NCBI GenBank assembly: GCA_021904315.1
Contig: CM038925.1
Location: forward strand, 8,496,501-8,560,500
DNA: 64,000 nucleotides
Origin: Sphagnum magellanicum
Taxonomy: Eukaryota; Streptophyta; Sphagnopsida; Sphagnales; Sphagnaceae
Direction of reading: 5' to 3'
Shown here: positions 1 through 64,000 of the stretch, piece after piece
Layout: every line of letters begins with the position of its first letter
Position numbering within the stretch: the first letter of the stretch is position 1
Made by a program: the position numbers and the translations under genes
Notes under the pieces: generated by a model
What the model was told of the DNA's origin: nothing
Seen by the model: only the letters and a program-made list of their open reading frames with translations
Databases searched by the model: none

Positions 1-2759
1 CTTGTGCCAACAAGTGATCCACTTCAGCCAACTTCTCTTTCATGTACTTATGCAACGTAGGAAAAATCCTTGATCTCCCACTCATACTTTTGGCATTCTC
101 ATAGAAGTTCTTCCACTCTTCCATGACATTGCTATTATTCAACATGAATGTGGTCAGCTGAATTAACTCTGTAGGTAATAACATACGTGTTTGGATGGCA
201 CCAGTCAAACGGTCTTCCTTCTCTTCTCTTTCCTCCATCCATACATGAGGACATGATGGATCTATAGTGGCCAAGATGTTGGTGTAATAAAACATGCTCT
301 CTGCTGCCAAGTGTCCTGTTGCCATGCTTCCCTCCACTCGTGCATGGTTATGGACATAACCCTTTAATACTGCCATATATCTTTCAAGCCAATACATCTA
401 CCGACAATGCACAGGACCAGCAATGGCTATCTCATCCACAAGGTGAGCTAGTAAATGCACTTGACAATCAAAAAATGATGGAGGGAAGGCCTTTTCCAAC
501 TTGCATACCACCTCTGCTGCTATAACCCTCATTCTTGGAATCTCCTCTACAAATAACTCCTTTGAACATACCCATCTCAATAGATATCCCAATGACCAAA
601 GAACATCTTGTACTTCTACACTGGCTAAGCCTATTATTGCCACATGCAATATGTGCTGCAGTAAACGATGATAGTCATGTGTCTTCAGATACCTTGGCCA
701 CTTGTGGTCATCGTCCCTACCAAAAGCTTTTTGAAGATTAGCTCCATAACCTGCAACAAGGATCCATAAAATTATACAAAATTATTTTAGACATCCAACA
801 AATAGCCGACTATATTTCAAACTCTTTTTCTAGTATAAGGCATACAAATTTAAATATAAATAAAAGCAACAAAGTATTTCTAAATTCAACCCTTGCCATC
901 AAAGTTCAAACCTGTAGGGAATTGCATCTCTCCTATGCGATTTCGAAAGTCTTTTCTTTCTTGTGTAGTAAGTGTCCATGGAGCTGATGGTCATTGCTCA
1001 ATACCTGTGTTAGGATCAACAGTAATCCACACATCAGGATGCCTCTCAAAATCCTCACAGGCCTCCCTAAAGTTACTATGCATCTCTCCATAGAGCTGTT
1101 TTATGATAGCCTTGCCCACATTTCCCTCAATGTGCATGGGGTCCAAGAGATGACGTATTTTCAACTCACCCCAATAGGGCAAGCTGTTGAGTATACCCCA
1201 CCTTGTCAATCCACTACCCTCAAACACCATAGAATCATTTGGGTCAATAACTCTATTGGCCACATCCCTCCAATATGCAAAAGTGGTAGCTTATGGAATA
1301 TCACGCTCATCACCATAAGGCATGTCAAAAGATGAAAATAAAAGTGGGTCTGATCTCATATCATGTCCCAGTGGAAGAAACTTTGTATGGCCAAGGTAAA
1401 CAATTTTGCGAAGGTGGCTTGAGTATTTAGCCATGTCCTCCAAACTTGGGCCACATGTAGAGCAAGCCTTATAGCCTTGAGTTTGCAGCCCACTTACAAA
1501 ACCAAACCCTGATTATAGAAGAGCTAAATATTAGAATAACAAATAATCACAAAACAAAATAATAATAAAAAAATATAGAGGCATGTGCATGATTTCTTAC
1601 CAGGATAATCATGCATTGTCCACATGCAGATTGCCCTCAACTTGAATACACGTGGTATTCCTCCAATGGTCTTCCTCCCATCATATGCCCATACTCCATC
1701 CCACAATGTTTTGAGCTCATCAACCACTAGTGCTAAGTAGGTGTCTAGGTTTTTCACCTTACTTGGCCCTGGGATAATAAGAGAAAGCAACAAAAATCCT
1801 TTTCTCATAGACAACCATGGAGGAAGGTTGTAATTCATGACAACAACTGGCCAAACAGAGGTAGGTCGTCCCTTTCCTCCAAGTGAATGTGGACTAACAC
1901 CATCTGATGCTAACCCCAACCTCACATGCCTAGGGTCACGCTCAAACTCTGGCCATGTTGACTCCACATGCTTGTGAGCAGGAGAGTCAAGCGATAACCT
2001 CATAACACTAGGCTCTGATCGATGTTTTTTATGCCAAACCATTAACTCGGCCAAGTTTGTACATTGATACATGTGCAGCAAGCGAGGAATAATGGGAAAC
2101 CACCTTATTGATTTCCTAGGCACCTTCTCTGTAAGCATGTGAGGATCATATTGAGCCTCTTCACATGTATTGCACTTCGTTAAATGGGCATTGTTCCCAT
2201 GAAATAGCATGCAGTCATTAACACATGCATGGACAATTTGATACTCCATGCCTATGGAGGATAAGATCTTTTTAACCTCCTTCCAAGATCCTGGCAAAAC
2301 ATTTTCCTCAGGCAGCAAGAGGCTATGACAATACTGGAAAATGTCTGACAACATAGTATTGCTTGCCTTGTGTTTTGCTTGGATGTTTAATAACCCCAGT
2401 ATGGCTGCTAAATGGCTTAACCTTGCACCTTGAAAAATAGGTGTTCGAGCATGTGCCTCCGCCTCTTGCCACTGCCGTTGTCCCTGGGCAGTATGTTGAT
2501 GATGTGGAACATCTGCATTGGCTCCTTCATCATGTGGGTTGCCAGACATATCATCAACTATGTCAAGTCCAAACCAGTCAACCATGAAGTCATCCATTGC
2601 TTGTTCTTGGTTTGCAGGTAGTGGTGTTTCCTGAACTGGTTGAGAGACACCTTCATCATGAGCAAACAAGTCATTTGATGAATAATGAGTTAATGAAGAG
2701 TCTGATTTGTGTGGCATGCCCATTTCCCGATATGTTGCTCTCAACCTCCGTGGCAGCAT
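1..2759 (-). pseudogene. CACTA transposase, tnp2 (Transposase_21) type with DUF4218-like C-terminal region; broken
   Basis: The first large exon runs from the ATG at 2757-2759 to a donor at 1599-1600 (G|GTAAG). The intron is 1509-1600, and the next exon resumes in frame from 1508, giving DYPG-FGFVSGLQTQGYKAC, a hallmark of tnp2 proteins. Further on come LLDPMHIEGNVGK (about 1120-1160), then LKTHDYH, SKELF, FPPSFFD, HLVDE and GPV, the order seen in the DUF4218 part of plant En/Spm transposases. In-frame stops lie at 1291-1293 (TAA), 991-993 (TGA) and 398-400 (TAG; the family has Trp here, so TGG to TAG). The C-terminus continues off the window. The usual N-terminal Transpos_assoc zinc-binding region is not seen, so an upstream exon may be missing. 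This enzyme family excises and reinserts CACTA elements. Confidence 0.88.
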
Positions 2760-2926
2760 GTCTTCAAAAGGCCGAATATTCTATGCAATACCAAATCCAG
2801 AAGATCTTAACTATATACCAAGCATAGTTGCATATTACATTATAAATAAAAAATGCCAAAATGCATGTATATAGATATGGTATGTTATGTCTTAAACAAA
2901 GTACATAGTTCAGAAATGGTGGAATC

Positions 2927-4074
2927 TTAACTCCACTCATAATGTGTAAACAACTCATCTCCTAATCTGATGGTCCTAGTAGCTATAACCAGGCACTGGT
3001 CTTCATGATAAGTTTGGCCATATGGTGCTGGAGGAGGTCCCTCAACAAAAACCCACTCACAATTAGCCCTACGCTTAGGATGAGTCCCACTGTACTGTTG
3101 ATGAAACCAGCAATGTTTCCAGAACGTATGGGGTCTCCATCTATCACCCTCACATCACTATGCCTCCTAGTGCTACCAGCAAAGGTGTCCATCTCAAGAG
3201 CAAAGGTCTTCCACTCAGGATTGTTGTGTGAGGATCCTATTCCAATGTCTTCTCTTATAGATAGGCCCACCATAAGGGAACAAAATAGGACCCTCTCTAC
3301 GACATCTAGCTGAATCCTCTACAATGATGTCCTCACAAGCATATACTCCATAGCCATGCCTCTCTCCAAGTGTAGAGGTCTTAACAATCCATCGTCTACC
3401 CCAAACCACAACCTCCTCATCATAGGGCAAACTATCAAGCAACCCAAGAACTACAGGGTTCCATGATTGGATAATATTGGCACATTTGCCAGTGAACTCA
3501 CACATACCCCATCTGCCTTCAATAATAGTCCTAGCATGACCCTCACTTGGACGTTGTGCTTTGGATCGCTGTCTAACGGAGGGCACACGTGGCCTTGCCT
3601 CATGCTGTGACTTATTGGCCTTATGAGAGGTACCAATCCCTATAGCAAATGCCTGCGAAAGTGCATTTCCTATGGCAGCTAAAACCCCTTGTGATAGAAC
3701 ATAGGGTGGTGGTTTCATACGGGAACCCTATTACATTCAAAAAACCACAACAAACCATGGAAGTGAAAATAGTTTCAAAGAGGATTTCATGAAAAATAAC
3801 ATGTATCAAAGAGGAAAAAATGACAATGGTAAATGACACTTACCACATGAGATGAAGAAGCTCCTAGAGTAAGACCACGATGACGCCCAAATCGCTGAAT
3901 GTGTTGAACACAAACATATGACTTTTGTGAAATCTGACCAACACACTTGATGCATTGGCGAAGCTGCCGAGGTGGACCACGAGGAAAATGAGACACCTCT
4001 GCCTGCGTATGAGTTGATGTGCCCTCATTTGAGGAGGATGAGTCACTAGTGGACACAACGAAAGAGGAAGACAT
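2927..4074 (-). pseudogene. SET-domain protein (lysine methyltransferase-like) inside the CACTA element; two frameshifts
   Basis: Exon 1 is 4074-3844 (77 codons, Ser-rich start, a CIKC pair). A 116-bp GT-AG phase-0 intron follows (3843-3728), then exon 2 from 3727 to the TAA at 2927-2929. Exon 2 encodes SET-like blocks in canonical order: HGYGVYACEDI, then PYGGPIY (about 3260-3380), WKTFALEMD, GNIAGFINS (about 3097-3125), then NCEWVFVEG, a VIATRTI stretch and LGDELFTHYEW just before the stop, matching the GEEL..Y end of SET domains. The blocks lie in shifted frames: one shift near 3225-3240 and one near 3088-3096, probably small indels. SET proteins transfer methyl groups from S-adenosylmethionine to lysines; the substrate cannot be inferred. 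The gene sits head-on upstream of the transposase in the same orientation. Captured host gene or long-standing element gene are both possible. Confidence 0.75.
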
Positions 4075-4699
4075 ATCATCTGTCACATTAATACAACACA
4101 AGTGTAAGGCAAAGACCAAATTAGACTTTCAAAAATCATGTCATATAACAATATAAACCCTTGACTACTCATAAATTGAGACAACTTAAACAAAAAAGAA
4201 ATGCATACCTGCATCCAATGTGGGCTCAACAATGCCTATAGGACTGGTTGCTCAAATAATCCCAACACCAATTTCGAAGTAGGGGGCAATACTGTAAAAA
4301 CCCTGTGGCATATGCAAAAAAAAAACAACAAAATGTTAAAGCCAGAATAAATTAAAACTTTGCGAACCCCCCACCATCGCATCCTTCTTCGCACCCAAGC
4401 CCTAAACCCTAAAACTTCCTCTTACATTAACGAAGTCCCCGACTTCGCAACCCTCCAACGTTGCGAAAGTAATAGCATTGCATGGCCTTTGTGATAAAAC
4501 CCGTATCGCAAGTTCCGATGCGAGTTACATCGCAAGCCCTGAATTACCGAAAGTCCCTAAGGTGTAGTGAAACGGAATCCCTTGAAGCTGGTGTAGTGAA
4601 ATCTTTCTGGGGTCCTAGAGTGAAACGACGTCGGAATTTGAATTCATCTGGGCATTGCTCGAGAATTGTCGAAGGAAAGCTTGGGCAGAGCGGATTGCA
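4075..4699. promoter_or_regulatory. Candidate bidirectional promoter region of the CACTA element
   Basis: This non-coding stretch separates the minus-strand SET gene (ATG at 4074) from the plus-strand gene (ATG at 4700). Between about 4355 and 4535 it holds at least seven copies of the element's GCGA/TCGC motif (for example TTTGCGAA, CTTCGCAA, TTGCGAAA, TATCGCAAG). A short sequence GTGTAGTGAAA occurs twice about 35 bp apart (4563, 4592). Divergent promoter use is inferred from layout; no convincing TATA box was assigned. Confidence 0.45.
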
Positions 4700-6505
4700 A
4701 TGGCTGGGACTGGTGGAGGGGGTTTTGGGTCTAGAGGAGGTGACAACAATGAGGAAAGGTTGAGGAAGATGATTGCTGATCACTTGAGAGCTTCAAAGCT
4801 CTCTGCAATCGATACTAGGACACCTGAAGGGTTGGCATCCTTGACAGCCATTTTAAGTCAAGCACTGCAAGCAGGGTTGACTGCTGGGGAAGCACAAAAA
4901 GATGAGGAAGCAAGGAAGGCTGCAGAAGCCAAGGCAACAGAGAAGAAGAGAAAGAGAGATGAAAGAGCAACAATAAGAATTCTCTCACCTAGAACTCTCG
5001 AGAAGAAAAGGAGGAAGGATGAGAGGGATGCCATCAGAAAGGAGAAGCTCGACCTGAAGAAGAAGGAGGAGGAGAGGAAGAAGCTCCTTCTGATAACATT
5101 GGCAGAGGAAGGAATTCCAACTGAGCTGGCATACACTGGGGCGAAAAGCACCATTAGGCACATTGTCTCCACTAACTTTGCACGAGGAATTGAGTGGGGC
5201 ACTCTCTCAAAGGCAGAGCAGAAGAGAATGATAAATCAGGTCAAGGGAACATTTTGAAATGGAGGAGAGTTTAATTCTGGGTGGATTGCAGACAAGATCT
5301 CCAATTCAATGTCTCAAGCATGATACCATGACAGGATGAAGATTCGTGCTCACCTGAGAGACCTGAATGTGTATAGGAACTTGGAGAGGCCGCTTCAGTT
5401 CTCAGAAGACATCTGGAATGCCTTTTACCAGTTTGAGGTGCAGCTGAAAGCAGCAAGGCAGCTGAAGGAGATCACAAAGCAATTAGCCAAGGCCAAGAAG
5501 GCAAGAGAGTTTGGGAGGTCTGACTGTGACCTGAAGGCACTGGAGCTGAAGCTTGCTAAATGCTAATCAGTGGTGGATGAGGTTGGTGATCCACCATTGA
5601 AGTTCCTCAAGGCAGCAGAGCGAGTGAAAATGGTTCCAAACACCACCCACAGGCTAGGGCAAGGTGGCATTCCCGGCCTCAAAGCAGCATTTGTAAGTAC
5701 CCTAAACCCTCTCCTCCATTTCTTTCCTGCAAAGACTCACATGCTTGTGAGTTTCTGTCCAGTCCAACTGGACTTTTTGCGATACCTTTGCAATGCGAAT
5801 TACATCGCAAAGATAGGTATATGGAGTTTTGGCCTTTTGGGTTGTGATAGTAGATGCGATGCGATTTGTTTCGCAAACTACTTTGCAAGTGTTAGTATGC
5901 GAAGGTCTGCACTTCGCAAAAGTGGTCGGAGACTTGAATAGATTCTTTATGCATTTTTTTTACCTGTTGTATTATGGGGATAGTACAAGAGGTACAAAAG
6001 GAAGATCACAGCTGCAGAAATGAATATGGGCCAGGAGCATGGCAAGGAGCATCTTTTTCAACATGTTGATGCACTATTGGTGAGTGGGTTTGGTTGGGAT
6101 TCAATTTCTGTCTGTGTTGAAATTGTTTTCATTTGAATCAAGATTTTCATTGACTAAGCTTTGCATGTTGAAATGCAGGCATCTGAGGGTGAGAGTGAGA
6201 GCTCTGAGGGTAGCAGTGATGAGGAGGATAGAGATGAGGAGGAGAGAGCAGGTAGCACTGCTCCCAGTGTGCTACTTGCTCCGAGTGCTAGCACTAGCAG
6301 TAGACCCAGTTCATTTGCTAGTTGAAATGAAGGTTCTGCAGGGGCCGAAGATAAAGAGAATAGGGAGGAGGAGGAGGAGGAGGAGGAGGAGGGGCAGGAG
6401 GACGATGAAGAGAGGGAGGAGGATGAGCAGCCTCCCCCTCCACCAGAGAACACTAGGAAGAAAGATTCAAGGAAGAAATCCAAGAGGGGAAGGAGGTCTA
6501 GATAG
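4700..6505 (+). pseudogene. Plus-strand CACTA-borne gene: charged coiled-coil-like protein with acidic tail and basic C-terminus; four in-frame stops
   Basis: The likely start is the ATG at 4700 (MAGTGGGGFGS); an upstream in-frame ATG at 4655 is also possible. Exon 1 stays in one frame to 5692, broken only by stops at 5255-5257 (TGA), 5321-5323 (TGA) and 5564-5566 (TAA). GT-AG phase-0 introns at 5693-5983 and 6080-6178 join exons 5984-6079 and 6179-6505, again in frame, with one more TGA at 6323-6325. The protein has a Gly-rich start, a long Lys/Glu/Arg helix rich in KKRKRDE-type runs, a Ser/Glu segment, about nine Glu in a row, a Pro run and a basic end (KKSKRGRRSR) that could be a nuclear signal. 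I do not recognise the family. Position and charge would fit a TNPA-like DNA-binding partner of the transposase, but that is inference. Confidence 0.6.
5775..5935. repeat. Intronic cluster of the CACTA GCGA/TCGC motif
   Basis: Inside intron 1 of the plus-strand gene lie about nine copies of the motif in both orientations (TTTTGCGATA, AATGCGAATT, ATCGCAAAG, GATGCGATTT, TTCGCAAAC, TATGCGAAGG, CTTCGCAAAA). The density resembles the terminal cluster at 6600-7217 although it is over 1 kb from the end of the element. Confidence 0.6.
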
Positions 6506-6599
6506 ACAACTAGATACCCAAGGGTTGCAAACCCTTTTACATTGTAAATTTTGAAATTTTGATATAGATTTTTTTTTTGCGGCCCAAAGTGACCCAAAT

Positions 6600-7217
6600 A
6601 AACCCTGCTTCCAAAATAAGAATACAGTGCCATGCTCTTGCGATACACAGTGCATCTCAAAAAAATTTGCGAGTCATAATTCTTCGCAATACTGCAAAAG
6701 TCAAAAGACCAATAATACCATGTCACAGACATCGTTACACTCTTGGGGGTAAAATCATTCCAGAACACGTTTGCGAAATCTATGATTTTGCAAACTTTTA
6801 GTGACATTCTGAGAATCCCAAAAAGTTTGCGTGGTTTCCGATATAAGATCTAACGCAAACTTGTTGGGATTCTCAAAATGCCGCTAAGGGTTTACGATGG
6901 ACCTTATTTCGGAAACCGATAGACTTTTGAGTCGATTCGCCAAGTCGTTGCGGCGATGGGTTTGTTGCAAATAGTTTCCGATGTAATGTCAATCGCAAAC
7001 GGTATATAGAAGCAGTTACAATCGTAAAAGGTTTGCGATTGTATCAAGTTCGAGAGTTGTGAAGGACTTGCGATTGTACGGGTGCGAATGTTGTAGTATC
7101 ACAAAGGCTTAACAGTTTGCGAGGAGTTATGGTTCACAAATGCGGGTTTTCGGAAACTTCTTTCTTTGTTGTTTGCGATGATATGTGGATCGCAAAATAG
7201 CCCCTATTGTTGTAGTG
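6600..7217. repeat. Subterminal repeats and right terminal inverted repeat of the CACTA element
   Basis: TTTGCGA/TCGCAAA variants recur roughly every 20-50 bp in both orientations (about 6638, 6667, 6682, 6770, 6826, 6853, 6938, 6965, 6993, 7030, 7067, 7118, 7168, 7190). Such arrays are the binding sites of the small En/Spm regulatory protein in known elements. The terminus is the TAGTG at 7213-7217. Confidence 0.8.
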
Positions 7218-7220
7218 ATA

Positions 7221-8589
7221 TGCTGAAAGCTTGTAGGGAGCTTAATTATGAGATATAATTAGAAGAAATAGTCAACTCTAAGAGAAAAAAAAGGCCATGA
7301 AGGAAAAAAATATGGTAATCTAACTAGGGAACTTTTAGTGATCTACCAACAGAACAAAGTTCCAAGGATGCATCCATGATCCATAAGCAAAATGTCTTGA
7401 TTTTGTAATGTGATTTATATTTTTTAGTTGCATTCCAAAATTTGCCATTCAAAAAGTTAAAAATAACTTCAACACTTTTACACAAATAAATAAAAAGTAT
7501 TGAACAAAATTTTCATTAGCCAAATGAGGAAACCTCATGGTGTACATATCTAATAGAAATAAATAAAGGGGATGTGATCTTTACACAATGCATTGGAAGC
7601 AAGCTGAATACATGCATTTTAGCACTTCATCCCAAATCGCAACTTGGCAAGGCGACTGCTATAGATTATTGCTTAAGGCTTGCTTTTTTATCCCCTGTAT
7701 CTACACAACAATTATTCAATTTCTAATCACTGAAAATGGTCATGTTAAATAGGTTAAACATGTCTTGCATTTTGGATGGAAAAAAATAATGTATGGGCGT
7801 GATGACTACTTATTTTGGCTATTGATGAAGACAACAAATGTTTGCTTCAATAGGGGTAATAGATTGAGTAAGTCTATTTTTTTCAATTGGTTCATTGGGC
7901 TTGCAACACTTTTTGCTCCTAGCCTTTGTTGCTAGTGCAATCTTAACCTCATTGCAATGTCATTCTCATTATCACCAAATGAATCCTCCATGTTCCTTTC
8001 CTTTGAACTAGGCCTATGTGGCTTTCCAAGAACTACACCTACGAGTCCGTCCTTAAGGTCCTCCTTGATTTGACCCTATGAAGGAGCTCCAAAGTTGCAA
8101 TTATTGCGAACATGTTCCATAATAGAAGTAAAAATTGTTGTAGCTGGTGTGGCCAAGGTAGGAGCATCAAGTTTGTTCATTAGTGCCATTGTAAAAATTG
8201 ATGTTGTTTTATTTGCATTTGTTGCAACCACAGGAGCCACGTGGGCAAAAGAAGGGAGGGAACTTCTTTGGGGGCTATGGACAATTTCATCATTGAGTAA
8301 ATAATCCTCCATGTTGGATTCTAGAGGATTACCCTCCTTTTCAAATTCTAAAATGACATCTTTCTCACAATTTGATGCCAAACAACTCGGATGAGGCAAT
8401 GACCTAGTAGGAATTCACAACTATTTAATATAAAAATGGTCTAGTATAGTCAACTTGGATCTTGGTCATAACAAGCTTCAATGGTATAATATACATATCA
8501 AAACAATCTATTTTTAATTAACATGTGGATGATCTTAATCAATAAATTTTCAACAAATTTTTTTTTATCTTTCTTGTCTACATTATATT
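7221..8589. other. Unassigned flank with one short ORF remnant
   Basis: No gene is recognised. A 107-codon minus-strand frame (8076-8399) reads as a plausible protein fragment (Ala/Thr/Asn-rich), and weakly coding-like sequence continues past its stop. No family was recognised, so it is left unassigned. Confidence 0.3.
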
Positions 8590-9840
8590 AGTTTCAACTT
8601 CACGTTGGTGAGACCGATATTAATATCCAAGTTTTTCAATTACATGAATATTATTATGTTATAATTGAATAGTAAAAATATTAATCAACTGGCCAATAAT
8701 TGAACCTCTAAAACTTCAAAGGTCTCCACATTCATATCAAATAAATGGTATTAGATGTGAACCCATGACAACTAATATGATGAAAATAAAGAAGGAATAG
8801 GTTGTCACCATGTATGTGTGAACATTTATAGTGGATCAATATGTTTGATAGCCATATTAAGTGCCTAAAGGGTGATAATGGTAACTTGTCTATTCACATA
8901 GATTCATCTTTCTATGTCACCAACAATTTTCATTTGTCCAAATTTAGGAGTTGTAAGACCACCCTAATGATATGGACACATTCCATTAAAATGCCATGGT
9001 TGCAACAATTATTGGTTTCAGAATTAAACGATCTGACATGTCTAAGATTTGAACGGATTTGGCATCATACATGTAACATTTCAATTCAATTCTAGCCTTC
9101 ATCCAGGTCCATCTTCATCTTGACATTATTGAACTTGTTGAAGCTCTTTCCCTTATGTGCGATGATGAACATATGTTTCCATAAAAACGTGTTGATGAAT
9201 AATTTGTGTATACATAGCACCTTGGGTCTTACTCTTGACCTTGTCAAAATGACATTAGACCTCTTTAATATGGTAGGAATTAACAACTTTAATAGCTTAA
9301 ATATAAATGGTCAATAGTCAAGTTCTTGGATTTCAATGGTTTTGATAATATTGATCGTATGTACAAATAGATATAATTTCATTAGTATGTACAAAATAGA
9401 TATTTCATTAGATGATCATGATGAGTAGATTTATAAATTTTTCCCAACAAAAAAATAATATAAATCATTATATTAATATTCAAGTTTAATATATTGGCTT
9501 TTGGACTTCACGTTGGTGAGACTAATAATATTATCCTATGTTTTTAATTATATGAATAATAGACTATAGTTGTCCAATAAAGATAACAAGCTATTAAATT
9601 TTTTAGATCTTGGTATTGTTATTCATATCAATTGTATAAGATCTTTTTAAGGGATGAACTCATGTTGATTAATATGATGTAATTAGACACTGACTTTGAG
9701 TTTAGGTTATTAGCACATTGTATGCATGAACATAATTCTATAATGGATTATGGCTGAAGACCATAAGACTTAGTGCCTAAGTGGTGTTAAATTTGGTTGT
9801 CTGCTCACATAGATTGATCAATCATCACTATCATTAGCAA
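8590..9840. repeat. Two diverged direct copies of a roughly 330-bp repeat (8590-8925 and 9500-9835)
   Basis: Both copies start with CTTCACGTTGGTGAGAC, then share short blocks in the same order: ATGAATA, CATATCAA, GTAT.AGAT, GAAC.CATG, TAATATGATG, a TAGTGCCTAA block and CTC/TTCACATAGATTSATC. About 570 bp of other sequence separates them. They could be old LTRs of a deleted retroelement or two insertions of one family; divergence is too high to decide. Confidence 0.55.
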
Positions 9841-10383
9841 ATCCATAATTTTTTTGGTTAAATTATTAATATCAAAAGTCTTTGTTTTAATAATATTTCA
9901 AATTAATATGTTTTCATGATTTGATTTTTCAAATACTAATTCTAAAATTTTAGACAAAACGAACATATTACTAAATTAGTATGTTTTCATGTCAAATTTC
10001 ATGTTTAATAATATGAAATTTTCAATTGAGATTGACAAAATCTTGTAAATTGAATGGTCAAATGTTTTCATTCCAACTCTTTGCTTTCACAAAATCTTGA
10101 CAATTTTTTGTAAATGCATAATATGTAATCAATGTATTGTATGTATCAATTTCTGCATCCTCAATTTGTGTATGGTTTTGTGTGTGTATATCTTTTAAGC
10201 ATTGTCATAGGCTTTGATTTAAGGTTGGTTATTTTTGAATGTACTTTTGCCAATGAGTTTGTTTGGATCAACATAAGACCATCTTCATGTGTGTGCATGT
10301 GTCAATGTTTGTTTCTACTACATCAAGATCTCTTTTTGTGTCTATCAATCTTGGTCTCATAGTTTGTGTATGATTTCCTTAAT

Positions 10384-10815
10384 GTGTGTGAGATTGCCCC
10401 TACATGTATCAATCACTATCAAGCTAATAGATTGTGTCTATCATTAACAATTCTTTTATACAACCAATCTTTAAATCTATCTCTCTCTTTTTGTGATTGG
10501 CCTTGTTTGTGTACATTCTCATCATTCAATCCATCTATGTTTGTTTGTGATTGAAAATGTTTATCTATTACATTTCCTCTTCTATGTCTTTGTTAGTCTT
10601 TGTTTCATTGTTTATTTACAATTTCCCTAGTGCATTTGTGTGTGAGATTGCCCTTCCATGTATCAAACACTATTAGGCTAGATTGTGTCTGTGATTGGCA
10701 ATTCTTTTGTACAATTAATCTTTCAATCTATATTGGTGTTGCTTGTGTACAATTTCATCATTTAATTCATCTGTATTTGTTTGTAATTGGGCACGTTTCT
10801 CTATCACAAACATTC
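10384..10815. repeat. Imperfect tandem duplication, period about 254 bp
   Basis: GTGTGTGAGATTGCCC occurs at 10384 and again at 10638, followed in both copies by ATGTATCAA.CACTAT, AGATTGTGTCT, CAATTCTTTT and TCATCATT blocks in the same order. The short open frames here are by-products of T/G-rich low-complexity sequence and are not proposed as genes. Confidence 0.6.
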
Positions 10816-10980
10816 AACACATAATTCAAACTCCATCCATAACATCTAAACTAATTCCATTCTTGTGAAACAAGTCTGCCAAGTTTCTTAACAAAAAGAA
10901 TAAAGACAACATCTTAAAAACTAGCAAAATGGTCGCGAACCATCGTAAGTAGTTTAATCCTTCTAAATATGTCAACTGGA

Positions 10981-11822
10981 GCACTTGGTGGTTGCCATGT
11001 GTTCTTTAGTTCATATTATTGAAAAATGTTTGGCAGCTACCACGATTTCCTAGCACGTATTGCAAAGAATGCTTGGCAGCCATTAGACATTTATCCAGTT
11101 TTTTTCCAAAGAACGCCTAATAGTTGCAAGGCATCTTTTCAGTCATATTCCAAAGAAGGCTTGGTGGCCATTAAAAAATACTCTTGTTTTATTTTTGAGT
11201 ATGCCTAATGGCCACCAAGAGATTCTCCTATTTTATTTTTAAGGATGCTTTATGGTCATTAGGCATTTTTTAGGTGTTATTTTTGAAAACAACTTGCACT
11301 TTCTAGGTGTTTCTCACCTCACATTTCTAAGAAATGCCTAGTGGCCTTTAGGCATTTCTCATATCATATAGCAGAGAAACATTTGTTAGCCGCCAAATGT
11401 TTTTCATTTCATATCATGTAGAGATGCCTAACAATTGTTAACTGTTTCCTTTCTTATATCGTTGAAAAACACTTAGTGATTGTTAAGTGTTTTTGATCTT
11501 GTATTGTTAAGAACGCTTGGTGACAACTAGGTGTTAAACTCATATTTTGGGAAATGCCCGGTGGTCATTAAATGTTCCTTTTAACTAATATTTCTAAAAA
11601 ACACATGTTACTAGACATTTATCTGATTTTAAATATGAGAATGTTCAGTTTACATTTATGAAAATTGCCTGGCGATCACCAGGCATCTTTTAGGTTTTAT
11701 TTCCAAGAATGTCTAGAGATAGTTAGGCATTTCTTGGGTCTTATTTTTGGGAACACTTAGCAAATTGCCAGGCATTTTCCAGCTAATACTTTTGAAAAAT
11801 GCTTGGTGGCCACTAGTGGCAC
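10981..11822. repeat. Array of about 20 hairpin-forming units, period about 43 bp
   Basis: Each unit centres on a variant of the palindrome GCCTGGTGGCCACCAGGC, usually inside GAAATGCC...GGCATTT and separated by a T-rich linker (TTTTAGG, TATTTTTG). Unit centres fall near 10990, 11036, 11080, 11121, 11163, 11214, 11255, 11300, 11348, 11400, 11437, 11480, 11525, 11565, 11610, 11675, 11720, 11765 and 11805. The best-preserved dyad is TGCCTGG...CCAGGCA at 11666-11685. Units have diverged but often keep pairing of both arms. No coding function is evident. Confidence 0.7.
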
Positions 11823-12125
11823 GATTTGTTTGAGTATTTTCGACAGAGGAGGTGTGACCTATGTTTGCCTAGTGAGTCCAATTGATAGCTATTAAGTTCG
11901 TGATATTATATTTTATGAATGAATTGTCTTTAAGTTATATATATTTTTCTAATGGTGCATCATGGTTCTTAGGAAAATAAATGTAAGGTTCTTGAAATCA
12001 TTCTTGAAGTTCTAGAAGGAAACTAGTGCAAAATGATGGCTTTAGTGTGTCTTGGCATGTTGACGGGTGTCATGACTTGAGATGTTGGAATTTAGTTACC
12101 CACATTGATTTTGATGAAGGGCGTG

Positions 12126-12521
12126 CAAACTAATGTTGAAGATAAAAAAGAAAATGTCATAATCATACCTATCGAGGGAGAACTAGCGAATTAATCACAA
12201 ACATTTGATCGGCGATCAAAGATGGACAATAAAAGGCTTGGCTATGCTACAAGTGGTAAAAATAAGAGAAAAGCCTTGAGTAGTAAGAGCCAACGAGTGA
12301 GGAAAAAAGGTTGATCTCAAGGGCAAAATCCAAAAAATGATGATAGTCACATTTTGCCAACATCAAAGGCTAATTTGTTAGCACGAGAGGCCAATCTGCT
12401 AGCACAAGATGTTAGTCTGTTAGCAGGGGAGGTGAGTGAAAAACCAAGCAGCCATGATCAAGAGGATTTGCCAAAGGAGGACGATGTGCTTGCATCTGTA
12501 TACATGTCAATAGACAATTAA
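12126..12521 (+). pseudogene. Fossil ORF with LLA-repeat segment, two in-frame stops
   Basis: A single frame runs 132 codons, interrupted by TAA (about 12195) and TGA (about 12313), both reachable from CAA and CGA by one C-to-T change. It encodes a basic part (KRLGYATSGKNKRK), then three 8-residue repeats around ANLLARE/ANLLAQD/VSLLAGE, then an acidic end. It has no ATG and no upstream coding. It resembles the basic/gag-like parts of retroelement polyproteins, but I do not recognise it. It lies just downstream of the hairpin array and may belong to the same dead element. Confidence 0.4.
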
Positions 12522-12961
12522 TTCATTAGTAGCTTCATCATCTGAGCCGAATGGGGTTCCTATTGATGCAAATGAAAGCTAGAAAGTTGGTGAGGAATTG
12601 CGAGGCATTGAGCCTCCACCAAATCCTTTGAGTCTATATAATTTTGTAGGGCGAGTAGAAAAAAAGTCAATTGAATAAATTGTGTGACTTCTAATTCAAT
12701 TTAATGAATGTACATTACCCTAATAATGTAAAGGTTTTATAAATTTTTAGGTGAATTGTATTTAAAGGTGTGTAGTTATTTTAGGAAATCTATGTAGTAG
12801 AGTACATTTTCCTCTAGTCGCGCTGTTATATATACTTTAGGACATCATGGTATTTTCTATTCTTCCTTGTTTGATTTAACTATTTTGAATATAATAAACA
12901 ATATTCCATGATAATTTTAACAAGCATTTCTTTGGGATATAGTAGGTTGTGTGTTAAATAA

Positions 12962-13084
12962 CATTTGGCAGCTGTCAGGCGATGAATAAGACATTGTACA
13001 CTTGATTTATTTACACAATTTTGAAGTAAGAAAAACATAGTGTTTGACCCTCAACTATTGCCTGGCGGCTGCCAAGCAATAGTT
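12962..13084. repeat. Two outlying copies of the hairpin unit, one nearly perfect
   Basis: One copy is at 12962-12984 (TTTGGCAGCTGTCAGGCGAT). The second, 13053-13084, has 14-nt arms (13053-13066 and 13071-13084) matching at 13 of 14 positions around a 4-nt GGCT loop. In minus-strand RNA the single mismatch becomes a U-G wobble, so the stem would be fully paired. Confidence 0.65.
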
Positions 13085-14617
13085 AGTGAAATTTGTTTTA
13101 TAGTTGTTGCTCTTTTGTGTAAATTAATTTTTTTGGTGTGCAATTATTCATTTGTTTTGCTCTCTAGTGTGCAGATTTGTACCTTACTTGTGGACAAGCC
13201 CTCAAATTTTTGTCTTAGGAGTGTGAAGAGGTGCAGATTTTTAAAATAAAAATAAAAATAAAAATATTTAAATAAAATAAAATATTCTAAATATTTTAAC
13301 CCATATGCTCTCCTCACCCAACTTTTTAAAAAAAAACTGACACCTAAACTTATCCATTCAGCCTACCTTTGATTCTCCAGCCCCTATACCCGCTCAAAAA
13401 GGTGTTCTCACAAAGTCTCTTTAGGACGGAGCCAATTAAAGGGTGCAAACCCAGCTACTCATTTACTACCAAAGGATAGTTTAGTGCCCTTGAGTCCTGT
13501 GTCCTAGACAGATTTCGTGTAAGTATTGTGTTCTCTGAGAAAGGTCTATAGAGGTGGAAGTCAAAATACAAACAAATTTCTGTGTTTGTGGGATTAAATT
13601 TACAAACACACGAAAACTGAATACTGGATACCCACATGTTCAGTTTGATGACTGAAAGTGTCAGTGTTATGGCAAGTTCGGTGCTGACTTGGATTGCTGT
13701 CTGCCGGTTGTTGGCTTGGCTTGTTGAATTGGATGGCAACTGTGTATCCTGGTTTTAATCCTACTGCATGCATCCTCATGTGATTTTTATTTTGCTCTCA
13801 CTGAAATTTATTAGAGCTTTTTCTCTCACTGAAATTTTGTGTTCACAACAGCACTGATGAGTAAAATGGGTAGGGTGTTCTTTGCAAGGGGTACTAGTCC
13901 CGGCCAAAAATAGTGGCAGCCAATTTTAATTTCCAATGAGCAGTGAAGGGGCCTCCTTTTTCTCTTGTGGGTTGGGGGGGGGATGGGGTGTTTATTTTTT
14001 GAAGTTGTGGTTGGTGTGGAGAGTGGACTGTCCACTGTTCACTTTCTACTTGAACAGTGGATTTTTCAAGCAGGGTTTTTTCTTTGGAGAGGGGGGGGGG
14101 GTTGTGTCAAAGCAAAGAGTTCCCAGACATGTTTATGATGGTCAATCTAATTGGCTTGCTGCAAAAAGAAGAGTGAACTTGGGAGGCACCTGATCTAATG
14201 AATAGGAGAGGTGAATAGGTACCCATGTATTTACCCATTGATTAGTGTTGGGTGGTTCTTTGATTTTGTTATAGCCTCCAGTTCCAGGCTTTTCAAAAGT
14301 TTCAAAATCAAAGAACCCTAGAGACCCCCTAGGTTTTAAAACCTCTTGAGTGAGTCGGGGAGAGGCTTCTCAGTGCTGCCAGCAATCCCACTAGGTTGGA
14401 GCGTTCATGACTACTTATCATGAGGTCAAAACATCTCTTTTTGCTGTGTGCAACAGTTTTCAGGCACAACACTCCTGCATCTTTACAGAGAAAAATCATG
14501 TTGCCCCATATCATCATTCAACTCATGTGAAGAAGGGTAGCAAAAGGGTGAAGATCAGTTAAAGCCAGGAAAATTGTGTTTGCTACATGACTAGCATCTG
14601 TCCCATTTTGTGTGTGC

Positions 14618-14648
<31 letters not shown>

Positions 14649-16100
14649 CCCATTTTCATGAGTTGCTAGAGTGTAAACGACAAGCTTGGCACACTTGATT
14701 ATAATGAAACCCTCTATGCACATAGGTGGGCCAAAAAAGAAGAAGAATTGGTAGCCAAATAAAGTGGCTATAGATATTTCATATAATTTAACTTTTTCAC
14801 ACACAACAGTATTTTGATAGAAAATTTAATTCCTTTTTTTAGGGCATATTTTATGGATGAAATCCATAGTTTTAGGAGAATATGGGAGCTAACATCATTG
14901 GGGGACATCCTCGAAAGGGTGCAGTAATAGGGCCCTTAAAAAAGTACAATTGAATAAATGATTGAAAATTTCAAGTCATCTATTGAATTTGACTAAGTTA
15001 TGGTCATCTTAGAGTGATCTTGATTTAGATATTTAATAATAATGTTAAAAATGTAACAATTTATAATTAATATGATATTTTAAGTTGATTTCAGTCTAAC
15101 TTCAAACTAATTTCAACTCAATTTTACTTACATTTGATTGAAAATTTTCATGTGATATAATTGATTTGTCTAAGCCACATTCATTTGTGACCTCCATGGC
15201 AATTTGTTCTTAATTCATATGTAAAATAATGACCAAATTTTAAATTCAATTGAATTTTAATGAAACTATTTCTTAAGGCCAAGTCAAACGTGTATTCACA
15301 TCTTTCATGTCATTTCATTCATAACCCTCCCTGCATATGTGGGTTCCAATATTGTGCACTTGAAATATTGTCATTTTGCCCAAAAGTAAATGTTGTGGGT
15401 TAATAAAGGTTATGCTAATTGCAACTGGCCATAACCTTGCAGGGGACATTTGCAGGAAGTTCACATATAATTAAGGAAGACAATAGTCACTGGGAAACTT
15501 TATGGGACTGATGATTAAGATTCAGTCCTGCTTCCATTCGCTTCAATTGAGAGAAGTGAAATAATTTTTCTTGTAAGAGTAAGTTCATTCCCAGCCCCCC
15601 AAAAAACAACAATTTTTTAGAAGTTTTCAGTTTAGAGTCAATATGGCAGTAGAAGTGAAACAATATTTCTGGTCAAAGTACCTAGTATCATTGACACACC
15701 CCCAGAAAACAACAAAAATTTAAATCGTTCAGCTTTGACTCATTTTGGAAGTCGATTCATTCAAATGCACAGAAGGCACTTGTCCAACTTGTGAGCAATT
15801 ATGGGCAATGAGCCTGAGATTGACCACAGCTTTTGGATGTGTGCAAAGAAACAATTCCATAGAGGAGAAGCCTTCAAAAAAAAGCCAAGATGCACTCAAG
15901 CACCAATTTGGTGCATCCATGTGATGTTGCAAGTGCAATTGGGTCATCATATTTGTTCTGTAGTGCCAATTAGGGGACTTAAAATGTATTTGGCAACTAG
16001 GGCACAAGGCAATCAATTTTACCAGCTGAAAGCTTGTCACAATGTCTACTGGATCCCTTAGGCTGCTTGCTAGGTATGTCCTTTCCAAATTGACAATTTG
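13085..16100. other. Unassigned intergenic sequence with simple repeats
   Basis: No gene is recognised. It contains an AAAAT-type A-rich tract (about 13244-13290), G-runs at about 13974-13982 and 14091-14101, and a (CT)14 microsatellite at 14618-14646. Open frames here lack codon structure or family resemblance. Confidence 0.4.
14618..14646. repeat. (CT)n microsatellite
   Basis: Fourteen uninterrupted CT dinucleotides followed by a short C run; directly visible. Confidence 0.95.
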
Positions 16101-16164
16101 TTAACAGCCATAGAAAAAGGCGATATGATTTTTTTCCTAAGGTTCTAATTACCTCAGGATCCCA

Positions 16165-16325
16165 TACGGCCATGTTCTAACCCCAGGATACCATATCGGC
16201 CCCTGGCATAGAGATGATTCCAACCTCAACCCCACTTGCAAGTGGGTGATGATAATGATGATTTCAATCTAGGCCCACTTGCAAATGTAGCCATGAGTTC
16301 CAATCCAACCCACTTGCAGGAGCTA
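16165..16325. repeat. Short minisatellite around CCCACTTGCAAG
   Basis: Three spaced copies of a CAACCCCACTTGCA / GGCCCACTTGCA / CAACCCACTTGCAGG motif occur at about 16228, 16274 and 16307, preceded by two CCAGGATACCATA-like pieces. Period is 35-45 bp and irregular. Confidence 0.5.
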
Positions 16326-17198
16326 TTGGCTTGATGTTATTTGGTCCAATAAGCTACATGGAGCGTGGTGAGTTGCAACATTCAAACTTTGGGGTTTTTT
16401 GGGGCATGAGTGGGGCCTTTCATGTACCAGTGGCCGAAAATATTTTGTGCCAAAATTCGATCGACCTGATCTCACTTTTTAATTAATTTTAAAAAACTAT
16501 CACAAGATTATTTTTTAGATGCCCTTTAGTTGCCACATTTTGAGGAGAAAAAAGTTGTCATATGTAGACACTGTTGGAGGTTGCCGAAACATAAGAGGAT
16601 TCTAGAAATTGTCTGCTGTCCTATCTAACCTGTAGCCAGATTTGGCTCTTTCCTTTTGTAGATGGTTACCACTTGTGGCATCACAAAATTATTGGAAAAA
16701 AAAAACCTTAGGTACCATTGCTTTAAAAAAATAATAATAATAAAATATTGTGATGTAGCTTTAGTGGCAATTATCCATAAGACAATTAATCCAAATCTGG
16801 CTTTAAAAAAAAATGGAAGTTAGAAAAAAATCTCGAATATGGGAATCTACAAATTTTAATTTGAAAACTTAAAAAATATTGACCAAAAAAGGCTTATTTT
16901 TGGGCCAATTTATGAAAAACATTGTCAGCAGGTGGGGACCCACCATTGACTGTCATGTTAGTTTGGTTGAAATTGCCAGTTGCTCGCAATATGAGCTCCC
17001 ATCTAAGGTACTTTGTGTGCTGCCACAAAGACCAAAGAGTAAAGACAGATTTATGTCAAGTCATAGCTATCACAGTGTCTTGTCTCTCACTCAGCCTGTT
17101 GTCAGTTGGACAACAGGCACAACATAGGACACAACTCAACACACAACATCAGCACTGCAGGTGTATAAAATTAACATTTTACTGAATTATGTAACCCT

Positions 17199-17549
17199 GC
17201 ACCTACCAGTGCACCATCCATTGGAAACCTATCATGACTCACTTGTGGATGAACCACAACACAACTGAGTTACCAAGCCTTGCTGCCTTGGTAACCTATC
17301 CCGTAAATCAACCCTACTACTTCCAACTTGCACTGCCTAGCTAATTCCCAAGTAAGCAGGTTAGTATCATAAGTAAGTAGGTGCAACGTATAAGTGGTTA
17401 CTATGTAGGTAGGTAAGTAGATTAGACATTTGGTGGCTACAAGAAATTGTTCATAGCTAACCACCATGGTTAGCTATGGGACAGGGATACAATGAAAAAG
17501 TGTTTCCTGTCCGCATACAATCCATCCTGCATGGTCAGGTGGTGAGTGC
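17199..17549. mobile_element. MITE-like repeat, copy 1 of a pair (about 350 bp)
   Basis: The left end GCACCTACCAG and the inverted right end GCACTCACCAC look like a short terminal inverted repeat. The whole segment matches 20665-21019 in order: CACCATCCAYTGGA, TTGTGGATGAAC, GGTTACCTAT, a GTAGGTAGGTAAG core, ACCRTGGTTAGCTAWGGRAC. A target duplication was not identified, so the superfamily is open. Confidence 0.5.
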
Positions 17550-19879
17550 TGCTTCCCTCTGACCCCTGGGTATAAACTAGGTACCATTTTACTGCAACAG
17601 GTAGAAAGTGGGATTGTTTGTGTATGTGCTCCTGGTTGTGGGCTTGTGTTGCAATTGCACAGAATCTTTGACAAGCTTCATAAACAAACTTTTCTTTAGA
17701 ACTTTTCTTTGCAGGGGTTGGGGGTGGGGAATTCAGTTTGACAATAATTTGTTCAAAACAGGTCTGCAACAGAGCCGGTACGCACCCATTCCAAAACAAC
17801 TCCTGATAACTTCTGTTCCAACACGTTGCAAATAAGTGTTCAGTTATTCAACCTGTTTGGCTTCCTTTTGGGGAGGAAGCACCAGGCACTTTGAAAATAA
17901 GTCCCACCATCACACTCTTGCATCCGTGTTAAAAATTTGTTCTTGTGATATAGAAGTTAGGGTTATCACTTACACCTGATGATACCATAGATGGAATTTG
18001 ATAAATCAAGGGCCTGTGCTATTGTTCACGGTTTTACCCTTTCTGTTTTCACCTTGCACATAAGAGAGTAATACCCTCATTGTCTATGTGTTAACCCCTG
18101 ATTGTCACAGTGGACCAATATGGTCTGCTTTTCAGTGTATTTTGATCTTTCTCTGGCATATAGAGGTTAAGCTTGACAAAGACTTTTATTTAGTCTTTTG
18201 AGTTGCTGTTCTTTACTGATTGTGTGTTGTGCATTAGTAAATTGGAACCCCACAAACTTTTTTTTTTTTTGGAAACCTTGTTCACATTGAATTGAGTTCT
18301 ATCTTTAAATAAACCACTACCAAATATTATTGTTTTGCAATATATATTTGGATGGGCATCATTTTTCACATGCATAATTTTTTAATGTGTGTGTGTAGAG
18401 CATGAATGTGTGTGGAGGATTTCTTCTGAGCTCAAATCATCATGTGTACTTCATTGTTTGTAAAGCCTCCAGAAATGTTATATTCTAGGTTGCTCTTAGA
18501 TTATCATCCTTTTGAACTGACAGACTCAGTGATGTTTTTGGTGAATTGTCTCCATTTTGTGAAAAAAAAATTCAAAAAAAAAAATCTGTCCTACATTCCC
18601 TGTTTTTTAAAAAAAATCACCCAACTTTTAAAAAATAATTGCCAAAAACTGCCTACAAAATGATCAGGTTCTTCAGATTTTATATTTTTCATATTGTTAA
18701 ATATTGTCAAACTTGGCTAAATATACTTGTGGACTATTGCCACTTGAGCAACGTCACAAAATTGAAAAAAAAAACACTGCAGAGACCTTGATTTAGTCTA
18801 ATAAGCATGGGATATTTATAACATTTAGAAGCAAAATTTTAATGAATTTTGAGATTTTTACTGTGGTACCGGTATGAGTGATGGTTAACTGAAGGTCAGG
18901 TTTTGCAAGCACGGACAAAATGGCACCATGTGAAAAATTGGGTTTTTAAAGTTTGCCTAAAAACCCATGAAGTTCCCCCAGCCTGACTGGCCAGATTTCA
19001 ATCCCTTGTCCTCACACCAAGACAACATGTACATTGCTCTCCAACCCATCAAAGACTAAAGAGGACAAAGGAAAACAACCAAAAAGAAACTGCCAAAAAC
19101 ATGGGAATAAAAAGTTTTTGTGAATAGAATCTGTCTGAGTCCCACCTTCCATAAATTGGTAACCAATAAGTGCATTGCTGATCTTCAGGTGTGAATCTGA
19201 AGGATGCTTGCCTTCCTGAGCTGAACAAAAGAAATAAAATAACTTACGTACTCCTCACAATTCAAACCCATACCACATGCCTAGGCTCAAAATGGTTAAA
19301 AAACTGGCCAAATATGGAAAACTCTGAGCAACCAATGAGATCAGGCAGCATGCACCCAAGAGGCCCACTTCTCTTACTTTTTACTTTTAAAGATCTTTGT
19401 TTTCCTTGAATGTGTTACATATGGTTCTCATTGTGTTCCCACCAAGTTCTTGATATGTTCATAATGGTGCTCCAATACCTATGTTCTGCAATTTGTTCCC
19501 AATGAGATACCCACACTTTATACCATATCTTTTGCCTGAAGTTCTTCTCTTGTAATCCATATAAACAGGGCAAAGCAAACTAAAACAATTGTTTTGGGTC
19601 AAGGTTACTAAAGGAAGACAACCTTCAGGCTGCTCTTCTCCTCCCCCTGTAAAGTTGAGACTTCAGACCTCAAAACCTAAAATACCCGGCCAAATCCTTG
19701 GGGGACCCTCCTTCCTTATTGACCTTGTACCCACCCACCCCGGGGGATGAGATTGAAATGCAAGACCCCTGCGTTTTAATCTGTTGTCAACTCATCCAAG
19801 TGCCCTAGTTTGGAATAAGGTTTGGGTCTTGTAATAGCAAAAGCCATGACCAAATGACAGCTCCAGATAGCTAGGTAGC

Positions 19880-21070
19880 TATCTGAGAACATGGCCAACT
19901 GGGAACTTTAGTGTAGGGTAATTCCCGAGGAGTGGGTAGTCCCTGGAAGTACCAAAATAAGGGCAGTTATTTTGGGGACTCCGCACTCCTGGGGAGTTTC
20001 CCAAACGAAGCCCGTGAATGGACGGTTGCCCCTGAATGGATGGCTGTCAGCGAACTGTTGATGAAGCTGTGCTGAAACTGATGAAGTCACAATGAACTCC
20101 CACAATGCTCAATAAAATTTTGAAACTCCCTCCTGCTTCTGGGAGGGAAGTTTGCTCCATAAAACTTGCTCTGCTAGTGTGAGAAAACCAGGCCAGGGCT
20201 TTACACTATCTCCGAACTTGGCTAACCAGGAACTTTAGCTATCTGACAAGTTCCAATGTTTTCTTGGGCAAGTCTCTGATGTAGCCAAAGCAGCAATCAT
20301 CCATAAGAAGATTTAGCCACATTTGGCTACAAATGATATTTGGAAATTAGATAATTTAAACATCTCTCTACATTTTTGGCTACAAAGTGCTTAAAAAAAG
20401 GCATTAAAATATGGCTTTTTTTTCTTTTTTTCGAGTTCTGGCAATTGAAAAATCCCCAAAAATTCACTTCATTTACACAGTTAAAATTCTAGTTGCACTT
20501 TTTGACGAAAATTCACCAGTGAAAAAAATGCTGCCAGGAACTTTTGGCTAAATTAAAACTTTTGCTATCAGGGAACTTCAACTATCCAAGAACTTTAGCT
20601 AGATCCATTGATAACTTGGCTAACTGGAAACTTTTTCTAGCCAGTAAACAGCCAGAGTAAACCAGCACCCACCAGTCCACCATCCACTGGATGCCCATTA
20701 TGGCTCAGTTGTGGATGAACATCAACTGATTTAATATCTGGTTTCACCTTGGTTACCTATTCTGTAAGAAATGGGTCTTCTACATAGGTAGATAGGTAGA
20801 AAAATAGGTGATTTGAGGTAAATGGATGGTCTATACATAGGTATGGGCTATCTTTACTACTTACCTACCAACAGCCTGCTCGTGGTTTGTTAGTCAGTAT
20901 GTAGTAGAAAAAAGCAACTGATCTAAACACCGTGGTTAGCTAAGGAACTGGAATCCAACAGAAAACTGTTTCTTGATCACTTACCATCCATCATCCATCA
21001 TGGTACATTCATGGGCGCTGGTTCACTTTGGCTGGCTAACTCCAGGAACTTTTGGTTTTCGGGAACGTCG
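19880..21070. repeat. Dispersed copies of a GGCTAACYRGGAACTTTAG motif
   Basis: Variants occur near 19889 (GGCCAACTGGGAACTTTAG), 20217 (GGCTAACCAGGAACTTTAGC), 20582 (CCAAGAACTTTAGC), 20620 (GGCTAACTGGAAACTTT) and 21034 (GGCTAACTCCAGGAACTTTT). Between the first two lies a segment bounded by AGTGTA and TACACT (about 19909-20205) that may be a small inserted element. Repeated subterminal motifs of an unidentified DNA transposon are the likeliest explanation. Confidence 0.4.
20665..21019. mobile_element. MITE-like repeat, copy 2 of the pair
   Basis: Similar in order to 17199-17549. The ends CCAGCACCCA (left) and its inverse from TGGGCGCTGG (right) form a 9-of-10 inverted repeat. It ends at the start of the GC-richer LBD island, so it may mark the distal edge of that gene's promoter. 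Confidence 0.5.
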
Positions 21071-22539
21071 GCTACACGGGAACAAAGAAGTGGAAGAGCC
21101 GGGGGGAAGACAAGACGGCCCTTTCGAGGAAAGTGGTTGCCGGGAGCGTTGTCGCTGGCAGCCGCGAGGGAGAAAGAGAGATGGGGATCCGGACGAGCAG
21201 CAGCAGCATGATCGCGGCGCTGTAATCTGCCTGTCTTTTTGGTCTTCCCATGGCAGAAGGGCTCAACGCCATGTGGGTTTCGGATGCCGTCTTCGGACTC
21301 GGATAACTTGATGACGATTTTGGGGTTTCGGGTGAGAAGGGCATCATCAGCTGTGATCTTTATCTAGTCAAGGAGCCTGGGAAACTTCGGGAAGCAAAAT
21401 CTTTTCTGCACAAGCATTTGATTATGGCTGCTGCTGCCGTTGTCCGTTGTGCACTCATAGAGTGTTTTTCTCGTCGGGGATCGATCGTAATGAAACAAAA
21501 CTTGACGGTAAATAGCATTGTTTAGCGCCTGGTTGGTTGGTTGGTTTGTCCATGGTGGTGGTGGTGGTGGTGATGATGTTCATGATGGTGCTGGTGGTGA
21601 CGACCGTGGGTTAGCTATTAGGTTTTTTGCTGTCCAGACTTTACCGGCGGGTCGTCTGGGACACGGATCTGCTTGCCCGCGGATATCCGTTTGCAAAGCC
21701 AGGGTTTCCAGTGCTTTCTTTCTCTTTCTCTCAACCTGCTGCCGACTGCTTCAGGGTTTGTTGCCTGGCTGCGGCGGCGTTGCTTGTTGACTAATTTCTT
21801 TAGCATCAAAGCATCCATGCTTGTTGCAGCAGCCAGACAGGTGTTTGTACTACTTTTAGTGTGAATACATGGCTTCCAAGTCTGGGTACTGGATGATCGG
21901 TTGTGTCCACCGTGGTTTTTCTCTTTCTAAGTTTCGACACAGGATCATACCGATCTCGTCTTCCATTCAATGGATGGAGCGTAATTGAATCTGTGTTACA
22001 AGGACGTGCATTCTAGAATTTCTTTGGGTTCTGGTCTATGGGTACTCGTCGTTCGGCGCTGGATGCAGTTTATCTCACTCGGACCCATGATCTATGTGGA
22101 GGTCTGCAGGATCGTGCCGGACCCTTCTGGCAAGATTTCTTCAAGCTGCTGGCTGGTTCATCTTCCTTGTGCCTGCAGGTGCAACCTTTGGCGGTGGTAT
22201 AGTTTCGGATCATTTCGTCTTTGGCCGGATCGTATAGTCTAGGCTTTGTGTAATTGATCATGAACTCCATCGTCGATCATGTGCGAGGGAATGTCAAGAG
22301 GAGGGGAGCTGAAGTCCTGCAACGTGACGACGCTGCCTGGCGAGGGTTTTTTGTTGTGAAAGAGAGAGGAGAAATGATGTGCAGAGGGTTTCTTGTTGTG
22401 AAAGAGAGAGGAGAAATTATCTGATCTGCAAAAGGATTCAAGTGTGACCACGGAATTTCTAGAGTAGCTAGACGCCAGTTTTTGTATACCTTCACCATTG
22501 AACAGCACGGCACAGTCGCATCAACCTCCTGCACGTTAT
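21020..22539 (+). promoter_or_regulatory. Upstream region / probable 5' leader of the LBD gene
   Basis: The sequence is markedly more GC-rich than its surroundings and free of recognisable transposons. It contains a GGT/GTG triplet repeat (about 21552-21600), several short upstream ORFs and a 42-bp tandem duplication (22342-22383 and 22384-22420) of a GAGGGTTTYTTGTTGTGAAA-type sequence rich in GA. Transcription start and any leader intron cannot be placed. Confidence 0.4.
22342..22420 (+). repeat. 42-bp tandem duplication about 120 bp upstream of the LBD start codon
   Basis: Two adjacent copies share TTGTTGTGAAAGAGAGAGGA and differ at a few positions, then diverge. It may sit in the 5' leader. 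Confidence 0.85.
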
Positions 22540-23301
22540 ATGGCGTCGTCTTCCAGCTCTCCCTGTGCGGCATGCAAGTTTTTGAGGAGGAAGTGCACGG
22601 CGGAATGCGTGTTTGCGCCATATTTTCCACCCGACCAGCCTCACAAATTTGCCAATGTGCACAAGATTTTTGGAGCTAGCAACATCACCAAACTACTCAA
22701 CGAGCTCCCTCAGCATCAGCGAGAGGATGCCGTGAATTCTCTGGCATATGAGGCAGATGCACGAGTCAAAGACCCCGTGTATGGATGTGTGGGAGCCATT
22801 TCATTGTTGCAAAGGCAGGTTGCGCAACTGCAGAATGAGCTAGCAATCGCGCATTCAGACTTGGCCGGGTATGCTGGTGCCAGGATGGTAATAGGAGGTC
22901 CAGCTTCTGGCTCACAAGCTCATGGAGGCGCAGCAGCAGCTGGGGGACCTTCTTCGTCTTCTGCTTCCTTGGGCATTGGAATGGGGTTACCCGGAACAGC
23001 TCAATCTGGTGGTCGGGAACAGCACCAGATGTTGACTAGACAGCAGCTCATTGGTCTTGCAAGAGATCAGCCACCACAGCAGCTGACGAGAGAACAGATC
23101 ATGGAGCTTGCTAGAGTTGGAGGAGGTTCTTACGAGGCTGGTTTGGCTGCACTCGGATTGAGTGGAGCTCTCACCGCGGGTCCCTTAGGATCAGGACAGT
23201 ATTCATCAAGTCGAACCACAGGAGGCGAGAGTCACGGCAGCGGGAGTCATGGCGATCGTACTGCAGGACTAGGACACATGCAGCAGTCTCGCGGCTCATG
23301 A
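22540..23301 (+). CDS. Class I LOB-domain (LBD / AS2-like) transcription factor, 253 aa
   Basis: LBD proteins are plant-specific nuclear DNA-binding factors acting in organ boundaries, lateral organs and rooting structures. The start is the ATG at 22540 (MASSSSSP); the open frame extends to 22498, but that codon is TTG. The LOB domain covers about residues 8-108. It has the zinc-binding block C9-x2-C12-x6-C19-x3-C23, the GAS block around PHKFANVHKIFGASN (34-48), DAV..LAYEA..R..DPVYGC (63-83), and a class I leucine coil L90-x6-L97-x3-L101-x6-L108. The tail is Gly/Ser-rich and carries two related segments, LTRQQLIGLARD and LTREQIMELARV (about 152-180), which I do not know from the family. It is a single exon in the visible sequence, with no lesions and complete. 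The specific orthologue cannot be named. Confidence 0.95.
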   Translation: MASSSSSPCAACKFLRRKCTAECVFAPYFPPDQPHKFANVHKIFGASNITKLLNELPQHQREDAVNSLAYEADARVKDPVYGCVGAISLLQRQVAQLQNELAIAHSDLAGYAGARMVIGGPASGSQAHGGAAAAGGPSSSSASLGIGMGLPGTAQSGGREQHQMLTRQQLIGLARDQPPQQLTREQIMELARVGGGSYEAGLAALGLSGALTAGPLGSGQYSSSRTTGGESHGSGSHGDRTAGLGHMQQSRGS

Positions 23302-24348
23302 TCGATCTACGTTGCGGTTTTCGGTACTTCCTATATATTCTCATGCAGCTTTACATGGTGGTGTCGTTTGAGCTACAAGCTGGAGTGTTCGCGACTCGTT
23401 CAGCACTGTTTCTTTCTGATCACCGACGTCGTGTGTCATATATATATATATATATATACTGATGCTGTCGAAATCCTCGGCGAAGGCGATTTGAGACCTC
23501 TGCAGGCCTGCGTCTTTTGAAACCTCCTGATCGAGGTTTTTTGTGCAGTGCAAGCTGTTGTTGTGAGAGTGGAATCGAACTAGTATGCAGCTGCGAGGAA
23601 CTCCCCATGAATTGAGATCATGAATTGTCGATCATGATGAGTACGTTTCAGACACAGCTAGATTGTGGGTGTCCAGGGTTTTTGTTTGAGCCGGACAAGC
23701 GCATGATCAAGATTGTGCATGATGAGTTGCAACAAATCAGAGTAAAAACTACGTTGAACATATATAGTTCCGGACTTTCCCGGATCGTATTGGAATGATT
23801 CAGAACGCTTGTAGACAACTGTAGGGCATTTGCAGGATTGTAAGAGAGGACTTATGGTCGTGATCTGCTCGTTGATGCTCGCGGGTTGCTAAAGCTGCTT
23901 GCTTTTTTTCGTGAGATCTCTTAGAATAGGTTATCAGCTAGCGAGAACTCCACCACAAGTGAGAGTTGGTTGTGTCCTGTAGACATCCTGTTGGAGATCG
24001 ATCTTACATCCTGGGTTGATTGCCTGGGTCATTTTTTCAACATGCTTTTTACTGATCTGTGCCTTTGCAAGCATGGGAATTCTAAGGGGCGATGCTCATG
24101 GGAGTTCTGCCCCATTTTTGCTCTTTTCTCAGTGTGTATTGATCCTATTATACGCATGGACTTTCGTTCGCGGCCAGAATCTTCCGACGTCATGTGTATG
24201 TGAAGGGCGGGAACACAGTCTTCTTCATCTTGGTTGCACTAGTATCATAATCCACTGGAAGCTAAAAACATTGTCGAATTTCTAACAACGAAAGAATTTG
24301 CATGCTCTGAAGTTGAGCTTCTTGACTCATGTTGGAATATGTCAACGA
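23302..24348 (+). other. 3' flank of the LBD gene, probable 3' UTR, with (AT)n
   Basis: The base composition stays like that of the gene. An (AT)10 tract lies at 23438-23458. No strong poly(A) signal could be chosen and no other gene is seen. Confidence 0.35.
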
Positions 24349-24370
24349 CTGGCTGGCTGGCTGGCTGGTT
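24349..24370. repeat. (GGCT)n microsatellite
   Basis: Five tandem CTGG units are directly visible. Confidence 0.85.
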
Positions 24371-25204
24371 GATGAGTCGCTCTGCTGGCAGCAACTTCGA
24401 TCAGCTCTGACAGTACTGCCATCAATTGATCATCTTTCTCCATTAGTTCTGTGCTGCAGCTGGTTCGTTCCTGCCTTGACTATAAACACTTTCCAAGCAG
24501 CAAGTTTTATCATCCAGAGATTCATTAAAAGCAGATTCTGTTAATTCTGCCAGAAGAACCTCTACAGTTAGAGAAGCTGTACAAACACGAGAGAAGAGAA
24601 GAGACAATTTCAAATGAAAGGTATCTACCTTTCCATCTTGCTGTTCAAATTCTTTCTTGTTTCTTCTAATGTAAGTACCCAGTACTGGAGTGTATCTCAT
24701 CATGAAATCGCTGCCACATTAATTAGACTACTAAAGAAACGGTAATCCAGCAAAGGTATAACATGAAACGCGGCTGGGTCGCATAATGGCTCTGCCCTTT
24801 AAATGATATCCATAAGGAAATTGATGATAAATATTCAACATGCTAAATTGGAAACAAATGGTGGTTAGCATAGTGAAGCCTCTGAAGTGAATCCTTTCGT
24901 TTTGCAGCTGGAAATGTTTCTATAGTGGGACTCCACATGTCCCAAGATATATTGTAGGGATACCAAACTTTTCCAAGACCCATTTCTGGGTGATTACAAT
25001 ATTTTCTCTACCCTGAAGAGCACATCCAATGAACTAGATCTGCACTTTTCTACTTGCAGTGATGCAGAGATCAAAGCTGGGAACGACTTCAGAGTGTGCT
25101 GCTAATTTTAAAGGAAAGTCGCACCAAAGCTGCTTCCTTCTCAGACACACCCAAAACATGAAAGAAAAATGAAAAACACAAAAAAAAACATGTTGTAAAT
25201 TTTT

Positions 25205-25391
25205 ATTTTTATTTTTTGAATCACAACAGCAGACCTGATCTGACAAGCAGTTGGCACCCCCAAGTCAAGCTTAGTGGCAGAGGGCAGGCAGGGCTTTCAC
25301 CTGCACAGCAGTGGGTTGAACCCAGAAACTTTTTTGAGGTCCCAGGGTCCCAGACAAGGGCTATACCACTAAGCCATCATCCCTGGGATCC
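25205..25391 (-). mobile_element. tRNA-derived SINE
   Basis: On the minus strand the head reads GATGGCTTAGTGGTATAGC, a good RNA polymerase III box A (complement of 25360-25378). About 45 bp further is GGGTTCAACCC, a good box B (25313-25323). The body runs on to an A-rich tail AAAAAATAAAAATAAAAAT (about 25205-25220). This head/body/A-tail order is typical of plant SINEs, which depend on a LINE reverse transcriptase. No clear target duplication was found. A degenerate tRNA gene is less likely because of the long body and tail. Confidence 0.72.
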
Positions 25392-25907
25392 AAAAAAAAA
25401 CCCCAATGTTTGCTGCACGTAAAGTTAGTCGATCTAGCTACGACCGAGATCATGGGTATCATCATCATCAAAGCCTCCAAAGTAACTAGTTTCATGTGCA
25501 TGCATGCAGCTAGCGAGTGATCTGCACTTGTAAACGATGATATCCAGAAAGAAAATCTAGCTGTTGTTCAATGAGATCGATATTGTCGACTAAGGAAATC
25601 ACATACTTGATCAGCGCGATAGTACTAGACTATTAGTTGCAGATGGTCATCAGATCTTTAGATGCAGATCATGCAGATTTGGCTATCCCAGCTGAAATTT
25701 ACTTCAAAAATAAACTTATAATTCCATTGCTTTTGCTGCTGCTTCAGTTGCACATCATGCATGATCAAGCATAATATTATTCAAGCTTTAAAACAGATCC
25801 TAGTAAATTCTACTGATTGGACTGGTGAGTACTGCTGCTCATAAAAATCCCATCAACAAACTGCATCAACCCAAATTTAGGTCCTCATGAGTGGAGTTCT
25901 TTAATCT

Positions 25908-26110
25908 GGAATTTATTATTAAGGAGATACTAAGGTGTAATTCACATCCCTAGGTGAGATCTAAATCATTACATTTTACAGATCTAGATGACTTAATTAG
26001 ATCAGTAATTTTTGTAATTTTCTTAAACTGGAATTCGTATTAATGAGCAGATTCTTCATATCTAGATAGATGAATATGGATCAGTAATTTGTAATAATTT
26101 CCTTATTTAT
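25908..26110. repeat. Imperfect local duplication
   Basis: CTGGAATTYRTATTAA occurs at 25908 and 26027, each followed by TCTAGAT and GATCAGTAATTT...TAATTT.CTTA blocks. The spacing is unequal (119 and 81 bp), so this is an old duplication with deletions. Confidence 0.4.
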
Positions 26111-29100
26111 GGAAATCTATATATTGAGATATAGGTGTAATACAGCAACAGGAACCACCCAGCCCAAGGCCATATTAAGTGTTTGTTTTTACCAAAGCAG
26201 TCACGGAGCTTCCATGATGTATCAAACAGTTTCTTTCAAAAGCTTCAAGCATGATTGGGGTATCCCAAATTTGAAACACAAAAATGACTCTCAAGACTTC
26301 TCAAACTTACCTTTTCCTTCACAAAACCTAAGAATTAGATCTTCAATTTCTTTCTTTTTTATCATGTGAAATCAAATTTTTTTTTTTCAAATTTTATGCA
26401 AGCATATATGGTATTTATTGTTTTCACTTATAAAAATAAGAATAATAAAATTTATTCAATATAGCCCATGTTCTATAATGATAAAAAATTCTCAAGATTT
26501 TCACTTTTGAAACCTTGTATATTGTCATAAGGCACTCAAGGTTCTTCCCACACGAGTGTTTTGTACTCATAAATGCCTAAGCTATTTGTGAGAAAATAAT
26601 TCCAATGACAAAGGAATTAGTTTATATAGGGTTCTTTGAAAAAGTTTCATCTGTCACTTCTACATGTATGACCATTCCAGTCGTATGGTTGTCCCTATCA
26701 TACAATTCTATCCAGAATGTAATTGATAGTTACAACCAGTTATAAAAAAAAATTTGACAATTTTCTTCTTGACGCCTAGGTCCAACCACATTATTAAAAA
26801 CCCACACATGCCCCCTTACACCACTACTTTTTCATTGTTTTTTTAAAAAATGTTCTGAAAATATTTTTAATACTTCTTTCAAAAAAAATTAAATTACTTA
26901 AAAGTTTTTTTATGGGTGTATTCATGATTGAGGTACCAAAGGGTGCCAATTATTTAAGGTGTATCAAAATTTTGTCACGTCACTCTTTTTTGTCTTTTTT
27001 ACCTAGTCTTTTTTTATTATGTAAAGACACATTTATGGATAATTATGATGGAATTTAAAATTGTAGTAGTTTAAAATATAGTTCTTTTAAAATTTTTGAT
27101 GACTTTTGATTCATTATTTTTGATGGGGATCAAAATATCAAGTAAAAATGGATTGTAATAAGGACTAGGCCCTTTTCGTCTTGTGTGGTACACCTTAAAA
27201 AAATTCACCCCAAAAAGAAATGACTTATATTTAAAAGACTGTAAAAGACAACTTTGGATTTATTTTTTTATCTTACATTATTAGAGTTATAATGAATTGT
27301 TGTATGCTGATCTAGATAAAATGATGTTTTGTTAAATTAATAAAAATATTTAAAAATAATTTGGATACTATGTAAATGTCATTTTGAATCCTATAAACTA
27401 ACTATATCAAATGTCTAAATTGCATTTTTTTTAAAAAGGAATAAAAAGGAATGCATAAAGTCATGCAATTGATTTCAATTTTTTTGTAGAACAAAAACAT
27501 GCCCCCTTCTATGAAAATATATATTCATTATATGAATTTGACGAAAAACCAAATTATACAAAAAATTCAAAGTTTTTAAATTTTGAAAGAAAGGGTTGCA
27601 AGGAAAAGGACTATTTTTAAAAACCATTTGAGAAAAAAATTGTGTTCAATGGGTTCACAATGTCTAGCTTGAGGTGTAGGTCATATGTTCAAGAAAAAAT
27701 CTTTCCAAAAAACGTGTTTAGTTGTCCATTGAAATTCATTTTTGGAATTTTTGGGAATTTCTACTTTTCTGGCTATAAACCAAAATATTCATACACAATT
27801 ATGTATGAATGTGAAAACTCACCACCACCACATGAATTATTTTAAATTGGACTATTCAATTTTTTTCACTTAAATTTGTTTCAAATAAATGTTATTCACA
27901 AAAAGTAGCCCCATAAAATTCCTTGAATCCTCTTTCCTTTTTTGGAACCCCAATCATGAATAAGCCTTAATACTATTATGTTAAGAAATATATTAAAAAA
28001 TCCCAAAATATGTCATAAATGGTTTTTTCAAATTGTGCTTTTAGTTCAAAATTGTTGTTAAGCAATGGTTATAAATCCTTAAAAGTGTAATTAAGTATTT
28101 TTTTCTCATAAATTGGATTGATCCAAATTTTTATGATATGTACATACTCACAATAAAAAAAAATTAATTTTTTAATTTTTTATTATTACAATCCAAAATT
28201 TTAAAAATCAAATAGTGGTTAAATTGCTAATGGTACATTTTAATATGATTGCACCAACCTATTAAGAAAATGATTTGGGATTCAAACAACTTTTGAAACA
28301 ATTGAATGTCTAAAGAGGGTGCAAATCAATTGGTAAATCATTGTCATCAAGCATGGAATTGAACTCTGGAATTTCATTTGTGTCAATTCACAACGGTGTT
28401 CATGGAGGGGTGAATAATATAAATAGTAGTAGTAATTTCTTACAAAAAATGCAAGATTTCAAAAGCATGCATAATGGCTTGTAAGGTTTTCACAACTATG
28501 ATGGCATCAGCCCCTTGGATACTATGTGTTGTTCCCTCTAACCCTATTTTTCTAGGCACTAATTCTATTGGAATGTCTCTTGATTAAAACAATTGTGTGT
28601 TTATGTGCAAGGTGGGGATATAAGATGTGGGATGAAAGCAAGTTAAGGTGGACCAAAAGTGGCACAATAGGAGTCCATTTTTGCATAGTTTTTGGTGTTA
28701 TCAAAGGTTGAATCACAATAAATATGTCAACCAAAAATCATTTTTTTGCAAGAACTATTTCTAACCCTCCTTTCTTAATACACTACTGAATATTTTAATG
28801 AAAAAATATCCATCAAATTCAAATTTTTGACATTCAAAATGGGATAATGAATTATGGGGCTTTCAAAAATACCTAAATGTTTATTCCCATTTGTAATCAC
28901 ATCCCCAATAAGTCCCAATAAATTTTGCGTTTCCATTTTAGTCATACGACTTATGGTAGAATACCATAACATATTTCATTTAATATTCCAAGAATTATGA
29001 ATCCATTTTAAAATGTGTATGGACTATGATATAGGATGAAACACAAATTTAAAAATCCCCCAAAGACCAAAAGATGGTCATTTGGTTTTTATTTTTTACT

Positions 29101-30249
29101 ATTAGCTTTCTACAACAATGTATATTATATATATGAATCATTTTTTATAAATTTAAGTATTAATTGGAGTTAAAAGACATTGCCATAATAAAGAAGTACT
29201 AGATTTTTGTTTTGTGACGTGAAAAAATGGACAATGTAGGGTTGTCAAAACCGACGTCACATGCCCGTTTTGCATTAGGCATCACATTGGTGTTTATCTT
29301 GACGTGTCCATAGCATTCATCACATTCATCAAGATGGATGCAAGAAAATATTGGGTCACATTAAGGCTACCCCAATCATGATTAACAGTCGAAAATGGAT
29401 TTCAATCACCAATTTTGCAGCAACCAAAATTTTTTTATCATTGAACTTGTGGGGACCGAAAATTTTCTATTGCCATTTTTTTGGTGTGTCATTGTGGCCT
29501 TGCCATTTACATGAAAAAATATCTTAAGGGAAAAGAAAAATTATGGAAATTCCAATATTTCACCATGCAAAAATATAATTTTAAGAAAAACAATTCTCTA
29601 AAAGAAACCAAACTCCTTCAAGATATCACAACTCTATCATTAATCCCAAGTTTCAACATAAGCCAAAATATCATCTTTCAAAAATCTTCACATAAAAATA
29701 AAAACACTACATAAACATATTATACTTTATAATGAATTTAAACACAATATCCTCGCCTTGGTAAGCAATGCAAAAAAAATGAAAACTAAAACAAAAGTAT
29801 ACAAAATGAATGCCTTGTAAATTTTGCATTAGGAAATGTTACTTTAAATGATTTTTTATTGATTTTTTTCATTATTAATGTCTATCAATTACGAGAGCAT
29901 TTATTGGATTGAAACAAATTATCAATGATAAGTCTAATCATCCATAATTCAAAAAATTTAAAAATAGATGGGCAATACTTATGTAAAATTATATATGATC
30001 ATTGTATCTTATGTTTACAACAAACCCATCATCATTATAGAGCATAAATCCAAAGAAAACTTTCAAATGTGTAAAGAAGATGGATTCACAAATCTCAAAT
30101 TTGATTACACATGACAACATGATTCATTTACAAAATTGGGTTTTATAAAATTTGTAAATCCAAAACATGTCATTTTTGAAAAATCATGCAAATTACACCA
30201 TATTCCATATCTAGCAACTACAAACTATTTATGGTTGCTTTCGATAACA
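26111..30249. other. AT-rich unassigned sequence
   Basis: No gene, terminal repeat pair or RNA gene could be supported. One degenerate tRNA-like stretch is noted at 28318-28375. Two CACTACT words (about 26821 and 28779) lack matching right ends. Confidence 0.35.
28318..28375 (+). repeat. Degenerate tRNA-like (box A/box B) segment
   Basis: GGTGCAAATCAATTGGTAAATC resembles an extended box A, and GGAATTGAACTCTGG lies where a box B would be. It is probably a SINE remnant; both boxes have mismatches. Confidence 0.3.
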
Positions 30250-30835
30250 CTCTTCAGGTGTAGTCTAATTGTATGGAGACTCCATCAATGTGTGCACAAC
30301 GTGTTTGAACAGTTTTTTGTGCTTCTGGATTTAGATCATACATGTCATGGATTAATTTCCCAAATGATATCTTGGTTGAATTGTCCACAAAATATTTCGC
30401 ATTTCAATCATCACCCCATATGACATTTATCAGCATGCCCACCAAATATGCTTCAAACTTCAAAGTTGTGGTGTGTTGCTTAGCCATTTGTTAAGGGGAA
30501 TTTGTAGTTTTTAATTCGTTATAAACAAAAAACAATTCTAGGGCAACCCACCAACACATTTTTTTCACTACAAGAAATCATGGTTTTTCAAAAAGTTCAA
30601 TTAAAGTGTCCACATTGACCAAAAGGATGTTCACTTTGATTAAAAACATGGGTTATGAAAAACACATGGCTTTTTTGGTTGGTGTTTTTGACTAAAGTGA
30701 CCATTTTGACCAAGTGTTAAGTCATACATCTATTCAAGAAGGACAAATTTTTTAAATGGTCCATCAAAATGCCCATGGCCTAATCAAATTGGCTATGTTA
30801 ATTTGGTTAGCTAACATGTTTGCTATGCCTACTAA

Positions 30836-30935
30836 AGTACCTACCTACTTACCTACTTACCTACTTACATACCATCTACCTACCTATGTCTTACCTACAT
30901 ACTTACCCATCTACCTAGTTAAGTACCTAATAACC
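30836..30935. repeat. CTACTTAC-type minisatellite in the 922-bp CACTA element
   Basis: Tandem CTACCTACTTAC variants fill about 100 bp. The inverse GTAGGTAAG form appears at about 31183-31225 in the same element, so the two could pair as a long imperfect hairpin. Confidence 0.75.
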
Positions 30936-31037
30936 TACTTATGAAAAAAATTGAAATTCAAATGTTGTTATACACATTGACAAAAAAATTCATGGATACA
31001 TGTTAAATACATTTGATATCAATTGTTTTACAAAATG

Positions 31038-31102
31038 GTGAGGTGGTTTGATGGCCAAAACATTAATGTGGAACTAAAAAGACCAAGGTTCAATCCCATT
31101 TA
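31038..31102 (+). repeat. tRNA-like box A/box B module inside the 922-bp CACTA element
   Basis: GAGGTGGTTTGATGGCC resembles box A, and GGTTCAATCCC, about 45 bp later, is a perfect box B consensus. It is probably a captured SINE head or tRNA fragment. Confidence 0.5.
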
Positions 31103-32809
31103 CCAACATATATTATGTGGAATATGTATATTCATATATATACCTTGTACATGTGTGTAAATGTATGGTACTTAAGTGGGTTGTGGATAGGTAGGTAAGA
31201 GGCCATGGTGGGTAGGTAAGTACTTACTATTTATTTATTATTTATATTTTTATATTTACAAATTGAACCATTTTTTTAATTAATTATTTTTGGCTACCTA
31301 AATTTTTGTCCAATTTGACTAGTCAAAAACACCATTTTATGGTCAGTCCAAAACACCACCAATCAAGTTGGATGTGTTCAAATTGACTAGTTTAATATGA
31401 CTAAGTGGTCAAATTGACCAAATGTCAAAATGACTAGTTTTTGGTTTAATTTTTTAAAAGTCAAATAAATCATGATTTCTTGTAATGTTTGTGTTGGTAA
31501 CATCTTGTTCCTTTGCAAAACCATACAATGATGACATCACTTCTTGCAACCGCGCAACTTCACCCCAATTGCACACACCTATGTACACAACATTTGGTTT
31601 GTATGTCGAAAAATGCAACATAATGTTGTCTTTGGACAAATCATTGTGTAAAATTCCACAATGATGTATTTCATTCATAATGTTTGTGTATGCCCATGCC
31701 AACTTCACATGATTTCACCTAAAGGCGACAAGTCATGTTCACCTTTCCATATCCAACTCACCTTCTTGCAATAAGGTATGATTATCAGTAATGGGGAAAT
31801 ATTTCATGTTGTAATCCAACATTTCTTAAAAGTTCCCCCATTCCATCATAATGTGTATGCCTCCATGGTTTCTATGTGGGTGGCAAGGAATTTGATGACA
31901 TTTGGATGTTCACAAGGGCATGCCAATGCTTCCACTAATCGTTGCTTATGTGTTTCACTTGTCATCCATTTTCAGTGTCTTCCCTTGTGATGGGATGTGA
32001 TTGAATCTTTCGATTCACACCTTGTGCACCACACCATAACCACCCTGATTATTTCCATTTGACAATGGGAGCACATTTGTTGTGCCTAGAATCCATAACA
32101 CACCATGACTTCCAATTTGGGCTAGAAGATTTTGAGCGTTTTCTTCCATCCATGGTGCAAGCCTCGCCTTTTTATTCGACCAATTCTTCGAAAATTTGAC
32201 CCACGATGAATTTTTTTGCCACAATCTCACCACCTCTATGGTCTAATGCACCTTGTCCTTTTGTGGATAAAGGACATCAAACCATTTGCCACAAGTTTAC
32301 GGTTAAATCCAAAATTTTGCATTCAAACGATTCTAGAAACCCCTTGGAAATCCGAATCTTGGTGTATTACAAAGATCCAATTAGTTCTATTCACAAACAC
32401 ACCATCGAAATATGCCATTATGTGCTTCATAAAAAATGTCATGACAATTTCTTGGAATCATCATGTGACAGTTTGTTTAGGATCATCATCTTCAAGCTTT
32501 TGACGCTTTCAAGTTTGTGTCAATGAAGTGTTTTCCCTAGGGACATTTTTACAACCCTTCATTTGTGCATGGTTGAAGGTGGGCCAGTCAAAGGTCTAAG
32601 GGGGTAAATCCTAGATGATGTTTAGGATAACTAGTTTTGAAGGTTTTAGTCAGATTGCCCGCTTAATGGTTATTCATCGGATGGTGGTTCACTAGATAGT
32701 TGTCTACTTAATTGTTCACTCAATGACGTCCTTCAAATTTTGGATGACAAAAAACCAAAAATATTTCCAAGCACTAATTGTTAAAAGCAATTAAAGTCTC
32801 AAAAATCAA

Positions 32810-33230
32810 GGTTCAATGTGGTCCAAAATATTCGCAAAATGTGAAAAAGATAGCCCTTCACTAAGGACTTGATCACTTCAACTCACTCGAGGTTCTATGC
32901 AATGGTTGTAAAGGGGCAACCAAAAACACAAAACCCAAATGAAAACAAGGTGCTCAAAAATGAATCATGGAATGCAATTAAAAACTCATATACCCTAAAA
33001 GAACTTCTTTAAAATTTGGTCACCATCAAACGGCTAAGATTTGATCACCATCTAATAGTTCCTAGATGGCAACTAAATTTGCTAGCATATGCATCTACAA
33101 CGATTGAAATACATAGTTGTTATCTAATGGTAACCAAATTTAATTAATCCCATCAAATAATGACCAAATTCAATCACTATGCGACTATGGCAACCAAAAA
33201 CCTTTTGATTGCCACAATGTGTTTCCCCTT
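32810..33230. repeat. Block of GGTNACCA/TTGATYRCC/GGCAATCAAA motifs
   Basis: Short motifs of the form (G)GCAACTAAAT, GATTTGATCACC, GGTAACCAAATT and TGGCAACCAAAA recur in both orientations. The same motif family is seen at 41290-41720 and 47270-47620. It interrupts the coding-like sequence of the kinase-like gene, either as an intron or as an insertion whose ends I could not find. A run of C's lies at about 33232-33246. Confidence 0.4.
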
Positions 33231-34239
33231 CCCCCACCCCCCCCCCCAATTTTTTTTCCTTTCTTCACTTGTGATCCCTTCATTAAAAAATGGGGTTACT
33301 GATGGGAACCCATTGGGAACTTGAATGGAACATGTTGCGAACAAATGGATAAATAAAGAGCAATCTTTCCTTATTGCGAATGAAATTTGCTGTAATTTTG
33401 TAACACACCTAAATAACTTGGGTTATGTGCTGCTACACACTACCACTATTCAACTAGGTTTACATTAATTGTGACAAACTCTTAAGGGAAACAATTTGTT
33501 TATACCCATATTGATGTATAAATATCGATTTTGTACAATATTGAAGCTACTCTATGTACAATGTACATATGTTGCATCCAGTGGCAAATTGCACCTCACT
33601 TTATTGCTATGATCTATTATCTCCTCTACTACTACTTTCCCTAATATTAGCACCGCATTGTTGACTAACACAATTTCCTAACCCAATGGGTTCCCATTCA
33701 AAATTGTATCCAACCCAAGAAGATTATCTATCTCATTGAGCATTGCAACTATGTGAGGAGATATTGTAGTCAATAATGCAAAAACAACATCATCTTTTAA
33801 ACATGGCCCTTCATTAGTCTCACTATTGGAATTCCTATTTTTTCAAACTAACCAAGTTGACTAGATGGGTTTTTTGTAGAGGACATGTATTTTTGACTAC
33901 AGGCCAAGGGCTTAAATGACAATGGGTATTTTTTGACTAATCAATTTGACTAGAATGATCAATTTGAAAATTAATTAAATTAGACATCTAATCAAATTGG
34001 ACTTTAAAATATGACCTAATCAAATTGGTTAGTGGCAAAATCAATAAGACCACCCCAATCTAGTCAAATTAGCAAGTGCTTTAGTTAATAAGGGCACCTA
34101 TTATACTTAATCAATAGAGCTAACTAAATAGGTTTGGTCAAAATAGTCAATGGCCTAATTAAAAGGGCCAATTATAAATTTCAATATTAGTTGGCTATCT
34201 TGGGACTACATGTAACATTTTGACTATGTTTGACCAATT

Positions 34240-35120
34240 AAAAAAAAGTTGGAAAATGTAAAAGTTAGTTAATCATAATTAAATGAATCATGACCAAATT
34301 AATTATGGTTAAGTTAATTATATATATATTGTTTATCTAACCATGGTTAAATTGATTATATTGAAATTAATTATCATTCAACTACCTATGAAAAAATCAA
34401 TTAAAGTTGGAACTAACCAAAACTAATTTAACCATGGTCAATATAACAATAGTTGGTTTAACCCTAATAAGTTTAGCCATGATAATTAACTTAACAATTA
34501 TTAGTTGGGCAATTGTTGGTTTTGCCATAATTTTTTTTTAAAATTATTTTATCCATAATTATAGCATTCATGTTTATTTTAGCCAAATTCATTTTACTCA
34601 TGGTTGGTTTTGCTATAAAATATTTATTCATTTGTTAATTTAACCATATTAACTTTATTAGTGGTTAATTTAACCAAATTTATTTACTCATGGTTAGTTT
34701 AACCATTTTGATTTTACCCATAATTATTTCATTCATTTTAAATTTAACCATAATTAATTTAACCATAATTGGTTTTGCCATATTAGGCATATTAATTTTA
34801 TTAGTGATTCATTTAACCAAATTTATTTACTCATGGTTTGTTTAACCATTTTTATTTTAGCCACAATGAATTTATGCATAATTTGTTTAGCCATAAAATA
34901 TTTATTTATTTGTTAATTTAGGCATATTAATTTTATTCATAGTTAGTTTAGTCATTTCTAATTTAGCCACAGTTGGTTTGACCATAAAATATTTATTCAT
35001 TAATTAATTTGGCCATATTTATTTTATTCGTAGTTAGTTCAACCATTTTTAGTTTAGCCATAAAATATTTATTCATTAGTTACTTTAACCATTTCTAATT
35101 TATTCATGGTTGGTTTAACC
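34240..35120. repeat. Degenerate minisatellite of TTTAACCATAATTAG / TTTAGCCATGGTTAG units
   Basis: Units of about 14-20 bp (GTTTAACCAT, AATTTAGCCATA, TCATGGTTAG) repeat over nearly 900 bp. Many contain the near-palindrome TTAACCATGGTTAA. The phrase CCATAAAATATTTATTCATT recurs at about 34890, 34981 and 35052. The array resumes at 37605-37930 after the nested element. Confidence 0.8.
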
Positions 35121-36059
35121 ATACACTACTAGAAATTTTGGGTTTTGCAACTGTCGTTTAGAACTAAAATCTAGTTGCATGCGACACATGTAACTGCAAA
35201 TTTGTGTAGTTGCCTAAGACAAGTTACACATGACATGTAGTTGCATGTGACACTACATATGCAACATGTATATACGGTGTTATTATACATGTTCATACAT
35301 ACATACCAATCCAAATGTACTTGCACCTTATGTGCAACTTTCCTTGCAACTACATGCAACTAATCAAAATATGACACATGTTTAAAAATTAAACAACTAG
35401 CTTGTGGACATGTGTCATTATTTAATTTTCTTGTGTTTTCAAAATTAAAAATTCATTGGATTAATCTCAATCATTAAAGTTTTTGCCACTAGGATGATGA
35501 CACGTGGCACGCCATGGAACGTTCATTTACCATTTGACACATGTTCAATATTTTAACACCAATTACATGGTGACATGTGGCAATCAAGGCGCACCTATTT
35601 TAAAATTTTAAAATATTAATTAATGAAATCTAAATCATCCAATTTATGGCTAATAAGATGTTGACACATGGTGCTTAAGTAGGTAGGTAGATAATAATTA
35701 AACCCTATTAAGTAAGTAGGTTTATTTAAGTATGTAAGTAGGTTGAAAAATAGTTAGGCTTAGGTTATATAAGTAGGTTTAAAATAATCTGATTTTATTT
35801 TTAGGTTTGACCATTTCATAAAGGTCAAGTTTTTTTCATTCACTCATCCCCAATGGCACTTGGTATTTGGTTTCAACATAACTATTGCTCTTAGCTATAT
35901 ACTAAGCCAAATAGAATTAGAAGCCAAAGGATATGGGTTAAAACATTCCATTGCAAACCTCATGAACCAATGTAGTTGCACATTAGATGCAATTATTATA
36001 TAAAAGTATAATAGCCAGGGGAGGGCTTTGTTGCTTTTGGTGTCCAAAAAAAACTTGAA

Positions 36060-36400
36060 GCCCTTCTCTTAATGCATCTAACACACTAAGAATCATTGAA
36101 AACAGATAAAAAATGAGAAAGTTATGGCCCTGCAAAGTAAAGGGGGTCAAAAAGCTCAAAAAAAAAACTATTGAGGCCAGTTCTTAAACACCCAAAAAGT
36201 TCATTTTATGTTGTTTTTTTGCTAATATTGTTCAAATGTGATTTGTAGGACTTCAAATGGCGCTCCTATAACACTTTAAATCATTTAAAATGAATAAAAA
36301 ATAAGAAAGTTATGAGCTTTCAAAGTAGGAAGGGTCCTAAGAAAAAAACAAAAAACAAAATGTTTTATAACTTGGAAAGCTTATTTTTTAAAAATTTTCT
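36060..36400. repeat. Old duplication of a roughly 190-bp block inside the inner CACTA element
   Basis: GATAAAAAATGAGAAAGTTATG at about 36104 and its near-match AATAAAAAATAAGAAAGTTATG at about 36295 are each followed by CAAAGTA, GGGTC and runs of A. Confidence 0.5.
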
Positions 36401-36789
36401 TCTTGTTAGTTTTTCATTACTCCTTTTCTTTTGCACTTCAAAAGTGATTAAAGGATATTTAGTAATTATGATTACTTAATGAAAATATGATTTTAATATT
36501 ATTATCTAGTTTAAATTGATAATTAGCTTAGGACGTTTGTATACTTGTAGGTTAATTAATGTAGCTCATTTACATTAATATTTTAACATAAATAATGAAT
36601 TTTAAATATATAATACCTATTGATTATATATATAATTGATTATCACTATAATTATAATAAAAATTTAATTAATAATTATGATTATTTATAATAAATTTTT
36701 TAATATTATCATATAATTGATTTTGAATAATTTTTTGTTTAATCAAATGTATATTTTCTGAAAAACATTCCAAAATAAAATAAAGTCAA

Positions 36790-37340
36790 ACATATTTAAA
36801 CCATGGTTTAGTTTAATTTAATTTAACATAATTAAGTTTAATAATAATTTGTTTAACTTAACTTGATTTAACCATTGTCAATTTTAGCCTAATTTAGTTT
36901 AGCCATAAATACTTTAGCATAATTTAATTTAACCATATTTATTTTATCCTAATTTAATTTAGCTTAATTTAATAAATATAGTATAATCTAGTTTAGCCAT
37001 AAATAATATAACCTAACTTAATTTTGCCATATTTATTTTAGCCTATTTTAATTTAGCTTAATTTAATTTAGCCATAATTAATATAGTTTAATTTAATTTA
37101 GCCATAATTATTTTAGAGTAACTAAATTTACCTATGGTTAGTTTAGCTTAATTTAATTTAGCCATAATCAGTTTAATTTAACTTAATTTAACCATGGTTA
37201 ATTTGACTTGATTTAATTTAGCTTAATTTAAATTAGCCCTAATTAGTTTAACCTAACTTAATTTAGCCATGGTTAGTTTAACTTTTGAGTTTATTTAGCC
37301 TAGGTTAGTTTAACCATGGTTATTTAAACCTAGGTTAATT
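36790..37340. repeat. Minisatellite inside the inner CACTA element, same unit as its host array
   Basis: Units such as AATTTAGCCATAATTA, TTTAACCATGGTTA and TTTAGCTTAATTT repeat over about 550 bp. The unit matches the array at 34240-35120 into which this element inserted. Confidence 0.75.
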
Positions 37341-38523
37341 TAGGTTAGCCTAAGTTAGCATGGGGTTAACCTTAGTACTAGAAATACATGATACTATTAT
37401 ATATAGCCTATGTAGATATATTAAGTATAGTATTTAAGTATGTATAAGTTTAGACCATTATTTTAATGACACGTGTCCATGTTATACACATTTAGTTGCA
37501 TGTTAGTTGCACACACAATTATATGGGTCAAAAATTATATAATACCAAATTTGTAGTTGCAAACATGACCAAGATAGTTACAAATGACAACATTTCTAGT
37601 AGTGATAAAATATTTATTCAATGGTTAATTTGGCCATATTTACTTTCCTCATGGATAGTTTAGCCATATTTAATTTACTCATGATTAGTTTAACCATTTT
37701 TAATTTAGTCATGGTTAGTTTTGCCATAATTATTTTACCCAAAATTAGTTTAATCATTATACATCTAACCATTATTTATTTGGATATTTTTAATTGAACC
37801 ATAATTAGTTTAATCATCACTGGGTTTCCCACAATTAGTTTAACCATTTTTAGTTTTTCCATAATTATTTTAGTTGTGGTTGGTTTAAGCATTATTATTT
37901 TACCAATCATTAGTTTTGTCATAATTAATTTTTCTAGGTTAAATTAGCCATCTATTTAACATATGTAATGTAAATATGTGGTTAAATAGCCTAAATACAA
38001 GTAGCTTATATGTAGGTGTATTTATTTATACATACCTTACCTATACTCCACCTATTTACCTTTACTTTAACCTATAGGTAACCTAATTATATAGGCTACA
38101 ATAGGCCATTTATATACCTATGATAAATTACTAGTTGGTTAACTAGTTATTTACCTAAAATCCACTAATGAATGTGTAATTAAGTAATTCAATATTAATT
38201 ATTACAAATACATTGTTGATATTTAAAAAGGGAAGGCCACTTGGGATGAATGAATTGAAAAGGCTCGACCTTAAAGGCCAAATTCAAAATGAAATAAGAT
38301 TTTCCTACCTAGGTCATGTAGGTGTAGGGTTAATCTAGGTGGTGTACATTTAAGCCTAGTAAAAGTCATAAATTGCCCTAGCCTACTTTAGGCTTTTATT
38401 CCTAATCATTAATTATAGGCTCCTAAATTTAAGCCTAGAAGTTTAAATTGTAGGTTCCTAAATATAAGTACCTTAGGAATAGGTATCTAATTTTAGGCTT
38501 AACCTAGATTACTTAAATTGTAT

Positions 38524-38712
38524 CCACATGGCATAACCTAATGGCCAATGTTTAAATGCCACATGGCATAACTTAGTGGCCAATGTTTAAATGCCATGTG
38601 GCATAACTTGGGTGGTTAATGTCTCAATGCCACATGGCATAGCCTAGGTGGCCAATGTTTAGATGCCACATGGCTTAATTTGGGTGGCCACTGTTTAATT
38701 GCCACATGGCAT
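38524..38712. repeat. Tandem repeat, five 35-36 bp units plus part of a sixth, in the outer CACTA element
   Basis: Units start at 38524, 38559, 38594, 38630, 38666 and 38702 with CCACATGGCATAA (CCATGTGGCATAA in the third), followed by GGCCAATGTTTAAATG. The first 8 bp of unit 3 are the inverse of the others. Confidence 0.9.
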
Positions 38713-41289
38713 TTGCCTAATCAAAATGGTGTTTGACGAGTCAAAAAATCATTTGACTATTATATTAACTAGTCAAAAGTACTAGTCGAAATGATTAGTC
38801 AAAAATGCCAACCTAGGCCTGGTCAAAAAGTACACGACCCAATCACAATGGACAGGTTCAAAACAATTTGTCCAAAATGACTAAAAGGTTTTTTTACACC
38901 TATCCAAAATGGGTTTTTTTTTAACCAAAATTTGTAGTAAAAAAAAGTAGGAATTCTAGTAATGTCTCCTTCAATGTCAAGTTGATTAAATCTTCAGCCT
39001 AAAAATTGCTTATGGTGAACTCCCACCCAATCTCCTCCCCCATCATGTTGTACCAAGCACGTTTCGATTTCAGACCGTATTCAATTTTGTTGGTGCTTAG
39101 GTTATACCACCCCCAAAACATTTGATAAAACGAACGGCGTCGTGTATTAGTCATTGATGGGTACAACAATTCACATGCCTTCTAAATCATGGATTTGTCA
39201 TATTGCCATTTGTCATATTGATTCCCCCATGTAATAATAGACATGCCAACATTCCAAATCCATTTCATGTCTTCACCCCATGCTTGTGGCCTATTGGGTG
39301 TGTTTCAACATATTGTACTCCCAATATTGTGGCATGGCCACTCAAAGATTAAATTGTTCATATAGGTACCGATGAAATGGGGCCCTACATTGTGGACATC
39401 TCCTCCTTGCCACCATTAAAGTGATTAGGCATTATGGATGGTAAATGTGTTGGTAATTGCCCAAAGTCCATACTCCTTTTAGTCCAAATGGGGAGTAACA
39501 AATAAGCCATAGTTCTCAATTTTGCATGAAGGGTCGAGGTGTGGGCCACAAGAGTTCCCGTGTTTTTTCTAACACAATGGTGACATATTCCTAATCGAGC
39601 TCGAGATGTGTCACCCAATCAATGCTTCCATTTTTCACCATCTTGGGTAAATTGTTAAAAAACATCTCGGATATCCTATGCCATGATGTTAAACCGTGTG
39701 ATCGAAACCTCCCAACTTCATGACATTTTGCTTGCATTCTTACAAGCTTCACCTCCATCTGTGTAGCTCAAGATGTTGCCAAAATATATGCAAGATGCAT
39801 TTGGTTTTAATTATGTTCAGTTGCCTTAACAAACATTTCAACATCTCTTCAATACTATTCCTTCATGCAATCAATGTTTGATGGTAGCATTCAATGTTTT
39901 CCACAAAATTTAGGTGTTTTTTTCTTGCCTCAATGGCCCTTGCAAATGCCTTTTACAATGCATGTTGCTAAATAACATTTTGTTTTAGCCCAAGACACTT
40001 TGTTTGGCATGTAACCAGTTCTTCACACAATGCATTATGTTTTGATGTCACCTCTTGAAGTTGCATTTGCATTACACCCTTCCCCTCACAATGCCTCCAG
40101 AGCATGTTCTGCAATGTCAACCCGTCTTGTGGAGGACAATATGCGAACATCTTGTGCCAACCACCCCTTACCATCTATCGTGTCAAGTAAAATACCATCT
40201 AAACCACAACATCCAATTGTGTTACATCCATGGGGTTGTTCATGCTCAATAGTGATTGAGGGGGATTTTGTTCACAAGGGTGCTAAACAATTCAGTCATT
40301 CACCACAAGGTCTAGATCTTGAGTACAAAAAGTACTTAGTGTTGTTGTTTTGGGAACAATTGATATTGGTGGTACTAGTTGAAAAGAAAAAGGGGGAATG
40401 ATAGGGGCACATTGGGGAGAAACCTAGGGTCTCCTTATAAGAACTGGAAGGATTGTTGTAGGAAGCGAATGAGTTTTTGGAGGAGTCAATGGATTTGTTG
40501 GGGCAAATCTATTCGATTGATATAGAGGCATATTGTCAATTTGGTTGCCTAAACCGATCCTCCAATCAACTTGAATATCAAACACCACTTATACATAAAC
40601 CATCCATGCCATAATCAAGGGCACCTGGTATTTGGAAAAAAAATGGTTCCCCATCATGGCCATGTAAACCTCCAACATGTGTGCTTTCATGTGTTCATCT
40701 AAATAACTTGTATATTGGGTGTAATTATTTTTCCTGTGGGTCTCATGCTTAAAAAGTGGCCACTTCTTGTCAATGTGGCACCATTGCACATATAAAGAAC
40801 ATTAATGTGTACGACCAAGGCTGGGAACATTTTGCCATCTAGCATTTGCTACAATGATTGGGTCTTCAAATGCTTCGAGCTTTGCCTCATGCCATCTTCC
40901 TTTTGCACCATGGCCCTTGACCACTCTCCTTTGGTCTACATCGTCTGCCATCGTACCCACTATCCATTAATAAAGAGGTAAACATAAATTAAGGTTAAAG
41001 AAAAATTAAGGTCAAAGGTGGGGGTAAATTAAGGTTAAGTTTATAAAAATATATATAATAAATTAGTATGGGGTTTCTAAAAGGTTCAACATTCAAATCC
41101 AACACATAATTATTTTCACAATTGGCATCATGAATTTAAAAGCCCTCTAAAGGACTCCCACTTTCTTCTAAGTGTATGGCATTAATTGTTCAAAGCAAAC
41201 AAAATCCTCACATTTAAGTAAGAAAATATAAAAAATGAGAAAAGTGTGGGTTTTATAATGGACCCACACATCCCAAAGCCCTAAGACCA

Positions 41290-41720
41290 AGCCCAGGCTT
41301 GTTTCAATCACCTTCGATCACCATCGTATGCACGACATGGCATCGAGCCCAATCCAACGACCCAAATTTGTTGGGTATCAAAACAATTTGGTCACCATCC
41401 AATGGCCTATAGGCATTGTAGATGCAAAGTCATTGGGTGGTGATTGAAAAGTGGTTCAATCGCCACTAAACCATTATACCATTGGCAACTAAAGGTGACT
41501 AAAATAGGTTTGGTCGCCATTAGCCAATCAATTTTAGTCACCTTCGATTGCTAACTACATAATTTGTAATTAGCAACCGAAATTTTTCAATCACCTCATA
41601 CTTGAGGAATGGCAATCAAATTATTTCGATCGCTGATTATCCACACATCCAAGTAGTGACTGAAAAAATTCAATTGCCATTTGACAACATTCAATAGACA
41701 CATGTGGCTAATACATGGGA
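41290..41720. repeat. Second block of GGCAATCRAA/TTTCGATTGCC-type motifs
   Basis: Motifs such as TTCGATCACCATCG, GGTCGCCATTAG, CTTCGATTGCTA and TTTCGATCGC recur in both orientations. The block lies between the start of the kinase-like gene and the C-terminal end of the hAT gene; subterminal repeats of a DNA transposon are the likely nature. Confidence 0.45.
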
Positions 41721-43274
41721 ATGTTATTAGATGGGGATCGAATTTTTTGGACTCCAAATTTTTGGGCACCCCTAGTTTTGGGGTACCCTTAATTTAAACT
41801 ATATAAAGAGGTTCAAACTCCAATTTTTCCTCCCTTTCTTTTCAACGTGTATGACTCCAGTTGTTTTGGACAATTGGTGTGCAATACTTTAAAGAAAGGG
41901 GGGGAGGGGACTTCATGCAATTTTTTTTGCTATTTTTGTGATTCCATCTTTTTTCACAAAATGAAATATTTCAAGCAATCAAATTTAAAAAAAGATAATC
42001 AAGCAAGCTACTAATTGGGATGACCAAACCATTGTCACTTGGGTTTATGAAAGGGCAGATGTCAAATATTTCCTAGGCCAAGAAGAAGGACAACATTATG
42101 TGGATATTTCTTGATTATCAAAGGACATACCATTCACATTATATGTTAAAATTGATAATGTAATGGATAGGGAGAGTGTGTTCATATCATGGGATCATAA
42201 TGGCACCAATGTCAAATATCTACCATGCGCATTTGAAAGAGTTTAGGTCTTGGATGTCTCCAATTTGCTTGATGACTTGTTGTATTAAGACATCCTAACA
42301 AAATTTCATGTTTACAACACACATGACTATTTTGACACAATATGACATTTGTTAGTTGAATTCATAAATTAAAAAAGGAACAAATAGCATTGCCACTTGA
42401 GGATCTAGCTAGAAATTCATGAAAATACCATTTTGATAATGCATTTTCAGGTTTCATCTTTTCATTTAAATATTGTAAGCGATTCAGTGTGAGTAAATAA
42501 AATATTATTTCTTTTTGTAATTTTTCATTCTCTTTTTATGACAATAATTATAGCTGAGAGTTTCTTTTTTTTTGCCCTACAGATCATTATGATTGCCCTT
42601 GCAATTGAAAGTTTCCAATTTGAATTATGGATATGAAATTGTTTTATATGAAATAGACCAATTTTGAAATAGGGTCCCAAATTAGATGGTTACAATTTTA
42701 TTACCAAAAAAATATATAGTTGGAAGAAATATGTTTATGCCACCATATGCATTTGCATATAATGTTCAACCTACGTGTAAGAATTACAAAATGCCAAATG
42801 CTTATGATTATGAAACCCTTGTGATTTGTGACCTAGGAGGATAATTAATGGTATAAATTGGATGTTGGGGTTGAAGCTTAGGTAGTCACTATCATTTGGG
42901 TCTTCAATTACCTCATCATGATTATTAATGTCATTATCATCATCATCATCATTATTATGCCCCTCCTACATTTCTGAACTGTTTGTCCCATGCAAGGTTT
43001 TGATGATATTTTGGCTCGAACTTTTTGTCACAATTTATTTGGTGGGGCATTGTCCTTCAATATCCAAAATGTCATCATAAGTGTGTGGTCATTCATAATA
43101 ATGTTCACATACAAAAACAATTGTTGTTTGAATTGTAGACCTTTTCCCTTTAGTAACTTAATGTGTGGACAAATCTTCAATAGGTGGCAGAAGACAATTC
43201 ATGGAAGCTACCACAACGATTAGTCTTAACCCCACTGAAACTTGGGGTATTGGGGGTCTTGGATGTCATAAATA
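41721..43274. other. Unassigned sequence between repeats and hAT gene
   Basis: No gene is recognised. It includes a CATCAT-type triplet tract (about 42937-42952). A faint plus-strand coding look around 42000-42340 could not be extended. Confidence 0.3.
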
Positions 43275-44467
43275 CTAGCTGATTAGTGTGTGGTTAGAAT
43301 CTGAATCACCTTCTACTAACTTTTCTGGTCTTGTAATTTTAAAACTTGAAAGACTTGGATCTACAACTTGGGGTGCACTTGTGTTAATGATTGTATGCGG
43401 GCCCACACCTAGCTCCAATGTAATATTCCCAATGTCATCAACTACAATATTGGGAGGATTGACAAGTGGGTCCATTTGTATGTTTGAAATGTTATTTAGT
43501 GTAAGTTGTGCGTTTGGCTCCAAAATGATGATTTGAATTAATGGTGTGTTCACACTAATTGGGGGGTCCACTTCCATGGAATTCATTGATTACATGGACG
43601 TGTTTTGACTTGGGGCCATTGGAGCATGTACAACTTGGGGGGTGCATCAAACATTTGAACATCATTGTCTAATAATGGCATGTTCGGATTTGCATTGCCA
43701 TTGTCAAACCCTTAAACTTGCCAAGTTGTCAAATCAAACAACAATCTTGAAAATGGAATCTCATCATCATGAAGGAATTCAAAGGGGTCATGTTCGACTT
43801 CATCCTCATCCAACTCATTTGATGATGTGGGGTTTTCATTTAATGAGTCGCTTTTATCTACACTTTCATCAACATTGGACATCAAGTCTTCAAACAACAT
43901 ATTCGTTTCATACCGTGTTGTGGGGTTAGCACCATGTCTTCTTGCAAAAACTTGCTACTAGTTTATATGTACACTTAGTTTCTCCATTTGATTCGATGTT
44001 AACCAATTTCGCACTTTGTTATGGACAAACGAATATGAACTCCAATTCTACTCCTTTATAAGAATAACTATCTTTTGCAACCTGATTTATGACTAGGTTG
44101 TTAGTCATGGAAGACATTTATGACTGCATGACTATGTAGTTAGACACAACGTTTAAAACACCTAGTCATTAGTGTGGTTCAATTGCAAGATAATTTATGA
44201 TTATGACTTGTGCGATTATAAAGTCATGGAGGTCCTCAATGTTTGATGAATTCCATAAATTATGGATGTTGGAAATAATTCATTAAATATGTTTTCCACC
44301 CATGCAATGTAGACATGTGGCATGTAGACACATGGTATAAAAGCTAAAAGCCTAGCCTATATGTTAGGAATGTAGGACTTAACCTACTTAAGAATGTAGG
44401 CCCTAGCCTATTAGGAACATAGGCTAGCTTAACTAGCAACCTAAGCTAGTTAGGTTAGTTCACTAAA

Positions 44468-44545
44468 TTGCAAGTTTGAGGATTTGAACCCTTCATCTCC
44501 ACATTGAAGGAAACTCCCACTTAACCATTGCACCACATGATTTTT
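44468..44545 (-). repeat. tRNA-like box A/box B module within the 1033-bp insertion
   Basis: The minus strand reads GTGGTGCAATGGTTAAGTGG (box A) and about 30 bp later GGGTTCAAATCC (box B). Both fit tRNA/SINE consensus well. No A-rich tail is obvious, so it may be a captured head. Confidence 0.55.
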
Positions 44546-44629
44546 ACGTGACAAAAATTGTCACCATATTATTATAAACATTTTGTTCTAACCTACTTTA
44601 TAAGTTAGTTACTTAGGTACTTATTGACA

Positions 44630-44880
44630 ACTTTGAACCTACCTAGTAACCTAGTAGGTACCTAGCTTGGTAGGTAAGAGGTAGTAGTAAATAATTAACA
44701 AACAAGTACCTAGAAGTAAATACGTAATAAGTAATTAGGTAAGTATGTACTACCTATATCTAGTAGGTAGGTAAATAGGTACGTATGTACTACATAGTAG
44801 ATAGGTAAATAATAGGTGGTACTAGCCCATAGGTACTAGCTACTTTACAGGTAGCTAGCACCTAGTTAAATTGTTAACAT
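44630..44880. repeat. TAGGTAGGTAAG-type minisatellite in the 1033-bp insertion
   Basis: GTAGGTAAG, TAGGTACCTAG and TAGGTAAATAGG variants fill about 250 bp. The same words occur in other insertions of this window. Confidence 0.7.
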
Positions 44881-45230
44881 AGGTAGGTTATTAATGTATG
44901 TAGGCTAGTCATGTAATCTCAATGTAGTCACAAAATTGTCCTAATCTAGTCATGTAGTCATGATGCGATTATAATTTAGTCACAAAGTTGAGTAAAAGTA
45001 TATGATTAAAGACATATGACTACATGACTTGATTAGGACATTAGTCGTAAATGTCCAAGTCATGAAAGACACATTTTGGCATTATGTTCACACAATGATG
45101 TGAAACACACTTGTGCTAAAATGCAATGGGCAGGTGCAAGTGTGCATCCACTAGCTCTAATCAAATTCCACCATTCATGTGGGAGCAAGTCTAGGTCCTT
45201 CATTGGGGGGGTGTCAAAAAATGGACCTTG

Positions 45231-45364
45231 ATTTTCCACAAAATTTGCAAAATATCTTAAAACTAGGGCATAAGCGGTCAAGGTACAAACAATTTTCCAC
45301 AAAATTTGCAAAATATCTTAAAACTAGGGCATAAGCGGTCAAGGTACAAACAATTTTCCACAAA
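45231..45364. repeat. Perfect 61-bp tandem duplication in the hAT C-terminal coding region
   Basis: 45231-45291 is repeated exactly at 45292-45352, followed by a short third partial copy. As 61 is not a multiple of three it shifts the reading frame. The absence of differences means it is recent relative to the decay of the gene, or an assembly artefact. Confidence 0.93.
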
Positions 45365-47269
45365 ACTCTGTTTAAGGCCTTGTTTACATCTGCATCAAGA
45401 TGTAGGTGAACTTCACCCAATAAGTATGGATTGAAAAAGGCCCCTACATAATGTAAGTCGATCGTCAACATCTTCCACCTTTAATAAAATTGATCTTCAA
45501 TCATATCTACAAGGTTTGATGGCAATTCAAATGGAAGATTCCATAAGGATAAAACATGTCGCTCCAATGTTTTCATGATAAGCCACGCCTTCCCCATGCA
45601 AGGTTGTTTGCCATCAAATGCCTTTAATGACACTAAGATTGGTTCCACCATGTGTACAAAGTTAGCACAAGTATCCCAAAATTTGTCCCACCTTATGTTG
45701 GTTTGAACAATTCCCACCTTGGTGACCAACTTCTAACAATGACTGCCACGCAATGAGTTGACAAAAGTTGTCCAATCAGGATCAACAATAATTCGCTTAA
45801 TGGCAAGTTTAAGCTTGAGCAACCTTTCAACCATTAAAAAATTAGTTACAAATTGTGTTTTAGTGGGGTTTAGCAACATTAGGTTGGTTTTATAATGACG
45901 AAAGATTGCTAGAGGCACATGGTGTTGTCGTATGAAAAAAAAAATAGATTTCACCTTTCTCACAATTTGTTTCACTCATGTTGCTTTCCCCCAATCTTCC
46001 AATAGCAAGTCTAGACAATGAGCAGCACAACCTTGAAAATAAAGACTTGGAAAATGACGGATTAGAGGGTCAATTGCATTTCTCATGTTTGAACCATTGT
46101 CTTTACACATTTGTACAATGTTGTTAACTCCAATGGTTTTAATGTATCCACCCAATGCATTACATATGTAATGGGCATCCTTCCATTCCCTAGATGTGTC
46201 AATGGAACCTATAAATACATTGTCACTTGGACAAACAAACAAACATTACGTTCAACAATGGACGTTGTGCAACGTTGTCCTAACCATTAAAACAAATGGT
46301 TGTTCCATATTTGTGAATCGAATTTCATGTCTTCTTAGTTACTTGTTTGGACACATCCACCTTGGATTACTTTAACAAATCTATGCACAATCTATGGTAT
46401 GATAGGGATTTATAGTAGGTTTGAAATTTGGAGGTTGCTTTCATAGCTTTTATGAACATTGGGTGTTGCATAACATTGAAGGGGATGTTTGCTTCATAAA
46501 AGAAAGTTGCCCATTTCTTGTCCAAATCTTATTTTTTGGTTAAATTCAATCCTTTGAACAATGAAACCTGTTGAAAGGTTTGAGTGTTATTATTTGTGGA
46601 TTTGTTAGGACCTTTTATGTTATTTGTAGGGGGGGTGAAATTTCAAGCCCTTTCCACTTTTGAGACATCAAAACAAATTCTCCTTCCATTGAAGGACTTG
46701 GCATTTCCATGGTCACATCCTTTGTTCACGCATTTGAAAAATGGGTTGGTACTTCCATGTCATTTAATGGTGGAAGGACAAGTCCACCACATTAAACAAA
46801 TAATGCTTTCACCCATGGATGTACCTTTGAACACACTACAATTCTAGTTCGCCCATTGCCATCATATTGATAGCCCAAATGGAAAAGCATTTTATCCTTG
46901 TAGTACAAAATAACATTGTCGCAAAACTTTGCATTCCACCTTCCCTGACTTGTCCTTTAACATCAAATACCATGGACTCCACACATTTTGCCTTCCCTCC
47001 ATTGATAAAACAATGTACACAAGAATAATAGGCTTGATAATTAATGTGTTCAACAATGAGATCAAACTCCACCTTTAGGGTTATAATTGAAATTCAACAC
47101 CAATTGCAAATGTATTATGATGATCTAAAATTCAAACACCCATAAAGGCTTCACCCCTCCCTCCCAAGTTATATATGGCAATGGTTGTTGTTAAACAACA
47201 CAAGGCCCACACACCTTAAAAGAGAAAGTGAAAATTGACATGTAAGATCTACATTTTATTACCAGGTAG

Positions 47270-47620
47270 ACCAAATTCCATTGCCAAATCAAATCATGTT
47301 GCTAAATCGATGGTGGAGATCAATCCACTATTAATCAAACGACTCACAAACGTGTGGTGATTGCCAAGGTTGTGGTGATTGAAAGCATTCTGTTGCTAAT
47401 CATGTGGCAATGGAAAAAAATTGGTCATTGCATGATTAGTAGTAGAAAAATTTCAATTGCCAAAATTTTCAATTGCCCAGCCTATAATGATCGAAAATTG
47501 TTGGTTGCTAAACCTACGATGATCAAAAAATTTCTGTTGCCAATCGTGCAACAATCGAAATTTTTCCATCATCACAAGTTTTATAGTGATTGAAATAGGC
47601 CTAATTCTGTTGTTCATAAA
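47270..47620. repeat. Third block of GGCAAT/GATCGAAA motifs
   Basis: GTGGTGATTGCCAAGG, TTTCAATTGCCAAAA, ATGATCGAAAATTG and GCAACAATCGAAATTT recur in both orientations, upstream of the hAT gene. With the block at 41290-41720 it brackets the hAT coding region, which would fit subterminal repeats of that element. Confidence 0.5.
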
Positions 47621-50600
47621 TTTGCCCCAAGTAGCCCGAGAGTCCTTTTGATGTAGGTTGACCTTAGGTTGACCTAACCTGACCTTATATTGATGTGATG
47701 CAAAGGTGTGTCTACATCTAGATGTGTTTGTCACATTGTGACGAATGCACAGACACTGTAACAACCTTGGGATAGTGTATTTTACTTTTGCCTTGGGATT
47801 GAAGCTTAAGGTGAAAGCACATTATGGGGGGGGCCAAAAATGTTGTCACATTGTACTATTTTCTAGGAGTGTCCATGTTTGAACTTCAACCATGGTAATT
47901 TTGGAGCATTTTTTCCAAACTTTTTGCATAATATGGTAGACCAAAACACAAAGAATTCAATTTTTTAAAAAATCCTTTTTCCAACTTATATTGTGTGATT
48001 CCAAAGTATATTTGTGGCAAAAAATGTACATCATTATAACCTTAAAAATGCAAATATATCCAAAAAATGATTGAAATGATGTTTAATCTTTATAAAATTT
48101 GTAGTATTGAAGGGCTACTAGCAAGGATGCTCAAAACTCCTATGAAAACACAATTTTCCTTATGAGTTATTTTGGTTCAAGAAACTCTTTGAATACCAAA
48201 ATACAATTTTAATATGTTATGGATGGGTAGCATGCTCTATAATTGTTTTCTACTATACCAATGGGCCAAACTTGTGAATACATTGTAATGGGTTCAAGTA
48301 ATTAAAAAATTGCTTCCTGTTGTCAAGTAATGTGTTTTATACCAATCCCAAGGGTATTGGTTGTTGTCAAATGTTCTTACTTTTGCTTTCATTTTGTACA
48401 TGGGTATGAAAGTTGGTGTGACCAAAATTGAAGCTTTGAAGATCAACCACTAATCTTTGGTGATTTTGATTTAAAATTGTAGGAATTAAGCGAAAAAAAA
48501 TGGTTCAAGTTGTGAGGATATTGTTGCTATTCTTGACCTTTTCAATGGTTTACAATCATTTTAAGGTCCACAACGTGTTGGCAATCATGTTTGACACTTG
48601 TTACAAACACATGAAATGTATACAAGACTTTGTGGACAATTCAATTGCTATTGAAATTGTTGTAAAATACAATGTTTTGATTGTGTGTCAATCATTATAT
48701 TATTATAGGTGTACAATCATTTGAACCTTATTAAAAAAACTAGCAAAGTTAGTGACAACTAAAAATGATGATTGTTTATTTTGTCAAATTGTGTCGGTTG
48801 ATGATGTAATTATTTCAACTTTGAAGAATAAGCTACAATTATTTTAACGATTATCTATAGATGACAAGAACCCTTTGGTTTGGTGGACACAACATGCATT
48901 TGATCAAAGTGATGCTGTTACAAGGAAAGTTCTATATGTCAATATGAATGTGACTACCTAACAGAGGTAGATATGGTTTCTAGTGTATTTAAGGTTAATA
49001 TATACATCAATGAAGTGTATTAAGACCTAAACCCTAAACCTAGCTGTGGAACACTTTGCACCATACTCTGAGTCTTAATCCCTAGCTCATTCTCAAATGG
49101 GTAGGTGGATCTTGATATGATATTTGCCCAGTCACCCGATTCAGACATTCAATGAAGCTCAAGTCACAATCAAGCTCTGGTTGCTTGGAAAAGGTCATGA
49201 AGTGCACCTATGCAAATTAGCAAGTCTACATATACAAATTAAGCTTTTTCAACCAAACCACTTCTTTTCTTCTCAAAGAGCAGCTTCAAAGCGTCACTGA
49301 GATGAAAGCATCTGATGACTGGTTTTGGCAAGTAATTTTACACCCATAATTTTCTGGCTTCAAATTTGCATGAACATTCTGTGGGAAGCTGGACATTGCA
49401 TGATTCAAACCTGCTGACTGAAAGATGATCTCACTAGTGTGGAAGAAGCATTGGCTGCACAGATTGAATTGGCAACAGATTCAGCTTGAACAGTTTGACT
49501 ATGTTTTGATGGTTACTCTCTTGCACTCTGAGTTCTCCTTCTGGATGCAATTCCACCGAATGCACCATCACATGAGTGACATGTCAAACATGACTCTGAT
49601 GCAGCAGCAGCAACAAATTTAGACCACCATGGAGAATAATTGGAAAAGAAAACATTGTGAGAACTGGGAACAAAATGTGTGAGACCCCATGTCTAGTGAC
49701 ACTAGAAAATATATATGCTTTGAGCAACCAGTCTTGAACGAGATTTCTTTGAATAAAGCATGACAATTCTGACTACCCTCAAGAAAAGAGGTTTCTCACT
49801 GGCAGGAATTGGGGCCCGTAAAAGCTGCCAGTTAGAACTTTGCCAGGACACCACCTGCATTAGTCTTGAGTTTCAGTAAATTTGGATCCTGCTTTGATGA
49901 TGCTCAATTCCTGGCTCCTCTCATGTGAAGCTACTAGAAAAACCAACAATTGGTGCCATGGAAGAAGTGATGGGTGCATGCCCTGCATCCTGGCAATGCC
50001 ATCCATGACTTCCATAATGTATCAAACCAACCTCCATGACACTGAAAGGAGCTTTGCCTGTCATCTGCTGCAAGGGTGCCTCATGATCCACAATGGTGCA
50101 TCTGAAGCTCTTAGGGTACAATTGATATCCTTGGACATCAAAGTATGCTAGCTTTTTGCTCATCAAATCTGCTGGCTATGAGAGACAATTACAATAACTG
50201 GGAAGGCTGCTACCACAATCATTGTTCTGGTCCACACTTGTCATTTCTCTTGCCTCTTCTGTCCTGGAAGGATCATAACCAGAACTAGTAAGAATTGGAA
50301 TGATGGAGCCATACTCATGCCAGAATTGTCCTCTCCATAAAAAATTTCCAGCTGCTCATCAGTTGTGGCTAAAGATAGGGAGCAGGGAGAAACAGAGCCT
50401 GGAAGAGGTGGAAATGGTTGATGGACATCTCTTGCCCCTGAGGCTCCACATACCACCATCAAACCCTTTGCATTCTCCCCCTTCTTCATGCACTCAATCT
50501 TCCCAACTCACTGTTGCAAGACTACCCCATCTCTCTCCAACAATCTTCTGAAAACATATCTGGTAGCAAAACTAATGGAGATGGAGATGGAGGTCTGAGC

Positions 50601-51102
50601 TGTGCCAGACAATTTAGCTGCCTCTTTGATGCTATCTCCATCCCCTCCTCCATTCCTGGCAGAAAGCACATCCTTGTTGCTCCATTCAAAGATGGGGACT
50701 CAAGGGGAGAAAGTGTTGCAGCTCAAGCAGAACTGTGATGAGTCCTGCAGCAGCAAAACTGCATAACACTATCTATGATCCCTCAATCCTCGACATCCAG
50801 ATAAGCCCTTTAAAATTAAGAAATCTCACTGCCAAGCTACAACACTTGTTTTATCAGCAGACTAGAAGGAATCAGTGGACCCAAGATTCAACAGTTCTTC
50901 ACCACTTCAACAAATTTTCTTCTACACATGAGAACTAGCAGAAGCCTGTGTGCAATTCTGTTTTTAATCTTTTATGGTGATACTGCTTCTTCAAAGTCTT
51001 TGCGATTGAAGCTCACCTGCAATGTGGAAAAGATCTGAAAACATGCTGACATTGCAGTGCATGGAGTGGTAATGCTCATCTGAGTGGGCTTTGCATACAC
51101 AA

Positions 51103-51200
51103 GACTGTTGTTACAGATAGCCTACTGCTCTTCACTTTGTAATCACTTGTAAGGACTGTTGTTACAGAAAGACTGCTCTTGACTTTGTTAAGGACTAAGT
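51103..51200. repeat. 51-bp imperfect tandem duplication
   Basis: GACTGTTGTTACAGA begins at 51103 and 51154, each followed by CTGCTCTTSACTTTGT. Confidence 0.65.
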
Positions 51201-54200
51201 GTAAGGTTCCAGAATCTGTGAACAGATGAGTAAGACTCATGTTGCACCAGATTGATATTTCAGCCCAACAAAAAAATTGGAATCTCTCTCTCTCAAGATC
51301 TCTGAATTGAAAATATTGAACAAAAACACAAGATTCTGAAACCACCCTTATGTAGTAGTGGTGATTTTCCAAATATTGCCTGTACACTTCCAATTTGTCC
51401 AAGTCTTACAACAAACTCTAATACAAAAAAGAGAACTCAAATTAAGACTTATGAAAACAATAAAATATGTTAATTGATTGCTGGAGTGAAACTGCTTTTT
51501 GTGGTCAATTTCATTACTCCAAAGTTGTGATTGTCAAATTTTGTGTTTAATTGTTAGTTAGTTCCATGACACATCTGGTGAGTCTGCAGGAAGTGGTTTG
51601 GGGACAATTTGATACTACTCTCTTCCTTGGCTAATCTTTTTTCCGTAACAGTTGGTACAAATCTGGAAGTCTCATACTGAACATATTAAGCTGACCCAGC
51701 TGGTATAACAAGTCATATATTCTGAATATAACAGACAGATCCAACATATTTGTGAGAAGAGATTTAGACTTACCTCATCTTCTGACCATACTACTGCTCA
51801 ATGAATGTCAACATGCAAAAACCCTGAAGCAGCAGCAAGCAACCATTCCCTCAAATTCATCATTCTGAGTATGAATTCTCAGTTCCTAGAATACTTTGAA
51901 AGTTCAATGCATGCAGCTGCTACATGGGAACACTTTTTGCACATGAATATCCTGACCTCTTCTGCTTGGAGTCAGTTTGATTTCACAGCAGATATCAGCT
52001 TTGCAGTCATGAATACTCCAATTATTTGAATTTGATAGATCAACAAATTGTGTACTGTGGAGCTAGCTAGCTCTAATAGAGTGAGTTTTGGTAAATTTAT
52101 GAACTTTTACTGACAGCTAAATTTCCCATATGTTTTTCAATCACATTTCTGTGATGGGAAACTGATCTGAAGTGCAAAATGTGTAAATAAGCCAAAGAAG
52201 AAACTGTCAAAAACTGATCTGCTGATAGAAAACTCATGTTGGGCTCTTCTATTTTAAGCATGAAAACCAGTTCCACTGGCTGCTACTCAAATATGATAAG
52301 CACCCCAGGAAGCCCTTGGCAGGATCAAGAACTGATTTATACACAAGTTTCAAGAGCTCAAGATGGATGACCAAATATTTATAGCTAATTGAATCAAATC
52401 CAACTAAATAGTGACAATCAAAGGGAGAAGTTGACGAAGTTGAATTATGCTTCAAAACCCATCTTGAGATTGGAGAATGGATGTCTATGATGTGTTTTCA
52501 AACCAAGGCTAAGTATGCAGTTATATGTTGTACTAGGATTGGCACAAGTCATATTTGTTGGATTAAAATTCTAAGTAGATGATGGATTCAGCTCCAAGAA
52601 TTTGATCCATTGCAGCTTAGTGGAAGTCCAGCAACCCTAAACCATGAGCTGTTGCAACAAAGATTCTATCATTGGGGACCAGAACATGATTGAAAGAGGA
52701 TGAAAGTCCATCAACTTGGACAATCTTGAGTAAGTATCACACAAGCCTTTGACAATGGCAAGTTCACAATTTGTAGTTTGTTGTCATGATGTAAATGGTA
52801 GTCATTGAAGTGTCAATTGCTGAAGTCTACATTTGTGGCTCTTCTGTCCTTGTGTACTGTGTTTGCTTTGAGGAAGTGGAGCACAGACTCTCTCATGTGC
52901 AAAATTAAGAAATGCTCTGCATTTTTTGTCATAATTAAAACTAACAGAATATAAGGTTGCCCAGATTATTTTTCTTTTAACTCCCTGAATAAATAAATTT
53001 GACTTCAGACAAGAATACCTAATGCATCTGTGCAACATTAATTGTCAATGAGCTGCAAAATTTGGTGTTGTTCTTGTTTCAATAATTGTGGTAAGCGTGA
53101 AATACAGTTGTTGTCTACTTCAAATCTCATTGAATATAATAAGATTACATGACCCATTCAACCATCCAAAGCTAAACTCAAAGAGCTCAAAATGCTCTTC
53201 CAACAGACTTTATCAAATTTATAAACTTACATTTTATGAAGCATACTTCCAGTCTGTCAGCTTAGAAAACTTGTTCTCACCTGTATTAGTCAATGCATTT
53301 GTACCAAGTCTAGTTAGGCCTTCTGGGGAGGCTTCATTTTCCGTTAGTCACTGGGCTTAGTCAAATTACTTTTCACTGCGCCTGCAAGCGCTGAAGAGGT
53401 GCCCAAAATGGGTAGTCAAAGGTTTGCCTGTGCACCCAAAGTTGGTTGCCATGATCTTTAGGAGTAAATCTGCAAAAACTGCAGAAAGATTGTCATGATT
53501 TTGAGTTCCAATATGGAATTCAGAATTGCACCGACAGGACTTGGAGTGTTGTTGACACAGAGCAGTACTAATATGGATCAATCATGGATATCTGTGGATT
53601 TCTTATGGTGGTAAGATCAAGCCTTAATTTGACCTGTAAAAACATCTTAGAGTTTTTGTACTGTAACTTGAAGTCGTGTTATAGTGCACAACTATTCCTC
53701 TGCCCCACAAGCGAGCATTCTATTTTCAGAGCAAGCTTTACAGAACATGTAAAGCACCTAACTTTGAATGTTGCATCAATTTTTATGCAGCATAAAACCC
53801 ACAACTGAGAGCATTACCAAACTGAGGTTGCGCTTGACTCTTGCCTCACACACCCTTACTGAAAGGTCTGGCATTGAGCAAAACTATCCCTTTTATCTTG
53901 TGTGGTAATTGATTATGGATCACTATGTTGTGATGGGCCAAGGTATTTTGGTCATACGTTAACCCTTAATTGACATTTGACCAAACCAGTGCCAAGTGAG
54001 AGGAGGGAGTTGCAACCATATAATCTCCCAGGAGTTGAAATTTTGTCACATTTTAAAAAATCTGACTTGGTAGAGTTGTAGGGGACTACAATCTGAATCT
54101 TTCCGTAGTAAAAATGTGTAATTTGGGTGAGAATGTAAATTTGCACTGTTGAAAGTGCAATCTCATGAGATATTGACAACTTTCAAAATTGGATGTTTTT

Positions 54201-56329
54201 GGAGTATTTGATTTAGCTATCATAGTTCAATGATCCTAAAACTTTTAGAGTACATAGTTGGAAGGTGGGCGTATGAGGTTGGTGGAAAAAGAAATCCAAC
54301 ATTTGGACTCGAGATGAGGGAGAAAGGAGTGGTTGAAGTTGCACATTCAATGATCAATCCACACAAGCAAGGAAAACAAGCTACTTTTAATGTTATATGC
54401 CACATTGCGGAGGCCCAGCACCTCCCAGAACCCTGCCAGCTCCACTTTCAAAACTGGCAAAACTGGACTTTTCATAATATGAGCAGCAGATAGTAAAACT
54501 TGAGGTGCTTGAAGATTTTTCTCCATTTTCAAGCTCAATTTTTATTATTTATAAGCTTCAGAGACAAGTGACACATCAGAAGGGCAATAGACAACAAGGA
54601 AGGTGTCCTCTATAACATACAGGTGTCAGTGTTTGACCCAAGTGAGTATAGGTAGTAGGAGTACTAGGGAGTGGCTGGTCCCAACTGACATTTAAGGGTT
54701 AAAGGCCACCTCACCACATGCCCCTTCCCTAGTCATCATAGCTCCAAGGTGGGGCATTCCCAAAATAGGGGGCCTGGGACAAGGGATATTGCCTTGTCAG
54801 GCACCTTCTTTTGGGAATAATGTTCTTCTTCACCCCTTGCCTTCATCCATCATAAAGCACCAGGTGAACATTATATGGACCTACAGATGGGTACATCCCA
54901 AGGCATAGCAGGCGAGGGGTCTTACACCTACTCTTAAGAATGAGGGCAATCTTACACTTTGTGAGACTTAAGATTAAGCAACTATCTCACTACATTTTGG
55001 CTATCTTATGTAAAGTCAAATTAGGTTTTTTTGGATGTTACTTTCTCTCTGAAGGAGTAGGGCATAAGATCCCTGCTCTTTTTCACAAAAGATATTCATG
55101 CCTATAATTTGGTGCCCTCCAAATATAGTATGAAATTTCTCCAAAGTCTTTACAGTGGTCAACGTTTGCATCTAATCATCTAATAAGCCAATGGGAAGGT
55201 GGAACAGGACAAAAGCTTTGCATGGATTGGAAATGGCCACTCAATGCATATCCATTTCAAACTCTTGGTGTCAAATTACTCTCTACTTATTTATTGGTGT
55301 GAAAAACATGTTTTTGGGACTAACTTTATGTAGGCTAAGCCCTATTGCACTCAAGTTTTGAGCTAAACCATTTTGTGACCGTTGAAAGTACCGTTGTGTT
55401 TATCCCTCATTGTGTGGGTTTTGAAATCTGTTACCTCTAGGTCTATCATATGCCATTAATGAAGCTTACGGGCACTAAATGTGACTTGTGAACACTCAGG
55501 GAATTAAGTGAGTTCCTAATTACTAACTTTTGAAGCTAACTTACAGGGTTGAGAGATCAAGACTTGACTTGGGTGAAATTGGATTTGCCTTAACTTCATG
55601 CTTCCCTCTTGTTTTCTCTCTTCTCCTCTTCCTTTGACGAATTACATTAGAACTTCAGCCTTTGCAAAGAAAGAATCAAAACCACTAGAACACAGGAATC
55701 ACACTAAACTTGTTGGGTGGTTAGACTACTCACATACCACTCATAAAATTTGGTTGAGACTTGAATACTGTAAGCCATATACAGTAGTACCTAGGCTAGT
55801 TCAGCAGCAAGGTGCCTAATAATTAAATTTTTTGGTCAGTTATGTTAGGCAATAAAAATAAAATAATATTTGGCATAATACTAAATAATGAAGCTATTAT
55901 GCTTGAGAGCTTCATTCCAATTTTTTGCATGGCAGCACATTTTTTCAAAAATTTGAGCAATTCCAGAAAGTAATTAATTAGTGCCTAAACAGCCTAGGAG
56001 GTACTATGGTAGTATAAGGCAGTGTTGAGTGGTTCTCAAATGCTCACTCAATTATCAACTCAATTCTCAGCTTGATTTTCACATGAATGAACAAGAACTG
56101 ATCATGAGAACCAGTTTTAAGCTATATATATTTATAGAGAGACAATTGAAAAGGTTTTTTCATAGAACCTACATCTGGTTCTGAGAGACCCTGTGTTGGA
56201 TTAGGGTTTTTCAAACAACAGCTGCCAACTAGGGAGGTGGAGGTGTTGTTTACGGTTTGGAGATCACTTATAAAAAGAATTTAATCTCTTTTTTAATTTT
56301 TAAAGTGCATTATTCTGGTTTGTTTGTGC

Positions 56330-56530
56330 TGATGTTTATTTTGTATGGTGTTTTTGTTCATTTTATGTGGTGGTGTTGTTTTTCTCACATTGGTGCTACT
56401 ACTCATTTTGCATGTTGTTGTTTTTCTCATGTTTGTGTTGTTTTTTTTCTTTCATTGGTGCTATTATTCTTTGCACACCGGTGCAACTGCATTTCACCTT
56501 TTGGTATTGTTGTTTTTTACACACATGAGT
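56330..56530. repeat. Degenerate T-rich minisatellite
   Basis: Three or four variants of a roughly 45-60 bp unit combine GTTGTTTTTCTCA, CATTGGTGCTA and TTTGCA. The long frame across it is a result of low-complexity sequence. Confidence 0.4.
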
Positions 56531-58197
56531 TTGAAGGAACTTTTGAAAGGGATAAAGTTATGGAGTTTTTAATTTTGAATTAAAAAATAATTACCACTTA
56601 CAAATTTTCATTTAAATTTTATTGATATTTGAAGTGTAAACAAATTTGATTTTAATTAATGAAAATTTTAATAACTAGATGTGAAATTTTATGATTATTG
56701 TATATGATAAAATCACCATATATGAGAATCTAGTGAGTTTGGCAATATTAAGAATCTTGATACTCTGGTTGGTTCTCATCAGCCCAAAAATAAATATATT
56801 TTAAAAAACCAATCAAGTTTTCATAACATCATGTAAGAACCAAAACTGATCAATTTTCACAAAAAAAAAATGAAAACCGCCCAATATTGATATAAAGCAC
56901 TGAGCAAACTTGCATATCATTGTGAAATTTGAAAAAGAAAAATATAACATTGATTTGCAATATTCCTTGAACTAGAGTTTCATTTTGAAATTTGATACTC
57001 TTTAAACAATATCATATACAAGAATACATACATCTACTTGACATTGATAACTTCATCTTTCATGAAAGAATATCAAGACAAATACATATCTTATGCATAA
57101 GGATGTTGTCGATGCACATTGTAGAACGCCCTCATGAAAGGAGGGCCAATGCAAGAGGCTCTATGGTACTGACTTGACTCAATCATTACACCAATTAACA
57201 CCCTATTGCAAAGGCATCGTTATGCACACTTAGGCCATAACTTTGATTTATAAGTAGATCAAATAGTACCCCCATTTTGGCATTTAAGCAAAAACCCATA
57301 TAAACACAAGCTAATTTGTAGTCATCACTTCATGTTATCAAATTTCAATGTTGGGCAGGTACCTACTTTGGTAAGTAAGAACAAGTGTTGGTCTACTATA
57401 TAGGGTTGGGTTAGTTATGAACTTCAGTAGGTACCCTAATAGGCCAAACCTCAAGACCCTCTTGGTATATGATTTGGTCCTACTTCAGAAATATTATGGT
57501 TCTTTGTCCCAATCCATTTAAACTATCATTTTACATGCTCATGCAATTCCTATTCATACCTAGTATGTTATAACATCTCTTATTTATGGTCAAGGATGAA
57601 TTGGTATGTTTGGTTCTTATGAGTTGAAATGGAAGGTTTGAAAATAATGAAGTAGGCATTTACATAAAGTGACACATCCTCAGAATGTTTAATATAATAT
57701 TATTTTCTTTTTTTTAAATTCATGAAAATTGCTATTTCTTATGACAATTTTTTTCAATACAAATGATTAATTTTTTTTGAATTTGGGATGTAAAATGTGG
57801 GTTATTCAAGGAACAAACAATTTAATTCTTTACCTACTCACATTAACAAAATCATTATGGTTCTACTAACAAGGTTATGTATTTGGCATTTAGGTATAAC
57901 GAAATCACCAAAGTTAAATTTTAAATTTGAAAAAAAATGTTTAATGACTTTTGAACCTCCTCAGGCATAGCAAAACAAGAGAAGAAAGTGACTTTTACCA
58001 CACAAAAGGTTGTGGCTCATGACACATGTGTTGGTGAACTATGCGATTTTATTATATAATGAATACATTGTACAATATGTGTCATTACCTAATGTTAAAT
58101 TGCAATTTTTGTGTACTATATACCATAATAAACATCACATATTATACATTATAACGGATGAAATCACACAATTTATTTCACACATGTCATGAACCAC

Positions 58198-59291
58198 TGT
58201 AACCAAAAAGAAAGAGTCCACAATTCCTCTACTTCTCTCATAAATCCACTCTGTTAGAATCTCAGTAACTCCTCTCCTATCAAGTAGGCAGTATTACAAT
58301 AGGCCTATTATGAGGTCCCACAACTTCTAACCCTCCATCCTTGGCTGGTTCCTAAAAATATGCACACATCAACCTATCCTAAGTCTACTACAGTAATATC
58401 CCTTGATTTCTGCTGGAAACAGTGGCATTCTTGTATTGTTAGTGCAAAATGTTAATAGGGTCTGGCTTGAAGTCAGAGCTCTCAATGTTCATTCGGTTTG
58501 TGATGAGCTGCTAATTCTTTTCTCCCCCTTTTCCCTTTCTACCTGGGTCAATGAACACAAATGCTTCTGCTAGGGTTTAACACGGATCAACTTCTGGGCT
58601 TTACAGAACAACTGAACCGGGTGCACCAAGTTGGTTTGCAACTACTCAAGAAGGGTTTAGAATTCTATGAAAAACAATGGATCTATGAATGTTTGCTGTA
58701 ATTTTCAATCCGACTTCTCTGTCTCAATCACATTCTGCCCAGTCCCAAGGATACCCACAAAGAGGTTTTTGGCTCTTACTTAGGTGTTATGAACTACCCA
58801 CTGAACAATCCAAACAAGGTCTCCCCCCCCCCCCCAAACTTTTAAAGATGCAGTTTCTATATGCATATGATTCTACAGCTCAAACCACCTTTAAGCGTCA
58901 TCAGCTTTTAACATCAACCCTTGATTAGACCTAATTCTAACCAAAAGATAGAGCCGGCCATCTTATAGTTACTGGCGCAGCGGAAGAAAAAAAAACCTAG
59001 CAACTAACTATCTTGCAAGCTCCTCTCTTACCACCAAACATTGCCCTCCTTCTGCCTGTCAACCTCCTTCTTTCCTTCGAATCCCATCTTTTATCCTTGT
59101 CCACCCTGTTTCACATAACACACAAGCAACAAACCTTCCAACTCACAGTCACTAACGAACAAAAGAAAAGATAAACCCCGCCATTTGCATGAAGAAAGTT
59201 GATGGCGGGTTCATCTCCTAAACCCTAAAACGAATATAGCTTTCACACTATAGAAACCACCAAAAAAATCCCTGTCCGATCACATATGTAA
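58198..59291 (-). repeat. Candidate 3' LTR of the gypsy element
   Basis: On the minus strand it begins just after a polypurine tract (59292-59305, AAGGAAGGGAGGGG) with TTACATATG and ends GGTTACA, compatible with a worn TG...CA LTR. There are no coding traces inside. It contains a C-run (about 58822-58834). Boundaries cannot be confirmed without the other LTR. Confidence 0.55.
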
Positions 59292-59305
59292 CCCCTCCCT
59301 TCCTT
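59292..59305 (-). other. Polypurine tract of the gypsy element
   Basis: The minus strand reads AAGGAAGGGAGGGG directly before the candidate 3' LTR, where plus-strand DNA synthesis is primed. Confidence 0.6.
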
Positions 59306-59329
59306 AAAAAGCTGAGTCCCTTAGCTCTT

Positions 59330-60680
59330 TTAATCTTGTGGAGTGTGATAGATTTGTAGATCCCTACGAGATCTTTCCCACTGATTCCCATCAGCATCCT
59401 GAATGATGCATATTTTGCTGCCTTCTTCAAAATCAAGATTTCCAATCCCATTTGCATGCGCTACAAACTAGTATGGACCTTCCCAGCTAGAAGTCAAAGC
59501 TTTCTTCTTTCCTGGCTTCTTCATCTTAACCATTGTTTGTCTAGCAATTAAACCCTCAAAAGTTTGTTTTCCTTTTCTGGTAGCATAGGTCTTCCTTTGC
59601 TTTTGTTGTGCATGTTCTACGTTGAATAGAACGTTCTCATGGATGTTGGTAATCAACTTCATCTTCTGCATAAACTGTTCTGCAGTAGTTTCTGCATCAA
59701 CAATGTCATCAACCACAACAGTCAAGGAATGTAGGTAGTTATCAGCCCTGAGGCATGGTGTGCATCTAGTCAATATCATGAAAGGGGAAAATTTAGTGCT
59801 GGATTGAATTCCGCATCTGTATCCAAACATAACCTTTGCCAGTTGCTCATCCCAACAGTTGGCATTTTCGAGTGTTGCAGATAGTACCGTTATGCCATGT
59901 TTAATAGTCTTGATCAGACAGCCATACCATTGCACTGTGGCCATTGAGGTGTTGTATGTTGATGGTGAATCCCATAGTCTTTGCACATGACATCAAATTC
60001 TGCTACCCACTCTCCTCCATTATCAGTCAATACAAATTTGGGAACCCCATACCTACAGATTATGTCATCTTCTAGGAACGTGGCCGCAGTCTTAGCACCA
60101 TGATTAGCAATAGCCTTTGCCTCGCACCATTTAAAGTAGTGGTCGATAACCACCAGAATATACTTGTTTCCTGACTTGGTTTCAAGCAATGGTCCTGCAG
60201 TGTCCATAGCAACTCTATAAAACCCTAGTGATGACATTCTTCATTTTGCACATTAAAATTCTTTAAAATTCTTCATTTAGCACCTTGTCATAACATTCTT
60301 GACCCGCGAATGTTTACCAAATTACACTGGTTGATCTATAAAATTCTTTAAAATTCTTGCTTCTTTGGGCTTCCATAACATTCTCGCACCAAGAATGTCA
60401 TCACTATGTATAAAACAGATCACAAATAGGTATACTCTTCAACTCTTCATCTTCAGAACATATACTCCTTATCATTCTCACCATCTAACACTATTGGAAT
60501 ACCTTTACAACAGTCTTCACATCCTCTATCCTATTATGCCAAAAGTACCTTCTACATATTTCAACTAAAGTCTTTTTTTCTCCGAAATGTCTTAGGTCTT
60601 TATGCATTTGGACTACTAGTCCCATGCGGTCTTCTAGCCTTGGCACAAACAACCCTTTGAAATAAAGTGATTGATCCTAC
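59330..60680 (-). pseudogene. Gypsy integrase, interrupted by a MITE and a frameshift
   Basis: The N-terminal zinc-binding region is worn (HKDLRHFG and RRYFWHNR visible, the Cys pair partly lost, about 60480-60650). The core has the first catalytic Asp in AMDTAGPL (about 60195-60210) and the second in LTDNGGEW (about 60010-60035). The third acidic residue, expected after PQCNGMA (about 59945), falls at a frameshift and is missing. The other frame continues with LIKTIKHG, then a basic region, and ends at a GPY motif (TSSWEGPY, about 59470) with readable sequence past a stop to about 59330. It is non-functional. Confidence 0.85.
60224..60408. mobile_element. hAT-type MITE, 185 bp, 8-bp TSD TATAAAAC
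   Basis: The ends CCTAGTGATGACATTCTT and (inverted right) CATAGTGATGACATTCTT match at 17 of 18 positions. TATAAAAC flanks both sides (60216-60223, 60409-60416). Removing it restores an uninterrupted stretch of gypsy integrase (DLFYRVAMDTAG). The 8-bp duplication and a CA-start terminal repeat are typical of hAT. Inside, TAAAATTCTTTAAAATTCTT occurs twice (about 60253 and 60340). Confidence 0.93.
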
Positions 60681-61270
60681 CAGTGGTAGTTTAGTATCCT
60701 TTTCCTTGCTCTTTTAGATTCCACAGGATCAATAGTGTCTCGTAGTATTCCTTCTTGTAATAAATTCATGCAAGTTACATCCTTCCATATGTCATTATTT
60801 CTTGTGTTTGTTCCACACTTATCCTCCTCTTTAGAACTTGTAGAAATCAAGTCATGTTCACCAGATTCAAACAGTTCTTGGGCTGCCAACACTAACTCCA
60901 ATTACTGTCGTTTATCATAGTAATGAGGTTTCCTTCTCTTCAGCATCACTTTTACATCATCGTCTTGCATAAAGTCTCCCCCTTTTGTATTTTCTGCCTC
61001 ATATGGAACAAGCTCCTTGGGCTGGTCTTCCTCTGATACAACATTAACCACATACAGCTGATGGCTGCTGGCATAACTACAGTGGTTGATACCAAAACAA
61101 CACGCATGATGTTGTGTAAACTCCTTGTCCAATCTCTTGACACCGAGCCATTCTGTTTCTTTGCTAGTTTAAACAAAGAGAATCTCCCCTTCTTCTTAAG
61201 GTGTGTCAGTTTGTGTATTTCCAATGTCCTGGATTTTTTCACTGAAGTCATCATCATCCGTGGCTGGTCC
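60681..61270 (-). pseudogene. Gypsy pol linker between RNase H and integrase
   Basis: Coding-like frames join RNase H to the integrase: an acidic stretch (PKELVPYEAENTKGGD), a basic RRKPHYY piece, then an acidic segment at 60677-60901 ending KRARKRILNYHW. There is no catalytic motif. One stop lies at about 60902. Confidence 0.55.
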
Positions 61271-61931
61271 AACTGGATTCCTACTCAAAGCATCAACATT
61301 CGTATGTCTGAGTCATGGTCGATGTATTATTTTGAAACTAAAATCCTGTAGCATGTAAATCCACCTGCCTCTCCTGCCATGTGCATCTGACACGGTTACT
61401 AACCATTCAAGTGGTTTATGATCTGTGCACAAAATGAAATGATTCCTGTGCAAGTACTACCTGAAATACATGATGCCCCATATTAGTGCATAGCATTCCC
61501 CTTCCAAGGGATGGAATTTTCTTTGTGCTTCCGTTAAACTCTTACTGGTGTAGGCCACCACCTTTTCAATTTTTCCCTCTTTCTGTGACAATATAGCTCC
61601 AACACCTTTGGGTGACTAGTCAACATCCAGACAAAATGTTCTCTTGAAATCAGGTCGTATGAGTACAAGCACATCAACCAGTGCTACCTTTAACGCTTAG
61701 AATGCCTGTTGACAGCCCATATCCCACACAAAATCAACATCCCTTTTTGTCAACTCAAATAGTGGAGCTGCCAGTCATGAATAACCTTGGACATAATTCC
61801 GGTAATACCCTGTCAGACCATGGCCTAGAAATGTAATGCTCTTTGTAGCAAAACAACATTTGTTTGGGTTCAATTTTAGGTTTACTTCCTTGAGTTTGTA
61901 CAACACTGCATCCAAATGTTGAAGATGTTCC
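61271..61931 (-). pseudogene. Gypsy RT thumb/connection and RNase H
   Basis: After the RT active site comes HLQHLDAVLYKLKEVNLKLN and FLGHGLT (about 61790-61920), typical of the RT end. RNase H is seen as SPKGVGAILSQKEG, VVAYTSKSLTEAQRKFHPLE, GECYALIWG and CTDHKPLEWL (about 61395-61625), then NVDALSRNP (about 61275-61310). Several stops interrupt it. Confidence 0.8.
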
Positions 61932-62444
61932 TCAACTTTCGCTGTGCACATTGAGATCATCAACGAATACCTTCAGGAATTTGCTACCCAAGTCCTTAAA
62001 ATCCTTTAACATAGTTCTGGTAAAAGTATTGGTTGCATTATTAAGACCGAATGGCATGACTGTCCAATCATACAATTTGGTTTTAGTGATCAAAATTGTC
62101 TTCTTCATGTCTTCTAGAGCCATTCGAATTTGCCAAAAACTAGACTGCAAGTCTAAGGCGGTAAACCATGATGATTTTCCCAACTGGTTAATCACATCAT
62201 CCACGAGTGGCATTAGAAATGAATCCCAACGTGTTTGTGTGTTGAGTGGTCGATAGTCTCCACAGAAACACCTACTCCCATCCTTCTTCATTGGTAGAGT
62301 TACCTGACATGTATACTCAGAATTATTGGGCTTCATCTTGCCCAAATCCACCAGGACATCAATCTGCCTTTTCACTTCTGCCTCCTCCCAGTAGGATAAT
62401 CGACCAAGAGATACTTTGCAAAGTGGAAACCCTTGCGTATCCAC
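61932..62444 (-). pseudogene. Gypsy reverse transcriptase, active-site half
   Basis: One open frame of 170 codons covers the RT fingers and palm: QVTLPMKKDGSRCFCGDYR (about 46-64), the first catalytic Asp in FTALDLQSSFWQI (D98), VMPFGLNNA (129-137) and the FVDDL box (160-164, Asp pair 162-163). Phe in place of Tyr before VDD is a common variant. It copies the element RNA into DNA, and is part of a broken polyprotein. Confidence 0.9.
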
Positions 62445-62599
62445 AAAATGTTCCCCAATAGTGCAACAACCTAGTTCACCCTTGTTCCAAGCAAAAACAT
62501 CTTGGTATCGCTCTAGAACTTTCTAGAGTTGTTGTTGCTTCTTTTCATCCAAGCTAGTGTCAATCTTGATTCATTGACAGATCTCCTTCCATCTAGTGT

Positions 62600-63055
62600 T
62601 CATTTCATCATGGTTGGATGATGCCAACTGATCAGTGGGGCTGCAATCAAGGTTGCCATCTTTTGTTTAAAGAACCTGAGATTCTCTAGCAGTGTTAAGA
62701 TTGTGGGGGTGTGGCCTTGGTTGGGTTGCTGTAGCAAAAGTGGGATAGTTGCATCATGTGTGGATTCATACATGGCCTGTCTACTTTGCTCTGCATCAGA
62801 CACCCATCTCAACCAGTTTGTGTAATCATCCGCATCTGTGATTTCTTCTTCCATGAACCCGTCAACTTGCTCTTGTAGTATCAGTTGCAGAATCTCTTGC
62901 GGTCCTTCTAACCTTACCAAATCCTCCAATTTATTATCCCTAAACTCATCTTCACAATCAATTTGTTTCAATTGACAAGACTCCCAATCATAATGTTCAC
63001 TACCATCAATACCAGTATTTGAATCTAAGGTAGATGCATCATCTTCTTTGGTCAT
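62600..63055 (-). pseudogene. Gypsy protease-RT linker region
   Basis: A 151-codon acidic open frame lies between protease and RT. It shows no catalytic motif (DDASTLDS, DCEDEFRDNKLEDLV, EEEITDADDY). Its place in the polyprotein is clear; its role is unknown to me. Confidence 0.6.
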
Positions 63056-63231
63056 GACAGTACTATCCTGATTGGTATCCAGTCATAATCATCATTAATG
63101 TGTGTGTTTTTCAAGATAGTCGTAGCCTCTTGCATCAGAGCTTCTGAGTTCATCCTCTGTAACAAATTCACCTTAGTCAATGGCAATACTTCCACATTGG
63201 CCCTTGGACCATGCCTTACTTGGATTAGGCC

Positions 63232-63948
63232 TCATTCCACATCCACAATTGCACCAATCTTTATAAGAAAATCTAAACCAAGTAATACATCATAAATGTC
63301 TATATCAACTACCATGAAGGTCATAGTGCATTGCACTCCTCCAACCTTCACTAGTACTTCGTCAATCCTACCAAGGGCTTGTGTGACAACTTTTGACGTT
63401 GTTTTATAAGTTTCAGATTTAGTAACAAGATGCATTATGCCAAGTTCTCTAACTACAGTGGCAGCCATAACAGACATGGAGGCTCCAGTATCCACTAGTC
63501 CTTCAACAACATAGTTGTTGATCTCCATGAGCAAATGCAAAGTCTTGCTTCGATGGGTCTTGTTGATGCAGATCTTCCTCAGTGCTAGAACCGCAGACAC
63601 CATTGACACCTGATTTTTAGTTGCCTCTAAATCCCTCTTTCGCCTTGCCAACCTTACCAAACTTTCAAGGTGTTCCAGTTCCCTTAGAATCATCAGAATG
63701 GTTTCCATAGGTGAGAGGGAGATCTTTCCTTTTATGAAGTGTGCAAGAATCTTGGACCTGACTGAAGTGTCCCGGTTTGCACCTATTCCATCTCCTACAG
63801 CTTCAAGGGTTGGTACAGCCCCTCCTGGTGCTACATCAACAGGAACCCTCCTTGTAGGCACTCGGGTGTAAGAGAAAAGATTCTCATTCCCACAAAGCTT
63901 ATTAAGTTGTAGCATGGTTGCCGCTTCATCATTCAGCAACACCTCCAA
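63232..63948 (-). pseudogene. Gypsy gag end and aspartic protease
   Basis: A 238-codon frame begins in a gag/linker-like region rich in charged residues (RRKRDLEATK). It then has the protease active site VEGLVDTGASMSVM (about 148-161), followed by a flap-like segment and the C-terminal DVLLGLDFL motif (about 222-230) normal for retropepsins. It would cleave the gag-pol polyprotein. The frame seems intact but its upstream start is outside the window. Confidence 0.85.
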
Positions 63949-64000
63949 AAAGTTTGTTGCTCCAGAATATGACTTCCCATCTTTGGGCTTCTTCCAACAT

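Follow-up and report, generated by a model that had tools for sequence, protein, structure and literature searches.

The window analysed here, a stretch of 64,000 nucleotides from the genome of Sphagnum magellanicum, begins within a complete CACTA element of 8,683 bp, which covers window positions 1..7217. The left end of this element was read in the adjoining DNA (locus L046), 1,466 bases ahead of the first base of the window, and its right end, GTTGTAGTG, lies at 7217; the terminal inverted repeats begin with CACTA on both sides (CACTACTACATATTG on the left and, reversed, CACTACAACAATAGG on the right). The element is flanked on both sides by the target duplication ATA, the left flank ending in ...ata and the right flank beginning with ata (7218..7220). 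Among the five loci viewed, three (the window, L040 and L042) are complete elements with CACTA ends and exact 3-bp duplications. The element at L040 is 8,779 bp long (ATA) and that at L042 is 8,720 bp long (TTG), and the ends of both are similar to those of the window element. At L039 the flanks read tgtc/tgtc, one base out of register in the test for a 3-bp duplication, and at L041 the left end is present and the right end is absent from the stretch read.

The transposase is encoded on the minus strand. Its first large exon, the tnp2 ORF (1524..2780), starts at a phase-0 splice acceptor (AG|AAT) and matches PF02992 with 129.5 bits (E 1.3e-37). The next coding stretch (991..1512) contains in-frame stops at 1293 and 993. 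It is followed by a DUF4218 part (2..781, with an in-frame stop at 400) that scores 51.1 bits against the profile at 398-781. Beyond the left edge of the window the transposase continues to a DUF4216 part, which reaches 26.4 bits (E 1.1e-5), under the cut-off of 30.6, in the sister copy L042. The transposase is therefore of the PF02992 type and not of the Harbinger type found in HarbingerS elements. With CACTA ends, a 3-bp duplication, tnp2 and subterminal repeats all present, the element is a CACTA/EnSpm transposon. In L039, about 1.1 kb of extra DNA (2322-3426) is found in the transposase region, and its translation contains a repeated lysine-rich unit. Elsewhere in the window, the ORF list shows by eye an open LBD/AS2-like gene at 22468-23301 (plus strand) and pieces of a Gypsy-type polyprotein at 59468-63999 (minus strand).

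Inside the element, at 4074-2927 on the minus strand, lies a gene of two exons encoding a SET-like protein. Read from right to left, the order is a leader exon of 77 aa (exon 1, 3844..4074), an intron of 116 nt (3728..3843), the SET exon (2927..3727; in intact copies it encodes 266 aa followed by a stop) and, 146 nt further on, the tnp2 ORF from 2780 leftwards. On the other side is a divergent plus-strand gene starting at 4700, so the placement of the SET gene between the transposase and a divergent gene, as given by the first-pass annotation, is correct. The spliced leader exon that it described is borne out as well: exon 1 joins the SET exon in phase 0 through a GT..AG intron, and these splice sites are kept in 48 of 51 genomic copies, the other three having GT..AA. 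All the SET blocks that it named are found in the order it gave, on the minus strand within 2927-3727, distributed over three reading-frame pieces. The window copy is broken by two indels whose lengths cancel, leaving exon 2 still 798 nt long. The number of frameshifts had been called rightly, but they are located slightly downstream of what the motif list implied: intact copies stay in frame past PYGGPIY (to ...ILTQ) and past GFINS (to ...TVG).

The window pieces joined as one protein match the SET profile PF00856 with E 2e-4 and 22.2 bits, just below the cut-off of 22.4. All 13 intact genomic copies scanned match the same profile at E <= 1 (best E 2.5e-6), and the first of them, the one copy with a bit score at hand, exceeds the cut-off with 26.2 bits (E 1.1e-5); the identification as a SET protein, which a profile search without any match would have overturned, is thereby upheld. 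SET proteins are characterized by motifs known as GxG, YxG and ELxxxY. Their counterparts here, GYGVY, PYGGPIY and GDELFTHYEW, occur in nearly all of the 30 copies compared and, together with RANCEW, are nearly invariant. Canonical histone-lysine methyltransferases also have an NHSC motif and a cysteine-rich post-SET region. In the majority sequence of the family (GNIAGFINSTVG; 30 copies) NHSC is absent, with FINSTVG in its place, and the post-SET region is absent too, the ORF stopping directly after THYEWS. PR/SET enzymes also go without NHSC, and some of them are active. A sequence search of the PDB returned no SET entry, a scan of NCBIfam gave no meaningful match, and an AlphaFold model of a window piece, made without an alignment, had a mean pLDDT of 31 and was discarded. 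By profile and motifs, the protein is a SET domain, but an unusual one, and a putative methyltransferase.

The host genome (438,994,042 bases on 31 contigs) contains 129 matches to the window SET protein, 79 of them near-full, the window copy included. A sample of 51 copies, mostly the best-scoring of these 79 and again including the window, was compared in detail, and the top 30 of the 79 were read with flanks of 1.5 kb. The SET exon is intact (798 nt, no stop) in 25 of the 51 copies, the leader exon (ATG, open) in 25 and both exons in 13, splice sites being counted apart. Exon 1, SET and tnp2 lie side by side in 30/30 flanked loci, some of the tnp2 ORFs having deletions or frame breaks. A tnp2 match occurs within 3 kb of SET in 77 of the 79 near-full copies (within 500 bp in 71), and the remaining two, when read directly, were found to adjoin a tnp2 with an internal deletion. 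Hence the intact copies beside tnp2 that the first-pass annotation had proposed to look for exist in the host genome, every near-full copy adjoins tnp2, and copies outside a CACTA context, which would have spoken against its reading, number 0 of 79. The reverse pairing is similarly tight: a SET or a SET piece is present within 3 kb of all 69 near-full tnp2 matches of the lineage (within 500 bp of 68) and of 108 of all 111 tnp2 matches, those without one being three partial matches, two on contig C6 and one on C18. Since 110 of 629 tnp2 candidates were scored in that search, the pairing holds for the close lineage only. The SET gene is, then, fixed in a single autonomous lineage of CACTA elements and is not just a feature of one broken copy.

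Six other CACTA loci (L070-L075), with transposases 39-43% identical over the shared part, were read for comparison. They represent about four kinds, L070 and L072 as well as L071 and L073 looking like pairs of the same kind, and none of the six has a SET relative by profile (7 kb each, reaching about 3.2-4.2 kb upstream of tnp2). Their transposase ORFs are long and open (532-811 aa), and one of the loci is on the small contig C20, which we take to be the small sex chromosome. Nor was a PF00856 match found within 15 kb of any of 115 other tnp2 places, which had been sorted by eye as outside the family from the matches listed among 150 scored of 657 candidates; as this search places just 4 of the 79 family copies above the PF00856 cut-off, its zero count is weak, and the six loci read directly provide the better comparison. 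No host donor of the SET gene was found: the protein search of the genome gave family copies and their pieces only, as judged by identities and places, and the eight host SET loci compared (L001-L008, the best of 47 PF00856 matches) have no detectable similarity by profile to the element SET. IMG/VR, searched for SET and tnp2, and bacterial and archaeal genomes, searched for SET, yielded no confirmed relative.

Some other SET-like sequences were met in the host genome. A fragment of a SUVR-like SET exon (GNISRFLNHRC; the family name was assigned by eye) lies at 2754-3107 of L067 and is unlike the CACTA SET. PF00856 matches of similar size on C1, C5 and C12 indicate that this fragment may recur at several places, in some of them with stops. 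No SUVR-like ORF of 100 aa was found in L068, the other locus fetched together with L067. Possibly, the SUVR-like fragment is a second dispersed SET-bearing sequence. On contig C3, L006 carries what appears by eye to be a truncated ATX/TRX-like SET gene, and two further PF00856 matches on the same contig (6318596 and 6501491) are like it in size and score.

The leader exon may provide some clues regarding the origin of the two-exon structure. It reads CQCTKCVGQISQKSYVCAQHIQRFGRH, with a spacing like that at the N terminus of the other CACTA transposases studied here, where a zinc-like stretch such as CPCAKCEG...VRDHLVLNGRH is found. The pattern CxCxxCxG...HxxxxGRH, present in the majority sequence of exon 1, occurs in full in three of the six other CACTA loci and in part in L074 and L075, and was not found in L073; in the two loci scanned the N-terminal domain scores 24.2 and 23.1 bits against PF13963, the profile of the transposase-associated domain (TAD), below the cut-off of 27.7. 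None of 100,000 shuffles of exon 1 fits the pattern, which was written after both sides had been seen. Compared with the TAD, exon 1 gives no Pfam hit and an hhalign probability of 10.5%. L075 has a small separate ORF of similar spacing upstream of its tnp2 ORF, and in a phmmer comparison of exon 1 with this locus the TAD-like ORF received an E-value of 0.013; an ORF on the opposite strand outranked it with 0.010, so this value is not evidence. Exon 1 thus resembles a TAD by pattern only. The tnp2 ORF of the SET lineage has no TAD by Pfam, its acceptor AG|AAT (phase 0) is kept in 29/30 copies, and the donor of the leader exon is in the same phase. The leader could therefore be spliceable to either exon, and, as the SET exon lies in compatible phase after the TAD-like exon and before the tnp2 exon, alternative TAD-SET and TAD-transposase products may be made.

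The SET/transposase genes and the plus-strand gene are separated by a divergent intergenic stretch (4075..4699) with five copies of the motif TTGCGA/TCGCAA in 625 nt. This corresponds to 8.0 per kb, versus 0.16 per kb outside the element (9 in 56.8 kb); the 4 kb of tnp2 and SET contain a single copy. Ten more copies are in the right subterminal region and right terminal repeat (6505..7217), and four are in an intron of the plus-strand gene (5696-5990, 295 nt). Both ends of L039, L040 and L042 have clusters of the motif, as does the left end of L041, and the internal clusters recur in all of L039-L042. Because the motif occupies both the element ends and the divergent stretch, the promoter region of the SET gene bears the element's own motif. 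The plus-strand gene itself (4700..6504; exons and end drawn by eye) is a multi-exon gene for a lysine/glutamate-rich protein, with in-frame stops in the window copy and no Pfam match. It is present in 29 of the 30 flanked loci, none being found within the flank of L022, and we infer that it is a candidate TNPA-like partner of the lineage.

The copies stem from a single recent burst: the mean pairwise difference in the SET exon is 3.8% (51 copies), and 90% of the length of the copy tree is terminal, with support of at least 0.9 at 6/48 internal nodes. Given such a star-like tree, the pairing of SET and tnp2 could come from one founder. C>T or G>A accounts for 325 of the 414 changes counted in 30 copies. 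Among 28 copies of the intergenic stretch, 32/32 CHG and 47/50 CG transition opportunities have been used at least once. We read this transition load as the trace of long methylation of the copies. Copies that are methylated and silenced would be expected to show such an excess, so whatever protection the element enjoyed was not lasting.

Comparison of dN/dS across copies, which the first-pass annotation had suggested, revealed near-neutral decay within the burst and lends no support to function. Relative to neutral and corrected for the mutation spectrum, the N/S ratio is 0.87 for SET, 0.89 for tnp2 (27 of 30 loci; the rearranged L009, L021 and L037 dropped) and 0.88 for the plus-strand gene (27 of 30 loci and the window; L009, L022 and L035 dropped), with p>0.3 in all cases. 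With the three genes alike near neutral, conservation among copies was rejected as proof of function; at the same time, this pattern cannot separate a working gene from a passenger. Replacement to silent changes in SET number 33:11 among shared variants and 112:37 among singletons, the shared ones not being poorer in replacements. The plain pairwise dN/dS of SET is 0.78 in 30 copies and 0.69 in 15 intact ones, and the former was likewise dismissed as proof of function, as it stands above the wrong-frame controls (0.45 and 0.50). Stops in SET are somewhat fewer than expected (10 versus 18.7), which can be explained by the choice of copies through protein similarity. Divergence is 0.032 in SET versus 0.055 in the intergenic stretch in the 30-copy set, and 0.038 versus 0.099 (intron, 0.016) in the 51-copy set; since the loci had been selected for SET similarity, no argument was built on the lower value for SET.

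SET genes in DNA transposons have been described before. SET histone methyltransferase genes are known from HarbingerS elements and from oomycete MuDR elements (Kojima and Jurka 2014, Repbase Reports, as cited in a passage of PMC12730594), and the first-pass annotation, which had spoken of a rarely described cargo, was therefore right in kind. Like the present element, these are DNA transposons with a SET gene besides the transposase. As far as the description in that passage goes, they differ in that the transposase here is tnp2 of the CACTA/EnSpm type, the carrier is a land plant, and the SET exon has a TAD-like exon on one side and the tnp2 exon on the other. Standard plant CACTA/EnSpm elements are characterized, in the relevant passages of PMC8978399, by TAD, Transposase_21 and further conserved domains. 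The present lineage shares with standard elements the CACTA ends, the 3-bp duplication, the subterminal repeats and a tnp2 with DUF4218 and DUF4216, and differs from them by the extra SET exon. As additions to CACTA elements, the same passages name Peptidase_C48 and pieces of captured genes, whereas the main text of PMC8978399 has no instance of the term 'SET domain'; a passage of PMC13317346 likewise reports that CACTA elements capture gene pieces. Among the papers listed in searches of the literature outside Repbase itself and the subscription journals, none was recognisable as a report of a SET gene in a CACTA element of plants.

Other transposons offer partial parallels. The VANDAL elements among the MULEs of Arabidopsis encode VANC, a factor that acts on their own silencing, and have short motifs in their non-coding DNA (passages of PMC13317346 and PMC12730594), which is similar to the arrangement seen here. 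In contrast, VANC is not described as a SET protein in those passages, and an anti-silencing role of SET in our element is putative. Some fungal DNA transposons, EnSpm among others, carry a TET/JBP dioxygenase (a passage of PMC12730594); they too have a chromatin- or DNA-modifying enzyme as a transposon gene, albeit a different enzyme in a different kingdom. In SETMAR a SET domain is next to a transposase domain (Hsmar1), but SETMAR is a gene of the host that contains one intact copy of the transposase, as described in part of PMC9062482, whereas here a mobile family keeps the gene. The presence of a SET gene beside the transposase suggests that the element may try to control its own silencing.

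How could a SET gene have become part of this lineage, and what might it do there? In the scheme that we tentatively favour, an exon coding for SET would have entered the transposase gene and come to lie between its TAD and tnp2 exons, and one promoter would give rise to two splice forms, TAD-SET and TAD-transposase. The SET protein would share the targeting or partner domain of the transposase and could thus be brought to the element's own DNA. There it might methylate histones (or the transposase) and leave the element open to expression for a while, in the manner of the anti-silencing factors known from other transposons; this last part is the weakest of the scheme. Taken as a whole (a fixed SET gene, acquired as an exon within the transposase gene, with two splice forms and a self-directed anti-silencing action), we consider it to have somewhat less than an even chance of being right. 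The more specific version of a two-product locus, in which the zinc-domain exon would be spliced either to tnp2, for movement, or to SET, for re-marking of the element's own ends and promoter, is rather unlikely.

The idea that SET arrived as a separate insertion nested in the element, or is a host gene lying beside tnp2 by chance, could draw on the failure to find a host donor. Yet a chance neighbour would hardly adjoin tnp2 in 79/79 near-full copies, keep the order exon 1, SET, tnp2 in 30/30 flanked loci and lie inside both ends of three complete elements. The genome-wide pairing and the complete elements refute this idea, and we give it practically no weight. It is harder to set aside a SET gene or exon that entered a CACTA element in a single capture and then spread with the founder in one burst, as a passenger without function for the element. 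The near-neutral decay of SET, the star-like tree, the lack of a SET relative in six other CACTA loci of about four kinds, and the capture of gene pieces that passages of PMC8978399 and PMC13317346 put on record would all fit such a history. However, SET is no gene fragment: its ORF is full-length, and the splice sites that link it to an exon of the element are clean; it shares the motif-bearing promoter of the element, it has been kept beside 69/69 near-full transposase matches, and the equal near neutrality of tnp2 and the plus-strand gene deprives the decay pattern of its discriminating value. We regard the passenger explanation as unlikely, if only to a degree.

The altered motifs permit yet another explanation, namely that SET is not catalytic or is self-limiting: the protein would bind chromatin, histone tails or the transposase, or would lay down a repressive mark that restrains the element. 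The replacement of NHSC in the majority sequence, the lack of post-SET cysteines before the stop and the strong C>T decay signature of the copies are in line with this. On the other hand, GxG, YxG and GDELFTHY are present in nearly all of the 30 copies, and PR/SET enzymes, some of them active, lack NHSC as well. Such a protein appears improbable to us. Anti-silencing by a SET exon acquired within the transposase gene stays as our preferred, if tentative, reading.

At a practical level, annotation of the genome may count the element's SET copies as host SET genes. Even with SET as a passenger, the family would be a clean case of a CACTA lineage in which a chromatin gene has become fixed and has spread to about 80 places in one genome. 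If SET works, the lineage would represent a natural plant DNA transposon with its own histone methyltransferase, which the transposon could direct at itself through the targeting domain of the transposase; and if the two-product locus is real, it would be a self-targeted histone methyltransferase made by exon capture in a transposase gene. With a working SET protein, the notion that transposons place chromatin marks to their own advantage would become directly testable in mosses, a group with good genetics.
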